A DNA stretch of 64,000 nucleotides. Source: Faecalicoccus acidiformans (GTDB lineage: Bacteria; Bacillota_I; Bacilli_A; Erysipelotrichales; Erysipelotrichaceae). Below the pieces are notes generated by a model. It was not told the DNA's origin, made no database searches, and was given only the letters and a program-made list of their open reading frames with translations. The translations under genes were made by a program, and so were the position numbers. The stretch covers positions 1 through 64,000 of the forward strand of contig NZ_JACHHD010000003.1 of assembly GCF_014202635.1 (NCBI RefSeq), read 5' to 3'. Shown here piece after piece: positions 1 through 64,000 of the stretch (the stretch's first letter is position 1; every line of letters starts with the position of its first letter).

Positions 1-96
1 AAAAAGGGGTCAATTCACAGACCCCTAAAATGGTCCCCTAGATTGACCCCTAAATAGACCCCCAAATTGAAGACCCCTAATTATTTTGGATACCCG
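1..96. repeat. Iteron-like CCCCTAAA repeat block, copy 1
   Basis: About five degenerate units of the form GACCCCTAAAT follow one another every 12 to 18 bases, after a short stem (AGGGGTC paired with GACCCCT). The block ends in TTTTGGATACCCG. A related block at 6341-6431 has the same order of parts and ends in ATTTGGTTACCCG. The family is not one I recognise. Both copies lie in IS-rich DNA, so a transposition-related origin is possible. The left part may continue outside the window. Confidence 0.6.
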
Positions 97-248
97 TTAA
101 ATATCCCAAACGCGAAACAACGCCTATGCAATCCTCTATAAACAACAAAGAAGTGAGCTCAAGCTCACTTCTTTACTCAAATCTATTAAAGCAAATTATT
201 TGATGATTGAATAATATGTTTATAATAATAAAAAAAGGAGGTGTACTG

Positions 249-685
249 GTGGCCAATATTGGCGAACGAATAAGAAAAATTCGCCTCTTACGTAACATGA
301 TGCAAGGCGAATTAACAGTGGCTATTGGATTTGAAGATAATGATTATGGTCGTGGAAGAGTTTTAAAATATGAAAGAGGAATACGTGTTCCAAAAGAAGA
401 TATGTTAATAAAAATTAGTAAAGCTTTAAATATAAACTCCTACTATTTAAGTCAGGAGGACAACACATATGCTTTAGATTTAGCATATGAATTATTCGAT
501 TGGGACGATGTATTACCTTTTAAATTTAAAAAAGATGAAAATGTAGTTGGGTTCAATTTGATAAGCAATATTTCGGTGACTTTATTAATGAATGGATAAA
601 AATGAATCATAAATACATAAATGGAGATATTTCTTTAGAGAAATATCGTGAATGGAAATATCAATATGGAATAAAGGATAAATAA
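249..685 (+). pseudogene. XRE-family transcriptional regulator, frameshifted
   Basis: The N-terminal two thirds is a helix-turn-helix protein of the XRE type (IGERIRKIRLLRNM, then KYERGIRVPKEDMLIKISKAL). The likely start is GTG at 249, six bases after the strong site AAAAAAGGAGGT at 231-242; an upstream TTG at 207 would place that site inside the gene. The open frame ends at 599, but another frame continues from about 560 to a TAA at 683-685 and encodes FGDFINEWIKMNHKYINGDISLEKYREW. This is the kind of C-terminal helix pair expected in such regulators. I therefore read a small indel between about 540 and 565. Function is inferred as DNA-binding regulation of the neighbouring accessory genes. 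Confidence 0.65.
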
Positions 686-725
686 ATTCTACGATTCAAA
701 AATTCATCATCTAGGAGGGATTTTT

Positions 726-1481
726 ATAGAAAATATTTTTAAATTTATAAAATTTCATAAAAAAACTGTAATTAGCGTTTGTATTTTATTATTTATAATA
801 GTCCCCATTATCCCATTTATAAAGAGTCCTATAGGCATCTTCGATCGAGATTCAGCGTCCATTTTTATTCAATATTACGCGACCATTTTAGCTGGAATAT
901 CAGGTGGTTTTATTACTCTACTTGGCGTTTGGTGGACTATTGCTGATCAAAAAGTACAAAGAATTTATCAAGAAATCAAACAAAATGAGGATAGAAAAGA
1001 AGAATTAGAATTACAATACCGTTCTATTTTGTCTTTAAAACAAAATCCTCAAATTTTTTCTGAGTTAGTGGCAAAAAATTTCTTACAATTCAATTTCGAA
1101 CTATTCAATTATGGAAACACGGAAGCCATAAACTTAGAAATTAGAATGAAGAATCCCAATGATTCAGTAATTTCACATAACTATATACATAGAGATATTT
1201 TGCTTCCAAATGAGAGTATAGAATTCACATTTACAGATTACAACAATTTTTATTCTCCCCTTGGAGCCCAATTAACTTGGCATGTAGAAATCTCATACAA
1301 AAATTCTTTTGAAAGCACATATATTACCAAATTTGATGTACAAGCTAAAATGATAAATCACGAAAAGTTTAAAATTCTTGATGATAAATTCTCAATAGAG
1401 AAAGTAAAAAAAGAAAAAATAAAAACCGCAAAGTTTTCAGCAGAAATAATCAACAATAGCATAAGTAAAATTAATTTTTAA
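726..1481 (+). CDS. Two-TM membrane protein, apparent ATA start
   Basis: The frame is open well upstream of the first usual start (TTG at 1029). An AGGAGG site at 713-718 lies seven bases before an ATA codon at 726, and the reading frame from there gives a sensible membrane protein of 251 residues. It has a basic N-terminus, a hydrophobic segment at about residues 14-32, a second at about 50-72 (GGFITLLGVWWTI), a charged, probably coiled segment, then a soluble domain ending in a Lys-rich tail. I do not recognise the family. ATA is an extremely rare start, so this may be a start-codon mutation of a real gene. It lies directly downstream of the XRE gene and may have been its regulatory target. 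Confidence 0.55.
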   Translation: MENIFKFIKFHKKTVISVCILLFIIVPIIPFIKSPIGIFDRDSASIFIQYYATILAGISGGFITLLGVWWTIADQKVQRIYQEIKQNEDRKEELELQYRSILSLKQNPQIFSELVAKNFLQFNFELFNYGNTEAINLEIRMKNPNDSVISHNYIHRDILLPNESIEFTFTDYNNFYSPLGAQLTWHVEISYKNSFESTYITKFDVQAKMINHEKFKILDDKFSIEKVKKEKIKTAKFSAEIINNSISKINF

Positions 1482-1549
1482 TAACTCATTTTTTATTATC
1501 CATTTGTAAAATGGTAGCATTTTGGTAGGACTCCTCGCTTAAACATTAA

Positions 1550-2296
1550 AAAAAAACGAAATATCCAAGAGTTCCAAACGACATCACCGATCCGGAATAT
1601 TCCATCGAAGTCGGTGTTAAAACATTTACCGACTGCATTAAACAGGCAAAAGTTAAAGATCCTTTTAATACAGAAGACATCTACCTTGCGTTACAAGGAT
1701 ACAACTATGGAAACGGCTATATATCATGGGCCATCACCAATTTTGGTGGTTATTCCAAAGCCAACGCCAAAGTCTTCTCCAATATGAAATGTGAAGAACT
1801 AGGAGTCAACGGCTATGGTGACCCAGACTATATAGATCATGTCATGCGCTATGTTGGATTAGGATTTGGCAACATCCGAGGGGAACCAAACTTTGAAAAT
1901 ATGAAAGCTTGGGGCATGAATAACTATTACAGTCAGTTTGGATTATATGGCCAATGTACCTGGTTTGCCTGGGGAAGATTTTATGAAATCTATGGATACA
2001 GTCCCGGATTTACCGGAAACGGGAATCAATGCGTGGATCAGCTGGTTGCGGCACATCCTCATAAATTTGAAAAATCCAATACGCCAAAGGCAGGCGCTGT
2101 TTTCTCTGGTGTTGGACATAACCATGTCGGTATTGTGATCGCATGGGATGGAACAAATATCACCATCCAGGAAGGCAACATTGACGGCAAAACCAATACC
2201 TTCCAGGAAGCAAAAACGGACTGGCAAACTAAGACTTATACCCTTGCCCAACTTAACAGCATCTATAAAGGCGTGGTGTTTGCCAATCCAAAATAA
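1550..2296 (+). pseudogene. CHAP-domain peptidoglycan hydrolase, 5'-truncated
   Basis: The open frame begins after a stop at 1547 without a start or ribosome site. Its first part (VGVKTFTDCIKQA, LALQGYNYGNGYISWA) matches the end of the lysozyme-like domain found in CwlT-type, conjugation-linked hydrolases. The second part is a CHAP amidase/endopeptidase domain with the Cys of YGQCTWFAWGR and a His in GHNHVGIVI as catalytic residues. The membrane anchor and most of the lysozyme domain are missing. An internal ATG at 1784 could only give a protein without an export signal. Such enzymes open the wall during transfer of integrative conjugative elements, so I infer a remnant of a lost element. The base composition is more GC-rich than the gene to its left. 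Confidence 0.75.
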
Positions 2297-2307
2297 TCAA
2301 CAAGTGA

Positions 2308-2345
2308 AAAGATGGTTGCCAACATTATTGGTTCCAACCATCTTT
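2308..2345 (+). terminator. Hairpin terminator after CHAP remnant
   Basis: AAAGATGGTTG pairs with CAACCATCTTT (11 bp) around a 16-base loop, just after the CHAP stop codon. The T-run is short. Confidence 0.5.
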
Positions 2346-2442
2346 CCCAGTAATAATATTTATATTAAGAGTTAGTTCATTTTCCATTTTGAATTCTCAC
2401 AGTAATTAAACCGTTAGAATTTCTTCCTCAGTTATTTGGCTA

Positions 2443-3390
2443 TTAAAGTAATTCGTTTAAAAGATTCATGCATTTTATTTTCTGTTGCAAATTAGCACTA
2501 CCATATACATTCAAAGTAAACGATACGTTTTTGTGCCCCAGAATCTCAGATAAAGACTTGATATCGAACTCTGGAATTTCTATTGCTCTAACCGCAAAAG
2601 TATGTCTTATTTCGTGGAATTTAACATTAGCCAGGTTATGACGCTTTAAGAACCTTGAAAAAAACTGCCTGTAAGTCCTTGGCTCGGTAGGCCTCGTCTT
2701 ACCAGTTAAAAAATAATGATTTGGATTTTCATTGTAAAACTTCTTAATAATATTCACTAATAACGACGGTAAAGGAATAACTCTAGCAGATGTTTTTGTT
2801 TTTGGCGGACCAATATGAATAAATGATGTTCCTTTTTTCTTATCATAAATTCTTTGGACGGTTTTATTAATGTTAATCGTTTTCTCTGTCAGTGATATGT
2901 CCTTCATTTGTAGCCCACAAAGTTCCCCGATGCGAATTCCAGTAAATAGCGAAATTAATATCCCTGCTGTTTTTCTGTTTAAATTCATGTAAATGCATTG
3001 AATAAGTTCTTGTTCTTGATCTTTAGATAAAGAAACTACTTTCTTATTCCCCAACTCCTTAGGATATTCAATAAGATCCCAATTCAATAATGGTATGACT
3101 TTTTCTTTATAAGCATATTCCATTGCCAATCTTAAAACTAATACAACATCCCTAATTGTTTTAACAGTTAAACCCCCTGTTTTATCTAACCGTCCTGCAT
3201 TATAAAGATAAACGATGTAATTTTGCACATCAGATTCGGTTATAGTTCCAATCTTCCTTTTGCCAAAATATGGAACTAAATGATTCTCCGTAATAAGTAC
3301 AAAACTAGCAAATGTCGATGGCGTAATCATGGCTTTTTTGTTGTTTAACCATTTATTCACCAAAGTCTTAAATTGTGTATTTTCTGTCAT
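2443..3390 (-). CDS. Tyrosine recombinase, probable hsdS invertase
   Basis: This 315-residue protein has an N-terminal SAM-like core-binding domain (about residues 5-95) and a C-terminal catalytic domain with the family set: Arg in FTGIRIGELCGL, HxxR in HEIRHTF, His in LGHKNV and the nucleophile Tyr in LNVYGSA. The start is ATG at 3390, eight bases after GGAGG; a GTG five codons earlier overlaps that site. It lies directly beside two convergent hsdS genes, the usual place of XerC/D-like recombinases that shuffle type I specificity genes in Firmicutes. I infer that role, although a role as integrase of a lost element cannot be excluded. Confidence 0.85.
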   Translation of the reverse strand: MTENTQFKTLVNKWLNNKKAMITPSTFASFVLITENHLVPYFGKRKIGTITESDVQNYIVYLYNAGRLDKTGGLTVKTIRDVVLVLRLAMEYAYKEKVIPLLNWDLIEYPKELGNKKVVSLSKDQEQELIQCIYMNLNRKTAGILISLFTGIRIGELCGLQMKDISLTEKTININKTVQRIYDKKKGTSFIHIGPPKTKTSARVIPLPSLLVNIIKKFYNENPNHYFLTGKTRPTEPRTYRQFFSRFLKRHNLANVKFHEIRHTFAVRAIEIPEFDIKSLSEILGHKNVSFTLNVYGSANLQQKIKCMNLLNELL

Positions 3391-3436
3391 AATGACCACC
3401 TCCACAAATATTATCTTGTAGAGGTATATCCATTAG

Positions 3437-4669
3437 TATTTATCCTCAATTAACGGTCTCGAAAAGTGTCCGAAGTTGCGATTTCCTGGCTTTGATGAGC
3501 CGTATAGGAAATACCAGATAGGTGATGTTTACGCCGAGCGAAGCCAGCGAGGAGCTGGCGATATGGAGCTACTTTCTGTGACAATGAATGATGGTGTAAT
3601 GCCTCGCTCAGAGATAGAGGGAAAGGACAATTCAAGCGAAGATAAAAGCAATTACAAAATCGTTTGTAAAGGAGATATGGTGTATAACTCTATGCGGATG
3701 TGGCAAGGGGCAAATGGCGTTTCTAACTATAATGGAATAGTAAGTCCTGCATACACCGTGTTAATGCCTATCGAAGAGATTGATAATCAATACTTTGTAG
3801 CCTTATTCAAAACTTCAAATTTGATAAATGAGTTTAGGAAAAACTCGCAAGGATTAACATCGGACACTTGGAATCTTAAATATCCGCAAATCCGTGCCAT
3901 CAAGCTCTATATTCCTTCTCTACAAGAACAGCACAAAATCTCTTCTTTCTTTAGTACACTCGAAGAAAGAATAGCCAAACAACGGCAACTCGTCGATACC
4001 CTCAAGAAGTATAAAAGAGGACTCTCGGATGAGCTTTTTGGGGAGAATGAGACAACCGAAGAATGGACAACAGTCCCGTTTGGTGAAGCTTTCGATCTGC
4101 TGCAAAACAACACATTCTCTCGGGACGAAATGTCATCCTAAAGCGGAATAGCTTATAACATTCACTATGGAGATGTTCTAATTAAATACGGAGTTGTGGT
4201 TGATCTTTCTAAGTCAAAGGTACCATACATTCGCTCGGATGTGAGCCTTTCAAAGTATGCTCAAAGCAGTTATCTGCGCGACGGGGACATTGTGATCGCA
4301 GATACCGCAGAAGATTATACAGTTGGCAAGGCGGTAGAAATTGTTGGAGTCGCTGATGTGAAGGCATTATCAGGACTTCACACAATACCATGCCGCCCTA
4401 AGATCTCGTTTGCACCTATGTATCTTGGTTACTTTATCAATTCCAAACGATTTAGAACGCAAATACTTCCGCTGGTACAAGGGACGAAGGTTTCCTCTAT
4501 AAACAAAAGCGAAATTCTAAAAACTTCTATTGCATTTCCCTCATTCGGAGTGCAGTCACAAATAGCCACTATGCTTTATGCTTTGGATCATAGGATTGAT
4601 ATTTGTCAAGCTTGTGTTCAAGGACTTGCACGCACTAAGGAAGCATTGTTACAGCAACTTTTTATATGA
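3437..4669 (+). pseudogene. hsdS: Type I R-M specificity subunit with in-frame stop and no clear start
   Basis: HsdS recognises the target DNA of type I restriction-modification complexes through two target-recognition domains (TRDs) joined by conserved helices. Here CPKLRFPGF marks the N-terminus, TRD1 runs to about 3930, the central helix is EERIAKQRQLVDTLKKYKRG, and TRD2 follows from WTTVPFGEAF to the C-terminal helix ending LLQQLFI. A TAA at 4139-4141 interrupts TRD2, yet the same frame continues for 18 codons (NIHYGDVLIKYG) into the rest of the gene, so this is one nonsense codon, perhaps CAA to TAA. At the 5' end the frame opens at 3437 with only TTG or ATT as possible starts and no ribosome site, as in silent hsdS cassettes. 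No hsdM or hsdR is present in the window. Confidence 0.85.
4000..4020 (+). repeat. 21-bp inverted repeat, hsdS central helix (left copy)
   Basis: This perfect 21-base match (core CTCAAGAAGTATAAAAGAGG) recurs in reverse complement at 5278-5298. It encodes LKKYKRG in the central conserved helix of both hsdS genes. Inversion between the two copies would exchange the TRD2 halves without breaking the frame. Confidence 0.85.
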
Positions 4670-4690
4670 ATAGCTGCTGTAATAGTCCCT
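4649..4690. other. Overlapping convergent hsdS ends with inverted repeat
   Basis: The two hsdS genes end tail to tail and overlap by eight bases (4662-4669). TTACAGCA and TGCTGTAA, both from the codons of the shared LLQQLF tail, form an inverted repeat across the junction. It may act as a weak two-way terminator. Confidence 0.5.
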
Positions 4691-5766
4691 CTTTTAGATC
4701 GGACAAAAAAGCAAGCACATTTTCTTCATTCATAATCTGATCATCAAGCAAGGAAAGTAATCCTATAATCGTGTTCTGAGTGTTTTTATCCGGGTATGTC
4801 AATGTGAGTTTGCGCAATTCACTCGCTTGAATATGGACAACTGACTTCCCCTGTGCTATGCGGGCGATTTTTGCATTAACAACATGATTAAGCAGATAGC
4901 TTATAATTCGTCCATCCACCTTATCGCCACGGAAAATATTGAGGTCTCCGGCAAGAATGACACCGGGCAACATGACACAAGATGCAGTTGAAATCTCTTC
5001 TGGCGTTTCGCCGGAAGTCGGGATTACGACATCTCCTACACGGCTCAGAAATAACTCATCAACTTGTGCTTGCGTCCGCCGTTTAACACTGGTTATAACC
5101 TCGTTGTAGGTGGTATAAAGTTCTCCATAAAGGATAAAGGGTGTACCATCCTCGGATATATCGGCTTTGGAAAGAGGTGCTCCCTTTACAAAACTGCCGA
5201 GTTCACCCATCTTGGCAGTAGTCCATCTCGCTTTTTTCAGGGGACATGATTTTGGTGAAAGGAGATGCCTTACTGCACCTCTTTTATACTTCTTGAGGAC
5301 GTCAATATATTTCCGCTGACAAACTATTTTTTCGTCTATGAGACCAATGAATTTTGATAACTTTTCCTGTTCGCGCTTTGAAGGCATATAGCACTTAACG
5401 GTCAAAAAGTCTTCCGGAGAAACTGCCATTCGCTCATATACAGTGCCTTGCTGATACCGTAAAGCCTTATTTATGAAATCCCATCTTGATAAGTTTTCAC
5501 CAACAAAATCAGCGTCGTAATCGCTCTGGATTTCAAAGGTGACATATATGGGAGAAAAAATTGCATCCCCATATTTATTTAAACAAATTACACCAAATTT
5601 CAAATTTGCCGGATTGTAACACAAGTCGTTAATGTGCGTAACTTTGTACTTTTTGTTTTCGGTAGAGACTAGGAAATCACGATCATATCGTGCTGTTTTT
5701 CCGAATATTCCGTCTTTCGATAGCGTAGCATGTTCAAAGCTTCCATCTTTCTCTGCGAACTCGTTT
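4662..5766 (-). pseudogene. hsdS: Type I R-M specificity subunit, 5'-truncated
   Basis: The reading frame encodes the later part of TRD1 (KDGIFGKTARYDRDF, then CYNPANLKFGVI), the central helix IVCQRKYIDVLKKYKRG, an intact TRD2 (WTTAKMGELGSFVKGAPLSKADI to KLTLTYP) and the C-terminal helix ending LLQQLFI. Coding similarity continues upstream of the TTG at 5624, without a stop, until it meets the hairpin and ISL3 remnant at 5767, so the N-terminal part was lost there. TRD2 differs from that of the facing hsdS, as expected for alternative specificities. The shared central sequence makes this half a donor for inversion. Confidence 0.85.
5278..5298 (-). repeat. 21-bp inverted repeat, hsdS central helix (right copy)
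   Basis: Reverse complement of 4000-4020, placed at the same codons of the minus-strand hsdS. The 1257 bases between the two copies are the predicted invertible segment. Confidence 0.85.
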
Positions 5767-5832
5767 TGGTACTATGTCAAGAAAATGGACAAGTTAAATA
5801 GAGAGTTTGTCCATTTTCTTGACATAGTACCA
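5767..5832. repeat. Perfect 26-bp inverted repeat (hairpin) at IS junction
   Basis: The arms at 5767-5792 and 5807-5832 are perfect reverse complements (TGGTACTATGTCAAGAAAAT and six more bases) around a 14-base centre. The unit lies exactly where the minus-strand hsdS is cut off and the ISL3 coding remnant begins. It could be two abutted IS ends left after an internal deletion, or a tiny MITE. I do not recognise the end sequence. Confidence 0.8.
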
Positions 5833-6249
5833 CGTTTCAATCAGATCGAATATGAAAAGGCAGAGGATGTTCAGAATGCGCTGGAGAATCTCATCTCCAG
5901 ATATCAAGATTCAGATCAACTCATATTCTATGATTTTTCTCGCTTTCTGGAATCCCACAAGGAAATGATCATCCATTCGTTCACAAGATTAAAGGTCCAT
6001 AGAAAAACCGAAACCGAAGAAAAAGAATACTATAGCCGATTATCCAATGGACCGATGGAATCCTTCAACCGCAAGCCGAAGGATTATAAGAGAAACGCAC
6101 GAGGCTTCTCTGATTTCCATTATACACGAAACCGCATCCTCTTAAGCATGCGAAGAAATCCAGCCATCAAGGGAGTCCCAAGACCCAGATCTGAGTTCAA
6201 GAAAAACGGGGCAAAACGTGGCTGTTACAATAAGACCAAGCTAAGATAA
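5833..6249 (+). pseudogene. ISL3-family transposase, C-terminal remnant
   Basis: The translated segment has the C-terminal signature of ISL3 transposases: SNGPMESFNRKPKDYKRNARG followed by FSDFHYTRNRILLSMRRN. About 140 residues remain of a protein normally over 400 long. The N-terminal zinc finger and most of the DDE domain are absent, so it cannot transpose. The upstream open frame from 5632 is only a run-through of hsdS antisense DNA and the hairpin. This insertion event removed the 5' end of the minus-strand hsdS. Confidence 0.8.
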
Positions 6250-6289
6250 TATATACATATACAGAATCAAAAATAGACTGGGAGATATG

Positions 6290-6324
6290 AAAAAGGAGAG
6301 CAAATTTTTGTCACCCTCCTTTTA
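6290..6324. terminator. Hairpin after ISL3 remnant
   Basis: AAAAAGGAG pairs with CTCCTTTT around an AT-rich loop, downstream of the ISL3 stop codon. It may be a terminator or part of the IS end. Confidence 0.35.
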
Positions 6325-6340
6325 CATTTGAATTTTTAAT

Positions 6341-6431
6341 TTAGGGGAGTAGAAAATTTTTGTCCTTGGGTTAATCCCCTAAATTCTCCCCCAGATTTTT
6401 GGCCGAGTCCCCTAAATTATTTGGTTACCCG
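6341..6431. repeat. Iteron-like CCCCTAAA repeat block, copy 2
   Basis: The order is the same as at 1-96: a GGGG-rich left part (TTAGGGGA, which can pair with TCCCCTAA), then CCCCTAAATTC, CCCCCAGATTT and CCCCTAAATTATTTGGTTACCCG. The right edge coincides with the start of the IS3 coding remnant, as if the block marks the end of an inserted or deleted segment. Confidence 0.6.
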
Positions 6432-6785
6432 ACTATGAATTAATACTGCATTCTGATCAAGGGTCTGTATACGCTTCTAAAGATTTCAACGAAACCTTAC
6501 CTCTTTATAACATCACAAGAAGTATGTCTCGTGCTGGTGCGCCTACGGATAATGGAGCTATGGAAGCTATCAATGGTTGGACTAAAGAAGAGTTGTTTAC
6601 CGATTTTAAGATTACTGAATCGGATAATGTCTTAAAGAGTATCGGCGAGTATGTTATTTTCTTCAATAATGAAAGACCTGCCTACGCTCTTGGATACAAG
6701 ACGCCTAAGCAAGTAAAGGATGAATACTTTCAGAGTGAGAAAAGCTAAAATTTATATGAAAGTGTCTACTTTCTGTTGACTAGTG
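6431..6785 (+). pseudogene. IS3-family transposase (IS150 group), C-terminal remnant with right end
   Basis: The frame reads LILHSDQGSVYAS (second catalytic Asp region of the rve integrase core), then SRAGAPTDNGAMEAINGWTKEE (final Glu region) and FFNNERPAYALGYKTPKQ, the normal end of IS3 OrfB, stopping at 6748. About 105 residues of roughly 280 are left and the first catalytic Asp is missing. Downstream, GAAAGTGTCTACTTTCTGTTGAC at about 6759-6781 resembles an IS3-type right end. Confidence 0.8.
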
Positions 6786-7112
6786 CACTACATATTGGGA
6801 ATTGATGTAAACTACATCCCATATTATAGAAGGAGTTCGTACTATATTTAAAATCTATATCGCCTAATTGTAGTTAAGAAATACTAGCTACATAAATATC
6901 ATATTATTTCAGTTATGTTTTTTATTACTAATGCCAAAAATGATTAACTCTTCGCTTTAAATTCCTGCATACATATATAAGAAGCTTATTTTCAAAACAA
7001 GAAAACGAAATAATGTCCTTGTATAGAAACCCTGTTGTTTGGTCTACAAATGCAAAACTTTTTTTCTATACTGTTTCTGAATTTTTCTTTCGCTACACAG
7101 TGTTGCTTATTT
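6786..7112. other. Gap without recognisable gene
   Basis: AT-rich DNA between the IS3 remnant and yitT. The only structure noted is a small palindrome, GATGTA-AAC-TACATC, near 6805. No convincing coding frame, RNA or terminator was seen. Confidence 0.5.
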
Positions 7113-7988
7113 TTAAGAAAGCTCTTCTTGAAATGAAAAGCCCAACCCGTGAACTTCATCAGTATCTGTCACAATTATAAATGCATTCGGGTCGACTTTC
7201 TGCGCTTCATATTGGAGTAGCGGATATTGTTTTTTTGAGACAACAACCATGATTACTGGACGATCTTCGTGTGTATACCCTCCATAACCACGGAGAATCG
7301 TAGTTCCTCTAGCTAAGTTTTGATGTATATAATGCAGCATTTCTTCATAGTGTTCTGAAATAATTATACAATTCTTTGACTTAATCGCTCCTAAGGTCAA
7401 CATTTTATCTATAGAAACGCTGCTAATAAAGACAGATATAATACCCACCAAAGCAGCTTGAAAACCATACGTCAAAACGCCTAATAAAACGGTCAATGCA
7501 TCCGTAATCAACACAAGTGTTGGTAAAGATATATGCGTATATTTGTGTATGACCAGAGGTGGAATGTCCGTACCCCCACTACTTGCCCCACAACGAAAGA
7601 TAAGTCCAACACCACATCCCATAAAAATTCCGCCATAAATTGTTGCCAAATACCGATCCATGACAAAATAATTTTCTGGAAAATAAGCTGCTAAGAACCA
7701 AGATAATAATGAAATCAGCATTGGATAACAAATGGATGAAAGCAACGTTTTTAATGCAAATTGTTTTCCTAAAAAAATAAGTCCAACAAAAAATAAAGCT
7801 ACCGTTAAAATATTAATGATAATCGTTGGATCAATGTCAATCAAAGGTTGTAACGCAACAGCAATTCCAGCAACACCACCTGTAAGTATATCGTTAGGCA
7901 AAACAAAAACTGTAACTCCAATCGCTAATACAAAATTACCTATAATAACCAAAAGGAAATCCTTCCAATTATCTTTTTTCATCATCAT
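7113..7988 (-). CDS. yitT: YitT family membrane protein (DUF161/DUF2179)
   Basis: The 291-residue product has an N-terminal half with five or six hydrophobic segments (about residues 10-180) including ILTGGVAGIAVAL and the conserved GCGVGLIFRCGASSGGTDI, then a cytoplasmic DUF2179 domain (about 200-285; GTTILRGYGGYTHEDRPVIMVVV). This is the full layout of the YitT/YqfU family. Its molecular function is not established; some members are called transporters only by their shape. The start is one of three consecutive ATG codons after GGAAGGTGG; 7988 is the first. It stands alone, between IS remnants, and appears intact. Confidence 0.85.
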   Translation of the reverse strand: MMMKKDNWKDFLLVIIGNFVLAIGVTVFVLPNDILTGGVAGIAVALQPLIDIDPTIIINILTVALFFVGLIFLGKQFALKTLLSSICYPMLISLLSWFLAAYFPENYFVMDRYLATIYGGIFMGCGVGLIFRCGASSGGTDIPPLVIHKYTHISLPTLVLITDALTVLLGVLTYGFQAALVGIISVFISSVSIDKMLTLGAIKSKNCIIISEHYEEMLHYIHQNLARGTTILRGYGGYTHEDRPVIMVVVSKKQYPLLQYEAQKVDPNAFIIVTDTDEVHGLGFSFQEELS

Positions 7989-8256
7989 ATCCACCTTCCT
8001 TTTACATTGTGTATCTTCCCAAAAAATTATAAATAAAAGAAAGATCATTAAAAACTCATGCAGAATATCACAATTTCTTTGTCCTTAATACCAATCAATT
8101 CTTTATCAGAATTAAAATAAAAACTTAACACCAACACATATTTGCTTTGAAAATAAAATCCTGGTTCAAACAGATTGTATTTTTACAAAAAATATAATAA
8201 TTAAGAAAGCACTCAACAGTCACATGATCATCTAAATGGGTAGTGTCAACATTTAT
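7989..8256. other. yitT upstream region with possible coding fragment
   Basis: On the minus strand, about 8186 to 8050 reads as NLFEPGFYFQSKYVLVLSF and continues for about 45 residues to a stop without any start codon. It could be the tail of a lost gene, but I cannot assign it. The right part approaches the IS256 end. Confidence 0.3.
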
Positions 8257-9573
8257 GTGTAAAAGTTATATCCCTAGCCAATTCAATTAGTCCTTAAACC
8301 AGTCTTCTCTTATCGTTTGTCCAAATCCTCGATGTATATGGTTCATATTCTTCTCGTTGTATCGATTAAATTGGATAACTAGATATTTCTCTTCTGATTG
8401 CTCCGTTGGAAACTGCTCCTTCTTTTTGAAGCTACGCTTAAGCTGCTTGTTATTTCCTTCGATCAGATTTGTAGAATAGATCGTTTGTCTAATACATTCA
8501 GGGTAGTCATAGAATGTGAACAGATTCTCATTGTTGCTTAGGCTTTTTACCATCGATGGATATTTGTGTTTCCATTTTTCGATAAACTGATCAAAAGCAC
8601 TTGATGCGTCTTCTTTCGTTTTGGAGCGATAGACTTCTTTGAAGTCATTAGCCACCTCTTTTCGGTCAGAGACCCTTGTCTTGGCACATAAATTTCTTTG
8701 GATATGAACCAAGCATCTTTGGATATTGGATGCTGGAAAGGACTCGCTTATTACATTTTCCATTCCAGATAAACCATCTGTGCAGAACAAAGAAACACGT
8801 TCCACCCCTCTGGATCTAAGATCTTCCAAAAGTTCTTTCCAGATTTCAGAGGATTCGTTAGGAGCTATCTTGTAGCCTAAGATTTCTTTGGTTCCTTCTA
8901 GTGTGATCCCAAGTGCTATATGAACCATCTCTCGAGATACCGTGTCTCGTCGCAAGGCCATGGACGTACCATCAAGATAGATCACTGGATATTCTTTATT
9001 GAGCGTTCTATTCTTGAATGAATCGATACATTCCAAGGTCTTGTCGGTAATGTTGGAAATCGTCTGCTTGGAATAGTGATGTCCGCACAATTTTCGAATG
9101 ATGGTGCAGATTTCAGAATTGCTCATTCCTTCTTCAAAAAGATCAAGGATGGTGGCTTCTGTTGAAAAGTCTCGTCTTCTATATTTAGGAATAAGGGAAG
9201 TAAAGAATTCACCGAGTCTGTCTCTAGGGATACGAAGTGTGAGAGGACCATACTTTGTGTCCAGCTTCCTTTCATAGAATCCGTTTCTAGAATTTTGACT
9301 ATCGGTTCTTTGATAAGGTTCATAATCCAAAAAAGCAGTGAGTTCATAGGCTAATATTTCATTTAGAGACTTTTCGAGTTCAGAGCGGAAAAGTTCAGAA
9401 ACAGCTTGTTCGAAAGCAGGAAGATTGTTGTCATTAGTAAATAGGCTTTTCATCAAAGATGTAGTAAAATAGTTCATGGGTATATTCCTTTCGTAAATTG
9501 TTTTTGGTCGAACTAATTTTACTAAGGATATACCTTTTTTTTATCTTTAAAGAAAATCACTTTTACACAAAAT
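8257..9573 (-). mobile_element. IS256-family insertion sequence
   Basis: A full-length transposase is bracketed by related ends: TGTGTAAAAGTTAT near 8258 and, in reverse complement, TGTGTAAAAGTGAT near 9560-9573. Exact borders are uncertain and I found no clear target duplication. The right end overlaps the 3' end of the EamA gene, which it truncates. Confidence 0.7.
8287..9477 (-). CDS. IS256-family (mutator-type) transposase
   Basis: The 396-residue protein is of full family length. The DDE core is visible: Asp in VIYLDGTSMALRRD, Asp in VSLFCTDGLSGMENVI with the nearby signature CLVHIQRN, and a Glu in STNLIEGNNKQLKR. It starts with ATG at 9477 after GAAAGGAATATACCC. No frame break is visible, so this may be the only active transposase in the window. 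It cuts and joins the ends of its own element. Confidence 0.9.
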   Translation of the reverse strand: MNYFTTSLMKSLFTNDNNLPAFEQAVSELFRSELEKSLNEILAYELTAFLDYEPYQRTDSQNSRNGFYERKLDTKYGPLTLRIPRDRLGEFFTSLIPKYRRRDFSTEATILDLFEEGMSNSEICTIIRKLCGHHYSKQTISNITDKTLECIDSFKNRTLNKEYPVIYLDGTSMALRRDTVSREMVHIALGITLEGTKEILGYKIAPNESSEIWKELLEDLRSRGVERVSLFCTDGLSGMENVISESFPASNIQRCLVHIQRNLCAKTRVSDRKEVANDFKEVYRSKTKEDASSAFDQFIEKWKHKYPSMVKSLSNNENLFTFYDYPECIRQTIYSTNLIEGNNKQLKRSFKKKEQFPTEQSEEKYLVIQFNRYNEKNMNHIHRGFGQTIREDWFKD

Positions 9574-10440
9574 ATTCTATGCTATCGATTAAAGATCCAA
9601 TTAAGAAAAATACAGAGATACTTTTACGTAACGTTAATGTAATCCCAAATATAATAATATCAACAAATAGACTTGTAATCGGTTCAAACAATGATAACAT
9701 TGCAGATGTTTGTGCTCCTACAGATCTAGTTCCATTTTGTAAGAAAATTAGGGCACATGTACTTAAAATTGCGATTATCACTAGAGTAATCACTGAATTA
9801 TTATTGATAAGAAACGAATTGCCTATAAATAAAATCAACCCTCCATATAACAAAGCACTACCAATTGTATTTATAATCGATAAGCATAACATTTTAGTAT
9901 GTTCTAAATTGAGTTTTTCCAACGAGTATAAATATATAGCATATGTTAACGAAGATAAAAAAGCTAATGATATTCCCTTTATTGAATCCCCTATATCATC
10001 AATAAACCCTAATACACCGAATATAGCTATAAATATCGAAATACAAATGTATTTATTTGGATACATTCTTTTATCTATACAATTTAAACAAATCACAAAT
10101 AATGGATATAGAAAATGAATTGATGTTGCGGTTCCTGGCGATATACTGGCGATATATATTTATAAGAAATATTTAAAAATAGCATCGTAACTGCTGCAGG
10201 AATAACACAAAAGAATACTGATTTAATAAATTCACTTAAAGAGAGCAAAGTATTATTTTTAGACTTATTCCATAAAAATAATAGAAATGGAATACCTAGT
10301 AAATATCTATATAAAGAGACAATTACTGGAGACATTCCATTATTAATGAGATTGACTGATAAGGCTGGAATAAATCCATAAATAATCGCAGAAATTAATA
10401 TTTGAAACTTATTTTTCAATACAATTTTTTTCAGATTCAA
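9563..10440 (-). pseudogene. EamA/DMT-family transporter, frameshifted and 3'-truncated
   Basis: The first part (to about 10157) encodes three or four EamA membrane helices (LISAIIYGFIPALSVNLI, then MLFLNISYKYISP). It then loses frame because an 11-base unit is tandemly duplicated at 10135-10156. With one copy removed the frame reads KYISPGTATSIHFLYPLFV and joins the second part, which runs through the remaining helices (ALIFLQNGTRSVGAQTSAML). The 3' end runs into the IS256 terminus at about 9563. Members of this family export or import small metabolites. The start overlaps the end of the M20 gene, which suggests it once was the last gene of the PTS operon. Confidence 0.85.
10135..10156. repeat. 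11-bp tandem duplication causing frameshift
   Basis: CTGGCGATATA occurs twice in a row on the plus strand. Eleven is not a multiple of three, so the duplication breaks the EamA frame; deletion of one copy would restore it. Confidence 0.9.
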
Positions 10441-11608
10441 TTCTATTTCTAAGTTCTGCCTTTGCTTCTTCGATTATTGTGTCATTTTTTAATAGTTCTA
10501 TCACTGTCCTTGATAAACTTTTCATCGTAACTAAAATACATCGCTTACCTGCATTTGTAGATGCTAATTCTCTAAAATTAGGTGTGTGATTTGAAATTTT
10601 ATAATCTGGAAAAATAGTTACATATGGATTACAAATAGGTATATATCTTGAAACATTACCTAAATCTTCACCACCATAATCTACTGGCATACCATCTAAT
10701 AGAGGTTCTCCAATATCTATTAATTCTTTTCTACAAACTTCTGATAAAATCGTGTTAGGAACACGTCCTTGATAGCCATCATTAACGACTAAATTTGTTT
10801 CACACCCTAAAGCATCGCCACACCCTTTTGCACAGTTAACAATTCTTTTTTCTAGTTCCTCTAAATATGTAAAATTGAAACAAGCTAATGAGCATTTCAG
10901 TTGAGCTTTATCTGGAATTAATCCAGTTTCTTGACCCCCATCTGTAATAATACAAGAGAATCTAGCATCACTTTTAAAATGTTGTCGTAGTAATCCTGAT
11001 GCCACACAAAATAAATTAGCAGCACTCAGAGCATTGACACCATTATCAGGATGACTACCAGCATGAGATGATTTACCTTCATAATCAATAATAATTTGTT
11101 TACTTGATAAACAAGCCCCTGCTAATCTAGTTAGATCACTTGTTGGATGCATAAAAACTATTGCATCTATATTGTCAAAATAATGATTTTTTAACATTAT
11201 GATTTTACCGCCACCATCTTCTTCTGCGGGGGTTCCTAATACATAGATTGAACCAGATATATGATATTTATCAATAACCTCCTTAAGTACTAGTGCTGTT
11301 CCAACAGCACTAGCACAAATTAAATTATGTCCACATCCATGTCCTAAACCTGGCAGAGCATCATATTCTGAAATAATCCCGATATTTGATCCACCACGAT
11401 CATATTTAGCAATAAATGCTGTTTCTAATTCTTCTACATTATCATCTATTTCAAATCCAGCTTGGCGTAGAATTTCGATTTGTTGTTCCTTTGCATAATA
11501 TTCTTGGAAAGAAAGCTCTGGTTTTGAATGAATATCTAAAGAAAATTCCCAAATTTTATCTAAAATATTTTCAGCCAATTGATCACAATCTTTTTTAATC
11601 TCTTTCAT
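10409..11608 (-). CDS. M20 family metal-dependent amidohydrolase
   Basis: The 399-residue protein has the M20D layout (aminoacylase / p-aminobenzoyl-glutamate hydrolase group): metal-binding GHGCGHN near residue 92, the Glu pair of GTPAEEDGGG near 125, the dimerisation domain with GKSSHAGSHPDNGVNAL, and a C-terminal metal-ligand region around NHTPNF. The family removes acyl or aminoacyl groups from amide substrates in the cytoplasm. It starts four bases after the EIID stop, so it is very probably cotranscribed with the PTS genes. I infer that it acts on the imported or a related compound, but the substrate is unknown. Confidence 0.85.
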   Translation of the reverse strand: MKEIKKDCDQLAENILDKIWEFSLDIHSKPELSFQEYYAKEQQIEILRQAGFEIDDNVEELETAFIAKYDRGGSNIGIISEYDALPGLGHGCGHNLICASAVGTALVLKEVIDKYHISGSIYVLGTPAEEDGGGKIIMLKNHYFDNIDAIVFMHPTSDLTRLAGACLSSKQIIIDYEGKSSHAGSHPDNGVNALSAANLFCVASGLLRQHFKSDARFSCIITDGGQETGLIPDKAQLKCSLACFNFTYLEELEKRIVNCAKGCGDALGCETNLVVNDGYQGRVPNTILSEVCRKELIDIGEPLLDGMPVDYGGEDLGNVSRYIPICNPYVTIFPDYKISNHTPNFRELASTNAGKRCILVTMKSLSRTVIELLKNDTIIEEAKAELRNRIESEKNCIEK

Positions 11609-11612
11609 AGTT

Positions 11613-12437
11613 TTATCCTAAAATACCGAAGAAACTTGCAATCATAGAAATAATGATAACTGAGAAGATTACTGTATTATATCCAACTTTTTTCTTAGTG
11701 AATGCAAAATAAATTCCGAAAATTGCAATTAGCGGTAACATTCCCATTACAATTGAGTCTAAAATATCTTGTAAAACAATTGGATTCGCATTTTCAAATT
11801 CAAATACTAGAGGAGTCTTCACTGAAACATATGAACTTGATAAAGCTCCCATCATGAATAATCCTAAAATACTAGCTCCGGTAATGACTGTATTAATAGT
11901 ACCACTCTTCATTAGTTTCATTACAGCATCTTTACCTAAAGTATATCCAAATTTTAGTAAGAACCATCCTGCTATATAAGTTATAATGGCAAATAAGAAT
12001 GGAAATACACCTCCAATAGGGTTTCCTTGTAAAGCAAATGTACATCCAAGTGCATAGATAATAGGTTTAATTGTACCCCATACTAACGTATCACCTATAC
12101 CAGCAAGAGGCCCCATCAATCCTGTTTTAATACCAGTAATAATTTGTCCTGGCACTGCATGAGAAACCGCATTTTCTTCTTCCATAGATAATACAATTCC
12201 TTGAACCATCCCACCCATAGTTCCTTCAGAGTTGTAAAATTCCAAGTGACGAACCAATGCTTCTTTAAACTCATCGTCATTTTTGTAAAGCTTTCTTAAT
12301 ATTGTACTACTCGCATTACAAAATGCTAGAGCTTGTAATCTATCATAGGAGTTAGATAGTTCCGTTGAGAAATACCAACGATTCCACACCGTAAATAAAT
12401 CTTTTTTTGTTAATACTTTATTATTATCTGTAGTCAT
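11613..12437 (-). CDS. PTS mannose-family transporter, EIID subunit
   Basis: A 274-residue membrane component with the EIID pattern: LTKKDLFTVWNRWYFSTELSNSYDRLQ at the N-terminus, MGGMVQGIVLSMEEENA, then MGPLAGIGDTLVWGTIKPI and several C-terminal hydrophobic helices. With EIIC it forms the membrane channel of the mannose-type phosphotransferase system. The start is ATG at 12437, nine bases after AGGAGG, which itself lies in the last codons of EIIC; an upstream start would overlap EIIC. Confidence 0.92.
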   Translation of the reverse strand: MTTDNNKVLTKKDLFTVWNRWYFSTELSNSYDRLQALAFCNASSTILRKLYKNDDEFKEALVRHLEFYNSEGTMGGMVQGIVLSMEEENAVSHAVPGQIITGIKTGLMGPLAGIGDTLVWGTIKPIIYALGCTFALQGNPIGGVFPFLFAIITYIAGWFLLKFGYTLGKDAVMKLMKSGTINTVITGASILGLFMMGALSSSYVSVKTPLVFEFENANPIVLQDILDSIVMGMLPLIAIFGIYFAFTKKKVGYNTVIFSVIIISMIASFFGILG

Positions 12438-12441
12438 CTTA

Positions 12442-13182
12442 TTAAGCCTCCTTTTTTGATTTCTCAAAAATCACTAATAGAGCAAGACATGTTCCAAAAA
12501 TAGCTGTTGCCATATTGTTCAATCCTAAATATTGAACAGCAAAGAAACCAATAAAGAAATATGGTAGTAATTTTGGTTTACCAATGGTAATTAAAATAAT
12601 CGCAAATCCCATAGCTGGTAATATACCACCTGCTACAGAGAAACCTGTAATAATAAATTCTGGTAATGATTCAATTAGAGAAATTACAGAATCTGTACCT
12701 AATAATGAAATCAAAAATACAGGAACAAATCTTAAAAAGAAAATTACAATTTCAGGATAAATATAAGCACATTTGAAAATTCCTTTGATATCTCCTTTTT
12801 GCGCTAATTCATCAGCTTTACGTACCCAAATAGAGTTTGATGTTCTACGCAATTGATCCAAGAAAACACCTAATACACCAAATGGAACTGCAAGAGCTAC
12901 TGCTGCATTTGCATCTAATCCTGATTTCATCGCAATAGGAATTGCGATAACTGCAGCTAAAGCATTATCTGCTGGCATATTTCCACCAGTGGAAATCATG
13001 CCCAAATATACCAATTGAATACTTGCTCCTAATGCTAGCCCTGTTATCATATCACCAAAAAATAAACCAAACATAAATCCAATAAACAATCCAGAACCTA
13101 AAGAAGATTCCAATGTATAACCAACTTTACAAGATGATAGCCAATATACAAATCCACTAAATAACGCTAATCCGACATCCAT
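12442..13182 (-). CDS. PTS mannose/sorbose-family transporter, EIIC subunit
   Basis: A 246-residue, almost wholly hydrophobic protein with the EIIC features ALGASIQLVYLGMISTGGNMPAD and AMKSGLDANAAVALAVPFG. It recognises and translocates the sugar together with EIID. It is the third PTS gene of the operon, 11 bases after EIIB. Nothing in the sequence names the substrate directly. Confidence 0.92.
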   Translation of the reverse strand: MDVGLALFSGFVYWLSSCKVGYTLESSLGSGLFIGFMFGLFFGDMITGLALGASIQLVYLGMISTGGNMPADNALAAVIAIPIAMKSGLDANAAVALAVPFGVLGVFLDQLRRTSNSIWVRKADELAQKGDIKGIFKCAYIYPEIVIFFLRFVPVFLISLLGTDSVISLIESLPEFIITGFSVAGGILPAMGFAIILITIGKPKLLPYFFIGFFAVQYLGLNNMATAIFGTCLALLVIFEKSKKEA

Positions 13183-13193
13183 GATTTTCTCTC

Positions 13194-13694
13194 CTATTCT
13201 AAATTAAAGTTATATTTTTCTAAAACCTTTTTAAATGACATCTTTGCTTCTTCTGGAACTTGTTGTAAATATATCTCTGTTCCATTATCAGACATATGTT
13301 TTAATAAACTTGCATCGTGATCATTTAAAGTAATAGGACCATAAACATTTATTCGTCCTGGAGCTGATCCTAATCCTCCAATTTGAAGTTCATCAATTTT
13401 AAATCCATGAGAGTATGCTTTATATACTTGATCGACATTTTTAAATAAAACTAAAACTTTACCTTGTGCAAAAGTTTCATCATTCATCTTTTCAATCGCT
13501 TGCACTACAGAATAAACTCGCACTTTTGATCCAACTGGAGCACTCATTTCATAAATACTAGCCATAAAATCATCTTGAGATAAATCATCATCAATAATGA
13601 CAATTTCATTTCCAGTAATCTGTCCAAACCATTTTGTTATGACTTGACCATGTATCAATCGAAAATCTAATCGTATTAACCTAATATCAAACAT
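13194..13694 (-). CDS. PTS mannose-family EIIB subunit
   Basis: A 166-residue cytoplasmic protein with the EIIB core: RLDFRLIHGQVITKW contains the phospho-accepting His, followed by NEIVIIDDDLSQDDF and the C-terminal LQQVPEEAKMSFKKVL. It takes phosphate from EIIA and passes it to the sugar. All catalytic features are present. Spacing to its neighbours is 7 and 11 bases. Confidence 0.92.
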   Translation of the reverse strand: MFDIRLIRLDFRLIHGQVITKWFGQITGNEIVIIDDDLSQDDFMASIYEMSAPVGSKVRVYSVVQAIEKMNDETFAQGKVLVLFKNVDQVYKAYSHGFKIDELQIGGLGSAPGRINVYGPITLNDHDASLLKHMSDNGTEIYLQQVPEEAKMSFKKVLEKYNFNLE

Positions 13695-13701
13695 AATAAT
13701 C

Positions 13702-14115
13702 TCATCTCTTTCTTAATTTTAATTCTTGAAATCTTTTTTTTACATCATGACCACTATTTGATAAAGTATCAAGAGCTGTCATTTTAAGTTGCTCAACCGT
13801 AAGTGATTGCAATAATGAATAAGTTTCAATTAGCATTGCAAGATTCAAGCCAGAAACTATTTCATAATTATCTCGTGGTATAGATGTAGCCATATTACAT
13901 GGTGTTCCACCAAATAAATCCACTAAACATAAAACTCCACAATCTTCATGTTCGTCTAAATATTCAGTCATTAAACTCCTATATTGGAATGGATCCATTC
14001 CCTCTTTCAACGAAAAGTATTTAACATTTTCTGTTTTTCCAATGATCATTTCTGCTGAATGGATAATTTCTTTTCCAAAATCACCGTGTGTACAAATTAT
14101 TAATAAATTCTTCAT
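13702..14115 (-). CDS. PTS mannose-family EIIA subunit
   Basis: A 137-residue EIIA of the Man family. The start LLIICTHGDFGKEI contains the active His, and the Gly-rich VLCLVDLFGGTPCNMA loop is typical. It receives phosphate from HPr. ATG at 14115 sits five bases after GGATG; an in-frame ATG at 14127 is also possible. It is a separate polypeptide here, not fused to EIIB. Confidence 0.9.
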   Translation of the reverse strand: MKNLLIICTHGDFGKEIIHSAEMIIGKTENVKYFSLKEGMDPFQYRSLMTEYLDEHEDCGVLCLVDLFGGTPCNMATSIPRDNYEIVSGLNLAMLIETYSLLQSLTVEQLKMTALDTLSNSGHDVKKRFQELKLRKR

Positions 14116-14133
14116 TATTTCATCCATGATATA

Positions 14134-15030
14134 TTATTTCTTTATATAATCATGACCTCCAAATCCATTTCGTAATGCTGATAACATTTTATAAGCAAAA
14201 TTATCTTCAATCTTAGATTCATTACGTGCCATTAAACTCAATGCTATAACAGGAACTGGAACTTCCATTTCCAAAGCTGTTTGAACAGTCCACTTAGCCT
14301 CTCCGCTAGCATCGACAACACCCTTGATATCATCTAAGTTTGGATGTTCATGAAATTGCTTTTCCGCCAATTCCATAAGCCAGCTTCGCACTACAGAACC
14401 ATGATTCCAATTATTAGCAACTTTTTCTAAGTCGTAATCGAAGTTACTTTCTTTTAACACATGAAACCCTTCAGCTATAGCCTCCATCATTCCATATTCG
14501 ATCCCATTATGAACCATTTTCAGAAAATGTCCGCTACCTGAATGACCAGTATATAGACATCCATCCTTTTTAGCAATTGACTTAAATACATTTTCTAAGT
14601 AATCGTAAGCTTCTTGTTCTCCTCCGATCATTAAACACGCTCCATGCCTTGCACCAGATACTCCACCAGAAGTTCCAGCATCTAAAAGAATTATTCCTTT
14701 TTGTTTTAAATTATTTGCGCGTCGAATTGAATCATTATAATTTGAATTTCCAGCATCAATTATGATATCTTCGTTGGTTAGAAGATCTTTTAAACTATCT
14801 ATCGCATTCTCAGTCGGATTCCCGTTTGGAACCATCAACCATATAACTTTTCTTTTAGGAAGCTCACTAACTAAAGATTGGATTGAAGATACCACAGATA
14901 TACCTTGTTTTGAAGCTAACATTCTAGAATTATTATCTATATCATAACCAACTACTTCAACACCTTGGTCTAGTAAATTCAAAGCTATATTTGCCCCCAT
15001 TTTTCCTAAACCTACAACGCCGATTTTCAT
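14134..15030 (-). CDS. gnd: 6-phosphogluconate dehydrogenase, short (Gnd/YqeC-like) type
   Basis: The 298-residue enzyme oxidises and decarboxylates 6-phosphogluconate to ribulose 5-phosphate. Visible are the Rossmann motif GVVGLGKMGANIA (residues 3-15), the substrate loop DAGTSGGVSGARHGACLMIGG, and the catalytic region HSGSGHFLKMVHNGIEYGMMEA. The length fits the short, often NAD-dependent subfamily. As first gene of the operon before the four PTS genes it suggests that the PTS delivers 6-phosphogluconate, i.e. that gluconate is the sugar. A gluconate-specific mannose-type PTS next to gnd is known from enterococci, so this is a reasoned inference. Confidence 0.88.
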   Translation of the reverse strand: MKIGVVGLGKMGANIALNLLDQGVEVVGYDIDNNSRMLASKQGISVVSSIQSLVSELPKRKVIWLMVPNGNPTENAIDSLKDLLTNEDIIIDAGNSNYNDSIRRANNLKQKGIILLDAGTSGGVSGARHGACLMIGGEQEAYDYLENVFKSIAKKDGCLYTGHSGSGHFLKMVHNGIEYGMMEAIAEGFHVLKESNFDYDLEKVANNWNHGSVVRSWLMELAEKQFHEHPNLDDIKGVVDASGEAKWTVQTALEMEVPVPVIALSLMARNESKIEDNFAYKMLSALRNGFGGHDYIKK

Positions 15031-15183
15031 ATTATTCTCCTTTCTTTTTGCACTTTCATATTATCAGAAAAATTTTTTTCTGTAAATGTATATTTTAAAC
15101 AAAATATTTTTTATTATCGCTTTATAACCTTATTGCTTTATAACTTGATTATATATACAATTTATTATATAGGAGGCTAACAT
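15031..15183. promoter_or_regulatory. Divergent control region, gnd-PTS operon and RpiR gene
   Basis: This very AT-rich stretch separates gnd (minus) from the RpiR gene (plus). ATAGGAGG at 15170-15177 serves the regulator. Both promoters and any RpiR operator must lie here, but no single palindrome stands out. Confidence 0.5.
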
Positions 15184-16023
15184 ATGTCTGTAAAACTTAA
15201 AATTAAATCAATTTATCGCGATTGTAGTAAAACAGAGAAAGAAATAGCTGATTATATTCTACAAAATCCCAAAGAAGTCTCTAGAATGACCATTAATGAA
15301 ATAGCCAGTAATTTAAAATTTGCTGATTCCACTATATTTCAATTCACCAAAAAATTAGGCTATAAAGGTTTTCGAGATTTTCGTAATGATTTATTAACTG
15401 AAGAATTTGATACCGAAATTTCTATTCATGAAAATCTTAATAAAGACGACGACTGCTCTACCATCGCTAGACAAGTATTTGAATCAAGCATTCAGTCATT
15501 AAAGAGTACTTTCAAAATTCTTTCTTTTAGTGATATCGAACAAGCTTCTAAAATAATACTTAATTCTAATTTAACCTTTTTATTTGGTATTGGAGGTTCC
15601 AATGTAGTTTGCGCAGATGCATACCATAAATTGCTACGCTCTCCTGTTAAAGCCATTTACAGTTCTGATTACCATATACAATTAATGAACGCTGCCCTAA
15701 TGACTTCAAATGATTGCGCCTTTCTAGTATCACATTCTGGAATAACAAAAGAAATGATTCTAGTTGCCATAGAAATTAAAAAACACCATGCCAAATTAAT
15801 CTTAATCACGGGATATCCAAAATGCGAACTATCTAAATATGCAGATGTCGTTTTATATACAGTTGCTGATGAAACCAAATATAGAAGTGAATCCCTATCA
15901 AGTCGTATTGCTCAACTAGCTATTATTGATACATTATTTACTATAATTATGCTTAACGATGAAGAACTATCAAAATCAACACTACACAAAATTAGAGAAG
16001 TAATTAACGAAACTAAAGAATAA
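15184..16023 (+). CDS. RpiR-family transcriptional regulator
   Basis: A 279-residue regulator: N-terminal HTH domain (about 1-77; NEIASNLKFADSTIFQFTKKLGYKGFRDFR) and C-terminal SIS sugar-phosphate domain (about 120-250; FLFGIGGSNVVCADAYHKLLR, FLVSHSGITKEMILVA). Members sense phosphosugars and control their catabolic genes. Divergent placement beside gnd and the PTS operon makes these the probable targets, with 6-phosphogluconate or a related phosphosugar a likely effector. Confidence 0.88.
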   Translation: MSVKLKIKSIYRDCSKTEKEIADYILQNPKEVSRMTINEIASNLKFADSTIFQFTKKLGYKGFRDFRNDLLTEEFDTEISIHENLNKDDDCSTIARQVFESSIQSLKSTFKILSFSDIEQASKIILNSNLTFLFGIGGSNVVCADAYHKLLRSPVKAIYSSDYHIQLMNAALMTSNDCAFLVSHSGITKEMILVAIEIKKHHAKLILITGYPKCELSKYADVVLYTVADETKYRSESLSSRIAQLAIIDTLFTIIMLNDEELSKSTLHKIREVINETKE

Positions 16024-16353
16024 TATTTATTTTATACGAGTAATTTATTAAACTTATATATTTCAATATTCCAAGGTGTGAATATTTCCATTTCATCTTT
16101 GAAGATTGAGATAGCATAAAAGATCCAGAAAAAATACAAATGGAAACTGATGAAGAGTACTATATTATAACTTTACAATTTATTAAATAATCATTCTATG
16201 AGAGTGTAAACTTTTATTTAGAATTATAAGTTTTTCAAACAAGCCAGGTAATTCAGCGTGATAAAAAACTTTATATAATTTATAAGTTTTTACTTATTTT
16301 CGATAAAAACTTTTTGAAAAGAAAAGGAATGATCCATCTATGAACCATTCCTC
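16024..16353. other. Gap with hairpins, no gene seen
   Basis: AT-rich DNA. AAAAACTT and AAGTTTTT arms lie near 16264-16295, and GGAATG pairs with CATTCC at 16327-16352, which may terminate transcription from either side. Short coding-like scraps around 16100 are too brief to name. Confidence 0.4.
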
Positions 16354-16760
16354 TTATAATCGTTTTATACTATCTCTGTTTCCGGATATTTCTCGTCGAT
16401 CAATTCTTCCATTATCCTGTATAACACCTCGCAGAAGATGATCCGTTCCGGTTTCTACTGTTTCATTGGGTTTTCCTGTATCTTCCATGATGACTTTCTG
16501 ATCTTCACCAGTTGTCGCATCCGCTTTTGAAATCTTTACTTTTGTGATCTCATCTTTCTTAACTACCTTAGCTGGCTTGTCGCTATCATCAATAGTAAAA
16601 GTGATATCGGATGTCATAGTATAATCAATAAAGGCAAAATCTTCATGCAGAGTATATTCTTCATCGCTCTTCAATCCCCGAATCATTTGAGCTTCTTCGA
16701 TCAATTACCATGTTTCAATCCGATTTCCTTCTGCATCGAAAACCGATAACTAACCACCCG
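16354..16760 (-). pseudogene. Fragment of SpaA/Cna-B repeat surface protein
   Basis: The translation VFDAEGNRIETW, a stop, then IEEAQMIRGLKSDEEYTLHEDFA and DEITKVKISKADATTGE is one repeat unit of the prealbumin-like SpaA domains found in pilin backbones and LPXTG surface adhesins. Only about one unit is left; the signal peptide, further repeats and sorting signal are missing. A stop codon near 16703 splits it and the 3' end goes out of family sequence at VIMEDTGKPNE. It is a dead remnant. Confidence 0.7.
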
Positions 16761-16889
16761 GAACAATCCGCATACAGCAAGTTTATCCTATTTTTTTCTT
16801 GAAATGGCTGCGCTTTGCGCCTAAATTCAACATCTCTGTCTAGATTATACAACAATTTCTAGCTTTTTAGTATCATTTTGGTATCAAAT
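16761..16889. other. Spacer before MITE-like repeat
   Basis: No gene is visible. AGTATCATTTTGGTATCAAA at 16869-16888 resembles the TATCAAAA direct repeats near guaA at about 29996-30017, a type of sequence often found around integrase attachment sites. Confidence 0.3.
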
Positions 16890-16958
16890 TCTATACTGAA
16901 AAAATCGGGAAATAAGTTTTTTAAGTTTTGAAATGTCCTTTATTCATCGAGGCATAGA
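16890..16958. repeat. 70-bp MITE-like interspersed repeat, copy 1
   Basis: This 69-bp unit matches 27985-28054: TCTATACTGAAAAAATCGGG at the left, TGTCCTTTATTCAT in the right half, and a degenerate inverted end GGCATAGA. It has no coding capacity. Confidence 0.75.
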
Positions 16959-16999
16959 CTATTCACATCCAATTAAAATTTTTTAAAATATAAGATAAA

Positions 17000-17034
17000 A
17001 GAAAAACCTAGCAGAATTCATTTACTGCTAGGTT
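17000..17034 (-). terminator. Terminator of the mod-res-RHH operon
   Basis: AACCTAGCAG and CTGCTAGGTT form a 10-bp stem around a 10-base loop, followed on the minus strand by TTTTTC. It lies six bases after the stop codon of the small RHH gene, a standard Rho-independent signal. Confidence 0.9.
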
Positions 17035-17039
17035 GCACT

Positions 17040-17195
17040 CTATTTGTTGTTCTTTTTTAAGTATTCTTCCAAAGCTAACTCGACAATTGCTGTTTTTGTG
17101 AGTTTGGAATCACTGCTATACTGTTCTAACAATTGATAAATCTTATTATCAATCATAACGTTTAATGCTTTTGAATCTTTTTTAGGTCTGGGCAT
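17040..17195 (-). CDS. Small ribbon-helix-helix (CopG/Arc-type) protein
   Basis: This 51-residue gene begins with MPRPKKDSKALNVMIDNKIY, continues through a helix pair (LLEQYSSDSKLTKTAIVELALEEYL) and ends KKNNK. That is the beta-helix-helix pattern of RHH DNA-binding proteins. AGGAG, overlapping the stop codon of res, lies seven to eight bases before its ATG, and the operon terminator follows directly. I infer that it is the third gene of the type III R-M operon. It could control the operon, act as an antitoxin-like protein, or belong to a DNA-partition-type family; sequence alone does not decide. Confidence 0.8.
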   Translation of the reverse strand: MPRPKKDSKALNVMIDNKIYQLLEQYSSDSKLTKTAIVELALEEYLKKNNK

Positions 17196-17206
17196 AAACA
17201 TAACTC

Positions 17207-19801
17207 CTAACTGATGATTTTTTTCATGTCGTTATCAAATTCAATCTCGCGATTTTGCTCATTATAAAAATGAAACCCCCATATTTTATATTTATTGTCA
17301 TCAGCAAATGTTGTCACTGGAATCGATGATTCTTCAATTTGTAATAAAAAATCTTCTTTCCATTTATCTTGTTCCAAAATATGGCTTCCTTTCGGTTCAA
17401 TAAATATTTGCATTTGTTCATATCCATCTGTTTTAGATGAATGCAAGAATAATAAATAATCAGGTTCAAAACGTTGTCCATCATCAAACGAATAGATGGC
17501 AAGTTGCCGTTCATTTCTTAGTAAGTAAACTTTGTCATATTTCTGTCTTAATTCATCAACGTATTTTTTAAAATAAGCAACAAAAGATTTTTCTTCGCTT
17601 GTTCCATAATTGTCTTCATACGCATACCAATCTTCTTGTGAAAGGTCTATACGCCATTTATCTTTAACACTGACATCATTTTGAGATATTCCAATATCAC
17701 CATCATGTGGATTTGTATAGTTGCACCGCTTATTTTTGAAAATATCATAGATATAGTAAGCTTTGAAATCTTTAGTCCCTTCATATGTTTCTTGAATAGC
17801 TGAGATACTATTTGCAACAGTTTTTAAAACTTTAAGGCAAGCTTGATATAAAATCTCATTTGATAAATTTTCGTATTTAGATGTAATATGAATGCGGATA
17901 TTACCTAAATAGTTTTTACTTTGTATAAATTCCTTTGTAGATTTAAGATTTGGAAAACGGGACTTTAACGTGTTGAACTTAAAAATACTGTACTTGCAAA
18001 TAGCTTTATTAACAATTGAATAATTAATATTTGCAATATCATGTATAGTGGTTTTATGAACATAAGTTTTCTGCTTAATATCTTGAAAAGAAGTGCTTTC
18101 TAAAAGAATATCTTCTCCTGACACACCAGCGGTGAATCGAATATCGTAAATTTTATCTTTAATAGAAGGCAACAAGCTATTAACAGTATTTCTGGATACC
18201 ACTTTTCGTTCATTTATAAACACATATCCACTTTTATATAATTCATCTTGTTTAAAACTGTCTTTCAAAGTATGATTTCTTACAACCATTTCATCAAGGT
18301 CAACACCTATTTCACGTAATGCTGTATGCAATTCACTAATATAACGTGGTTCATTCCAACAATGATAATATAATTCTTCACAAATACGGAGTTGATTATC
18401 TATATCATTATCATATTTTCTTTTATATTTTTCTTGATTATTTGAAACTTTAAATGGGCAATATCTAGCCCCACGTCCTATAAGTTGAGCTTCTTTAGTT
18501 GTTGTTTGTCCAGGTTTACCTTTTTTTGCATCTCGAGTTTCATAAAGACGGACAATATCAAAAAGATTCAAAACATCCCATCCCTCATTTAACTTATCTA
18601 CAGCAAATATAGCACGATATGGATTTTTCTCATCCTCTAATGAGTTAAGTATTATTTGTTTTTTTTCAACATCCTGATTATCGTTTGCAGAAATACAATG
18701 CTCCTCTGAAAAATCATCTTTTAATTCACTTGCTAACTCATCATATGAAATACCATTTTTAATAAAGTATTTCTGTGCTTCATTGATTGTCTGGCTTGTG
18801 GATTGTTCAAAAAGGTTCTTGATTTGCTCAGCCGTTAAAGATTTTACCATTTCAATAATTCTAGTCATATTTAAGGCATTTTCTTTTACTAATCTAGATT
18901 TAAAAAAAACAACTGGTTTTATGTTTTGTCTATAATCTTGGAACACTTTATAACGATATTGACTTAATATCAAAGCTTGTAGAGCACGACCTTCAACATC
19001 TAAATCTGAACGTAAAGTTTTTATTTCTTTCGAATATCCATCTGCACGAAACTTATAAAGAGGATAATCAAATACGATTTTATTCTCATATTCAGCTTTT
19101 ATTAACGGTTCTTCAAGATTGCAAGTTGCTGTAAATTCAAGAAGAACATTATCTCGGTTAATATCAAAAATACGATGAACTGTATATTCCCAACTTCTAT
19201 AGTTCTCTTCCTCTTCTTTATTCATCTTTTTTGTATCCGCATTCAAGTGATGAGCTTCATCAGAAATCAATACTACTTTTTGATTTTCAAAATCATCTAC
19301 TGACAATGAGTTTTCTTTCATGCCCCACATATCAGCATGAAGTCCTTGCGTGGTAGTAAAACAAATATTAATAGCAGAATCGTCACTGTATTGAAAGTTA
19401 GATACTTCCTTTATTTTGATTATTTCTCCATCAATATTTATTTCTTCATTAAAAAGATATTTACTCGAAATGCTATTTAGAAAGTTTTCTTTTGTTTTTT
19501 GAACAATTTGTGATAGATTCACGAAAAATAAAAAGTTACGATATCCTTGCTTATAAAGATATAGCATAAGTCCTGCCATAATCAGTGTTTTTCCAGAACC
19601 TGTTGCCATATGAAAAAGTGTTTGTGTTGGCTTTTTACAAAGATGTTCATTTTCAAAATAAGTAATAAAATTTTCAAAAGCTCTAATTTGATAAGGGCGT
19701 AATTCAAAATTAGAATTTAAATTACTTGATATATATTCTGGGACTTTTTTTGAGTAACCCGACTCGATTAATGTATCTATTTTTTCATAAAGATAGCTCA
19801 T
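17207..19801 (-). CDS. res: Type III restriction enzyme, Res subunit
   Basis: The 864-residue protein is a superfamily 2 helicase with a nuclease end. Walker A is ATGSGKT at residues 66-72, the DEAH box is at 181-184, TATCNLEE is motif III, and QLIGRGARY is motif VI. The C-terminal PD-(D/E)xK nuclease appears as FEPDYLLFLH followed by IFIEPKGSH. Together with Mod it cuts DNA after ATP-driven communication between unmethylated sites. Its GGAG site lies in the last codons of mod and its ATG follows the mod stop by three bases, so translation is coupled. No frame break is visible; the system looks functional. Confidence 0.92.
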   Translation of the reverse strand: MSYLYEKIDTLIESGYSKKVPEYISSNLNSNFELRPYQIRAFENFITYFENEHLCKKPTQTLFHMATGSGKTLIMAGLMLYLYKQGYRNFLFFVNLSQIVQKTKENFLNSISSKYLFNEEINIDGEIIKIKEVSNFQYSDDSAINICFTTTQGLHADMWGMKENSLSVDDFENQKVVLISDEAHHLNADTKKMNKEEEENYRSWEYTVHRIFDINRDNVLLEFTATCNLEEPLIKAEYENKIVFDYPLYKFRADGYSKEIKTLRSDLDVEGRALQALILSQYRYKVFQDYRQNIKPVVFFKSRLVKENALNMTRIIEMVKSLTAEQIKNLFEQSTSQTINEAQKYFIKNGISYDELASELKDDFSEEHCISANDNQDVEKKQIILNSLEDEKNPYRAIFAVDKLNEGWDVLNLFDIVRLYETRDAKKGKPGQTTTKEAQLIGRGARYCPFKVSNNQEKYKRKYDNDIDNQLRICEELYYHCWNEPRYISELHTALREIGVDLDEMVVRNHTLKDSFKQDELYKSGYVFINERKVVSRNTVNSLLPSIKDKIYDIRFTAGVSGEDILLESTSFQDIKQKTYVHKTTIHDIANINYSIVNKAICKYSIFKFNTLKSRFPNLKSTKEFIQSKNYLGNIRIHITSKYENLSNEILYQACLKVLKTVANSISAIQETYEGTKDFKAYYIYDIFKNKRCNYTNPHDGDIGISQNDVSVKDKWRIDLSQEDWYAYEDNYGTSEEKSFVAYFKKYVDELRQKYDKVYLLRNERQLAIYSFDDGQRFEPDYLLFLHSSKTDGYEQMQIFIEPKGSHILEQDKWKEDFLLQIEESSIPVTTFADDNKYKIWGFHFYNEQNREIEFDNDMKKIIS

Positions 19802-19804
19802 TAT

Positions 19805-21862
19805 CTAAACCTCCGTATAAAAACTTCTAGTAAAAGCTTTATCTTTTTCAGAGATATCAAATGTTTCATCATCTATGTCACAATAGTTTACATACAACTG
19901 ATTTTTATCTAATAGTTCCATAAGTAATCTTTTTTTATCATCAATCGATAATTGAAGGAATTCATCAGAGTTATCATCAATTTCTTTCGGATTAACCTTG
20001 TAGCTGATAAACGCATTCTCTTTCATTTCGTTCCAAATATCAAGCAATTCTGTTCCTTCCGTTGCAGCTTCGATGCAATCAACATATTTTTGGTTCAGTT
20101 TTGCAAGCTCACAATATATAAATGAGCCACCACCTTGCCAGTCATATGTGTCATCGCCATTCATCAAAACATAACGCAATCTGTTTACTGCAACAGTTTC
20201 GATATAATCCATTTGTTCAATACCAATGTACTGTCTGTGCATCTTGTGTGCAACAGCACAAGTTGTTCCAGAGCCTAAATGATAATCTAAAACAATATCA
20301 TTTTCTTCAGTTGCAACATAAAGAATTTGGTGAATGAGTTTTTCTGGCTTCGGAGTCGAAAAAACTTTATCATTAAAAATGCTTGTGATTTCTTTTTTTG
20401 CTTCATCGGTGTGTCCAGCTTCGTTAAAAGGCCAGAAATTAGTTACGACCTTGCCTTTGGCATCATCAAGATATGTTTTTCTTGCAATACCGCCATAGCC
20501 ATTTTTAGTGAAAAAGAATTTAGGCCATTGTCCTCTCTTAATAATTTTTAATGCTTTTTCTTTGGCTGTTTCCAACGGCTCATCAAGCACTATTGAGAGA
20601 ACATTTTTTCTGATTGCATCAACAGGAATGCCGCATACAGAAGCTCTTTTTTCATCATCGTTCAAATCTTCTAATTTATAATTAGCCCATTTACTCATTT
20701 CAGAAAACATTGAACTCTGCTCCAAAGGCCAACATGCACCATTATAAGGATATAAAAACTCACCCGTTATTGGATGCTGAATGGCATAAACCATTCCTTG
20801 GTGAGTAGCCGCAGAAGGAGCGAAGGCATCACTTGTTCGCCACGATGTATGGTCGTTATCTGGATTTTTATATACAGAATTCATTTTTTCAGTTCTCGGC
20901 AATTTTTTTGGTTTCCAGTTGGGGTTTTTACTATAAACCAAAATACTTTCAACCTCACTGCTAATGCCTTGTGAATCGTTTCGGGGAGAGTAAGTTTTTT
21001 GCCACGAAATATCAGATACAAAACAGTCTTGACCAAATATTTCGTCCATCAAAACTTTCAAATAATGTTGCCCGTCTACGCCTACACTCACCCAGATACT
21101 TCCGTCTGGGTGAAGCAATTTTCGGGATATCAGTAATCTATCCTTCATAAAAGTAAGCCATGTTGACAGCTTAAAATTTGAATTATATCCGAAAGTATCT
21201 CCGCTTTTATTATTTGTAAAATAATAAGGAGGGTCAATATAGATACACTTAATTGAATTTTCGTAGTCTTTAAGCAAAGAACTAATAACCAGCAAATTAT
21301 TACCCTTAATAATCAAATTATCATCTACCAAAAAGCTGTTAGCAGTCGATACGCCATCAGCTGTATAGCGTTTAGCATCTGTCAGTACCTTTGGATAGAG
21401 CAGCCTGTCTACTTCATCGTGGGCAAGGGTTTCGTTGTAAAAAATCTCGCTGCGACTTTGGTCTTCCGTTGTCTGACCGCCTTCTAACACACAATCTTTG
21501 TATGGAAAAACAAGTTCGACATCATTAGATGAAGAAATATACTCTCCTTTATTGTTTACAAGCCCAATTTTGTTTTTGTATCGGGTATAACTATCAGGCA
21601 AAAATTCGCGATTGTTGATAACCCAACCAAAACCAACTTTATCAAAAACAGCAACGCCATCTATATCTGTAAAAAAATGTTTTTTAGTTTCCTCATTATT
21701 TAATAAAGATTTAATCAAGCTTGAATCCATTTTCATAGCTGCTTCATACACTGAATTTCTAAGCAATTGTCCATCTTCTGAAATAAAACGTTCATCATTT
21801 TTTAATACATTTACTAATTCATTATAAAGATTATTCTCTTCGATAGATTCTTGATTTATCAT
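19805..21862 (-). CDS. mod: Type III DNA methyltransferase, Mod subunit
   Basis: The 685-residue enzyme carries the N6-adenine methyltransferase motif IV, IYIDPPYYFTNN (DPPY near residues 210-213), ahead of motif I, LDYHLGSGTTCAVA, which is the beta-class order used by type III Mod proteins. The region between (about 280-460) is the target-recognition domain. ATG at 21862 lies seven bases after AGGAGG; the TTG two codons upstream is less likely. Mod methylates one strand of its site and gives Res its specificity. No simple-sequence tract of the kind that causes phase variation in other mod genes was seen. Confidence 0.92.
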   Translation of the reverse strand: MINQESIEENNLYNELVNVLKNDERFISEDGQLLRNSVYEAAMKMDSSLIKSLLNNEETKKHFFTDIDGVAVFDKVGFGWVINNREFLPDSYTRYKNKIGLVNNKGEYISSSNDVELVFPYKDCVLEGGQTTEDQSRSEIFYNETLAHDEVDRLLYPKVLTDAKRYTADGVSTANSFLVDDNLIIKGNNLLVISSLLKDYENSIKCIYIDPPYYFTNNKSGDTFGYNSNFKLSTWLTFMKDRLLISRKLLHPDGSIWVSVGVDGQHYLKVLMDEIFGQDCFVSDISWQKTYSPRNDSQGISSEVESILVYSKNPNWKPKKLPRTEKMNSVYKNPDNDHTSWRTSDAFAPSAATHQGMVYAIQHPITGEFLYPYNGACWPLEQSSMFSEMSKWANYKLEDLNDDEKRASVCGIPVDAIRKNVLSIVLDEPLETAKEKALKIIKRGQWPKFFFTKNGYGGIARKTYLDDAKGKVVTNFWPFNEAGHTDEAKKEITSIFNDKVFSTPKPEKLIHQILYVATEENDIVLDYHLGSGTTCAVAHKMHRQYIGIEQMDYIETVAVNRLRYVLMNGDDTYDWQGGGSFIYCELAKLNQKYVDCIEAATEGTELLDIWNEMKENAFISYKVNPKEIDDNSDEFLQLSIDDKKRLLMELLDKNQLYVNYCDIDDETFDISEKDKAFTRSFYTEV

Positions 21863-21967
21863 AAACAAACCTCCTACTAAGCAAAACTAGTATATCATCA
21901 ATTTTGTAGGATTTTCTACATAATATAAGTTTTTGCGTTATAATAAACTCAAAGAAAGGCGATCTAA

Positions 21968-22654
21968 ATGCCTCGCAAAAAACGTGAACCTTCATTTGAT
22001 GAATTGTTAAGCTCCATTGAAAAGATGTCGAAACGTCAGCGTCAACAACTCATGACAAAAATCATTAAAGAAAATGGATATGCAGATAATAGAACAAAGA
22101 AATTCATTAATTATGATTTACAGGAACACATGAGAAAAGAAGGCTTTGGTAAAGTATGCCCAAATTGTGGGTCAACCATTATTGTCAAAGCCGGAGAACA
22201 GGAAAATGGGATACAAAGATTAAAATGTACAGATTGTGGACATAGATTCTCCTACTTTACTGGCACATTCTTAGAAAAAACGAAATATTCATGGGATGTC
22301 TGGGTCGAATTTATTTATCAAATGATACTGAATCATTCTTTGAAGCAAACTGTATCAGCCTTGGTTGAAGAATATCTTTGCCCCAGTCTTTCTGAGCGGA
22401 CAGTTTTTAACTGGAGAATGAAGATTCCGGAAGTTGCTAAAGAGGTTAGGCAACCTAATCTAATTGGTGTAGTTGAAACCGATGAGAAGTTTATTCACGA
22501 AGGGCAAAAGGGTTCTCTCCATCTTATTTCGCCATTTGACAAAAACTCTACAAGAAAAGCACGGAAAACGGCCAAGCCAAGTAAATGTGGTTCTATGGGC
22601 CCGGAATTCGGAACGATTCTTTGTGCCTTGGACCATACAGGACATACTATCTAA
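21968..22654 (+). pseudogene. IS1595-family transposase, 3'-truncated
   Basis: The 228 remaining residues show the family's N-terminal zinc ribbon (CPNCGSTIIVKAG, then KCTDCGHRF) and the first catalytic Asp in GVVETDEKFIHEGQKGS. The sequence loses similarity at about DHTGHTI and stops, so the second catalytic residue, the Asn/His region and the last Glu are missing. TATAAT at about 21938 with a GAAAGG site precedes the ATG, so a truncated product could still be made. Confidence 0.85.
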
Positions 22655-22736
22655 AAACCATTCATGCCATAAAGGAATACACAAAATTTCACAATCTTCT
22701 AAAATGTATTTAACATTGTTTTTTATATGCATCATA

Positions 22737-23555
22737 TTAAATGATTTGTAATTGTTTGAACATTTTATATACTCCATTATCATCTACATCATCGGCAATA
22801 TAGGTTGCTTTTTGCTTTATTTCATCGTTTCCATTTTTCATGGCAATCTTTATATTACAGGCATTAAACATAGGAAGATCACTTGAAGAATCACCAAAAC
22901 ATATAGATTCTTTTTTATCTATATGTAAATAGTCCAGTAACTTATTGATAGCAAATTCTTTACTGATTCCTTCGGGACTGGTATCTCCATAAAGGGCAAG
23001 TTGCCCTTTTCCACCCCAGGTTCCCACAACCATATCCTTAAACTCTTTCACGGCATCCAGATAATCTTGATAACTATTTAATACAAATGCTGTCTTGTTT
23101 ACATCATCTCTATATTTTGATGTCATTTTTCTAAAAGCTGGGTTTGTTGGTGCATTTACAGCTGATTTATTATTACCAAATGCATATTTCATACGAGCCT
23201 GTACTGACTTTTCCATATAATCATCACTGATATATATGCCACTGTTACACTCAAATCTATAGGCAAGAGATCTTGAAATACACCAATCTGTAAAATGTTT
23301 ACATTGAACATAAGTTAATGGTTTATGAAATATTTCTGCGCCTTGTACTTCAATATAATTTCCATTTCCTCCAATAAAACCATCCAATTCAAAATCAAAA
23401 TGTCTTTCCAGTATTTCCTGTTTAGAACATCCAGTACACAAAAATACAAAATGCCCATTTTTTCTTGCTGCGATAACCGCCTCTTTTGATGATGATGGTA
23501 TTTGTGCTTTATAATTAATTAATGTCCCATCTACATCTAAAAACAATATTGCCAT
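22737..23555 (-). CDS. Cof-type HAD hydrolase
   Basis: A 272-residue HAD phosphatase of the Cof subfamily. The nucleophile is in ILFLDVDGTLINYK at the N-terminus, the lid domain lies between about residues 85 and 190, and FGDSSSDLPMF is motif IV. The start at 23555 follows AGGAGTTGTGAAT; the frame is open 15 codons further but without a ribosome site. It is the last gene of the beta-glucoside operon, so sugar-phosphate dephosphorylation is a fair guess. The substrate cannot be read from sequence. Confidence 0.88.
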   Translation of the reverse strand: MAILFLDVDGTLINYKAQIPSSSKEAVIAARKNGHFVFLCTGCSKQEILERHFDFELDGFIGGNGNYIEVQGAEIFHKPLTYVQCKHFTDWCISRSLAYRFECNSGIYISDDYMEKSVQARMKYAFGNNKSAVNAPTNPAFRKMTSKYRDDVNKTAFVLNSYQDYLDAVKEFKDMVVGTWGGKGQLALYGDTSPEGISKEFAINKLLDYLHIDKKESICFGDSSSDLPMFNACNIKIAMKNGNDEIKQKATYIADDVDDNGVYKMFKQLQII

Positions 23556-23612
23556 ATTCACAACTCCTGATAAAAAAGATGTTCTATGATTTCCGAACAT
23601 CTTTTCTATTTT

Positions 23613-25542
<1,930 letters not shown>

Positions 25543-25544
25543 AC

Positions 25545-26933
25545 TTACTTGATACTCTTTCCATCATATAAAACATAAGTGCATAGAAAGGAGACTACGA
25601 AGGAAACAGCAACACCAGCAAGAATTGCGCCCATAGTCTTTTCAAAAATAACCACACCAAGGATAGAAGAATAACCCATCGCAAAAGCTTTAGCACCCAT
25701 AAATCCGGCAACAGCACCACCAGCAATACCACCGGCAACAAGACTGATCATCGGTTTCTTCAAGCGAAGATTAACACCATATAATGCAGGTTCAGATACA
25801 CCAGAAAGCATAGCGCCGATACCTGCAGACAATGCAGTTGCCCTGAATTCTTTATCTTTAGTTTTTAAAGCAACAGCACAACAGGAACCGCACTCAGAAA
25901 TGTTATGTAAAATCCAACCAGGTCTGAACACATTATCATATCCTGTACGAGAGAGTAATTCCATCATAGGAGCTACAGGCAACATATTTACACCCATCAT
26001 AACCAGGAATGGCTGAGCTGCTGCAATAATACCCGGAGCAAATCCACCTACATGTGCCTGTAACCAGATGATACCTGCAACAATCCAGGAACCAACAATA
26101 TTACCAATAGGACCTAATGCTAATACAACGATTGGAAAACCAATTAAGAATACACATAATGGAGCAAACACACTTCTGAATAATCCAGGAATAACTCTAT
26201 AGAAGAATCTTTCCAGATATGCACATAAAATAGCTGTAAAAATGCCTGGAAGTAATGTACTACCATAGGAAGCTAAATGCACCGGAAGACCAAACATTGT
26301 AGTAGCTTCTCCAGCAGTCATAATAGTGTCAAATGCCGGATATACCAGTGTCAATGCAATTGCCATGGAAAATGCAGGGTTGGACTTTAAGACCTTGCTG
26401 GTACCATATGCCACTAATACAGGCATAAAGTAGAATGGTGCACTGGACATAAAGTCAAGCATTGTATATGCAGTATTACTTGCTACTGATGGGAAGAAGT
26501 AATTCAGTAAAGAGAGAATTACTTTCAGCATACCTGCACCATACACTACTGTAATGAATGGTGTCAGCGACTGAGACATAAATGTAATTGCTTTTTCAAA
26601 ATAATATTTGAAGTTCTTCTTCTCATTACCAGACACAAGACCTTCATCAAGATTCTCATTAATTGGAGCTTCTGTTTGTACAGAGTAATTCTTTTCAAGG
26701 TTATCAAATACAGGGAATAAATGTTCACCAAGAATAATCTGGTACTGCTGATTTCCATAAACCACACCTAATACTCCAGGTAAATTTTTAATTTTTTCAT
26801 CCTCAGCTTTATTTCTGTCATTCAAATATAATCTTAAACGTGTTACGCAATGTGTAATTGTTTTGATATTTTCGACGCCACCTACATATTCCACTATCTG
26901 CTTTGTCAAATTATCATAATCTATTTTAGCCAT
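25545..26933 (-). CDS. bglP: PTS beta-glucoside-specific EIIBC
   Basis: A 462-residue membrane permease. The N-terminal EIIB domain has the phospho-Cys in ITHCVTRLRLYL, and the EIIC domain (about 105-460) carries around ten membrane segments with PILSEC-like features such as SGVSEPALYGVNLRLKKP. It imports and phosphorylates aryl or glucosyl beta-glucosides; the fused EIIA is lacking and supplied by the next gene. ATG at 26933 follows GAGAGGAC and overlaps the end of licT by eight bases. Confidence 0.92.
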   Translation of the reverse strand: MAKIDYDNLTKQIVEYVGGVENIKTITHCVTRLRLYLNDRNKAEDEKIKNLPGVLGVVYGNQQYQIILGEHLFPVFDNLEKNYSVQTEAPINENLDEGLVSGNEKKNFKYYFEKAITFMSQSLTPFITVVYGAGMLKVILSLLNYFFPSVASNTAYTMLDFMSSAPFYFMPVLVAYGTSKVLKSNPAFSMAIALTLVYPAFDTIMTAGEATTMFGLPVHLASYGSTLLPGIFTAILCAYLERFFYRVIPGLFRSVFAPLCVFLIGFPIVVLALGPIGNIVGSWIVAGIIWLQAHVGGFAPGIIAAAQPFLVMMGVNMLPVAPMMELLSRTGYDNVFRPGWILHNISECGSCCAVALKTKDKEFRATALSAGIGAMLSGVSEPALYGVNLRLKKPMISLVAGGIAGGAVAGFMGAKAFAMGYSSILGVVIFEKTMGAILAGVAVSFVVSFLCTYVLYDGKSIK

Positions 26934-27807
26934 TAGTATTGTCCTCTCTTTGTAGCTCATGCAGCCTTACAATATGAATCATTAAATAAATACAATCTTC
27001 ATCAGTACATCTGTAATCAAACTTTTCATTTATGAATTCACTGATTTCCTGAATACACCTGTCAACTCCTTCATACTTTGTGACCAGCTGACCGAATATA
27101 TTAGTAGCCTCAATAGAACCGTTGGAAGTTTGATGCCTGACAATTCTGCTTAAGAAAAATTTCAGGTGAATAATGTACCTTGAATACGCTAATGAATCTT
27201 CATCTATTTGATTTCCAAGATATTTCATTGTGATGTCCACAATTCTGTTCACGCCTTCGAGCAATTCTCTTGTTTCAATATTTGTTTTTTCCTGAGACGC
27301 AACTATCAGATGGAAAGCAATTGATGTTGCTTCATCTTTTGGAAGATCTACATGCAGAGTTTCATTAATATATTGAATAGCAGATTTACCTACCAGGTAC
27401 TCATCTTTATAGAATCTCTTGATTTCTTCATTGAACAACTTTGGGGTGTTATTTCCCTCTCTGAATTGTTTAACACTGAAATCAATATGATCCGAAAGAC
27501 TGACAAGTAAGTTGACATTATATTTTTGAATTAATGTTTTCGTAGCATAATCAATAATATGTTGTGATACTTCAATCACTTCGAAAGGCACTTCTTCAAA
27601 TAAAGTAAGATTTAAATTTTTCTGTCTGTCCAGATAAATATATGTCTTCATAATTTCTTCAGGATAGACAATATCATTCTTACTTTTTTTAAACCCCAGG
27701 CCCTTTCCTATTGCTATCATTTCACGGCCGTTTGAATCTTTAACGATAACAATATTGTTGTTCACAACTTTAAATGTCCTGTACACCTGTTTATCTAACT
27801 CCAGCAT
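26926..27807 (-). CDS. licT: BglG/LicT-family transcription antiterminator
   Basis: The 293-residue regulator has an RNA-binding CAT domain (residues 1-55; VYRTFKVVNNNIVIVKDSNGREMIAIGKGLGF) and two PRD domains with the phospho-His residues in SLSDHIDFSV and VDLPKDEATSIAFHLIV, and in RYIIHLKFFLSRI and YLMIHIVRLHEL. In the presence of substrate it binds the RAT hairpin and prevents termination upstream of its own operon. ATG at 27807 follows GGGGAAGGAGAAAC. The matching leader lies directly upstream. Confidence 0.94.
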   Translation of the reverse strand: MLELDKQVYRTFKVVNNNIVIVKDSNGREMIAIGKGLGFKKSKNDIVYPEEIMKTYIYLDRQKNLNLTLFEEVPFEVIEVSQHIIDYATKTLIQKYNVNLLVSLSDHIDFSVKQFREGNNTPKLFNEEIKRFYKDEYLVGKSAIQYINETLHVDLPKDEATSIAFHLIVASQEKTNIETRELLEGVNRIVDITMKYLGNQIDEDSLAYSRYIIHLKFFLSRIVRHQTSNGSIEATNIFGQLVTKYEGVDRCIQEISEFINEKFDYRCTDEDCIYLMIHIVRLHELQREDNTNG

Positions 27808-27832
27808 GTTTCTCCTTCCCCAATACAAATTA

Positions 27833-27967
27833 AAAAGGCAAATTCAAACATCTAGTTTACCACCTCTGATAAACTAACATAAGAATTTGCCTTAATAGCT
27901 TAGATTAAGTAACAAGTCTTAATTTGTATTACGTTGTAAGTATAGCATGTACCGCTTTCAATTTCAA
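27833..27967 (-). promoter_or_regulatory. bgl operon promoter, RAT antiterminator and terminator
   Basis: On the minus strand: -35 TTGAAA (27962-27967), 17-base spacer, -10 TATACT (27939-27944); then the RAT element at 27883-27915 (TTGTTACT ... AAGGCAAATTC); then a terminator with the stem AAGGCAAATTC / GAATTTGCCTT (arms 27883-27893 and 27835-27845) and a T-run. The RAT 3' part overlaps the terminator 5' arm, so the two structures exclude each other, as in LicT/BglG systems. Confidence 0.9.
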
Positions 27968-27984
27968 CAGTATTTTTATTTTTT

Positions 27985-28054
27985 TCTATACTGAAAAAAT
28001 CGGGTGATAACTTTTTAAAAGTATTGTGTTGTCCTTTATTCATAGAAGTATAGA
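27985..28054. repeat. 70-bp MITE-like interspersed repeat, copy 2
   Basis: The unit is bounded by perfect inverted ends TCTATACT and AGTATAGA and matches the copy at 16890-16958 over its length, with the same left (TGAAAAAATCGGG) and right (TGTCCTTTATTCAT) blocks. The insertion lies just upstream of the bgl promoter. Confidence 0.75.
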
Positions 28055-28281
28055 TTGTTCTTCCGAATTTAGAATTTATAAAACATAGGGTAAAAATAAA
28101 TGTATAATATCTCTATAAATTGGAATTTTCTGTTACAAGTGAAAGGAAAGAAATGGCTTTAAATTAAGCAATGCAACCTTAAGTTGCGCAAATGCAAAAG
28201 TAGGTTGGTAGAAAGTTATCCTCAGTTGAGTTACATTTTATTTGCAAGTAATTGCAATAATTCTGAAAAGAGGTTTGAATA

Positions 28282-28836
28282 ATGAGTTTTGGAGAAAATC
28301 TTAAAAATGTTAGAAAGCAGAGAGGTATTACACAAGAAGAATTAGCAGAAATATTAGGAGTTTCGAGACAGGCAATTTCTAAATGGGAATCAGACAATGG
28401 TTATCCTGAAACAGAAAAATTACTATTGCTTTCGAAAACACTAAATATTTCTTTGGACTATTTAATGAATGATGCTTCAGAGATGCAGAAAAAGGAACAA
28501 ACAGAAGAAAAAAGTGTTGTTATTGCACCATCAGGAAAAATTGCAATTACAACGCATGATAAGCAAAATGTGATTGTTTGTCATTCAGTAAAAAGTTCTA
28601 AAATAATGTTCCCACATAAAGATGAACCAGAATATATTTTGTTAGGAATTGATAAAGTGACTTTTTGGGGAGAGCATACAACTATACTTGGATGGTATGC
28701 GACATTAGAGGATGTAGAAAAAGAAATTCGGGAGATTGCAGAGGGTATCAGTATAGGAGAAGGTGCTTATAACCTTAAATATAATGCAGATGTTGAAATA
28801 TCGGGATTCTTTGGAACTCCTAAAATAAAGAAATAA
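28282..28836 (+). CDS. XRE-family regulator with C-terminal sensor-like domain
   Basis: A 184-residue protein with a classic HTH at residues 1-62 (LKNVRKQRGITQEELAEILGVSRQAISKWESDNGYPETEKL) and a C-terminal domain of about 105 residues rich in beta-strand pattern (APSGKIAITTHDKQNVIVCHSV). AGAGG precedes the ATG. The regulator half is certain; the C-terminal domain is not one I can name. It stands alone between the bgl operon and a broken methyltransferase gene. Confidence 0.85.
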   Translation: MSFGENLKNVRKQRGITQEELAEILGVSRQAISKWESDNGYPETEKLLLLSKTLNISLDYLMNDASEMQKKEQTEEKSVVIAPSGKIAITTHDKQNVIVCHSVKSSKIMFPHKDEPEYILLGIDKVTFWGEHTTILGWYATLEDVEKEIREIAEGISIGEGAYNLKYNADVEISGFFGTPKIKK

Positions 28837-28920
28837 GGAACAGAAACTTTCAGTTTGTTAAGTAGACAAATCCGAAGTTGTAGAGCAGAAAATTACAATT
28901 TAAAGAGGAGGAATAATGCA

Positions 28921-29532
28921 ATGAACTTCTTTGAAAATACTCGTAAGCCACAAGGCTTCGGCGGAAAATTGATGACGAAGATGATGAACATCGGTCACGC
29001 CAAGTTATCACAATAGGGATTCTCAAATATCTCAGTGAATCCGGACGCTGCGGTACTGGATGTTGGTTGCGGAGGCGGTGCAAATATTGTTGCCTGGTTG
29101 GGCAAATGCGGAAATGGACATGTGACAGGAATGGATTATTCGCAGGTCAGTGTGGCAGAATCTCAAAAACTGAACGCCGCCGCCATTAAACAAGGGAAAT
29201 GCTGCGTGGTTCAAGGTGATGTATCTGCTATCCCTTTTCCTGATGCGGTTTTTGATTATGTTTCTGCTTTTGAGACCGTTTACTTCTGGCCGGGATTGAA
29301 AAAATGTTTTTTTGAGGTAAATCGAGTTCTGAAAAACGGAGGGACATTCCTGATTTGTAACGAATCTGACGGAACGAATGACGCAGATGAAAAATGGACA
29401 AAGTTGATTGATGGTATGAAGATTTACACATCTGATCAGCTCATTGCTGCTTTGAAAGAAGCAGGTTTTACAGAGATAAAAACGTATTCAAATAAAAAAA
29501 ATCATTGGATAAGTATTGTTGCAACGAAATAG
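28921..29532 (+). pseudogene. Class I SAM-dependent methyltransferase with in-frame TAG
   Basis: The frame starts at ATG 28921 (MNFFENTRKPQGFGGKLM) after GAGGAGGAATAATGCA and meets TAG at 29014-29016 in the context AKLSQ-stop-GFSNIS, where related enzymes carry Trp (TGG). The rest encodes an intact methyltransferase fold: VLDVGCGGGANIVAWL (SAM-binding), GMDYS, VVQGDVSAIPFPDAVFDYV and NRVLKNGGTFLI. Translation may restart at GTG 29035, but that product lacks the N-terminal 38 residues. Substrate unknown. Confidence 0.85.
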
Positions 29533-29628
29533 CCAATTTCCAATTTATAGAATTCTTATACATACCTATCGCACATTTCTCACTTCTTTTATCTATGACT
29601 ATAATGAAATCATAAAGGAGTGGTGAAG

Positions 29629-29796
29629 ATGTTCTTTAATAAGAAATATTGGTTATATCTATCTAAAGATGAATATGACTTGATCATCCATTGTTTGATC
29701 GATTTAAAGAACGATCTCATCAGACAAGGAAGATATACTGATGCAGTTGATGATGTCCTCATCAAAATGTTGAAATGTAAAAGAGTTGTGTTATAA
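29629..29796 (+). CDS. Small protein often carried by integrative elements
   Basis: A 55-residue gene with GGAG eight bases before ATG. It reads MFFNKKYWLYLSKDEYDLII, then LIDLKNDLIRQGRYTDAVDD and ends in LIKMLKCKRVVL. Very similar small proteins (WLYLxxDEY ... LIxQGRYTDAVDD) are frequent in conjugative elements of Clostridia and relatives, to my knowledge without an assigned function. The gene supports a mobile-element origin of this end of the accessory region. Confidence 0.75.
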   Translation: MFFNKKYWLYLSKDEYDLIIHCLIDLKNDLIRQGRYTDAVDDVLIKMLKCKRVVL

Positions 29797-29801
29797 AAAA
29801 C

Positions 29802-29850
29802 AAATCCTCTGTCTTGAAGATGCTCACTACTTCAATTCAGAGGATTTTTT
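29802..29850. terminator. Hairpin terminator
   Basis: AAATCCTCTG at 29802-29811 pairs with CAGAGGATTT at 29838-29847, with T-runs at the right and A-runs at the left, so it can work on both strands. Confidence 0.85.
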
Positions 29851-30092
29851 ATGTATAGATCTAGTGTAAAGTGCACCAAAAAAAAGAACCTCTGCATACA
29901 ATACAGAAGCTCAATTTTATAATCAAAATTTGTCTTTAACTTGCAAGCCTACTGGCACAATCGCACTTGTATCAGAAGACCTTTTTTAGTCATCGTGTAT
30001 CAAAAGTGTATCAAAATCACTTTACCAAAAAGTCGACGCTTCACAAATACCGATAAATAAAGGCTTTTTGACGACCTCCAAACCGACTACTA
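29851..30092. other. Intergenic boundary downstream of guaA
   Basis: Non-coding. It has two direct GTATCAAAA units at about 29996-30017, of the kind found beside tyrosine-integrase genes and their attachment sites. It joins AT-rich accessory DNA to the 3' end of guaA. A partner attachment site was not found in the window. Confidence 0.45.
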
Positions 30093-31640
30093 CTATTCGA
30101 ACTCTATCGTCCCCGGCGGCTTACTCGTCAAATCATACATAACACGATTGACCCCACGCACCTCATTGATAATTCTGGACATCACCTTATTTAATACCTC
30201 ATAAGGTATCTGCGCCGATTCGGCTGTCATAAAGTCAATTGTGTTGACAGCACGCAAGGCAATGGCATAATCATATGTTCTTTCATCGCCCATGACACCA
30301 ACAGAGCGCATATTGGTCAACGCCGCAAAATACTGCCCGATTTCACGATCAAGTCCAGCCTTGGCAATCTCTTCACGATAAATCGCATCAGCATCCTGTA
30401 CGATACGCACCTTATCAGCCGTTACCTCTCCAATGATACGAATACCAAGTCCCGGCCCCGGGAAAGGCTGACGGAATACCAAGTTTTCCGGAATTCCCAA
30501 TTCCAATCCAGCTTTACGCACCTCATCTTTAAACAAATCACGCAAAGGCTCAATGATCTCCTTGAAATCGACATGATCCGGTAAACCACCTACATTGTGA
30601 TGCGATTTAATGACAGCACTTTCGCCGCCTAATCCGCTCTCTACAACATCCGGATAAATCGTTCCCTGTACCAAGAAGTCCACCGTTCCGATCTTTTTGG
30701 CCTCTTCTTCAAACACACGAATGAATTCTTCACCAATGATCTTACGCTTCGCTTCCGGTTCCGTTACCCCTTTTAGTTTACTGTAATAACGCTCCTGCGC
30801 ATTGACACGGATGAAGTTCAATTCATAAGGCCCCTCCGGTCCAAAGACAGCCTCCACTTCATCGCCCTCATTTTTACGCAATAAACCATGATCCACAAAC
30901 ACGCAAGTCAATTGATTTCCAATCGCCTTTGAAAGCAATACAGCCGCAACCGATGAATCAACACCACCACTTAAAGCACAAAGGACCTTTCCATCCCCAA
31001 CTTTTTCACGAATGGCTTTGATCTGCTCATCCACGAAAGAATCCATACGCCAGTCACCAGAACATCCACAAACACCACGAACAAAGTTATACAACATCTT
31101 TGTCCCTTCCTGAGTATGCAATACCTCCGGATGGAACTGAATCGCATATAATTGATCTTTTGTATTTTCTGCCGAAGCACACGGACAGTTATCTGTATGA
31201 CTTGTGATCTCAAATCCTGGAGCAACTTGAGAAATATAGTCAAAGTGTGACATCCAGCAAATCGTATTTTTCGAAACCCCTTCAAAGATCTTCGAAGAAG
31301 TCTTATCCACGATCACTTCGGTCTTTCCATATTCACGGGCATCCGCTTTCTCTACTTTTCCGCCAAGCACATGCATCATCAGCTGAGCACCGTAACACAA
31401 TCCCAATACCGGGATTCCCAACTCAAATAACTCTTTAGAATACGTAGGCGAATCCGCTTCGTAACAACTGTTCGGTCCCCCCGTTAAAATAATGCCTTTT
31501 GGTTCCATTGCTTTGATCTTTTCCAAATCCGTCTTATACGAATAGATCTCACAATAGACATTGCATTCGCGGACACGACGTGCCACTAACTGGTTGTACT
31601 GTCCTCCAAAATCAAGAACGATGACTAGCTCTTTTTTCAT
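30093..31640 (-). CDS. guaA: GMP synthase (glutamine-hydrolysing)
   Basis: The 515-residue enzyme converts XMP to GMP with glutamine and ATP. The N-terminal class I amidotransferase has the nucleophile Cys in [10 protein letters not shown] and the His/Glu pair in IQFHPEV; the ATP-pyrophosphatase domain has the PP-loop LSGGVDSSV; the C-terminal dimerisation domain ends in [13 protein letters not shown] at 31640 is used with GAGG nine bases upstream; a GTG five codons earlier is unlikely. It follows the HAD gene by 28 bases and is probably cotranscribed with it. Confidence 0.97.
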
Positions 31641-31668
31641 CCTCTGTTTCCTCACTTTACCTTTGTCA

Positions 31669-32331
31669 TTATACCATGTGCGCCTGATTTTCTAAATACG
31701 GGATCACATCCTTCAGACTCTTACACGTGGTTTGAATATACTTTTTCATCTCTTCATCCGGAACGATCTGATCCGGGACGAAAATGGATCGCATGCCTGC
31801 ACTGCTGGCCGCAATGATCCCATTTTTACTATCCTCTAAAACCAGGCAATCCTCCGGTCTTTCCTGAAGTCGCCTTGCCGCCTCCAAAAAAATATCTGGT
31901 GCCGGTTTCGAAGGCATCCCTTCTTTAGAACTGGTTAAAGTCTTATAAGAGATCTTGAAACCCGCATATTCCACAAATCTTCGGATATCTTCCGGATAAG
32001 AGCTGGAGGCAATCCCATAAGGGATCTTTTTTTGATCCAAATATTCGATCAGCTCCTGTAATCCCGGCATATTGGCAGATCCCGGTTCTTTAAAAAAATC
32101 AAAAAAATATTCCACCCGATGTTTTTGACAATACGCCATGACTTCAGTGATGCCAGGATACTCTTCCTCAAAGATCTGGATCCTTCTCGAATCACAGCCG
32201 ATCATTTCTTCAATAACCGAATCCGGTGCATCGATATGATTAAAATCCAAGGCCTCCCGAAACTGTTTTTTAAACATGACTTCCGTATTGAACATCAAGC
32301 CATCCATATCAAAAATAACTGCTTTTATCAT
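31669..32331 (-). CDS. HAD-IA hydrolase, beta-phosphoglucomutase-like
   Basis: A 220-residue HAD enzyme with [13 protein letters not shown] (nucleophile and acid Asp at residues 8 and 10), a helical cap of about 65 residues, the Ser/Thr motif IASSSYPED and the metal motif [12 protein letters not shown]. These fit the phosphatase/phosphomutase group that includes PgmB. The exact substrate is not readable. It precedes guaA and diverges from the PfkB kinase gene. Confidence 0.88.
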
Positions 32332-32386
32332 ATATTATTTTTCCTTCCTGCCTGTATTATTATAACGAGAATGCTACAATAAAACT
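32332..32386. promoter_or_regulatory. Overlapping divergent promoters; leaderless start for kinase gene
   Basis: Plus strand: extended -10 TGCTACAAT with TACAAT at 32375-32380, so transcription would begin at about 32387, the A of the kinase ATG, with no ribosome site. Minus strand: TATAAT at about 32359-32364 for the HAD gene, with GGAAGG before its ATG. The -10 elements lie within the same 30 bases. Confidence 0.5.
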
Positions 32387-33289
32387 ATGAAAATCTTATG
32401 CATCGGACAAACCACTTACGATTTAAACTTCCCGATTTCACACTCTTTTCAAAAAAACCGTAAATACATCATCCAAAACCTTTCCCAATGCCCAGGCGGA
32501 CCAGCGACCAACGCTGCCTTTCTTTTAGCAAACTGGGGTGCCGATACTTCCCTGATTGCCCGTGTCGGTTTGGATCCTTTCGGCCAGCTGATCCTTTCTC
32601 AAATGAAAGATGCAGGCATTTCCACAGAATCCATCTACATGGATCCAAAAGCCTCTACCAGTATCAGCTGCGTGATTGCCCATACATCCCACGGAGAAAG
32701 AACGGTTTTCAATGCCCCTGCACAAGAAACTCCATTCGAACCCGTTTGGCCCCAAGCCGATCCGGACTTGATCCTGGTTGACGGCAGAGAAACAAAAACA
32801 GCCCTGGAGGCTCTCCATCGCTATCCCCAAGCAATTTCCATCATGGATGCCGGCTCTTATCAGCCCTGGACAAAAGCTGTAGGATCTTTGGTCGATTATT
32901 TTGTATGCTCTGAAGACTTAAGCCGATCTTATACAAACATGGAAATCAAATTAGATAATTTAGAAGACTTAAAACCGATCTTTTTAAAACTTCACGAAAT
33001 CACAAGCCACACCATTGTGATCACGATCGGCGAGCGCGGCGTCGTCTATGAAAAAGACAATAAGATTTATCATATACCGGCTTATCCTGCCCATACAATC
33101 GACACCACCGGAGCCGGCGATATATTTCATGGCGCCTTCACTTATTTTATAGGACAAGAACTTCCCTTGCCCTTCGCCATCCGGATGGCAAGCTTAACTG
33201 CCTCTATCTCTACAGAGACAATCGGCGCCTTGCCTTCCATTCCCTCATTAGAAACCGTACAAAAAAAGAAGTCCGAGATCAAACTATGA
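32387..33289 (+). CDS. PfkB-family carbohydrate kinase
   Basis: A 300-residue sugar or nucleoside kinase of the ribokinase superfamily: CPGGPATNAAFLLANWGADTSLIARVG near the N-terminus (substrate loop) and DTTGAGDIFHGAFTYFI near residue 244 (anion hole and catalytic Asp). The substrate is uncertain. It is a single gene in plus orientation among minus-strand genes. No ribosome binding site is visible before the ATG. Confidence 0.9.
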   Translation: MKILCIGQTTYDLNFPISHSFQKNRKYIIQNLSQCPGGPATNAAFLLANWGADTSLIARVGLDPFGQLILSQMKDAGISTESIYMDPKASTSISCVIAHTSHGERTVFNAPAQETPFEPVWPQADPDLILVDGRETKTALEALHRYPQAISIMDAGSYQPWTKAVGSLVDYFVCSEDLSRSYTNMEIKLDNLEDLKPIFLKLHEITSHTIVITIGERGVVYEKDNKIYHIPAYPAHTIDTTGAGDIFHGAFTYFIGQELPLPFAIRMASLTASISTETIGALPSIPSLETVQKKKSEIKL

Positions 33290-33306
33290 TCCGGGCTTCA
33301 TTACTG

Positions 33307-34308
33307 TTATTGAATTTCCCAGGAAGCATCGGCCGTTAAACTATCATCTGCACGCCTACCAGATCGATAAGCAATGGTGCCTGCCACAGCGATCATTCCC
33401 GCATTATCCGTGCAACAAGACATCGGCGGCACCGTAAAGGTAATGTTGGGATATTCTTTTTTTAATTCTTCCACCTTTTCACGAAGACGCGAATTCGCAC
33501 TGACACCGCCCCCTACGACAAAGTGTTTGATTTCCGGGTGATCATCCAAGGCAAAATGAATCCGAGAGAAGATCTCATCCAGAGCACATTCCTGAAAGGA
33601 ACAAGCTAAATCATTGAGATCATATGTTTGTCCTTGCCTTTCCATACGCTTAGTAAACTGAAGGACACTGCTTTTCAATCCCGAAAAACTAAAATCATAT
33701 CGTCCCTGAGTCTTCGGTTTTGCCAACTCATAGACAGGCTTGCCCTCTTTTGCCATTTTATCGATCTTTGGCCCCCCGGGATAACCCAATCCCAATACGC
33801 GAGCCACCTTGTCATAAGCTTCCCCGATCGCATCGTCTTGCGTTTCTCCCAAGATCTCAAAACTGGTTTCATCCTTCATATAAACCAGCTCCGTGTTTCC
33901 TCCCGATACAACCAGAGCCAATAAAGGATATTTCATCTCTACGACCAATTCATTGGCATAGATATGAGCCGCCAAATGATGCACCGGAACCAAAGGCTTA
34001 TGGTACGCAAACGCCAAAGCTTTCGCTGCCTGTACTCCCACATGAAGACATCCGATCAGTCCCGGCCCCTTGGTCACAGCCACAACATCTACATCCTCCA
34101 TCGTACAATTTGCTTCCTTTAAGGCCGCTTCAATACAATAAGAAATATTCTCAATATGGATACGGCTTGCCACCTCCGGCACAACACCGCCAAACTCTTT
34201 ATGCACATCGATCTGACTGGCTACGATCGAAGATAAGACTTCTTTTTTATCTTTGACTAACGCTACTGCCGTTTCATCGCAGCTGCTCTCGATTCCTAAT
34301 ACGATCAT
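33307..34308 (-). CDS. tsaD: tRNA N6-adenosine threonylcarbamoyltransferase
   Basis: The 333-residue protein transfers the threonylcarbamoyl group to A37 of ANN-decoding tRNAs. IESSCDETAVAL lies at the N-terminus, the metal-binding HHLAAHIYAN follows at about residue 110, and the ASKHA-fold signatures VSGGNTELV and VVGGGVSANSRLR are intact. It is the last gene of the rarA-tsaE-tsaB-rimI-tsaD series, 12 bases after rimI. Confidence 0.97.
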   Translation of the reverse strand: MIVLGIESSCDETAVALVKDKKEVLSSIVASQIDVHKEFGGVVPEVASRIHIENISYCIEAALKEANCTMEDVDVVAVTKGPGLIGCLHVGVQAAKALAFAYHKPLVPVHHLAAHIYANELVVEMKYPLLALVVSGGNTELVYMKDETSFEILGETQDDAIGEAYDKVARVLGLGYPGGPKIDKMAKEGKPVYELAKPKTQGRYDFSFSGLKSSVLQFTKRMERQGQTYDLNDLACSFQECALDEIFSRIHFALDDHPEIKHFVVGGGVSANSRLREKVEELKKEYPNITFTVPPMSCCTDNAGMIAVAGTIAYRSGRRADDSLTADASWEIQ

Positions 34309-34320
34309 CTTTTCTCCTTC

Positions 34321-34755
34321 CTAGATCCCCATCGAATACACGATGGCATCTTCTCCATCCGGATAATATTGTTTCGAGCGATTGATTTCAATCAGTCCTG
34401 ATGATTCATACAATGCCCTCGCTTGCTGATTCGATTCTCTGACTTCTAATGTAAATACATCGCACCCTTGTCTTTGGGCGATTTCGATCAAATGCTTCAT
34501 CAAGATCGTTCCATACCCTTTTTGACGAAATTTCGGATCGATTCCAATACGCGCTAATTGCGCCAATTCAAAAGTGATCCACAAAAAAGCGTACCCGACG
34601 ATCTGTTCTTCCTCTTTTAAAAGAATCCCCTGGCTAAAAGGATTTTCCCGCAATTCATACAGACATTGTTTATGATCCCAAGGATTTTTAAAACATTGCC
34701 CTTCCAACTCACAGACCAGATCCAGATCCTTTTCTTCCATAAGAACAAACGTCAT
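34321..34755 (-). CDS. rimI: Ribosomal-protein-alanine N-acetyltransferase
   Basis: A 144-residue GNAT enzyme: LARIGIDPKFRQKGYGTILMKHL is the acetyl-CoA-binding segment and TLEVRESNQQARALYESSGL is the C-terminal signature of RimI. The family acetylates the N-terminus of ribosomal protein bS18; other targets are possible. It overlaps tsaB by four bases, a usual arrangement. Confidence 0.93.
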   Translation of the reverse strand: MTFVLMEEKDLDLVCELEGQCFKNPWDHKQCLYELRENPFSQGILLKEEEQIVGYAFLWITFELAQLARIGIDPKFRQKGYGTILMKHLIEIAQRQGCDVFTLEVRESNQQARALYESSGLIEINRSKQYYPDGEDAIVYSMGI

Positions 34756-35345
34756 ACCTTATAAGCATCGCTTTCTTTAAGATAATCCGGAACCAAGGCA
34801 TGGATATTCTCTACTTTCTGATATTCTGCCTTTAAATCTATAAAGTTCTTTAAGAAATTCGAAGTTTCTGTTTCCGACAACAAGGCATCGCCAAACACCT
34901 TTCCCGGATGTGCTTCCAAAAATTTCTTGACATCTTCCAAATCCAAAATCTGCGTACCGCCTATGATCTTTCCTTTTTCCAGATGCGCTACATAAGCACG
35001 ATGACTGCGAGCATCCAGAATGACATTGGCACTTGGTTCCAGACCGGCATACAGCTGCATCGTTGAAATCGTATAGAGCTCTTTGTGCATCTGCGAACAC
35101 AAGACCTTGGCAATGGTCATCGCAATGCGGATCCCCGTATACGAACCAGGTCCCTTGGTGATCACGATTCGATCGATATCTTTATAATCCAACTTTGTCT
35201 GCTCTAAAAGCTTATTTAACTCCACAAAGATCGTTTCACTTTGTTTCTTGAAAGCTTCCAAACTGATTCCCGCCAAAAGTGCATCATCTTCATAGAGACC
35301 TAAAACCAGCTGTTTATAAGCACTATCCATACATAAACTAATCAT
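34752..35345 (-). CDS. tsaB: t6A biosynthesis protein TsaB
   Basis: A 197-residue ASKHA-fold partner of TsaD: ISLCMDSAYKQLVLGLY at the N-terminus and ITKGPGSYTGIRIAMTIAK, the family signature, near residue 64. ATG at 35345 follows GGAGGGATATC and overlaps the end of tsaE by eight bases; the longer open frame upstream is antisense to the ribosome site. It acts as scaffold in the TsaB-TsaD-TsaE complex. Confidence 0.95.
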   Translation of the reverse strand: MISLCMDSAYKQLVLGLYEDDALLAGISLEAFKKQSETIFVELNKLLEQTKLDYKDIDRIVITKGPGSYTGIRIAMTIAKVLCSQMHKELYTISTMQLYAGLEPSANVILDARSHRAYVAHLEKGKIIGGTQILDLEDVKKFLEAHPGKVFGDALLSETETSNFLKNFIDLKAEYQKVENIHALVPDYLKESDAYKV

Positions 35346-35790
35346 GATATCCCTCCAGGATCTCTTGTGTTTCTTTTCCCGTTGCCTCGATAACAATCGT
35401 ACGATCTTCGCCGATCCCCTCTTCCAAAGAAATCGAAATGCGATCGTCCGGCAGCTGATCTTCGATATAATGAGACCACTCGATCACCGTGATCCCTTCA
35501 TCAAAACAATCTTCAAATCCCAAATCTTGACTGGCCCCTTCCAAACGATAGGCATCGATATGATGCAAAGGCTTGCCATCCTCCTGTTTATAAGATTTCA
35601 AGATCGTAAAAGTAGGAGAATTGATGGTATTTTTGACACCTAAAGCTTTCCCAAAAGCTTTCGTCCAAGTAGTTTTCCCCGCTCCCAGATCACCATCCAG
35701 CGTGATCAAAACGTTTTTCCCCCGACAAAGTCTGGCCATTTCCTGGGCAAACTTCTGCGTTTCTGCAATGGAATGTATTTCAAGTTTCAT
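35338..35790 (-). CDS. tsaE: t6A biosynthesis ATPase TsaE
   Basis: A 150-residue P-loop protein with GDLGAGKTTWTK (Walker A near residues 33-41), NSPTFTILKSY (switch region) and VIEWSHYIED (Walker B-type region). It resets the TsaB-TsaD complex by ATP hydrolysis. It begins one base after rarA ends. Confidence 0.95.
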   Translation of the reverse strand: MKLEIHSIAETQKFAQEMARLCRGKNVLITLDGDLGAGKTTWTKAFGKALGVKNTINSPTFTILKSYKQEDGKPLHHIDAYRLEGASQDLGFEDCFDEGITVIEWSHYIEDQLPDDRISISLEEGIGEDRTIVIEATGKETQEILEGYHD

Positions 35791-35791
35791 A

Positions 35792-37132
35792 TTATTTTCC
35801 CTTCTGTTGACGAATTTTATGATAATTGGCCTTAATGGCTTTGATTTGTGCTAAGCGCTTCTGCACCTTGATTTCCGATCCCTGATCCGAAGGATGATAG
35901 TATTCTTTTTTTACTAAAGAATCCGGCAGACAAGTCATATCCGTCATATGATACGCATAATCATGACTGTATTCATATCCGTCGCTATATCCAAGATCCT
36001 TCATCAGCGAAGTCGGCGCATTGCGAATATGCAAGGGCACCGGCTGATCTAACGTTTTGATCGCATCTGCCTTGACCGCATTATAAGCCACTTCCAAAGA
36101 GTTGGATTTTGGTGCCAGACATAAATATACGACCGCATGCGCCAGATGCACATTGCACTCCGGCATACCTAAAAAATGTGCTGCCTGATAAGCCGCCACC
36201 GTGATTTCCAAAGCCCGGGAATCCGCCATGCCGATGTCTTCACTCGCCATGCGCACCAGACGCCTGGCGACATAAAGAGGATCTTCTCCAGCCTCCAGCA
36301 TCCGCGCCAGCCAATATAGGGCTGCATCCACATCACTGTTTCGTACACTTTTATGTAAGGCCGAGATCACATTATAGTGCTCTTCTCCTTTTTTGTCATA
36401 CAACAAGGTTCTTCTTTGAAGACACTGCTGGAGGATCTCTTTTGAGACATGGATCCCTTCAATATCGCTGGGCGAATTATTGACGACCATCTCCAGAGTG
36501 TTCAAACAGATCCGCGCATCCCCGCCGGCAAATTCCGCAATGGCTTCCTTGGCATCCTGCGCCATATCAATATCCACATTTCCAAATCCTTTGGCGGACG
36601 TCAGTGCACGATCGATCAAATCCAGCAGATCCTCTTTTTCCAGCGAATTGAGCACAAAGACCTTACATCTCGACAACAAGGCACTGTTTACTTCAAAGCT
36701 GGGGTTTTCTGTCGTCGCCCCAATCAAAATGATGCTGCCTCTTTCCACATATGGCAAAAAAGCATCCTGCTGCGCCTTGTTGAAGCGATGGATCTCATCA
36801 ACGAACAAGATCGTATTCTGCCCTAACTGCTTTCGCGTATCCGCCTGCTTCATGACCTCCTTGATCTCTTTGATTCCCGAAGTGACCGCACTGAAATCGA
36901 CAAAGTAACTCTTTGTCTGATGCGCAATGATTCGAGCCAGCGTCGTTTTGCCGACCCCCGGCGGCCCCCAGAAAATCATCGACGTCACTTTATCATTTTC
37001 GATCATCTTCCATAAAAGACTGCCCTTAGAAATCAATTGTTTCTGCCCCACATACTCTTCCAAAGACTCTGGGCGCATGCGATCGGCCAAAGGACGAATA
37101 TCTTCTGCCTGAAATAAACCTTCCTGTCTCAT
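35792..37132 (-). CDS. rarA: Replication-associated recombination ATPase RarA/MgsA
   Basis: A 446-residue AAA+ ATPase related to clamp-loader subunits: FWGPPGVGKTTLARIIA (Walker A near residue 55), ILFVDEIHRFNKAQQDAFLPYVE (Walker B), IGATTENPSFEVNSALLSRC (sensor 1, Arg finger) and the C-terminal tetramerisation domain with HKSVRNSDVDAALYWLARML. It works at stalled replication forks. It heads the tsa operon. Confidence 0.95.
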   Translation of the reverse strand: MRQEGLFQAEDIRPLADRMRPESLEEYVGQKQLISKGSLLWKMIENDKVTSMIFWGPPGVGKTTLARIIAHQTKSYFVDFSAVTSGIKEIKEVMKQADTRKQLGQNTILFVDEIHRFNKAQQDAFLPYVERGSIILIGATTENPSFEVNSALLSRCKVFVLNSLEKEDLLDLIDRALTSAKGFGNVDIDMAQDAKEAIAEFAGGDARICLNTLEMVVNNSPSDIEGIHVSKEILQQCLQRRTLLYDKKGEEHYNVISALHKSVRNSDVDAALYWLARMLEAGEDPLYVARRLVRMASEDIGMADSRALEITVAAYQAAHFLGMPECNVHLAHAVVYLCLAPKSNSLEVAYNAVKADAIKTLDQPVPLHIRNAPTSLMKDLGYSDGYEYSHDYAYHMTDMTCLPDSLVKKEYYHPSDQGSEIKVQKRLAQIKAIKANYHKIRQQKGK

Positions 37133-37159
37133 AATGAAATTATTATATCACAATCATTC

Positions 37160-37196
37160 CACCAAAAAAGCCAGAAGGTTTCATTCCTCCTGGCCG
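37160..37196 (-). terminator. Terminator after lipoprotein gene
   Basis: On the minus strand GCCAGGAGG pairs with CCTTCTGGC around GAATGAAA, followed by TTTTTT. Confidence 0.85.
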
Positions 37197-37217
37197 CTTT
37201 GCGGATTCTGATCGGAC

Positions 37218-37865
37218 TTAAGAGATATAGCCTGTATTCAATAACCAAGTGCCATCTTCTTGAGTCAATTCATAATTGATCGTTAGAGAGCTCGATTCCG
37301 AATTTAAGAATGTTTCTTCCATCATATCAAACATCGTACCGGCAAGATCCTGCATCATCGCTTCCATCATCGCATCTTCGCCCTGTTCACTCATGATTTG
37401 ATAGAGACGATCTGCATTTTCTGTCGCATAGTTTTCGACATAAGTATACAGTTCGGATTCTACACTGGTAAGATCCACATTTTGATAGTCCTTTCCTTGC
37501 GCACTGACAACCACGGTCACCGTGTTGTCCTCGCCCATTTCAGAACTGGTGATCTCATATTCTGTGATAGCCCCGCTGACGGCATTCTTCACAAATTCCC
37601 GGGCCTCATCATCAAAAGAATCTCCCATATCTAAGTCTTCCAACAAATCATCGATCTCACCCTGGATTCCATAAATGCCTAACGGATCATAGAAGTCATC
37701 CACAACATACGTATCCATCTGGTTGACATCTCCTGCTTGCACCGCATCAAAGTAACCTGTTACCGTTTTTTCGGCATTGGCCAATGTGTCTTCATTATTA
37801 CCGGAACATCCAGCCACGCCTAATGCAAGTGCGAGCGCACAAAAACCTGAAAGTAATTTTTTCAT
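37218..37865 (-). CDS. Putative lipoprotein (DUF5105-like)
   Basis: A 215-residue secreted protein. The signal peptide MKKLLSGFCALALALG ends in the lipobox LGVAGC with Cys20 as lipidated residue. The rest is an acidic NTF2-like domain (AEKTVTGYFDAVQAGDVNQM ... ENYATENADRLYQIMS) with repeated helix-strand pattern. This type is common in Bacillota surface lipoproteins; function unknown. It has its own promoter (TATAAT near 37893) and terminator. Confidence 0.85.
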   Translation of the reverse strand: MKKLLSGFCALALALGVAGCSGNNEDTLANAEKTVTGYFDAVQAGDVNQMDTYVVDDFYDPLGIYGIQGEIDDLLEDLDMGDSFDDEAREFVKNAVSGAITEYEITSSEMGEDNTVTVVVSAQGKDYQNVDLTSVESELYTYVENYATENADRLYQIMSEQGEDAMMEAMMQDLAGTMFDMMEETFLNSESSSLTINYELTQEDGTWLLNTGYIS

Positions 37866-37945
37866 GAAAGTTTCCCTCTCTTCTTTAACACCATTATAGA
37901 AGAAAAGGAAACATTTTGCACGAATAATGTTCTATTTTTACAAAA

Positions 37946-37962
37946 AGATGTAAGCGCTTTAC
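37946..37962. promoter_or_regulatory. Cre-like palindrome upstream of lipoprotein gene
   Basis: TGTAAGCGCTTTACG has the CG-centred palindrome of a catabolite-responsive element but departs from the CcpA consensus in its last two positions. It lies about 50 bases upstream of the lipoprotein -10. Weak candidate. Confidence 0.3.
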
Positions 37963-37969
37963 GTAATTT

Positions 37970-38812
37970 TTACAATTCTAAGAATTTTTGTATTCTCTTT
38001 GCGTCTTGAACCCCTTTTTGATAGAGCTCTTCCAGCTGCTGCGGATCTCGGGTCAAGGTTTTCAGATCCCCGATTCCATTCGGAGCCAGAATGCAGACTT
38101 TTCCCTGCGCCTCTCCTTCTTTGGCTTGCGATGCCTGCCGGTTATAAAGCGCAGCGCGCAAGGCTAGTTTTTTTGCCGCCTGCGGATAAGAGCGTGCCAA
38201 AACTTTAGCGGGCAAGGCATCTTTTTTTGGATCCCGGATCAAATCCCTGGGCTTCGTCAAGATCACTACCAGGCGCTCTACTCCACGATCCCAAGCTCTT
38301 TGAATAGGAATCGGATCGCTTAATCCGCCATCAAAATAGATTTCATCCCCAATCGGATACGGAGTGCAGATCACAGGGATACAGCTGCTGGCTTTGAGAA
38401 TATCATAATGATCGGCCGGCATTTTCTTCCCGTCAAAATAAACCGGCTCCCCCGTTCTGGCATTGGTGCCGACCACTTCAAATTCCATAGGATTGCGTAC
38501 GAACACTTCATAGTCCATCGGATCCTCCCCGGTAGAATTTGCCAAGGTCCCATAGATATAATCCAAATCCAAATACTTTTTCTTTTTCACCAGATTGGAA
38601 AATGACATATATTCTTTGCGCATCGCATATTCCAAATAAAACCGTTTGTTTCGCCCTCTTTGTTTTGCCAAAAAGGTGGCAATGTTTCCGCTGCCGGCAG
38701 ACACTCCGATTCCATAATCAAACGAAATATTCAGATCCAGGCAGCCATCCAAGATCCCTGCCCCATAAATATCGCGCATGCCGCCTCCGACATCAATGAT
38801 TCCCGTTTTCAT
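37970..38812 (-). CDS. Patatin-like phospholipase family protein
   Basis: A 280-residue serine lipase-type protein: DVGGGMRDIYGAGILDG is the oxyanion motif, GIGVSAGSGNIA the nucleophile Ser (GxSxG) and FDGGLSDPIPIQ the catalytic Asp (DGG). It belongs to the bacterial RssA/YjjU-like subgroup. Presumed to cleave acyl esters of membrane lipids. The physiological role is open. Confidence 0.9.
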   Translation of the reverse strand: MKTGIIDVGGGMRDIYGAGILDGCLDLNISFDYGIGVSAGSGNIATFLAKQRGRNKRFYLEYAMRKEYMSFSNLVKKKKYLDLDYIYGTLANSTGEDPMDYEVFVRNPMEFEVVGTNARTGEPVYFDGKKMPADHYDILKASSCIPVICTPYPIGDEIYFDGGLSDPIPIQRAWDRGVERLVVILTKPRDLIRDPKKDALPAKVLARSYPQAAKKLALRAALYNRQASQAKEGEAQGKVCILAPNGIGDLKTLTRDPQQLEELYQKGVQDAKRIQKFLEL

Positions 38813-38828
38813 AGTCCCTATTATAACA

Positions 38829-38864
38829 AAAAAAGATGGACAAAGTTTTATTTCTGTCCATCTC
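38829..38864 (-). terminator. Terminator of aminotransferase-pheA unit
   Basis: On the minus strand AGATGGACA pairs with TGTCCATCT, followed by TTTTTTT, shortly after the aminotransferase stop. Confidence 0.88.
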
Positions 38865-38872
38865 TATGTTTA

Positions 38873-40102
38873 TTATTCAACCGTATCCAAGATCTCCTTC
38901 ATCTTCTTGGCGAGCCCTTTGATCTTGTCTACCGATAAAGAACATACCGCTACCCGGATCCCTAAATTGACCTTGACTGTATAAATGTGATTTTCCATCA
39001 GCGCTTCATGATATTTGTCGCGCGTTTCATTGGCCATTGACAAAGTCACAAAGAATCCTTCTTTATATGGATAGTGCTTCAAGCCTGCTTCTTTTGCCTC
39101 TTTGACAAAGATATCGCTTCTTTCCTTCAATAAAGCCACATAATGCAGACGCTCTTGATCATAGGCTTTTAAATGATGATCCATAACATCCACAAAAGTT
39201 GCCATAGCTCCGTTGTTGATATTGGACCAAGTCGCTCGAGCATCCTTTTCAAATACGATCTTCAATTCTTGCACTGCTTCTTCTCTTTGCCCCATTATAA
39301 TGGCCGCTCCGCAGCGCAATCCATAACTTGTCATAGACTTGCTCAAACTGAATGCCACAATGACAACGATATTATCCGAGATTTGATCAAAGACCGAGAA
39401 GTATTCCTTTGCTTGTTTTTGTCCATAAGCGTAATCGATATAAGCAATATCATTCAATAAGACGACCGCATGTGTTTTCGAGCATTCATTCAGGAACGCG
39501 ATCACTTCATTCCATTCTTCTTTGTTCAAAGAATAACCAGTCGGATTATGACAAGGATCGTTGATGACTACGACCAGCTTGTTTTGTTGAGCCATGACCA
39601 TCTGACACGTGTGCTTAAAAGATTCGATATTAAAATGATCCTCTTCAAATAAAGCATACGTCGCAATCTGCAGATTGTTCATCTGTGCCATTAAGTTATA
39701 ACTTCCCCAGGCAATCTCCGGTAAAATTACAGTTTGTCCCGCCTCTAGGCATTCCTGTATCGTCATCGCTACCGCTCCGGTTCCTCCCGGCGTCGCAATG
39801 ATTTCATGATGAAGATGACTGTTACCATCCAAGACCCACTGATAGACGCGATCTTTAAAATCCTCATTCCCTGTAAAGCTGGCGGCATAGGCGGCCAAAA
39901 CACGGTTATCCAGATTTTTTAAAGAAGAGAATACACTGTCTAACGCAACTAATTTCCCTTCTTCATCATAAAGCGAACCAATGGTCGCATCCACCACGAC
40001 ATCTTCTCCGCTTTTTGCCTTGTCTTCCTTAGCCTTTTTCACAATCGTAAATACTGTATCCACAATTGGTTTCTGACTGACGCTTTCTTTCACAAAACTC
40101 AT
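38873..40102 (-). CDS. Class I/II pyridoxal-phosphate aminotransferase
   Basis: A 409-residue fold type I aminotransferase. The cofactor-binding Lys is in VAFSLSKSMTSYGLRCGAA, the substrate region has INDPCHNPTGYSLNKEEW, and IRVAVCSLS lies near the C-terminus. It begins one base after pheA, so I infer that it transaminates phenylpyruvate, giving phenylalanine, in the last step of the pathway. An aspartate aminotransferase role is also possible. Confidence 0.88.
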   Translation of the reverse strand: MSFVKESVSQKPIVDTVFTIVKKAKEDKAKSGEDVVVDATIGSLYDEEGKLVALDSVFSSLKNLDNRVLAAYAASFTGNEDFKDRVYQWVLDGNSHLHHEIIATPGGTGAVAMTIQECLEAGQTVILPEIAWGSYNLMAQMNNLQIATYALFEEDHFNIESFKHTCQMVMAQQNKLVVVINDPCHNPTGYSLNKEEWNEVIAFLNECSKTHAVVLLNDIAYIDYAYGQKQAKEYFSVFDQISDNIVVIVAFSLSKSMTSYGLRCGAAIIMGQREEAVQELKIVFEKDARATWSNINNGAMATFVDVMDHHLKAYDQERLHYVALLKERSDIFVKEAKEAGLKHYPYKEGFFVTLSMANETRDKYHEALMENHIYTVKVNLGIRVAVCSLSVDKIKGLAKKMKEILDTVE

Positions 40103-40103
40103 C

Positions 40104-41174
40104 TTACTGTCCTCCTAATGAATAAGTTCCTAAACTCTTGATGCTTTCGCAATTCTCTTTCATATCTTCAATGCACGCCTGTACTTGTGCGGCATCCCCG
40201 TCCATTTCCACAAAGAAGAAATATTCAAAAGGTCTTCCTTTGATCGGGCGAGACTGAATGCTTTCCATATTGATATGATGACGCGCTATGACCTCAATGA
40301 TCTTTGCCAGCGAACCGCTGGTATGCTGTACCGTCAAAAGCACGCTGGAGCGATTTCCTGATGTTTTGGGCTGTAGCCCAATCACCAGAAACCGCGTTGT
40401 ATTTTCGGTATGCGCTTCAATCTGGCTTGCCAAGATCTCCAATCCATACAACTGAGCATTTTCCTTGGCCCCGATTGCTGCCTTGGTCTTATCATTTTGA
40501 CTGGCTACATATTGTGCCGCCATAGCTGTATTGGGATAGCTGATCGTTTGAACGCTCAGCTGTTTTAAGAAATTGCGCGACTGCATCAAAGCCTGATCCT
40601 TAGAATAGACCCACTCTACATCCTTCAGGGTCGCTCCCGGGATCCCTAAAAGACATTGTTCCACTTTGAGATCGTAGACTTCCTGGATATAAACCGGATA
40701 TTCTAACAAGGCATCCAACACTTCTCCCACTAAACCAGAATTGGTATTTTCAAAAGGGATCACGCCCCATTCTGCACGTTTATCCACTACTGCCTTAAAG
40801 ACTTCTTCAAAGTTTTTGAAGTTCAGTTTCTGATCGTTGGGGAAAAGACGAGCCGCGGCAATTTGACTAAAGGCTCCTTGTACTCCTGCATAAGCTATCA
40901 CATGCTGACTCAATAAAGTTCGCTGATAATCTTTTGAATTGTTCATCAGTTTCTTTAAAAAGTCTTTATAGAATTCCTGATATTCCGGATTCTGGATTCG
41001 GACACTGTTTTTATCGATCACCGCTTGTTCTCTTGTTTCATCAAAAACTGGCAATCCATTTTCTTTCTTATATGCCAAAACTTCTTTGACGGCATCCATA
41101 CGTCGCTCATACAAAGAAGCCATTTCTGCATCGATTTGGTCGATTGTCTGGCGCGCTTTTTCTAATTGATTCAT
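40104..41174 (-). CDS. pheA: Bifunctional chorismate mutase / prephenate dehydratase
   Basis: The 356-residue protein has an N-terminal AroQ chorismate mutase (about 1-85; ARQTIDQIDAEMASLYERRMDAVKEVLAYK), a prephenate dehydratase (about 90-270; AYAGVQGAFSQIAAARLFP, VIPFENTNSGLVGEVLD, NTTRFLVIG with the essential Thr) and a C-terminal ACT domain (GSLAKIIEVIARHHINMESIQSRPIKG) for phenylalanine feedback inhibition. It converts chorismate to phenylpyruvate. Confidence 0.96.
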   Translation of the reverse strand: MNQLEKARQTIDQIDAEMASLYERRMDAVKEVLAYKKENGLPVFDETREQAVIDKNSVRIQNPEYQEFYKDFLKKLMNNSKDYQRTLLSQHVIAYAGVQGAFSQIAAARLFPNDQKLNFKNFEEVFKAVVDKRAEWGVIPFENTNSGLVGEVLDALLEYPVYIQEVYDLKVEQCLLGIPGATLKDVEWVYSKDQALMQSRNFLKQLSVQTISYPNTAMAAQYVASQNDKTKAAIGAKENAQLYGLEILASQIEAHTENTTRFLVIGLQPKTSGNRSSVLLTVQHTSGSLAKIIEVIARHHINMESIQSRPIKGRPFEYFFFVEMDGDAAQVQACIEDMKENCESIKSLGTYSLGGQ

Positions 41175-41208
41175 GATGATATTTTAGCACAAAACAACAA
41201 ATACATAC

Positions 41209-41240
41209 AAAGATCCCAAAGGTTTCCTCTGGGATCTTAG
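41209..41240 (-). terminator. Terminator after orphan EIIC gene
   Basis: On the minus strand AAGATCCCA pairs with TGGGATCTT around GAGGAAACCTT, just after the EIIC stop codon. Confidence 0.8.
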
Positions 41241-41241
41241 A

Positions 41242-42369
41242 TCACGTATCTACTTTTTCTGCAGTCAGCGATTCATCGATTCCTAACAGATAGGTCACAA
41301 TGGCAGAAACCGCAAAAGACAAAAGGGCCCCGATGATCGCAAAGACAATATTCATCGGCTCCGGACCGATAAACCCTAACAAGGCCAAGAAGCTGGCCAC
41401 CGGCAAGAAATTATATACTTTCAAACCAACCATAGCCGCAAAGAGCCCCGCCGCCAGGCCTCCAGCCATCATTCCGATAAAAGGTCGCTTATAACGTACC
41501 CCGATTCCATAAAGACCTGGTTCCGTCACGCCGCCGATCATTTGAGCAATCAGATAAGAAATGCTTAGTGCCCTTTGTTCCTTGTCGTGAAGGCGCATCG
41601 CCGCCCCAAAACACATACCCCCTACGGTAAAAGCCGCCAGCAACACCGAAGGAGCCACGACCGTTTCCATCCCCTGATCGGCAATGATCATAAAAATCGT
41701 GGTGATAAACAGCCAATGCATCCCGGCCATGACAATATATTCCCATAAAGCAGCGATCAGCATCATGGCAAAGACCGTCATGATCCCGCCCATATTCCCT
41801 AAGGCGATCAAACCGATACTGATGTATTCCCCGACAATTGAACCGATCGGTCCTAATACGCAAAGCATGATCGGCAGCATTACAGCAACGGCAAGCATGG
41901 GTGAGAACACGGCCGACAAAGCTTTTGGAATATGTTTATCAAAGAAGCGTTCAACATATGAAAAAACAAAGACCGACAACATGATCGGAATGATCGATGA
42001 AGAATAATTTTGAACATGACAAGGAATACCATAGACAGTAAAAGCTTCTTCGCCTTGGGCCAAAGCGACAAATGTCGGATGCAGCATGATTGCCCCTAGA
42101 AACATGCCCAGGATCGGATTGCAGCCGAAACGTTTTGATGCCGTGTAGCCAATCATGATTGGGAAGAAATAGAAGCCGGCATCGCCCACAAAGCTAAACA
42201 AGACATAGAGATCATCCTTGGCATCGACCAGTCCCAACATATCGGGTCCGATGATGGCCGCAATGGTCTTAAATAAACTGGCCGCAATCAACATTGGAAT
42301 CAGCGGCATCAAACACGATGCCAGAACATCCAAAAGTACCGATACTCCTTTTTTGATTTTCTTTTTCAT
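41242..42369 (-). CDS. Orphan PTS EIIC protein, beta-glucoside/sucrose type
   Basis: A 375-residue integral membrane protein of the Glc-family EIIC fold: LVPFSFVGDAGFYFFPIMIGY-like loop, NYSSSIIPIMLSVFVFSYVERFFDK, and AQMIGGVTEPGLYGIGVRYKRPF, the typical Glu motif of the active site. Unlike its relatives it lacks the N-terminal EIIB domain and no EIIA or EIIB gene is adjacent. It may borrow EIIB/EIIA from another system such as that at 25051-26933, or act without phosphorylation. ATG at 42369 is preferred, as the upstream seven codons are AT-rich and precede no ribosome site. Confidence 0.85.
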   Translation of the reverse strand: MKKKIKKGVSVLLDVLASCLMPLIPMLIAASLFKTIAAIIGPDMLGLVDAKDDLYVLFSFVGDAGFYFFPIMIGYTASKRFGCNPILGMFLGAIMLHPTFVALAQGEEAFTVYGIPCHVQNYSSSIIPIMLSVFVFSYVERFFDKHIPKALSAVFSPMLAVAVMLPIMLCVLGPIGSIVGEYISIGLIALGNMGGIMTVFAMMLIAALWEYIVMAGMHWLFITTIFMIIADQGMETVVAPSVLLAAFTVGGMCFGAAMRLHDKEQRALSISYLIAQMIGGVTEPGLYGIGVRYKRPFIGMMAGGLAAGLFAAMVGLKVYNFLPVASFLALLGFIGPEPMNIVFAIIGALLSFAVSAIVTYLLGIDESLTAEKVDT

Positions 42370-42401
42370 ATTTTTATTATACACCAGCAATCAAAATAGA
42401 A

Positions 42402-42433
42402 AAAAAAGAGATAAACATTTAATGTCTATCTCT
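42402..42433 (-). terminator. Terminator of the pot operon
   Basis: On the minus strand AAAGAGATAGACATT pairs with AATGTTTATCTCTTT, followed by further T residues, immediately after the potD stop. Confidence 0.88.
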
Positions 42434-43519
42434 TTATTCCGCGTTGCTGGCAGCAACTTTTACTTTACTGAAAAGCTCTGCAATGATTGTACGAGTTTGT
42501 TCATCATACTTGAACACTTCGTCCTGATCATTTCCGGTACGTGGAATATAGGCATTGATCCCTTCAAAATCTCCACCTTCACCACTTAACTCATTCATAA
42601 CTTCTTCATTGGGCGAAGTATATCCAACATAGCTGGAGTTATCCATTGCCGCATCATAATTACATACATAATCGATGAACGCATGTGCCAATTCCGGATT
42701 TTCCGCATTCTTAGGAATAACCATGGCATCACTCCATAAGTTGGTTCCTGTTTCCGGCATATAGAAGCCCATGTCTTCATTTTCTGACATGACATAGGCT
42801 GCATCTCCAGAATAGATCAATCCTAAAGCTTTTCTTCCCTGCGCCATATTGTCAATGATCTCATCGGTCACGATTTCTGGTTCCATGGTTTCTACACATT
42901 CCACCAGCCATTGATACGCTTCCTGAAGCTCGGCTTCATTGGTTGTATTCATAGAATATCCCAATGCTTTTAACGCCATCATAAAGCTGTCTCGTTCAGA
43001 ATCATATAAATAAATATCCCCTTTATATTTTGTATCCAGGAAAATGTTGTATCCTTCTTTTTCCAGATCTTCTTCACTAACCTTTGTTTTATCGTAAACG
43101 ATACCTACAGTTCCCCAAAAATAAGGAATAGAGTAATCATTATTTGGATCGTAATCTAATCCCATGACACCATCCGATAACTGATCCAGGTTTGTCAGTT
43201 TATCCTTATCTAATGGTTGAAGCAGATCTTCCTGAATCAAACGTTCGATCATATAGTCGCTAGGAACCAAAACATCAAAAGATTCCCCATTGGCCACCTT
43301 GATATACATCTGTTCATTGGATTCAAAGTAATCCACATTCACAGTGGCACCTGTCTGTTCTTCAAAATCCGAGATTAAATTTTCTCCCATATATTCGCCC
43401 CAGTTATACAGATGAAGCTCCTGTCCTTCGAACTCACGTTCCTGCCCGCCGGATCCTGAACATCCGGTCATGCCCAGTGCCAAGGCACCCACTAGGGCAC
43501 TAGCCAATAATTTTTTCAT
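42434..43519 (-). CDS. potD: Polyamine-type ABC transporter, substrate-binding lipoprotein
   Basis: A 361-residue PotD/PotF-like protein with signal peptide and lipobox LALGMTGC (Cys19). Family features: LHLYNWGEYMGENLISDFEEQTGATVNVDYFESNEQMY, VPSDYMIERL and YSIPYFWGTVGIVYD. It captures spermidine, putrescine or a related cation outside the membrane. It overlaps potC by 20 bases, closing the operon. Confidence 0.93.
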   Translation of the reverse strand: MKKLLASALVGALALGMTGCSGSGGQEREFEGQELHLYNWGEYMGENLISDFEEQTGATVNVDYFESNEQMYIKVANGESFDVLVPSDYMIERLIQEDLLQPLDKDKLTNLDQLSDGVMGLDYDPNNDYSIPYFWGTVGIVYDKTKVSEEDLEKEGYNIFLDTKYKGDIYLYDSERDSFMMALKALGYSMNTTNEAELQEAYQWLVECVETMEPEIVTDEIIDNMAQGRKALGLIYSGDAAYVMSENEDMGFYMPETGTNLWSDAMVIPKNAENPELAHAFIDYVCNYDAAMDNSSYVGYTSPNEEVMNELSGEGGDFEGINAYIPRTGNDQDEVFKYDEQTRTIIAELFSKVKVAASNAE

Positions 43520-44306
43520 GTTTTTTCTCCCTTCTCTCCTTAATCATAGGTACTACATTGATAATCACAAGGACTACCGTTATCAATACTACAACCAGTG
43601 TAGATATTGCATTGATGCTTGGATTGATGCGCTTGCTCATGGTGTAAACCATAATACTTAAGTTTTTTACGCCTCCACCCGTTACAAAATAGGAAATGAT
43701 GAAATCATCAAACGACATTGTAAATGCGATCAAAGCTCCCGAAACGATACCCGGCATAATCTGCGGTACAAGCACTTTGATCAACGCCTGCCACGGTGTA
43801 GCTCCTAAATCCATAGCCGCATCCGCCAAATTTGGATCTAATGAGCGAATTTTAGGCATGACACTTAAAATCACATATGGCGTACAAAAGGCTATATGCG
43901 CTAAAAGCATCGTCATATATCCTTTTTCAACATGGAATGTGATAAACAACAACATAAATCCGATTGCGGTCACGATTTCTGGATTCATGATGGGGAAATC
44001 ATTCAGCTGTAAGATGATTTTTTGTAGAAACTTTCGGCTTTTTGAAAGTCCGATGGCACTGATGGTTCCTAAAATCGTTGATACTACTGTTGCTAACAAA
44101 GCAATCGTAATCGTTGTATAAAGTGATTCCATCATGTCACGATTTTGTAACATGTGCTCATACCAGCGAAGACTGAAACCTTCAAAATTCGTCAAAGATC
44201 GTCCTGAATTGAAAGAAAATACGATCATATATAAAATCGGAACGTAGAAGAACAATAAAGAAAGTACCATCAGCACTTTACCAAAAATGCGTTTTTCTTT
44301 TTTCAT
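43500..44306 (-). CDS. potC: Polyamine-type ABC transporter permease
   Basis: A 268-residue permease with six membrane segments and the EAA-type loop AAMDLGATPWQALIKVLVPQIMPGI that contacts the ATPase. FEGFSLRWYEHMLQN near the N-terminus is typical of PotC. Its start overlaps potB by four bases. Confidence 0.93.
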   Translation of the reverse strand: MKKEKRIFGKVLMVLSLLFFYVPILYMIVFSFNSGRSLTNFEGFSLRWYEHMLQNRDMMESLYTTITIALLATVVSTILGTISAIGLSKSRKFLQKIILQLNDFPIMNPEIVTAIGFMLLFITFHVEKGYMTMLLAHIAFCTPYVILSVMPKIRSLDPNLADAAMDLGATPWQALIKVLVPQIMPGIVSGALIAFTMSFDDFIISYFVTGGGVKNLSIMVYTMSKRINPSINAISTLVVVLITVVLVIINVVPMIKERREKKHEKIIG

Positions 44307-45136
44307 GCCTTCTTCTGCCTCCCTCCGTTATTATGCTCGTCCACACGACGGATCAGATACATACAAAGCATCATGATCACGGCCATGATCATGGAAATGG
44401 CACTACCGAAGTTCCACTCACCAACCGTAATAAACTGGTTTTCAATCACATTACCGATCAGGAAGAACTGTCCGCCTCCCAACAGTTTTGGAATAAAGAA
44501 GGAACTTACAGCCGGTAAGAATACCAAGGCAATTCCACTGATCACGCCGGAAAGCGACAATGGGAAAGTTACGCGCAAAAACGTCTGCAGCTTATTGGCA
44601 CCAAGATCAGCACTGGCTTCCAGCAATGAAGAATCCATCTTACAAAGAGATGTATTGATCTGCAAGATCATAAATGGAATAAAGTTATAAACCATCCCCA
44701 GCAGTACAGCCCCTTCTGTATAAAGAAGCTCAGTATCCTGCAATCCAAACAAGTTTTGTAGAATGCCCCCTTCCGAAAGAAGGCCAATCCAGGAATAGGT
44801 TCGCACCAGCATATTGATCCAGGTTGGTAATGTAATAGCCAGTACCAAGATATTTCGAACCCGATCTGAACTTCGTGCAATAAAATACGCAATCGGATAC
44901 CCTAACAACACACAAATCACAGTGGTTTTAAACGCAATAACTAAAGATCTCCATAAAATCAATAAAAAGTCATGGTCGGTAAAAAAACGAATAAAATGGT
45001 CAAACGTAAAGGTAAAGTTGATAATTTCGTTTCCTTGTGTGGTAAACGCATAAAACAATATCAACAACATTGGCAACAAAATCATCAAAATAACCCAAAC
45101 TACATACGGAATGGCCAATTGTGAAAAACGTTTCAT
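44303..45136 (-). CDS. potB: Polyamine-type ABC transporter permease
   Basis: A 277-residue permease, six membrane segments, EAA loop ASADLGANKLQTFLRVTFPLSLSG, and TLPTWINMLVRTYSWIGLL typical of PotB. It follows the potA stop by no gap, so translation is probably coupled. Confidence 0.93.
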   Translation of the reverse strand: MKRFSQLAIPYVVWVILMILLPMLLILFYAFTTQGNEIINFTFTFDHFIRFFTDHDFLLILWRSLVIAFKTTVICVLLGYPIAYFIARSSDRVRNILVLAITLPTWINMLVRTYSWIGLLSEGGILQNLFGLQDTELLYTEGAVLLGMVYNFIPFMILQINTSLCKMDSSLLEASADLGANKLQTFLRVTFPLSLSGVISGIALVFLPAVSSFFIPKLLGGGQFFLIGNVIENQFITVGEWNFGSAISMIMAVIMMLCMYLIRRVDEHNNGGRQKKA

Positions 45137-46717
45137 TTAAAACTCCATCTTCTCCATAACATGAATATCTTCCGGGAAGAAAGTTAAACCGACCTCTTTG
45201 CCTTCTTCCACAAAATCTGTTGTATGAATCTTAAATTCACGTCCTGTTGTCCAGAAAGTAACCTTGTAAATTCCTTCCGTTATCGTTTCCGGATCAAAGT
45301 CATAATCTACGCTTAGATCGATGCCTTCTTCTTCATTATCCAGCTTCCATCCCTGTGCATTGGCCCAAGTTTTTAAATCCGTATCCAAAGCTGGCGATTC
45401 TAAGATTTCATCTTTTGATTTAAAGAAGTTAAAAGCACTGACAGCTTCATTCGCCTTTTTATTCTCAACAACGCGCTGATCCACAACCCAAATTTTTCTT
45501 GTAACCTTCGTTCCGGAGTTAGTAGAGAAGGTAACAGCATATTCTCCGATCTCCTCTTTGAGATCAGTATCAACTTTGATTGAAATATATTCTTCCGTTT
45601 CCGGATTCCAGGCTTGCGCATCCGCACGGGCGATGATCTCTTTTTCGTCGATATCTTTCATATCTTCCAAGTCCAGATAGAAGTCGTTGGCACTGATGGC
45701 TTCCTTGCGATCTTCGCTGTAGATATTCTCATCTTTTTTCACATGCATATTGACGGTAACATGCGTTCCAGGAACTGTTTCTACCATCACTTCATAATGA
45801 ACGCCTTTGAACAAGACACTTTCTACCGTTCCCGTCATCTTGCCCTTTTCCACATCGACAATATCGATATCTTCCGGGCGAATCACGACATCAACGGGTT
45901 CATTTTCTTTGAATCCTACATCTACACAATCAAATGTTTTATCATCAAAACGGACTAGTTTATCTTGAAGCATGCGCCCTGGCACGATATTGGATTCTCC
46001 GATAAAGTTAGCGACGTAGCGGTTTACCGGTTCATTGTAGATATCTTGTGGTGTGCCGGCCTGTTGAATCTCCCCGTCTTTCATCACAACGATCTTATCG
46101 GACATCGTCAAAGCTTCTTCCTGATCATGTGTTACATAAATAAAGGTGATTCCTACTTCCTGTTGGATACGTTTCAACTCATACTGCATTTCTTTTCGAA
46201 GCTTCAGATCTAAGGCTCCTAACGGCTCATCCAACAAAAGGACAGATGGTTCATTGACTAAAGCACGGGCAATCGCAACACGCTGCTGCTGACCCCCCGA
46301 AAGCAAAGTCACATTTTTCTTTTCATATCCTTCCAAATTGATCAGTTTCAGCATTTTCATAACTTTCTGATCGATGATATCTTTGGACATCTTTTTGATC
46401 TTCAAGCCAAAAGCGATGTTGTCGTAAACATTCATATGCGGAAATAACGCATATTTTTGAAAGACCGTATTTAATTCGCGCTTATACGGAGGCAATTTTA
46501 AAATATCCTGTCCATCAAAGATGACTTGTCCTTCAGTCGGTTCTAAAAAACCGCCTAAGATTCGAAGCAAAGTTGTCTTACCGCAACCGCTGGGTCCTAA
46601 AAGGGTCACAAATTCATTTTCATAGATATCCAGATCGATTCCCTTTAAAACGATCTGGCCGTCAAAATCTTTGACAATATGTTTAAACTGGATCAGTTTA
46701 TTCTTTTCTTGTTCCAT
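45137..46717 (-). CDS. potA: Polyamine-type ABC ATPase with two-repeat insertion in TOBE region
   Basis: The first 240 residues are a normal PotA ATPase: Walker [10 protein letters not shown] at 41-49, signature LSGGQQQR at 139-146, Walker [13 protein letters not shown] at 159-170 and the H-loop THDQEE. The regulatory C-terminal domain begins with [10 protein letters not shown] and ends with [14 protein letters not shown]. Between about 335 and 500 an extra segment is inserted, giving 526 residues instead of about 350-370. It holds two related units (340-414 and 424-500), each with an ISAND/VSAFN-F start, an AQ-W segment and a YxVTF strand, as in Ig-like folds. The role of the insertion is unknown; it may sense substrate or bind a partner. 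Confidence 0.92.
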
Positions 46718-46738
46718 AACCCATTCCCTTTTCCTTTC

Positions 46739-47272
46739 CTAAAACATCGGCGGTGCTGCCACCCACAACAAGACCGCATCTTTCGATCCGACATTGCGAA
46801 CAAAGTGGTTCTTTTCACCGTCTAAATAAAAAGTCTCTTTGGCCTTGAGCGGATAGACTTTTTTACCAATCACCAGTTCTAATTTTCCGGTTAAGACATA
46901 ACCGAATTCCTGGCCCTCATTGGATTTCATCGTAAATGAGGAACAGCCCGGATGAATTGTGATTCGAATCGGTTCCATATCATTTTTTTGTGCATTCGGT
47001 ACGATCCATTCCACCTTATGCTCTTCGCGTTCATCTACAAACACGTCGTTTTTCCCAAAAACGATCTGGCAATCCGGACTCGATGCAAAGAAAGAACTCA
47101 GATCCGTTCCTAAAGCCTCTAAGATATCTTCCAAAGTGGAGATGCTGGGAGAGGTCAAATCTCGTTCCAACTGTGATAAAAATCCCTTGGTCAGTTCACT
47201 GCGGCTTGCCAGCTCTTCCAAGGTCAAACCATTTTTGATTCGTAGATCTTTGATTTTCGATCCAATCTTCAT
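46739..47272 (-). CDS. XRE-cupin transcriptional regulator (PuuR-like)
   Basis: A 177-residue regulator: HTH at residues 1-60 (KIKDLRIKNGLTLEELASRSELTKGFLSQLERDLTSPSISTLEDIL) and a C-terminal cupin domain (IHPGCSSFTMKSNEGQEFGYVLTGKLELVIGKKVY). The type controls polyamine transport and degradation. It is the first gene before potA (21 bases apart) and ATG at 47272 follows GGAGGG. The palindrome just upstream suggests self-control of the operon. Confidence 0.92.
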   Translation of the reverse strand: MKIGSKIKDLRIKNGLTLEELASRSELTKGFLSQLERDLTSPSISTLEDILEALGTDLSSFFASSPDCQIVFGKNDVFVDEREEHKVEWIVPNAQKNDMEPIRITIHPGCSSFTMKSNEGQEFGYVLTGKLELVIGKKVYPLKAKETFYLDGEKNHFVRNVGSKDAVLLWVAAPPMF

Positions 47273-47296
47273 AACATCCCTCCGGTTTTCTATCAC

Positions 47297-47311
47297 TAAA
47301 CTTTTAGTTTA
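47297..47311. promoter_or_regulatory. Palindromic operator candidate of the pot operon
   Basis: TAAACT-TTT-AGTTTA is a perfect inverted repeat located 25 bases upstream of the regulator start, the expected place for an autoregulatory XRE-cupin site. Confidence 0.65.
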
Positions 47312-47417
47312 TATAAAGAAACAAGACAATTATACATGGTCTTGAAATAAATGCAATCAATTTCTGATATTTATCAACATAAAAAGATATTCTAAATTAT
47401 AACGGGGTCACACCCTG

Positions 47418-47848
47418 CCTTTAAATTGGCGGGGTGTTTTTATTTTGCTTCCTTTAAATTTTGAACGGGGTGTTTTGCCATTGCTCAATTTCACCTTTGA
47501 TACAATTGATTCGTTCGATTTTATCTGTCACGAGGTGTCAATGGAAAAGAATATCATTAAACTATTAAATCTGAATCCAGAAGATGTTGAATCCCTGGAA
47601 CCCATTCGCTCATCAAATGGAAATTGCGATTATAAACTGATCCTCAAAAAAAGAAATCACATCTGCCCTTACTTTGACTAAACAACCATCAGAATCATCA
47701 ACAAAGATATTCAGTCAAAGAAATAAAAAAACCAATTAAACATAAAGGAAAACAGAGAGGGAAATACAAAAAATGAGATGAAACCATAAAGAATGAAACA
47801 AGATAAAATCGAACCTTTAAAATCACAGCGGGGTGTTTCCACCCCGCT
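47418..47848. repeat. Three CCTTTAAA...GGGGTGTTT modules around an ISL3 scrap
   Basis: Copies lie at 47418-47440, 47451-47476 and 47814-47838. Each has CCTTTAAA followed after a short spacer by CGGGGTGTTT. The last is also the left arm of a perfect hairpin (AGCGGGGTG / CACCCCGCT, 47827-47848). They bracket a broken transposase fragment and may be parts of its ends. Confidence 0.6.
47541..47681 (+). pseudogene. ISL3-type transposase, N-terminal scrap
   Basis: MEKNIIKLLNLNPEDVESLE followed by CDYKLILKKRNHICPYFD resembles the start of ISL3 transposases up to the first half of the zinc finger (CPYC expected, CPYF here), then stops. About 47 residues remain. The DNA to 47800 is a degenerate continuation. 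It is inactive. Confidence 0.6.
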
Positions 47849-47927
47849 AGAATTTAAAGCGCCAAAAAGAAGAAATCATACAAATTTTGATTTCTTCTCA
47901 TCTTTTTCTCTTCCTTATATATTATAT

Positions 47928-48689
47928 CTACTTACTAAAATACTCCAAGACATCCTTAGGAATCTCTTTTGCCGCTTCTTCATCGATGACAAATTCCACA
48001 TTGGGATGCATACGCAACCAAGATACCGGGAATTGAGGATCCAATTTCTCCGATTCAAACAGCCTCTTCAACAACGGTGCTTTATGCGCTCCCGAACAAA
48101 CGACAAAATAGTGTTTGGCCTTCATATGTTCTTCCATCCCGGTAGTGATCGCATATCGCGGTACCCCTTCTTTGCGGTCTTCAAATGCCGATGCGTTCTG
48201 TTTACGCGTCATTTCATCCATTTTTACCACATGCGTTCTCGGCAAAAGATACTCACCCGGTTCATTGAAAGCGATATGTCCATCATCTCCAATCCCCGTG
48301 ATCGCAATATCCAATCCTCCGGCATCCACGATATCCTGCGCATACTTTTTACACATCGCATCCAAATCATCTGCTAATGCATCCGGGTATTCTACATTGT
48401 CCATATTGATATTGACATGATCAAAGAAATGATGATGAAAGAAATAGACAAAACTATGCGGATCCTCAGGTCCGCAACCCACATACTCATCCATATCAAA
48501 CGTACGAAGTCTAGAAAAATCCACCTTTCCTTCCTCATACATTTTTACAAGCTCCTTAAACATCCCGATGGGAGAATTCCCCGCCGGCAAACAAAATACC
48601 AGATTCGGCTTCTGGCGGATGAGCTTTGCTACTTTTTGCGCCATGACCTTGCTGAGATGTGCATAATCTTTACATACTGTGATCTTCAT
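47928..48689 (-). CDS. nagB: Glucosamine-6-phosphate deaminase
   Basis: The 253-residue enzyme converts glucosamine 6-phosphate to fructose 6-phosphate and ammonia. Visible are FCLPAGNSPIGMFKELV (phosphate loop), RLRTFDMDEYVG (catalytic Asp), DIAITGIGDDGHIAFNEPG (second Asp and His) and the C-terminal KYFVVCSGAHKAPLL. ATG at 48689 follows AAGGCGGTGAAAAC. It acts in the opposite direction to GlmS, encoded at 60602-62419. Confidence 0.93.
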   Translation of the reverse strand: MKITVCKDYAHLSKVMAQKVAKLIRQKPNLVFCLPAGNSPIGMFKELVKMYEEGKVDFSRLRTFDMDEYVGCGPEDPHSFVYFFHHHFFDHVNINMDNVEYPDALADDLDAMCKKYAQDIVDAGGLDIAITGIGDDGHIAFNEPGEYLLPRTHVVKMDEMTRKQNASAFEDRKEGVPRYAITTGMEEHMKAKHYFVVCSGAHKAPLLKRLFESEKLDPQFPVSWLRMHPNVEFVIDEEAAKEIPKDVLEYFSK

Positions 48690-48729
48690 GTTTTCACCGC
48701 CTTTTCCTATCTTTATTATACTGGATTTC

Positions 48730-48755
48730 AAAAGAAAAGGCCGCCTTTAGCGACC
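48730..48755 (-). terminator. Terminator overlapping the malQ stop codon
   Basis: On the minus strand GGTCGC-TAAAG-GCGGCC forms a six-pair stem followed by TTTTCTTTT. The TAA stop of malQ lies in its loop. Confidence 0.7.
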
Positions 48756-50216
48756 CGCTTGTTCGATCCATGTTTTCGTTTTCATCAACTCATCCGGAAA
48801 CGTCTTAAAATCCTTTAACTTCCAAGTCCAGTTTTGATCACCCACTGTGCCCGGCGCATTGATTCTGGCCTCCTCTTTATAACCACAGACATCCCAAATC
48901 GGCAAGATCACCAGATCCGCTTCAGAGTCCAAGGCAAAATGACAAACAATATCATAGAAAGCCCGTTCCTCATAACCACGTTTTTTAAAGAACCGACGCA
49001 AGGAGATCCGCCGATTGTTGTCATAATTGACATAATCCTGCATGATCGTGGCATTGTCATGCGTCCCTGTATATAAAACTTTATGCTGCGGTATCGGTTT
49101 TCTTAACTGCTTTGCCTCCATTTTAAACAAGAGCACTTCCATGCCAGGAATTTTATAAGCATCTGCCAATTCCGTTACTTCCTTGCGAATCATTCCTAAA
49201 TCTTCCGCAATCAGCTCCACATCCGGACACGCCTTTAAGATCGCATCCAAAAGCTTTTCAGCAGGCCCCAAGATCCATTTGCCATCGATGGCCGTCGGAC
49301 ACTCAGCCGGAATCTTCCAGTATGTGTCAAAAGCGCGGAAATGATCAATGCGAATCTTGTCAAAGAAACGATTGGTCCAGTGAACCCTTTGGCACCAGAA
49401 CTGATATCCATCTTTTTCCTGCGCTTCAAAATCATAGATCGGCATCCCCCAGCGCTGCCCGGTCTTACTAAAATAGTCCGGTGGACATCCCGCCACAAAT
49501 TCCGGTTTTCCTTTTTCATCCAGTAAAAACAACTCTTTGTTGGCCCATACATCCGCACTGTCATAATCTACATAGAAAGGAACATCCCCCATGATTTCCA
49601 ATCCTTTGGAATGCGCATACATCACGATTTCACTCAACTGTTTATAGAATATAAACTGCAAAAACCGCAAATAATCCATGCGCTCCTGGTAATCCGACAG
49701 ATCCAAATCATGCTCTTCCGGATAGTTTCGATACTCTTCATCCCATTCGTTCCAGCTGGCCCCGTCATGCAGCTCATGAAAAAGCTGGAACGTGACCCAA
49801 TCCTCCAGCCAGAAAGCATCGCGCAAGAAATTATTATATTCTTCTTCGTACGCATCAAAAACCTTTTTGAACGCTTTAAAAGCCCGTTCAAAATATTTTT
49901 CTTTAAATTCGCGGACCAAAGCATAGTCCACACGATTTTTAAACTTGTTACAATTAATGACTGAACTCTGCGTCACTAACCCCATTTCGCTCAAGCGGTC
50001 AATGTTGATATAGATGGGATCTCCCGCAAAACTCGAGAGATTCTGATAAGGAGAGTGGGTAAACCCCGTTACTTGCAGCGGCAGCATCTGCCAAACTTTA
50101 TATCCGGCATCCGCTATACAATCAATCATTTTCAATGTTTTTGTGCCAAAGTCCCCAATTCCCTGATTGCCGGGTACCGAAAACATAGGGCATAAGATCC
50201 CTGCTTCTCTTTTCAT
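48747..50216 (-). CDS. malQ: 4-alpha-glucanotransferase (GH77, amylomaltase)
   Basis: The 489-residue enzyme transfers glucan chains between maltodextrins. Family marks: SVPGNQGIGDFG, FTHSPYQNLSSFAGDP, IMGDVPFYVDYDSADVWAN, the nucleophile Asp in KIRIDHFRAFDTYWKIP, the acid Glu in VELIAEDLGMIRKE and the third Asp in LYTGTHDNATIMQDY. It starts at ATG 50216 with GAAAGGGG upstream. It is a single gene with no maltose transporter nearby. Confidence 0.95.
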   Translation of the reverse strand: MKREAGILCPMFSVPGNQGIGDFGTKTLKMIDCIADAGYKVWQMLPLQVTGFTHSPYQNLSSFAGDPIYINIDRLSEMGLVTQSSVINCNKFKNRVDYALVREFKEKYFERAFKAFKKVFDAYEEEYNNFLRDAFWLEDWVTFQLFHELHDGASWNEWDEEYRNYPEEHDLDLSDYQERMDYLRFLQFIFYKQLSEIVMYAHSKGLEIMGDVPFYVDYDSADVWANKELFLLDEKGKPEFVAGCPPDYFSKTGQRWGMPIYDFEAQEKDGYQFWCQRVHWTNRFFDKIRIDHFRAFDTYWKIPAECPTAIDGKWILGPAEKLLDAILKACPDVELIAEDLGMIRKEVTELADAYKIPGMEVLLFKMEAKQLRKPIPQHKVLYTGTHDNATIMQDYVNYDNNRRISLRRFFKKRGYEERAFYDIVCHFALDSEADLVILPIWDVCGYKEEARINAPGTVGDQNWTWKLKDFKTFPDELMKTKTWIEQAGR

Positions 50217-50282
50217 TTTGTAACCCCTTTCAACACGAAAATTTTAGCACATTTCCAGGGGATTTAAACATTTTTTCAAAAG

Positions 50283-50303
50283 AAAAAGGGCAGTTGCCCC
50301 TAT
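50283..50303 (-). terminator. Terminator overlapping the copA stop codon
   Basis: On the minus strand GGGGCAACTGCCC forms a short GC-rich stem followed by TTTTTC. The TAG of copA directly precedes it. Confidence 0.75.
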
Positions 50304-52837
50304 TCGATCGAAATCGGCGTATATCCAGCCTCTTCGACTGCACGATTCAAGCAATCATTATCGATTTCTTTATCCATATGAATCAAAGCACTCTTTGATT
50401 CCAGATCAACATCCACCTGTCTGACTCCTTCTACACCCTCTAATGCTTTCTTGACATGCGCCACGCAATGCTGGCACATCATGCCGTCTACTTTCATTGT
50501 TTTTGTCATACTTTCTTCCTCCTTTTTCTCTATGACTTTTTCTTTTTTCTCTATTTTATCCTCCAGTTGAACGCTTGGCCTAAACCATCGCAATCGCAAG
50601 GCGTTCGCACAGACACAAACCGAACTCAATGACATGGCAGCACTGCCAATCATAGGCGATAAACTCCATCCGAAAAACGGATAAAACAAGCCCGCCGCCA
50701 AAGGGATCCCTAAAGCATTATAGAAAAATGCCCAAAACAGATTCATATGAATATTGCGAATGGTTTTATGACTCAATTCAATGGCCGTATTGACATCCAG
50801 AAGCGAACTCTTCATTAAGATCACATCCGCACTGTCTGCTGCGATATCGGTTCCGTTGCCAATGGCAATTCCTATATCAGAGCGCATCAGACTCGGCGCA
50901 TCATTGATGCCATCTCCCACCATGATAACTTTATGTCCCTGCGCTTGCAGATCCCGGATCACACTCTCTTTATCGGCCGGCAAGACATCACTGATCACCG
51001 TATCGATCTGCAGATCCTGTGCAATGGCCTTTGCCGTATTTTCATTATCTCCCGTCAACATCACCACATGAAGATTCTTTTTCTTGAATTCCTGAATGGC
51101 AGCACGACTCGTTTCTTTGACTGTATCCGCTACGCTGATCATTCCCTGTATCTTCTGATCTCTGGCAAACAACAGAGGCGTCCACCCCAAACGCGATGCC
51201 TGATCCATCGCATCAAGCATGGTCTGCGACAAAAGAATGCCCTCTTCTTGGCAATAGCGTTGATTGCCCGCCAGGTACGTGTGCCCTTGCCGGCTGGCTT
51301 TAATGCCTTTTCCAGTTACCGATTCAAATGAATCCATCGCCATAAAATCAATGTTTCGCTCTTTGACATACTCTACGACAGCCTGTCCCAGAGGATGTCC
51401 GCTGCCAGCCTCCAAACCAGCTGCCCAAGATAAGAATTCCTTTTCCTCTTCCAAAGAAAGAACCTTCTGCACACTCGGTTTTCCGCTTGTGATCGTTCCC
51501 GTCTTATCCAATACTATAGTATCCATGTGAGCCAAGTTCTCTAAAGATGCTGCACTTTTGACCAAGATGCCATATTCGGCTGCTTTCCCGGTAGAAACCA
51601 TAATGGCCACCGGTGTAGCCAGCCCCAGCGCACAAGGACACGAAATCACCAAGACCGCCACCGCATTGGATAAGCTGAATTCAATACTTTGTCCCAGAAG
51701 GATCCAGATCACGCCTGTCAAAACCGCGATTCCGATCACGACCGGCACAAAGATCCCTGCCACCTTATCCGCAATACGAGCAATCGGTGCCTTAGAGTTT
51801 CCCGCCTCATCCACTAACTGAATGATTTGCGCCAGCGTCGATTCTTCCCCCACCTTTGAAGCTTCAAAAACAAAGGATCCATTTTGATTCAAGGTAGCCG
51901 AAAGAACCACATCTCCCGCTTCCTTATCCACAGGAATACTTTCCCCGGTGATCGCACTTTGGTCCACAACCCCGTTTCCTGAGACTACCGTCCCATCCGC
52001 CGGAATTCGGTCACCAGGACGAATGACGATTCGATCTCCTTTGACCAGTTCTTCAGCCGGAATCAGAATCTCGACACCACCTCGGATCACACTGGCCATC
52101 TTAGGCGTAAGATCCACCAGTTTATCCAATGCATCTCCCGTCTTTTTCTTAGAGCGCGATTCCAAATATTTACCCACACTGACCAAAGTCACGATCATGG
52201 CTGCCGATTCAAAATACATCGCATGCATCGAATGATGAACCATCTCCATATGACCATAACCAAAGCCATAAGCCATCTGGTAGACCGCATAAAGCCCATA
52301 CAGATAACTGGCCCCCGATCCAATCGCAACCAAAGAATCCATGTTAGGGGCTCTATGGATCAGCGATTGAAAACCATGAATAAAGAAATGACGCTGAATG
52401 AATAGGATCAGCGTAGCCAACAAGACCTGACTCAAAGCCGATATCATCGCATTTTGTTCGCCCGATAAAATCGGAAGTCCCATCATCGGACCCATAGCGA
52501 TCAACATCAAAGGAATCAACAACCCAACGGAAGTCATCAGCCGCACAAAAGAAGATCTTTGTTCCTTTTGCGCTTTTGACTGCCGATCATTCCATTCCTT
52601 TTGAAAAGAAGACCTTTCTTGCTTAGCCCCTTTTTCACTAGCTCCATAACCAATCTTGGAAACAACCTGGCAGATCATTTGACTGTCGACTTTAGAATCA
52701 TCAAAGGTAACCTTCATCGAATTCGACAATAAAGAAACATCGACATCTTCTACACCCTCCAGTTTGGAAACAGCTCTTGTGACATTGGCTTGGCAAGCTG
52801 CACAAGTCATCCCCGTGACATCAAACTGCTTTTCCAT
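50300..52837 (-). CDS. copA: Copper-exporting P1B-type ATPase with N- and C-terminal metal domains
   Basis: The 845-residue pump has an N-terminal heavy-metal domain (GMTCAAC, Cys12 and Cys15), eight membrane segments, the metal channel motif SCPCALGLATP, the actuator motif TGES, the phosphorylation site DKTGT, the HP motif in GSGHPLGQAV and GDGINDAPSL. After the last membrane helix and a Lys/Glu-rich linker comes a second complete heavy-metal domain (VDGMMCQHCVAHVKKALEG), like a fused CopZ chaperone. It exports Cu(I). It starts 10 bases after csoR and is surely cotranscribed. Confidence 0.95.
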   Translation of the reverse strand: MEKQFDVTGMTCAACQANVTRAVSKLEGVEDVDVSLLSNSMKVTFDDSKVDSQMICQVVSKIGYGASEKGAKQERSSFQKEWNDRQSKAQKEQRSSFVRLMTSVGLLIPLMLIAMGPMMGLPILSGEQNAMISALSQVLLATLILFIQRHFFIHGFQSLIHRAPNMDSLVAIGSGASYLYGLYAVYQMAYGFGYGHMEMVHHSMHAMYFESAAMIVTLVSVGKYLESRSKKKTGDALDKLVDLTPKMASVIRGGVEILIPAEELVKGDRIVIRPGDRIPADGTVVSGNGVVDQSAITGESIPVDKEAGDVVLSATLNQNGSFVFEASKVGEESTLAQIIQLVDEAGNSKAPIARIADKVAGIFVPVVIGIAVLTGVIWILLGQSIEFSLSNAVAVLVISCPCALGLATPVAIMVSTGKAAEYGILVKSAASLENLAHMDTIVLDKTGTITSGKPSVQKVLSLEEEKEFLSWAAGLEAGSGHPLGQAVVEYVKERNIDFMAMDSFESVTGKGIKASRQGHTYLAGNQRYCQEEGILLSQTMLDAMDQASRLGWTPLLFARDQKIQGMISVADTVKETSRAAIQEFKKKNLHVVMLTGDNENTAKAIAQDLQIDTVISDVLPADKESVIRDLQAQGHKVIMVGDGINDAPSLMRSDIGIAIGNGTDIAADSADVILMKSSLLDVNTAIELSHKTIRNIHMNLFWAFFYNALGIPLAAGLFYPFFGWSLSPMIGSAAMSLSSVCVCANALRLRWFRPSVQLEDKIEKKEKVIEKKEEESMTKTMKVDGMMCQHCVAHVKKALEGVEGVRQVDVDLESKSALIHMDKEIDNDCLNRAVEEAGYTPISIE

Positions 52838-52847
52838 CGTATCACCT

Positions 52848-53144
52848 CTATTTTAATTTCCTGATCAAAGTCAAAACTTCCTTCATGACTTCCTTGTCGT
52901 CTTCTTTGACTTTTTCTCGAACACAAGTCTCCAGATGATCCTGCAAGACCATATATCCTAAAGCCTGCAGAGCACTCTCGATCGCCGATATCTGAATCAA
53001 GATATCTCCACAGTAACGGCCATCATCCAACATCTTTTCAATACCGTTAAGCTGCCCCACCATACGATGCAGCCGACTCTTCATATTTCGCACTTCTTTT
53101 TCATCTCTTGGCATATGTTTATACTGTTTTTTTAATTCATTCAT
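52848..53144 (-). CDS. csoR: Copper-sensing repressor CsoR
   Basis: A 98-residue DUF156 regulator. The Cu(I) ligands are visible as Cys in DGRYCGDILIQISA, His and Cys in LQDHLETCVRE. The N-terminal part (MKSRLHRMVGQLNGIEKML) is the family signature. Without copper it represses; copper binding releases DNA. It heads the csoR-copA operon. Confidence 0.94.
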   Translation of the reverse strand: MNELKKQYKHMPRDEKEVRNMKSRLHRMVGQLNGIEKMLDDGRYCGDILIQISAIESALQALGYMVLQDHLETCVREKVKEDDKEVMKEVLTLIRKLK

Positions 53145-53166
53145 AAAATCACCACCACATACATAT

Positions 53167-53185
53167 TATACCCCTAATAGGTATA
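53167..53185. promoter_or_regulatory. CsoR operator candidate
   Basis: TATACCCCTAATAGGTATA has the inverted TATACC / GGTATA ends and CCCC core of CsoR sites. It lies 23 bases upstream of csoR, and also upstream of the divergent LUD gene. Confidence 0.75.
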
Positions 53186-53233
53186 AAACAAGCAAAATGC
53201 ATGATACAATGAAAACAAAAAAGGAGGAACACT

Positions 53234-53857
53234 ATGAATCCCAAACAAATTTCTTTTCAAAATACCGCTAAAACGATCATCGCAAATTTAGAAAAACGAA
53301 ATATGAGCGGTTATTATTGCGCTACTAAAGAAGAAGCCTTGGCCAAAGCTTTAGAACTGATTCCGGAAAATAGCTCCATTGGCTGGGGCGGCTCCATGAC
53401 CATGGAAGAAATCGGCTTGATCCAAACCGTAAAGGACAAAAACTATGATGCCATCGACCGCATGCAGGGAGACAAAAAAGAACAGGCGACCAAGATCTTT
53501 AATGCCGACTGGTTTTTGATGAGCGCCAATGCGATCACTCTGGATGGCGAACTGATCAATATTGACGGCACCGCCAATCGTATCTGTTATCTTTGTTTCG
53601 GACCAGAACACGTTTTAGTGATTGCCGGCATGAACAAAGTCGTTACCGATATTCCAAGCGGCATCGCCCGCGTCCGCAATATGGCAACCCCTCCCAACAC
53701 GACAAGACTGCACAAAGATACTCCTTGTGCCCGCTTTGGACGATGCATGAATTGTCTGGAACCCGACTGTATCTGTAATCAGATCCTTGTCACAAGAAGA
53801 AGCGGCCAAGCCGGACGCATTCATGTGATCCTGGTCGGCGAAGAACTAGGATATTGA
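53234..53857 (+). CDS. LUD-domain protein (lactate utilisation type)
   Basis: A 207-residue protein of the LUD (DUF162, LutC/YkgG-like) family: IGWGGSMTMEEIGL, DWFLMSANAITLDGELINIDGTANRICYLCFGPEHVLVIAGMNKV and a Cys-rich end (CARFGRCMNCLEPDCIC) that could hold a metal. It shares its upstream region with csoR, so copper control is possible but not shown. AAAGGAGG-type site before the ATG. Confidence 0.9.
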   Translation: MNPKQISFQNTAKTIIANLEKRNMSGYYCATKEEALAKALELIPENSSIGWGGSMTMEEIGLIQTVKDKNYDAIDRMQGDKKEQATKIFNADWFLMSANAITLDGELINIDGTANRICYLCFGPEHVLVIAGMNKVVTDIPSGIARVRNMATPPNTTRLHKDTPCARFGRCMNCLEPDCICNQILVTRRSGQAGRIHVILVGEELGY

Positions 53858-53871
53858 TCCAACGCCACAAA

Positions 53872-53902
53872 GACCCAATCAACAATAGATTGGGCCTTTT
53901 TC
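53872..53902 (+). terminator. Terminator after LUD gene
   Basis: CCCAATC pairs with GATTGGG around AACAATA, followed by CCTTTTTC. Confidence 0.85.
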
Positions 53903-54074
53903 TATCCTTGTATCACACTTTTTTTGTAGTAACCTATTTTATGTTAATTTTCAAATTTTACGTTACTTCTTCTATAAAATAAGAAATACATGGACGAATT
54001 TATATCAAAGATCAATACTATTTGATTCATGATATAGTTTTTTCGAATTATCATAAATTTTAATAAAAGTATCC

Positions 54075-55022
54075 TTAACTATTCTCATTCCGATAACTGG
54101 CCAAAAAAAGATCCATGTTGCCCTGGAACTCTAGCCATCCGGTATGAGCAGGAACCAAGATGGTTTCGCCCTGTTCAACCTTGATATCATTGACCATACC
54201 AGATCCTTTTACACAAGTATAGAACGCAAAGCGATCATGCAAAAACCGCCCTCGATCTTCTGTTTGAATTCGCATTAATGTATACAATCCCGGCTCATCC
54301 CAATAACGCGTCACTTTACATCCCCACTCCGTTGCCGACGGAAACATTAGAAACGATATCAATCGATCTGGTATATTAACATTTTCAAAGACAGCCTCAG
54401 GTTGAATAGGTCTTTTCTTTCCTGTATCTGGATCAACCCGATCATAGTCATAAAGCCGTAGTGTACAATCCGCATTCCTGGAAATATTGTAGGTTAATAC
54501 GCCTTTGCCAATCGCATGCAAAGTCCCTGCCGGTATATCAATAAAACCGCCCACTGGTGTTTTAAGATAACGAAGGAGCTTTTGCCATTCTTTTTGTTCT
54601 GCCCAGCGAATAAACTCTTCTTTATTTTGAGCATAATGTCCAAATTCAATATATCCTTCTTCAGGAGCATCTAAAATAACCCAAGCTTCCGGTTTGCCGC
54701 GCCCCTTATTATATTGCCTTGCGAAATCATCATCAGGATGGATTTGAATGGATAGATCCTCCATCGGATCTAAAATATTGACACGAATAGGCAACTCTGG
54801 TGTTTCACATTCAAACCATTCCGGATAATGATCATATAATTCAGACAAAGTACAATTCATTTTCGGTACGAAACAATCCGCATGATGAGGCAAAGCCACT
54901 ACATTATAGACTTCTCCTAGTGGTACCACTTCAGTCACATAATGAAATTCATTGCGCAATCTCGATCCTCCGCCCCACATTCTCGGTTCATAATAAGGCT
55001 CGATTTTTACTATTTTCTTCAT
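54075..55022 (-). CDS. manA: Mannose-6-phosphate isomerase, class I
   Basis: The 315-residue zinc enzyme interconverts mannose 6-phosphate and fructose 6-phosphate. Metal ligands are in LSIQIHPDDDFA and GKPEAWVIL, and FIDIPAGTLHAIGKGVLTYNISRNAD carries the third ligand and the active-site Arg region. Length fits the short bacterial type. It is a single gene, convergent with the LUD gene and divergent from the toxin-antitoxin pair. Confidence 0.94.
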   Translation of the reverse strand: MKKIVKIEPYYEPRMWGGGSRLRNEFHYVTEVVPLGEVYNVVALPHHADCFVPKMNCTLSELYDHYPEWFECETPELPIRVNILDPMEDLSIQIHPDDDFARQYNKGRGKPEAWVILDAPEEGYIEFGHYAQNKEEFIRWAEQKEWQKLLRYLKTPVGGFIDIPAGTLHAIGKGVLTYNISRNADCTLRLYDYDRVDPDTGKKRPIQPEAVFENVNIPDRLISFLMFPSATEWGCKVTRYWDEPGLYTLMRIQTEDRGRFLHDRFAFYTCVKGSGMVNDIKVEQGETILVPAHTGWLEFQGNMDLFLASYRNENS

Positions 55023-55071
55023 AAATACCCACCGCCTTTTATATAAATCATTTTAAAGCTTATAAAAATCA

Positions 55072-55124
55072 TTGTATATAAATAATCAATTATTTATAAT
55101 AAAAGTAGGGATTTCCCTACTTTT
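55072..55124 (+). promoter_or_regulatory. Promoter and operator-like palindrome of the AbrB-PIN pair
   Basis: -35 TTGTAT (55072-55077), 17-base spacer, -10 TATAAT (55095-55100). Directly after it, AAAAGTAGGGA and TCCCTACTTTT form perfect 11-bp arms at 55101-55124, over the expected transcription start. An antitoxin bound here would block its own promoter. Confidence 0.8.
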
Positions 55125-55142
55125 GAAAGGTGGTGTAAATCT

Positions 55143-55412
55143 ATGTTTTCTAATGCATTTATTGACAATGCCAAGGTCATGGCAAAAGGTCAAATCACGA
55201 TTCCAAAAGATGTACGAGATGTATTAGGTGTATCGAATGGAGACCGAGTGACTTTTATAGTTGAGGGCAAAAGTGTCCGGCTCGTTAATTCCGCTGTTTA
55301 CGCCATGCAGATGCTGCAACAAGAACTTTCGCAAGAAGCTGATAAAACAGGATTGACATCTGAGCGAGAAATCATCGATCTTGTAAAAGAAATCAGAAAC
55401 GATAAAGAATGA
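55143..55412 (+). CDS. AbrB/SpoVT-type antitoxin
   Basis: An 89-residue protein with a swapped-hairpin DNA-binding domain (KVMAKGQITIPKDVRDVLGVSNGDRVTFIVEGKSVRLVN) and a C-terminal helix that should bind the toxin. AAAGGTGG precedes the ATG. It overlaps the PIN gene by four bases. Inferred to neutralise the PIN protein and to repress the pair. Confidence 0.9.
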   Translation: MFSNAFIDNAKVMAKGQITIPKDVRDVLGVSNGDRVTFIVEGKSVRLVNSAVYAMQMLQQELSQEADKTGLTSEREIIDLVKEIRNDKE

Positions 55413-55816
55413 GAGTTCTAATTGATACTAATATCATTATTTCAGCTGCACTCAACGTAAACAGTGTTCCATATTTTGCTTATATAAAAGCTGTTACATA
55501 TCCAAATCACGGTTTAATTTGTGAACAAACAATAGATGAACTTAAACGAGTTTTTGCCAAGAAGTTTCCTCACAAGTTGGATGTTCTTAATCAATTTTTG
55601 TCTATATCTTGCATTTCTTTAGAAATTGTACCTGTACCTTTGAAAAAGAATCCTCTTGAAGATAAAGTTCGTGATAAAAATGATAGACCTATTTTGCGTG
55701 CTGCTTTACACGCAAACGCAGATGTTTTATTAACTGGCGACAAAGACTTTCTGGAATCTGGAATTCTTTATCCAAGAATTTTGGCACCTCATGAATTTTT
55801 AAACTCCCCTGTTTAA
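55409..55816 (+). CDS. PIN-domain toxin (putative ribonuclease)
   Basis: A 135-residue PIN protein: the first acidic residue in VLIDTNIIISAAL, a Glu in CEQTIDELKRVF, Asp residues in RDKNDRPILRAALHANADVLLTGDKDF. These form the metal-binding nuclease site of the type II toxin family. The C-terminus PRILAPHEFL is typical of the COG1569 group. It overlaps its antitoxin gene, and a perfect palindromic terminator begins within its last codons. Confidence 0.9.
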   Translation: MRVLIDTNIIISAALNVNSVPYFAYIKAVTYPNHGLICEQTIDELKRVFAKKFPHKLDVLNQFLSISCISLEIVPVPLKKNPLEDKVRDKNDRPILRAALHANADVLLTGDKDFLESGILYPRILAPHEFLNSPV

Positions 55817-55832
55817 ACAGGGGAGTTGTTTT
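55802..55832. terminator. Palindromic terminator overlapping PIN gene end
   Basis: A perfect 26-base palindrome (AACTCCCCTGTTT and its complement, 55802-55827) followed by GTTTT. It begins inside the PIN coding end and separates it from the convergent MATE gene. Confidence 0.88.
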
Positions 55833-55837
55833 GTGGA

Positions 55838-57196
55838 TCAGGCTAGCTTTCTCATCCATTTCCTACGAAACAGACGAATCAAGAATAAGATCCCGCGCAC
55901 ATTCAATTCTAAGGCCATCGCAAACCAGACACCCGGTAAACCGTAAGTTCCTGCCAAAATGGCCGCCAGAGGAATACGGACACACCACATGCTGACAAGA
56001 TTCATCAGCGAAGAAGATAAAGTATCTCCAGCTCCTTGAAGAACGCCGGCCACCACGATACTGGCACCATACATCGGTTCGGCAAAAGCCTCAATGCGAA
56101 GGATCTGTACCCCTAAAGCGACGATCTGAGCATCCGGACTCAAAAGATGCATCATCAATGGCGAACCAAAATACATAAACAATCCCGAACAAGTCATCAG
56201 TCCCGTTCCTAAGAATGTCGTCAGCACCCCTAAGCGAAAAGTCAGATCTTTACGCTTAGCGCCAATGCTTTGACCAATCAAAGTAATGGCCGCACTTTGC
56301 ACCCCATAACCCGGCATATAACAAAGACTTTCGGCCGTGATACCAAAACTGTTGGCCGCAATCGCAATCGTTCCTAATGGAGAAACAATTCGCGTGAAGG
56401 CCACATAGGCACTGCTGGTGACCAGCCGATCTAAACCGACCGGAAGTCCGATTCGTAAGGCTTGAGAAAAAATCTCTTTATCCCAGTGGAATTTTTCCTC
56501 TTTACGAAGATGTAAAAACTCACTTTTGAAAAAGAGAAAGCCGCACATCAGTAAAGAAACTACCAGCTGCGAACAACCCGTTCCAATACTGGCGCCCATG
56601 ACCCCCAGATCCAGATAAAAAATAAAGAACATATTAAAGAACACATCCAAAATACACATCAAGATATTCAAGATGCTGGGAACCTTCATATTCCCCGATG
56701 CCTGCAGCATCCCTGTGGCCAAATAATTCAATTGTTGAAAAGGAAGAAACAAGGCAAAGACCAGAAAGTACAAAAAGGCATTCTGTAAGATCTCTGGTGT
56801 TCCCCCTAACCATCCTGGTAAAAAGGAAGAAATTCCGGCGCCAACCACCGCCAAAACCAACGCAAACCCCTCGCCAAACAAGAAGCCCTGCTTCATAATA
56901 TTGCGGGCGCGCACAAAATTTTTAGCTCCGATCGCATGGGCTACCTGAACAGTAAAGCCGGTAATGATCGCAAAACTTACACCACCAAACATCCATGTCG
57001 TACTGGAGACTAAACCAATGCTGGCAGAAGCCTGGGCGCCCAGACTTCCCACCATACTGGCATCGATATACTGCATCGCCGTACTGGAGATCTGCGATAA
57101 TATGGCAGGGATCGCCAACAACAAGATCATCTTGATCTGCTGCGATAAATTTAAGGCTTCCCCATTGCGTAATCTGGAAAGTGTGTCGTTTTGCAT
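55838..57196 (-). CDS. MATE family efflux transporter
   Basis: A 452-residue antiporter of 12 membrane segments in two homologous halves (AIPAILSQISSTAMQYIDASMVGSLG at the start of the first; LRIGLPVGLDRLVTSSAYVAFTRIV at the start of the second). Members export cationic drugs or metabolites with sodium or proton exchange. It is 21 bases after the NimA-like gene and may be cotranscribed with it and the M3 peptidase gene. Confidence 0.93.
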   Translation of the reverse strand: MQNDTLSRLRNGEALNLSQQIKMILLLAIPAILSQISSTAMQYIDASMVGSLGAQASASIGLVSSTTWMFGGVSFAIITGFTVQVAHAIGAKNFVRARNIMKQGFLFGEGFALVLAVVGAGISSFLPGWLGGTPEILQNAFLYFLVFALFLPFQQLNYLATGMLQASGNMKVPSILNILMCILDVFFNMFFIFYLDLGVMGASIGTGCSQLVVSLLMCGFLFFKSEFLHLRKEEKFHWDKEIFSQALRIGLPVGLDRLVTSSAYVAFTRIVSPLGTIAIAANSFGITAESLCYMPGYGVQSAAITLIGQSIGAKRKDLTFRLGVLTTFLGTGLMTCSGLFMYFGSPLMMHLLSPDAQIVALGVQILRIEAFAEPMYGASIVVAGVLQGAGDTLSSSLMNLVSMWCVRIPLAAILAGTYGLPGVWFAMALELNVRGILFLIRLFRRKWMRKLA

Positions 57197-57217
57197 ATTC
57201 TTCTTTCAATTCTATCA

Positions 57218-57673
57218 CTACAAATATTCTTTTGCTTGTTTTCCGGTACAAGTTTCGATTTCTAAAACTAAAACCTCACATTGATCCCCATACCGTTTGA
57301 TTTCCGGATCGGGATCGATTCCCGGACTGTATTTTTCACTCAGCTTGATCAGCCCTTCTCGTTTTAAGGGAACCTTGGCAATCCATAGTTTTCCCTGAAC
57401 GATCACGCTTTTATACTTTGTCGTGAAAGCTTCCGGCAATACATGATCCTGGTCGATCACCGTAAACGATGCCTTGGGATTCTCCTGGATCAAATCCAGT
57501 TTATGACCGCTTTTCGCAATGTGGAAAAAGATCCGATGATCCGCATACGCATAACTTAACGGGACCCCATAAGGCTGCCGATCCTTGCCACAAAGAGATA
57601 AGATGCCCGATGTATTTTGATATAGGATCCTTTCACATTCGATAGATGAAAGCTGTTGTCTGGCCCTTCTCAT
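57218..57673 (-). CDS. Pyridoxamine 5'-phosphate oxidase-like flavoprotein (NimA type)
   Basis: A 151-residue split-barrel protein: GILSLCGKDRQPYGVPLSYAYADHRIFFHIAKSGHKLDLI is the usual flavin/heme-binding start of NimA/HugZ-like proteins. The substrate is unknown; some relatives reduce nitroimidazoles. It overlaps the peptidase gene by four bases. Confidence 0.88.
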   Translation of the reverse strand: MRRARQQLSSIECERILYQNTSGILSLCGKDRQPYGVPLSYAYADHRIFFHIAKSGHKLDLIQENPKASFTVIDQDHVLPEAFTTKYKSVIVQGKLWIAKVPLKREGLIKLSEKYSPGIDPDPEIKRYGDQCEVLVLEIETCTGKQAKEYL

Positions 57674-59367
57674 GAAAGTTCCTCATCTGTGATTGAATCC
57701 AGAGCCGCAGAGACTTCTTGGATTGTTTCATCCAGACACCCTTCTTCAAAAGGATCTTTAAGATGCGCCTGGTTTACGATCTGTTTGAACGGAAGGCTTC
57801 CGCCTAACTTACAGATCCGCTGATAATCCTGGAATGTATCCGGGTCTTTTTTCTGTGCTCTGGCCCAGAATTGTAATGCACAGACTTGTGCCAGCGTATA
57901 ATCAATATAATAGAAAGGATCCATAAAGATGTGCAGCTGCCGCATCCACCAGCCGCCTCTTTCTAAGAGTTCAATTTCTTCATAGTCTTTATGCGGTAAG
58001 TATTGTTTTTCCAGCTCTCTCCATGTCTGCATACGCCAGGTATGATCTTTTTCGGGGTGGGCATAGACTTCGTGCTGGAAATGATCGACCAGCACTCCAT
58101 ACGGCAAGAATTTAACAGCACCGCTCAAATGATCGAAGATAAACTTTTGCGTATCTTCCAAAAAGAAGTTTTTCATCCATGGATAGGTCAAAAATTCCAT
58201 CGACATCGAATGGATCTCCGCACTTTCACTGGTGGGCCAAATACATTCCATCGGAACGATATCTTTGGACGAATAGGCCTGATAGGCATGTCCCGCTTCA
58301 TGGGTCAGGACCTCAACGTCACCGCTGGTCTGATTGAAATTCGCAAAGATAAACGGGGCATCATAATCATTGAGATACGTACAATAGCCGCCGGCCGCCT
58401 TTCCCGGTTTACTGTCCAGATCCATCAGATCATGATCGATCATATACGCAAAGAACTCACCGGTTTCCACAGACAATTCCCGATACATCTGTAAAGCCAG
58501 CTGAACCATCGTTTGGCGATCGTGTTTGGGCTTAGGGTTGCCGCTCACAAATTCCACTTTTTCATCCCACGCCATCAAACGATCGACACCCAATCGGTTT
58601 TTCTGCCTTTCATAAAGTCTGTTATTTAAAGGAACCACCGTCTTTAAAACTTGTTGACGGTACGTTTCGACATCCTTTTGATCATAGTCAAAACGATACA
58701 TGCGGTCATATCCGCAGCCGATAAAGTTTTCGTATCCCAATTTTTTGGCAATCCGGTCTCTTGTCTTGACCAACGTATCAAAAATCGAAGCCAGTTCTTC
58801 TTCATTCTCTTCAAACCAGCCCCAGTAAGCTTTCGTAGCTCGTTTACGCAGCGATCGGTCTTTACTTTTCATCAAAGGTTCCAATTGCGAAAGTGTATAC
58901 GTGTTTCCTTCAAATTCCACCTGAGCACCGGCCACAAGCTGTTGATAAGCACTGGAAGCTTTGTTTTCGATTTGCAGATCTTCGATCACTTCCGGTGAAA
59001 AACATTTCTTTTCCAGTTCTTTGGCCCAAAAATACGTTTGCGGGATCTTCTTTTCCAGTTCTTTTCGATAAGGACTTTCCAAGATCACATTCCCGACACG
59101 AACCAGATCTTCCTGAACGATCGGCAAGATCTCATTGAGATAATCTTCTTCTTGTTTGTAATACGAATCTTTGGTATTGATCGTATGCCGGATCTCACAA
59201 AGATTCAGATCCGTAGACAAATGTTGATTCAAGGCATCAAAGGACATAAACGCATTCCAGAACGATTCAAAATCAGAAGCTTCCTGAAGCTGTTTCTCGA
59301 TCGTCTGAATTTCTTTTTTTAAGGTTTCTACATCCGGATGATGATAAATATAGTCCGCAAATTTCAT
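57670..59367 (-). CDS. pepF: M3 family oligoendopeptidase (PepF-like)
   Basis: The 565-residue cytoplasmic metallopeptidase carries the zinc motif in VEVLTHEAGHAYQAY (HEAGH) and the third ligand in SESAEIHSMSMEFLTYPW. It hydrolyses short peptides. GGAGG precedes the ATG. First gene of a three-gene unit with the NimA-like and MATE genes. Confidence 0.93.
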   Translation of the reverse strand: MKFADYIYHHPDVETLKKEIQTIEKQLQEASDFESFWNAFMSFDALNQHLSTDLNLCEIRHTINTKDSYYKQEEDYLNEILPIVQEDLVRVGNVILESPYRKELEKKIPQTYFWAKELEKKCFSPEVIEDLQIENKASSAYQQLVAGAQVEFEGNTYTLSQLEPLMKSKDRSLRKRATKAYWGWFEENEEELASIFDTLVKTRDRIAKKLGYENFIGCGYDRMYRFDYDQKDVETYRQQVLKTVVPLNNRLYERQKNRLGVDRLMAWDEKVEFVSGNPKPKHDRQTMVQLALQMYRELSVETGEFFAYMIDHDLMDLDSKPGKAAGGYCTYLNDYDAPFIFANFNQTSGDVEVLTHEAGHAYQAYSSKDIVPMECIWPTSESAEIHSMSMEFLTYPWMKNFFLEDTQKFIFDHLSGAVKFLPYGVLVDHFQHEVYAHPEKDHTWRMQTWRELEKQYLPHKDYEEIELLERGGWWMRQLHIFMDPFYYIDYTLAQVCALQFWARAQKKDPDTFQDYQRICKLGGSLPFKQIVNQAHLKDPFEEGCLDETIQEVSAALDSITDEELS

Positions 59368-59446
59368 GAAAATTCCTCCCTGGGTTTCAATGGTATCATT
59401 CTAACACTTTGTGCTAGAATAAAAAACGTCAAAAGGAAGTGATCCC

Positions 59447-60007
59447 ATGACCTCTCTTTCTAAGATCAAAGGCCATTTAAAAACCATCAATAAACATAAA
59501 GCAGAGGTTACCAAGCTCTGTTTTCGCTGTCATCTTTATAAACAAGGCTTCTTGCACGATCTCAGCAAGTATTCCTGGACTGAATTAAAGACTGGATTCC
59601 AATACTATCAGGGATTTCGTTCTCCCATCGATGCCCAAAAAGAAGAGATTGGATATTCTTTGAGCTGGCTTCACCACAAAGGAAGAAACAAACACCATTG
59701 GGAATATTGGCTCGATAACGGCCCCCAAGGCGTGCATCCTGTGCGTATGCCCGTCAACTATGTGATCGAAATGTTTTGTGATCGCGTTGCCGCCAGCATG
59801 ATCTATCAAAAAGATCAATATACCGACCGCAGCGCCCTGGATTACTATCTCCAGGGACGAGACCGCATCATGATCCACCCGGATACCGACAAGCTGATCC
59901 TACATCTATTAACAACCCTGGCAGACCATGGATTGGATCAAACGATCGATTATATTCGAAATACCGTAAAGAGAAAAGGATATCAAATTATCAACAATGG
60001 ACACTAA
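59447..60007 (+). CDS. DUF5662 family protein
   Basis: A 186-residue protein with several conserved His/Asp segments: FLHDLSKYSWTELKTGFQYYQG, LSWLHHKGRNKHHWEYWLDN and MPVNYVIEMFCDRVAASMIY. Their spacing resembles an all-helical HD-like metal site. Relatives are often labelled catalase without evidence. AGGAAG lies before the ATG. Real function unknown. Confidence 0.85.
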   Translation: MTSLSKIKGHLKTINKHKAEVTKLCFRCHLYKQGFLHDLSKYSWTELKTGFQYYQGFRSPIDAQKEEIGYSLSWLHHKGRNKHHWEYWLDNGPQGVHPVRMPVNYVIEMFCDRVAASMIYQKDQYTDRSALDYYLQGRDRIMIHPDTDKLILHLLTTLADHGLDQTIDYIRNTVKRKGYQIINNGH

Positions 60008-60039
60008 AGTCCATTTTTTTATAAGAACTCTAACATCAT

Positions 60040-60068
60040 TTGACACCAAATACGATACCATTTATAAT
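60040..60068 (+). promoter_or_regulatory. Consensus sigma-A promoter of the HicB-like gene
   Basis: TTGACA at 60040-60045 and TATAAT at 60063-60068 with exactly 17 bases between. Both hexamers match the consensus fully, so strong constitutive transcription is expected unless a repressor acts here. Confidence 0.88.
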
Positions 60069-60110
60069 GCGGACGAACTTCAAAAAGCAATAGAAAGCGA
60101 GGAAAAAATC

Positions 60111-60494
60111 ATGATGAAAACGATGGAAGAATACTTAAATCAGTTCTATCGAATGGTCATTTTCGAAGATTTTGATGAAGGTGGCTATGTCATTTCTTTT
60201 CCAGATTTGCCTGGCTGTATCACCAGCGGCGAAACCATCGAAAGTGCGCTCCATAATGCACAAGATGCGAAAAAAGAATGGATCTTAGCTGCATTAGAGG
60301 AAGGACTCTCAATTCCGGAACCCAATAATCTAGATTATTATTCTGGACAATTCAAACTACGGATTCCCAAAAGTTTACATCGTTCTTTAGCTGAACACGC
60401 CAAAGAAGAAGGCATCAGCATGAATCAGTACTGCGTCTATCTTTTATCAAAAAACGATGCTTTGTATGCCAAAAAGTCGAAAAATATGTATTGA
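60111..60494 (+). CDS. HicB-like antitoxin without HicA partner
   Basis: A 127-residue protein: N-terminal HicB fold (YRMVIFEDFDEGGYVISFPDLPGCITSGETIESALHNAQDAKKEWI) and a C-terminal ribbon-helix-helix segment (LRIPKSLHRSLAEHAKEEGISMNQYCVYLLS). GCGAGG before ATG 60111 decides the start; the longer frame from 59997 would cover the promoter. HicB normally neutralises HicA, a small RNase. No HicA-like frame is visible beside it, so it may be solitary. Confidence 0.88.
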   Translation: MMKTMEEYLNQFYRMVIFEDFDEGGYVISFPDLPGCITSGETIESALHNAQDAKKEWILAALEEGLSIPEPNNLDYYSGQFKLRIPKSLHRSLAEHAKEEGISMNQYCVYLLSKNDALYAKKSKNMY

Positions 60495-60563
60495 TGCATA
60501 TTTTTTCTATGGAAAATATGCGCGGTTACATATTTTTCGTATGTCCTTGGATATGTTAAAGAG

Positions 60564-60600
60564 AAAAGCGATTGAAACTTTTGAATCAATCGCTTTTTCT
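60564..60600. terminator. Bidirectional terminator between hicB-like and glmS
   Basis: AAAAGCGATTGA pairs with TCAATCGCTTTT (12 bp). T-runs follow on both strands. It ends the convergent glmS transcript and that of the HicB-like gene. Confidence 0.9.
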
Positions 60601-60601
60601 T

Positions 60602-62419
60602 TTATTCTACGGTTACTGATTTGGCAAGGTTTCGCGGTTTATCCACATCGCAACCCTTGATGCATGCCGCATGATAGGCAAACATCTGCAGCAGCACCGC
60701 TGCCGGGATTGCCGTTAAAAGCGGATGGATCGCCGGGATCCGGATCACACGATCAAATTTAGAGGTGTCCTGGTTTTGAAAGGTGATCAAGATCACCGTG
60801 GCACCTCTGGCCATCGTTTCTTCAATATTGGAGATTGTCTTGGCGGCGACTTCTTCCTGCGTTGCCAAGGCTACCACGACCGTTCCCGGTTCGATCAATG
60901 CGATCGGCCCGTGTTTGAGTTCTCCGGCCATATAGGCATCGGCATGCACATACGAGATCTCTTTTAATTTCAAGGCTCCCTCGGCAACACTATAGTAATC
61001 GAGCCGCCGTCCGATAAAATAAGCATCGTGTTTATCTTTTAAAAGCTTGGCATATTCTTGCAGTGTCGAGTCTTCTTTTAAGATCGTTTCGATGATTTCC
61101 GGCATGCGATCTAGATCTTTTACGATCTCTTGGATTTGCGGGATCGTTTCCTTCCAATGTTGGACCAATCCCAAGACCAGACAAACCAATAAAACCAGCT
61201 GGGTCGTATACGCCTTGGTGCTCGCAACCGCAATCTCCGGTCCGGCACACGTATACAGCGTGACTTCGCTTTTGCGGGCCAAAGAAGAATCCAGGACATT
61301 GACCACCGAAATGGTATGCGCTCTTTGTTCCTTGGCCAGATTCAAGGCTGCCAAGGTATCGGCTGTCTCTCCGGATTGTGATACAAAGATGCAGATCGTG
61401 TTTTCATCAACATAATAATCCCCATACCGGAATTCACTGGCTGCCAAGGCAAAACTTGGCATTTTAGGCATCCATGTCCGAAACAGATCCTGGGCATACA
61501 TTGAAGCATTATACGCCGTCCCGCAAGCGATGAAATAAACTCGTTCGATCGTTTTCCAATCGATCTTTGCCTGATCGAGTTCCGGCAAAACCACATTCGA
61601 AATACCTAAGCGTCCCCGCAAAGTTTCTTTGATCACATACGGCTGTTCATGGATCTCCTTTTCCATAAACGTGTCATAGCCGCCTTTTTGGGCCGCCTGC
61701 AGATCATAAGGAACATGACTCCAGTTTTGTGCCTGGACTTCTCCCTGAAAATCCAATACTTGGATATCCTCCGGCTTCAAGATGGCAATCTGACCATCTT
61801 CCAGACTCAAGATATCTTTGGTATAGGCTAAAACCGCCGGAATATCACTGGCACAAAAAGTTCCTTGATCCGACTTTCCTAAGATCATCGGGCTTTCTTT
61901 TTTGGCCACAATGATTTGATCGGGACATTGTGTTGAAACCACACAAAGCGCAAAACTGCCCTCCAAATAACGTACCGCTTTCTGTAAGGCCTGGACCAGA
62001 TCGCCCTGGTTGTAATAATCGATCAGATGCACGATGACTTCGCTATCTGTCTGAGAGACAAACGGATAGCCCTGCCGCAGCAGTTCTTCTTTGATCGCCT
62101 GATAATTCTCGATGATCCCATTATGAACGATTGAGATCGTGTTGTCCGCATTCGTGTGCGGATGCGAATTAAGGTTGCTGGGAACGCCATGCGTCGCCCA
62201 GCGCGTATGTCCAATGCCTGTCGTTTGCGAATGCTCTTGATTTGTCAGCAAATTTTCCAAATCTTTCAGGCGGCCTTTGGTCTTGATCGTATACAACCCG
62301 TTTTTATCCACCAAAGTCACGCCCGCCGAATCGTATCCGCGGTACTCCAGCTTTTCCAAGCCCTGCATCAAAAAGGGTAAAGCTTCTTCTTTACCCGTAA
62401 AACCGGTAATTCCACACAT
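60602..62419 (-). CDS. glmS: Glutamine-fructose-6-phosphate aminotransferase
   Basis: The 605-residue enzyme makes glucosamine 6-phosphate, the first step of cell-wall amino-sugar synthesis. It starts MCGITGFTG with the catalytic Cys2, so ATG 62419 is sure although the frame is open further. The glutaminase part has HTRWATHGVPSNLNSHPH and GIIENYQ; the isomerase part has two SIS domains (CGTAYNASMYAQDLF, VSQSGETADTLAAL, STKAYTTQLVLL) and ends KSVTVE. Expression is controlled by the ribozyme in its leader. Confidence 0.97.
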   Translation of the reverse strand: MCGITGFTGKEEALPFLMQGLEKLEYRGYDSAGVTLVDKNGLYTIKTKGRLKDLENLLTNQEHSQTTGIGHTRWATHGVPSNLNSHPHTNADNTISIVHNGIIENYQAIKEELLRQGYPFVSQTDSEVIVHLIDYYNQGDLVQALQKAVRYLEGSFALCVVSTQCPDQIIVAKKESPMILGKSDQGTFCASDIPAVLAYTKDILSLEDGQIAILKPEDIQVLDFQGEVQAQNWSHVPYDLQAAQKGGYDTFMEKEIHEQPYVIKETLRGRLGISNVVLPELDQAKIDWKTIERVYFIACGTAYNASMYAQDLFRTWMPKMPSFALAASEFRYGDYYVDENTICIFVSQSGETADTLAALNLAKEQRAHTISVVNVLDSSLARKSEVTLYTCAGPEIAVASTKAYTTQLVLLVCLVLGLVQHWKETIPQIQEIVKDLDRMPEIIETILKEDSTLQEYAKLLKDKHDAYFIGRRLDYYSVAEGALKLKEISYVHADAYMAGELKHGPIALIEPGTVVVALATQEEVAAKTISNIEETMARGATVILITFQNQDTSKFDRVIRIPAIHPLLTAIPAAVLLQMFAYHAACIKGCDVDKPRNLAKSVTVE

Positions 62420-62421
62420 GA

Positions 62422-62456
62422 TAAAAAATCCTCCACTTTCTTTGTTCATGGAGGAT
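62422..62456 (-). promoter_or_regulatory. Hairpin holding the glmS ribosome binding site
   Basis: On the minus strand ATCCTCCA (62456-62449) pairs with TGGAGGAT (62435-62428) around 13 bases, followed by TTTTT. The second arm contains GGAGGA, the glmS ribosome site. It may block translation, terminate transcription, or both. Confidence 0.7.
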
Positions 62457-62587
62457 ACCGAATGGATTTGTTTCATTCTCGCGAATGGGTTTTGTCCATT
62501 GTTCAGGCCGTATCCAGCCTCCAGGTCACCCGCCGAATCTTTCGAAAAACCTGGTCCTCGTCAACTGTACTAGACAGTCCTGGCGCT
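62457..62587 (-). ncRNA. glmS ribozyme-riboswitch
   Basis: The minus-strand RNA contains the conserved core in order: AGCGCC at the 5' end, ACAGTTGACGAGG, GGTTTTTCGA, TTCGGCGGGTGACCTGG and the following pairing regions. These are the P1-P2 pseudoknot elements of the glucosamine-6-phosphate-activated ribozyme. Self-cleavage is expected between A62587 and G62586. It precedes glmS, as always. The 3' limit is approximate. Confidence 0.95.
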
Positions 62588-62618
62588 ATGTTCTTTCTGT
62601 TTCTCCATGAATGGGTCC

Positions 62619-62647
62619 ATTATACAGAAAGTAGCGGTGTTTGACAA
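62619..62647 (-). promoter_or_regulatory. glmS promoter
   Basis: On the minus strand TTGTCA (62647-62642), 17-base spacer, TATAAT (62624-62619). Transcription would start about 25 bases before the ribozyme cleavage site. Confidence 0.85.
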
Positions 62648-62648
62648 T

Positions 62649-62673
62649 TAAAAAGGAAGCACTAAGCTTCCTC
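62649..62673 (-). terminator. Terminator overlapping the parB stop codon
   Basis: On the minus strand GGAAGC-TTAGT-GCTTCC followed by TTTTT. The stop codon TAG lies in the loop, and the T-run touches the spacer next to the glmS -35. Confidence 0.8.
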
Positions 62674-63531
62674 TACCAGTCCTAACAGTTCTAATAAACG
62701 ATTCAGATCATTGACATCTTCATAATGAATAGATACCGAATGATTAGATATATGGACCGAAGTCTGGAAAAATTCTTCCATCCGATTTTTCACATCCCGA
62801 ACATAAAGATTTTGTTCCGGTTTGACCTCTTCCTTTTTCGACATTTTGTCTTTGACGATCTGTTCTACCTTGCGAACAGACAATCCTTGTTCGATAGCCT
62901 GTTTGGCGACCTTTCGCATATCGTCTTCGTTTTTTAATCCCAACAAAGCTCGAACGTGTCCCATCGTCAGCTTCTTTTGCACTACCAGATCCTGTACATC
63001 ATCCGGCAATTTTAAAAGACGAAGAGTATTCGTAATATGTTCACGAGATTTTCCCACACGGTTTGCCAGTTGTTCCTGGGTATATTCCAAACGATGCATC
63101 AGCTGTTCATACGCCTTGGCTTCTTCAATGACATTGAGATCCTCACGCTGAATATTCTCCAACAAAGCGATCTCCATCATCTCCTGATCGCTCATTTCCA
63201 CAACAATGGCCGGGATCTCTTTTAAACCTGCGAGTTTACTGGCTCGCAGACGCCGTTCACCGGCAATCAAGTCATAGCCCTGGATACTTTTTTTCACTAA
63301 GATTGGTGTAAAAACACCATGCTGCTGAATGCTTTGACTGAGCTCCTGTAATGCCTGATCATCAAAGACCTTTCGCGGCTGATATGGATTGGGACGAATA
63401 TCCGCCACTTTGATCTTAGCCTGTTGTTGCGATTCTGTATGGACCTCTCCGTTTTGGATCTCATCCAACATCTTGGTAACATCTTGGCCAAACAGTTGAT
63501 TCAAACCTTTGCCCAGACGTTTATTTTCCAT
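62662..63531 (-). CDS. parB: Chromosome partitioning protein ParB
   Basis: A 289-residue CTP-dependent DNA clamp of the ParB/Spo0J family: RLGKGLNQLFG N-terminal ParA-contact peptide, IRPNPYQPRKVFDD, the CTP-binding LIAGERRLRASKLAGL, ALLENIQREDLN, and the HTH around LANRVGKSREHITNTLRLLKLP. ATG at 63531 follows AGAGGG by eight bases; GTG 63540 is too close. It binds parS sites near the origin and loads SMC. The gene overlaps or abuts parA. Confidence 0.94.
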   Translation of the reverse strand: MENKRLGKGLNQLFGQDVTKMLDEIQNGEVHTESQQQAKIKVADIRPNPYQPRKVFDDQALQELSQSIQQHGVFTPILVKKSIQGYDLIAGERRLRASKLAGLKEIPAIVVEMSDQEMMEIALLENIQREDLNVIEEAKAYEQLMHRLEYTQEQLANRVGKSREHITNTLRLLKLPDDVQDLVVQKKLTMGHVRALLGLKNEDDMRKVAKQAIEQGLSVRKVEQIVKDKMSKKEEVKPEQNLYVRDVKNRMEEFFQTSVHISNHSVSIHYEDVNDLNRLLELLGLVEEA

Positions 63532-63536
63532 GAAAG

Positions 63537-64000
63537 TCACCCTCTTTCATTGCGTTTGATCAATTCTTTAGTCAGATCTCCGTAAGCTTTCGCTCCAGAG
63601 CTGGAAACATCGTATTCAAAAATCGACATTCCCCTCGATGGCGCTTCCGATAATTTGATATTTCGCGGAATACTGGTCTGATAGACTTGTTTCCCAAAAT
63701 TTTGACGAACATCTTGAGAAACTTCCACACTTAACTTCGTCCGAATATCAAACATCGTCATCAGAATTCCTTCAATTCTCAGATCCGGATTATAGAGCTG
63801 CTGCACCAGACGAATCGTCAATAATAATTGAGTCACTCCTTCCAGGGCATAGTATTCACACTGTACCGGAATCAATACACTGTCTGCTGCCGTCAAGGCA
63901 TTGGTATTCAAAATTCCTAAACTCGGCGGACAATCGATGATGATATAGTCGTACTGGTCGCGCACAGGCGCTAAAGTTTGTTTAAGAACCTGTTCTTTAC
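63537..64000 (-). CDS. parA: Chromosome partitioning ATPase ParA (5' end outside window)
   Basis: About 154 C-terminal residues are visible: YDYIIIDCPPSLGILNTNAL (Walker B and switch), VLIPVQCEYYALEG, IEGILMTMFDIRTKLS and PRNIKLSEAPSRGMSIFEYD, all typical of Soj/ParA. The frame continues without a break to the window edge (KEQVLKQTLAPV before the apparent GTG at 63965), so the Walker A end lies beyond. ParA-ParB positions the chromosome origin. Confidence 0.94.
   Translation of the reverse strand, partial: KEQVLKQTLAPVRDQYDYIIIDCPPSLGILNTNALTAADSVLIPVQCEYYALEGVTQLLLTIRLVQQLYNPDLRIEGILMTMFDIRTKLSVEVSQDVRQNFGKQVYQTSIPRNIKLSEAPSRGMSIFEYDVSSSGAKAYGDLTKELIKRNERG

Follow-up and report, generated by a model that had tools for sequence, protein, structure and literature searches.

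Two hsdS genes that face each other beside a tyrosine recombinase gene, with a repeat shared between them, raise the question of whether they form a working phase switch or are what is left of one. The pair lies in the first 64 kb of a 138-kb contig (C3) in a draft genome of 1.77 Mb and 31 contigs; this whole 64,000-nucleotide stretch is referred to here as the window. A preliminary description of this DNA had reported convergent hsdS genes overlapping at their tails, a perfect 21-bp inverted repeat within them and an adjacent tyrosine recombinase, and each of these features was recovered when the anatomy was checked on the sequence. Both hsdS frames, 3437-4669 on the plus strand and 4662-5766 on the minus strand, have Methylase_S/Specificity_I matches in a profile search. 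The features of the locus are as follows.

2443 to 3405, minus strand: tyrosine recombinase, intact, putatively the array's own invertase (Phage_integrase, E 1e-22; homology to array recombinases)
3437 to 4669, plus strand: silent hsdS cassette without a start codon, with a nonsense codon at 4139-4141 (Methylase_S)
3444 to 3503, plus strand: 5' repeat (NGLEKCPKLRFPGF region), sole remaining copy, 85-90% identical to several copies in each of three related loci (L015, L016 and L017, described below)
4000 to 4020, plus strand: central repeat copy 1, exact inverted copy of 5278-5298
4662 to 4669, no strand: 8-bp tail overlap of the convergent hsdS pair, as in the relatives' pairs
4662 to 5766, minus strand: second silent hsdS cassette, 5' truncated (Specificity_I, E 9e-43)
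5278 to 5298, minus strand: central repeat copy 2, exact inverted copy of 4000-4020
5767 to 5832, no strand: IS3-type end, paired with its inverted copy, where the minus gene breaks off (26-bp arms, 14-bp loop)
5833 to 6249, plus strand: ISL3 transposase fragment (DDE_Tnp_ISL3, E 2e-9)
6524 to 6748, plus strand: IS3-type transposase fragment (rve_3, E 9e-10)

The 21-mer CCTCAAGAAGTATAAAAGAGG occupies 4000-4020 and recurs as an exact reverse complement at 5278-5298. The 1.77-Mb genome contains no further copy, even when two mismatches are allowed. The locus contains two hsdS genes with distinct target recognition domains (TRDs) in opposite orientation, and the repeat lies inside hsdS at the TRD boundary. 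Inverting 4000-5298 in silico produces an open plus frame that runs from NGLEKCPKLRFPGF through TRD2 of the minus gene, so that the earlier claim that inversion joins TRD1 of the plus gene to TRD2 of the minus gene and removes the nonsense codon holds in frame. A second copy of the 5' repeat was not found in the window. Both the 5' repeat (window 3445-3467) and the central repeat (4000-4020) begin with CCTCAA, and the relatives' repeats often start with CCTCAAG or CTCAAG; this common start may be a component of the recombinase site in both repeats.

A search of the minus gene against 84,980 species genomes returned 17 loci, four of them close. The relatives used below include Faecalibacterium sp. 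An122 (L015), a Clostridia metagenome-assembled genome (L016), Intestinimonas butyriciproducens An565 (L018) and a short contig containing portions of four cassettes (L017). L015, L016 and L018 each contain hsdR, hsdM, hsdS, three further hsdS genes in alternating orientation and a tyrosine recombinase; the first hsdS starts with MANVSSSNGLEKRPKLRFPGF in L015 and L018 and with NGIEK in L016. All three arrays share with the window its type of recombinase, its repeats and its convergent TRD2 pair. Two IMG/VR contigs have a similar content, one with hsdM, four hsdS genes and a recombinase 87% identical to that of the window (L063), and the other with hsdR, hsdM, four hsdS genes and a recombinase 86% identical (L050). 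The minus gene itself had no relative among viral contigs. Phage records yielded no match, and the plasmid search returned distant hsdS matches only.

The preliminary description had proposed related genomes as a place to look for rearrangement, and L015 and L018 provide it. These two loci are 99.83% identical across 7,584 bp upstream, hsdR and hsdM included, and 97.3% identical downstream, whereas the hsdS region (9800-14162 in L015, 7515-11876 in L018) matches in separate blocks of 99.4-100% identity that differ in order and orientation. The block ends fall at the 5' repeat (NGLEKRPKLRFPGF region) and the central repeat. Since the blocks are permuted exactly at the repeats, this array type shuffles, and the assignment of the window's locus to the invertible type stands. 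By this comparison, An122 and An565 are a natural pair, in which the same mobile element occurs in two genera with its hsdS array permuted, a natural record of recent shuffling. The presence of relaxase, MobC, topoisomerase and ArdA genes near the array identifies the element as a conjugative or mobilisable one. In addition, the expressed hsdS of L016 pairs the plus-type TRD1 with the minus-type TRD2, the same combination that inversion in the window would produce. The variation in orientation, comprising the L015/L018 rearrangement and the alternative TRD pairing of L016, is seen among relatives.

The window can be aligned with this array type from the recombinase inward. Reverse-complemented, L018 reads recombinase, 5' repeat, a cassette with an LSDELFG-type TRD2, its convergent partner with an AVRxLLS-type TRD2, and then the rest of the array. 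The window has the same order beside the recombinase: positions 2453-3503 match the recombinase and 5' repeat, while 3998-5293 align with the L018 TRD2 pair at 90.6%. This collinearity indicates that the left border is intact and that the plus gene corresponds to the first silent cassette. L015 and L018 share with the window a recombinase with 88% amino acid identity, the same central core and the same convergent TRD2 pair (about 90% at the DNA level). They differ from it in being complete and in residing on the element with relaxase, MobC, topoisomerase and ArdA; the copy in the window is cut short, and none of these genes was seen at its borders.

The 21-bp repeat encodes a conserved LKKYKRG motif of the central helix, and the shared sequence might merely reflect conservation of the protein rather than a site of recombination. 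This reading is hardly credible, since all 18 central copies from five loci have the identical 16-bp core, AGAAGTATAAAAGAGG, despite the availability of synonymous codons, while the flanks vary, and since the ends of the L015/L018 blocks coincide with the repeat. Such constancy at the DNA level fits a recombination site; the KKYKRG motif alone would permit synonymous change. The core also persists in L050 and L063. A chance origin of the repeat was rejected, as the core is constant in 18/18 copies and no copies of it are expected in shuffled sequence.

The recombinase that would act on these repeats is well preserved. Its frame (2443-3405) is intact, the R, K, HxxR, H and Y motif residues are conserved, and it is 86-88% identical in amino acid sequence to its counterparts at the ends of the L015, L016 and L018 hsdS arrays. 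A recombinase gene in the locus is a feature shared with phase-variable type I restriction-modification (RM) loci of the PsrA/SpnIII kind. From its position and homology, we infer that this enzyme is the array's own and catalyses the inversion. Among homologues of 34-38% identity from other genomes of the same class, hsdS adjoins the recombinase in several (L055, L057, L060 and L062), while none was detected in three others with a limited query set (L058, L059 and L061); the association of this recombinase with hsdS is thus strong, though not universal.

TRD1 of the plus gene is 77% identical in amino acid sequence to that of the expressed hsdS of L016, its TRD2 is 90% identical to an L015/L018 cassette, and TRD2 of the minus gene is 92-93% identical to those of L015-L018. 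The plus-gene TRD2, which bears the nonsense codon here, exists as intact copies in relatives. Both hsdS frames in the window lack a start codon at the 5' end, and the locus has neither hsdM nor an expressed hsdS with a start codon behind it. The preliminary description was right that the plus gene lacks a clear start, but this is not a defect: the silent cassettes of relatives likewise lack a start codon, and silent hsdS genes without ATG have been published for other inverting systems (PMC7394358). A reading of the start-less plus gene as decay was rejected on the evidence of the relatives. The missing start is normal for a silent cassette of this array type, which lacks one by design, and the locus thereby explains a feature that is easily misread as decay. 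The 8-bp tail overlap at 4662-4669 recurs in L015, L017 and L018, where each of the six convergent pairs examined has it, and together with the start-less plus gene it is, on this comparison, a standard feature of the array type.

The minus gene is startless as well, and it is truncated. The open frame extends from 5766 to 4662. It starts behind a stop codon within the IS end, and no start codon occurs before 5624; alignment to L018 gives an estimate of about 38 missing N-terminal residues, together with the 5' repeat. The gene breaks off at 5766/5767, at a 36-bp stretch (5767-5802) with a 97% match to L. salivarius plasmid DNA that adjoins an IS3 transposase. Beyond 5767-5832 lie fragments of an ISL3 and then an IS3-type transposase (5833-6748). 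This side lacks the second 5' repeat, two cassettes, hsdM and hsdR, and we infer that IS activity caused the loss of the rest of the array. The perfect 26-bp inverted repeat with its 14-bp loop at 5767-5832 resembles two IS3 ends head to head; the possibility that this hairpin is a repeated small element was rejected, as the genome contains one pair only. A full-length Mutator-family (IS256-type) transposase at 8287-9477 is another sign of IS activity around the array.

A truncated array in a draft genome could also be an artefact, with a working switch whose expressed slot, hsdM and hsdR lie on unassembled DNA. Such arrays do break contigs: two contigs with related loci (L051 and L052) begin near the recombinase, and another type I system of the same 31-contig genome appears split at its hsdS. 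At 5767, however, the array meets IS fragments and chromosomal genes within a 138-kb contig and not a contig end, and hsdM and hsdR are long unique genes of which no copy of this type occurs in a genome rated 99.7% complete. An assembly loss is therefore highly improbable.

The preliminary description had also proposed that hsdM, hsdR and the 21-mer be sought across the genome. In the 31 contigs of this draft (99.7% complete), no cognate hsdM or hsdR of the L015 type was found elsewhere, and the 21-mer occurs nowhere else. The sole HsdM lies on contig C22 and the sole HsdR (HSDR_N) on C25, and the six HsdS domain hits in the genome are all accounted for. The C22 HsdM and C25 HsdR appear to belong together in a separate type I system, which has its own hsdS, an XerA-like recombinase and the linker DELIKARFVEMFGD, and no copy of the 21-mer. 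The resident HsdM was consequently rejected as a partner of the window cassettes, and an 'N6_Mtase' match on C13 was rejected as an HsdM since its best score is to a small-domain methyltransferase (MTS). The C22 region (436-4187) contains hsdM, hsdS and the recombinase, and C25 (3-3992) a partial second hsdS beside hsdR; the two hsdS genes have a common 48-bp stretch (95.8%) at the linker, and this resident system also looks phase-variable. As for the origin of the window's locus, it is absent from all three congeners checked, and the 19-bp repeat is absent from 394 other genomes of the class, which points to horizontal arrival.

Taken together, we consider it very probable that the locus is one half of a phase-variable type I RM shufflon of the PsrA type, now decayed and stranded. 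The architecture of the intact array and its natural rearrangement, as they appear from comparison of the relatives, suggest how it would have worked. In the order hsdR, hsdM, expressed hsdS, three silent hsdS cassettes alternating in orientation and recombinase, inversion between copies of the 5' repeat and between copies of the central repeat would supply new TRD1 and TRD2 halves. Their recipient would be the sole hsdS with a start codon, behind hsdM, and the target sequence of the enzyme would change as a result. In the window, only the distal half is left, namely the recombinase and two silent cassettes, of which one is cut at the IS3 end and the other has a nonsense codon; it no longer contains the expressed slot, hsdM or hsdR.

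Because the recombinase frame and its catalytic motif residues are intact, the segment between the two remaining central repeats can probably still invert. Such an inversion would swap halves between two unexpressed cassettes, with the nonsense-bearing TRD2 shuttling between the plus and minus genes. No change in methylation is expected, as neither cassette has a start codon or hsdM ahead of it. The earlier suggestion that one inversion could exchange a dead TRD2 for a live one is therefore formally correct in frame, but is likely to be of no consequence. To judge from this anatomy, the locus has probably lost its function. The intact recombinase and the single nonsense codon in the plus gene are a counterpoint to the reading as decay, and indicate that decay is not far advanced.

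The preliminary description had left a choice between a decayed phase switch and a silent cassette store for a system elsewhere in the genome. Two silent cassettes are indeed present, but the only other type I system, on C22/C25, differs in its linker and lacks these repeats, and the second option finds no support. A broader form, in which the cassettes still feed another type I system by recombination or on arrival of a related mobile array in the cell, must be weighed against rates of divergence. In simple Nei-Gojobori estimates, which are rough at high divergence, dS between the window and its relatives is saturated for the recombinase and 0.28-0.38 for the TRD2 cassettes; between L015 and L016 it is 2.2 for hsdM, 1.0 for the recombinase and 0.31 for TRD2. 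The common ancestor of the TRD2 cassettes is therefore younger than that of the backbone, which fits their exchange between arrays. TRD1 of the plus gene is old, with saturated dS against L016, so exchange is not uniform. The travelling TRD2 cassettes and the intact recombinase frame are in keeping with a store still in use. Nevertheless, there is no compatible array in the genome, one cassette is truncated and the other has a stop, and TRD1 of the plus gene shows no such recent exchange, which makes a store very unlikely. A related idea is that stranded cassettes with an intact recombinase constitute a chromosomal reservoir of TRDs, from which the hsdS of an incoming mobile array takes TRDs via the shared repeats. 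We regard this as unlikely, although, if true, it would explain why TRD2 cassettes are far younger between elements than the backbone genes.

As a decayed shufflon, the locus can be compared with known systems. SpnD39III/Spn556II (cod) of Streptococcus pneumoniae comprises hsdR-hsdM-hsdS, silent hsdS genes and the tyrosine recombinase PsrA, and its 15-bp short inverted repeat IR1 exchanges TRD halves by inversion (PMC4948785, PMC7096588). At the level of organisation, the window resembles cod in having a tyrosine recombinase in the locus, a short inverted repeat and silent hsdS genes; it differs in having no hsdR, hsdM or expressed hsdS and in its repeat, which is 21 bp long and lies in a different sequence context. 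The parent array has four hsdS genes and short repeats at both positions, whereas the cod repeats are 15, 85 and 298 bp. The inverting type I systems in REBASE are defined with hsdM and an expressed hsdS, and have inverted repeats inside hsdS, often a recombinase, and silent hsdS genes without ATG (PMC7394358); the window has neither hsdM nor an expressed hsdS. The locus is thus a remnant of a phase-variable (inverting) type I RM locus of the PsrA/SpnIII kind and not a working member, as there is no cognate hsdM or hsdR and only the unrelated system on C22/C25. The kind of system, an hsdS shufflon, is already known, and the locus by itself is a relic. It provides a worked example of what remains after loss of a phase-variable type I system, and the contrast of young TRD cassettes with an old backbone points to movement of cassettes from array to array.

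A CHAP-domain protein (1784-2296, E 4e-12) adjoins the recombinase. It is possibly the tail of a larger cell-wall hydrolase of a mobile element, and may be a leftover of the element that brought the array.
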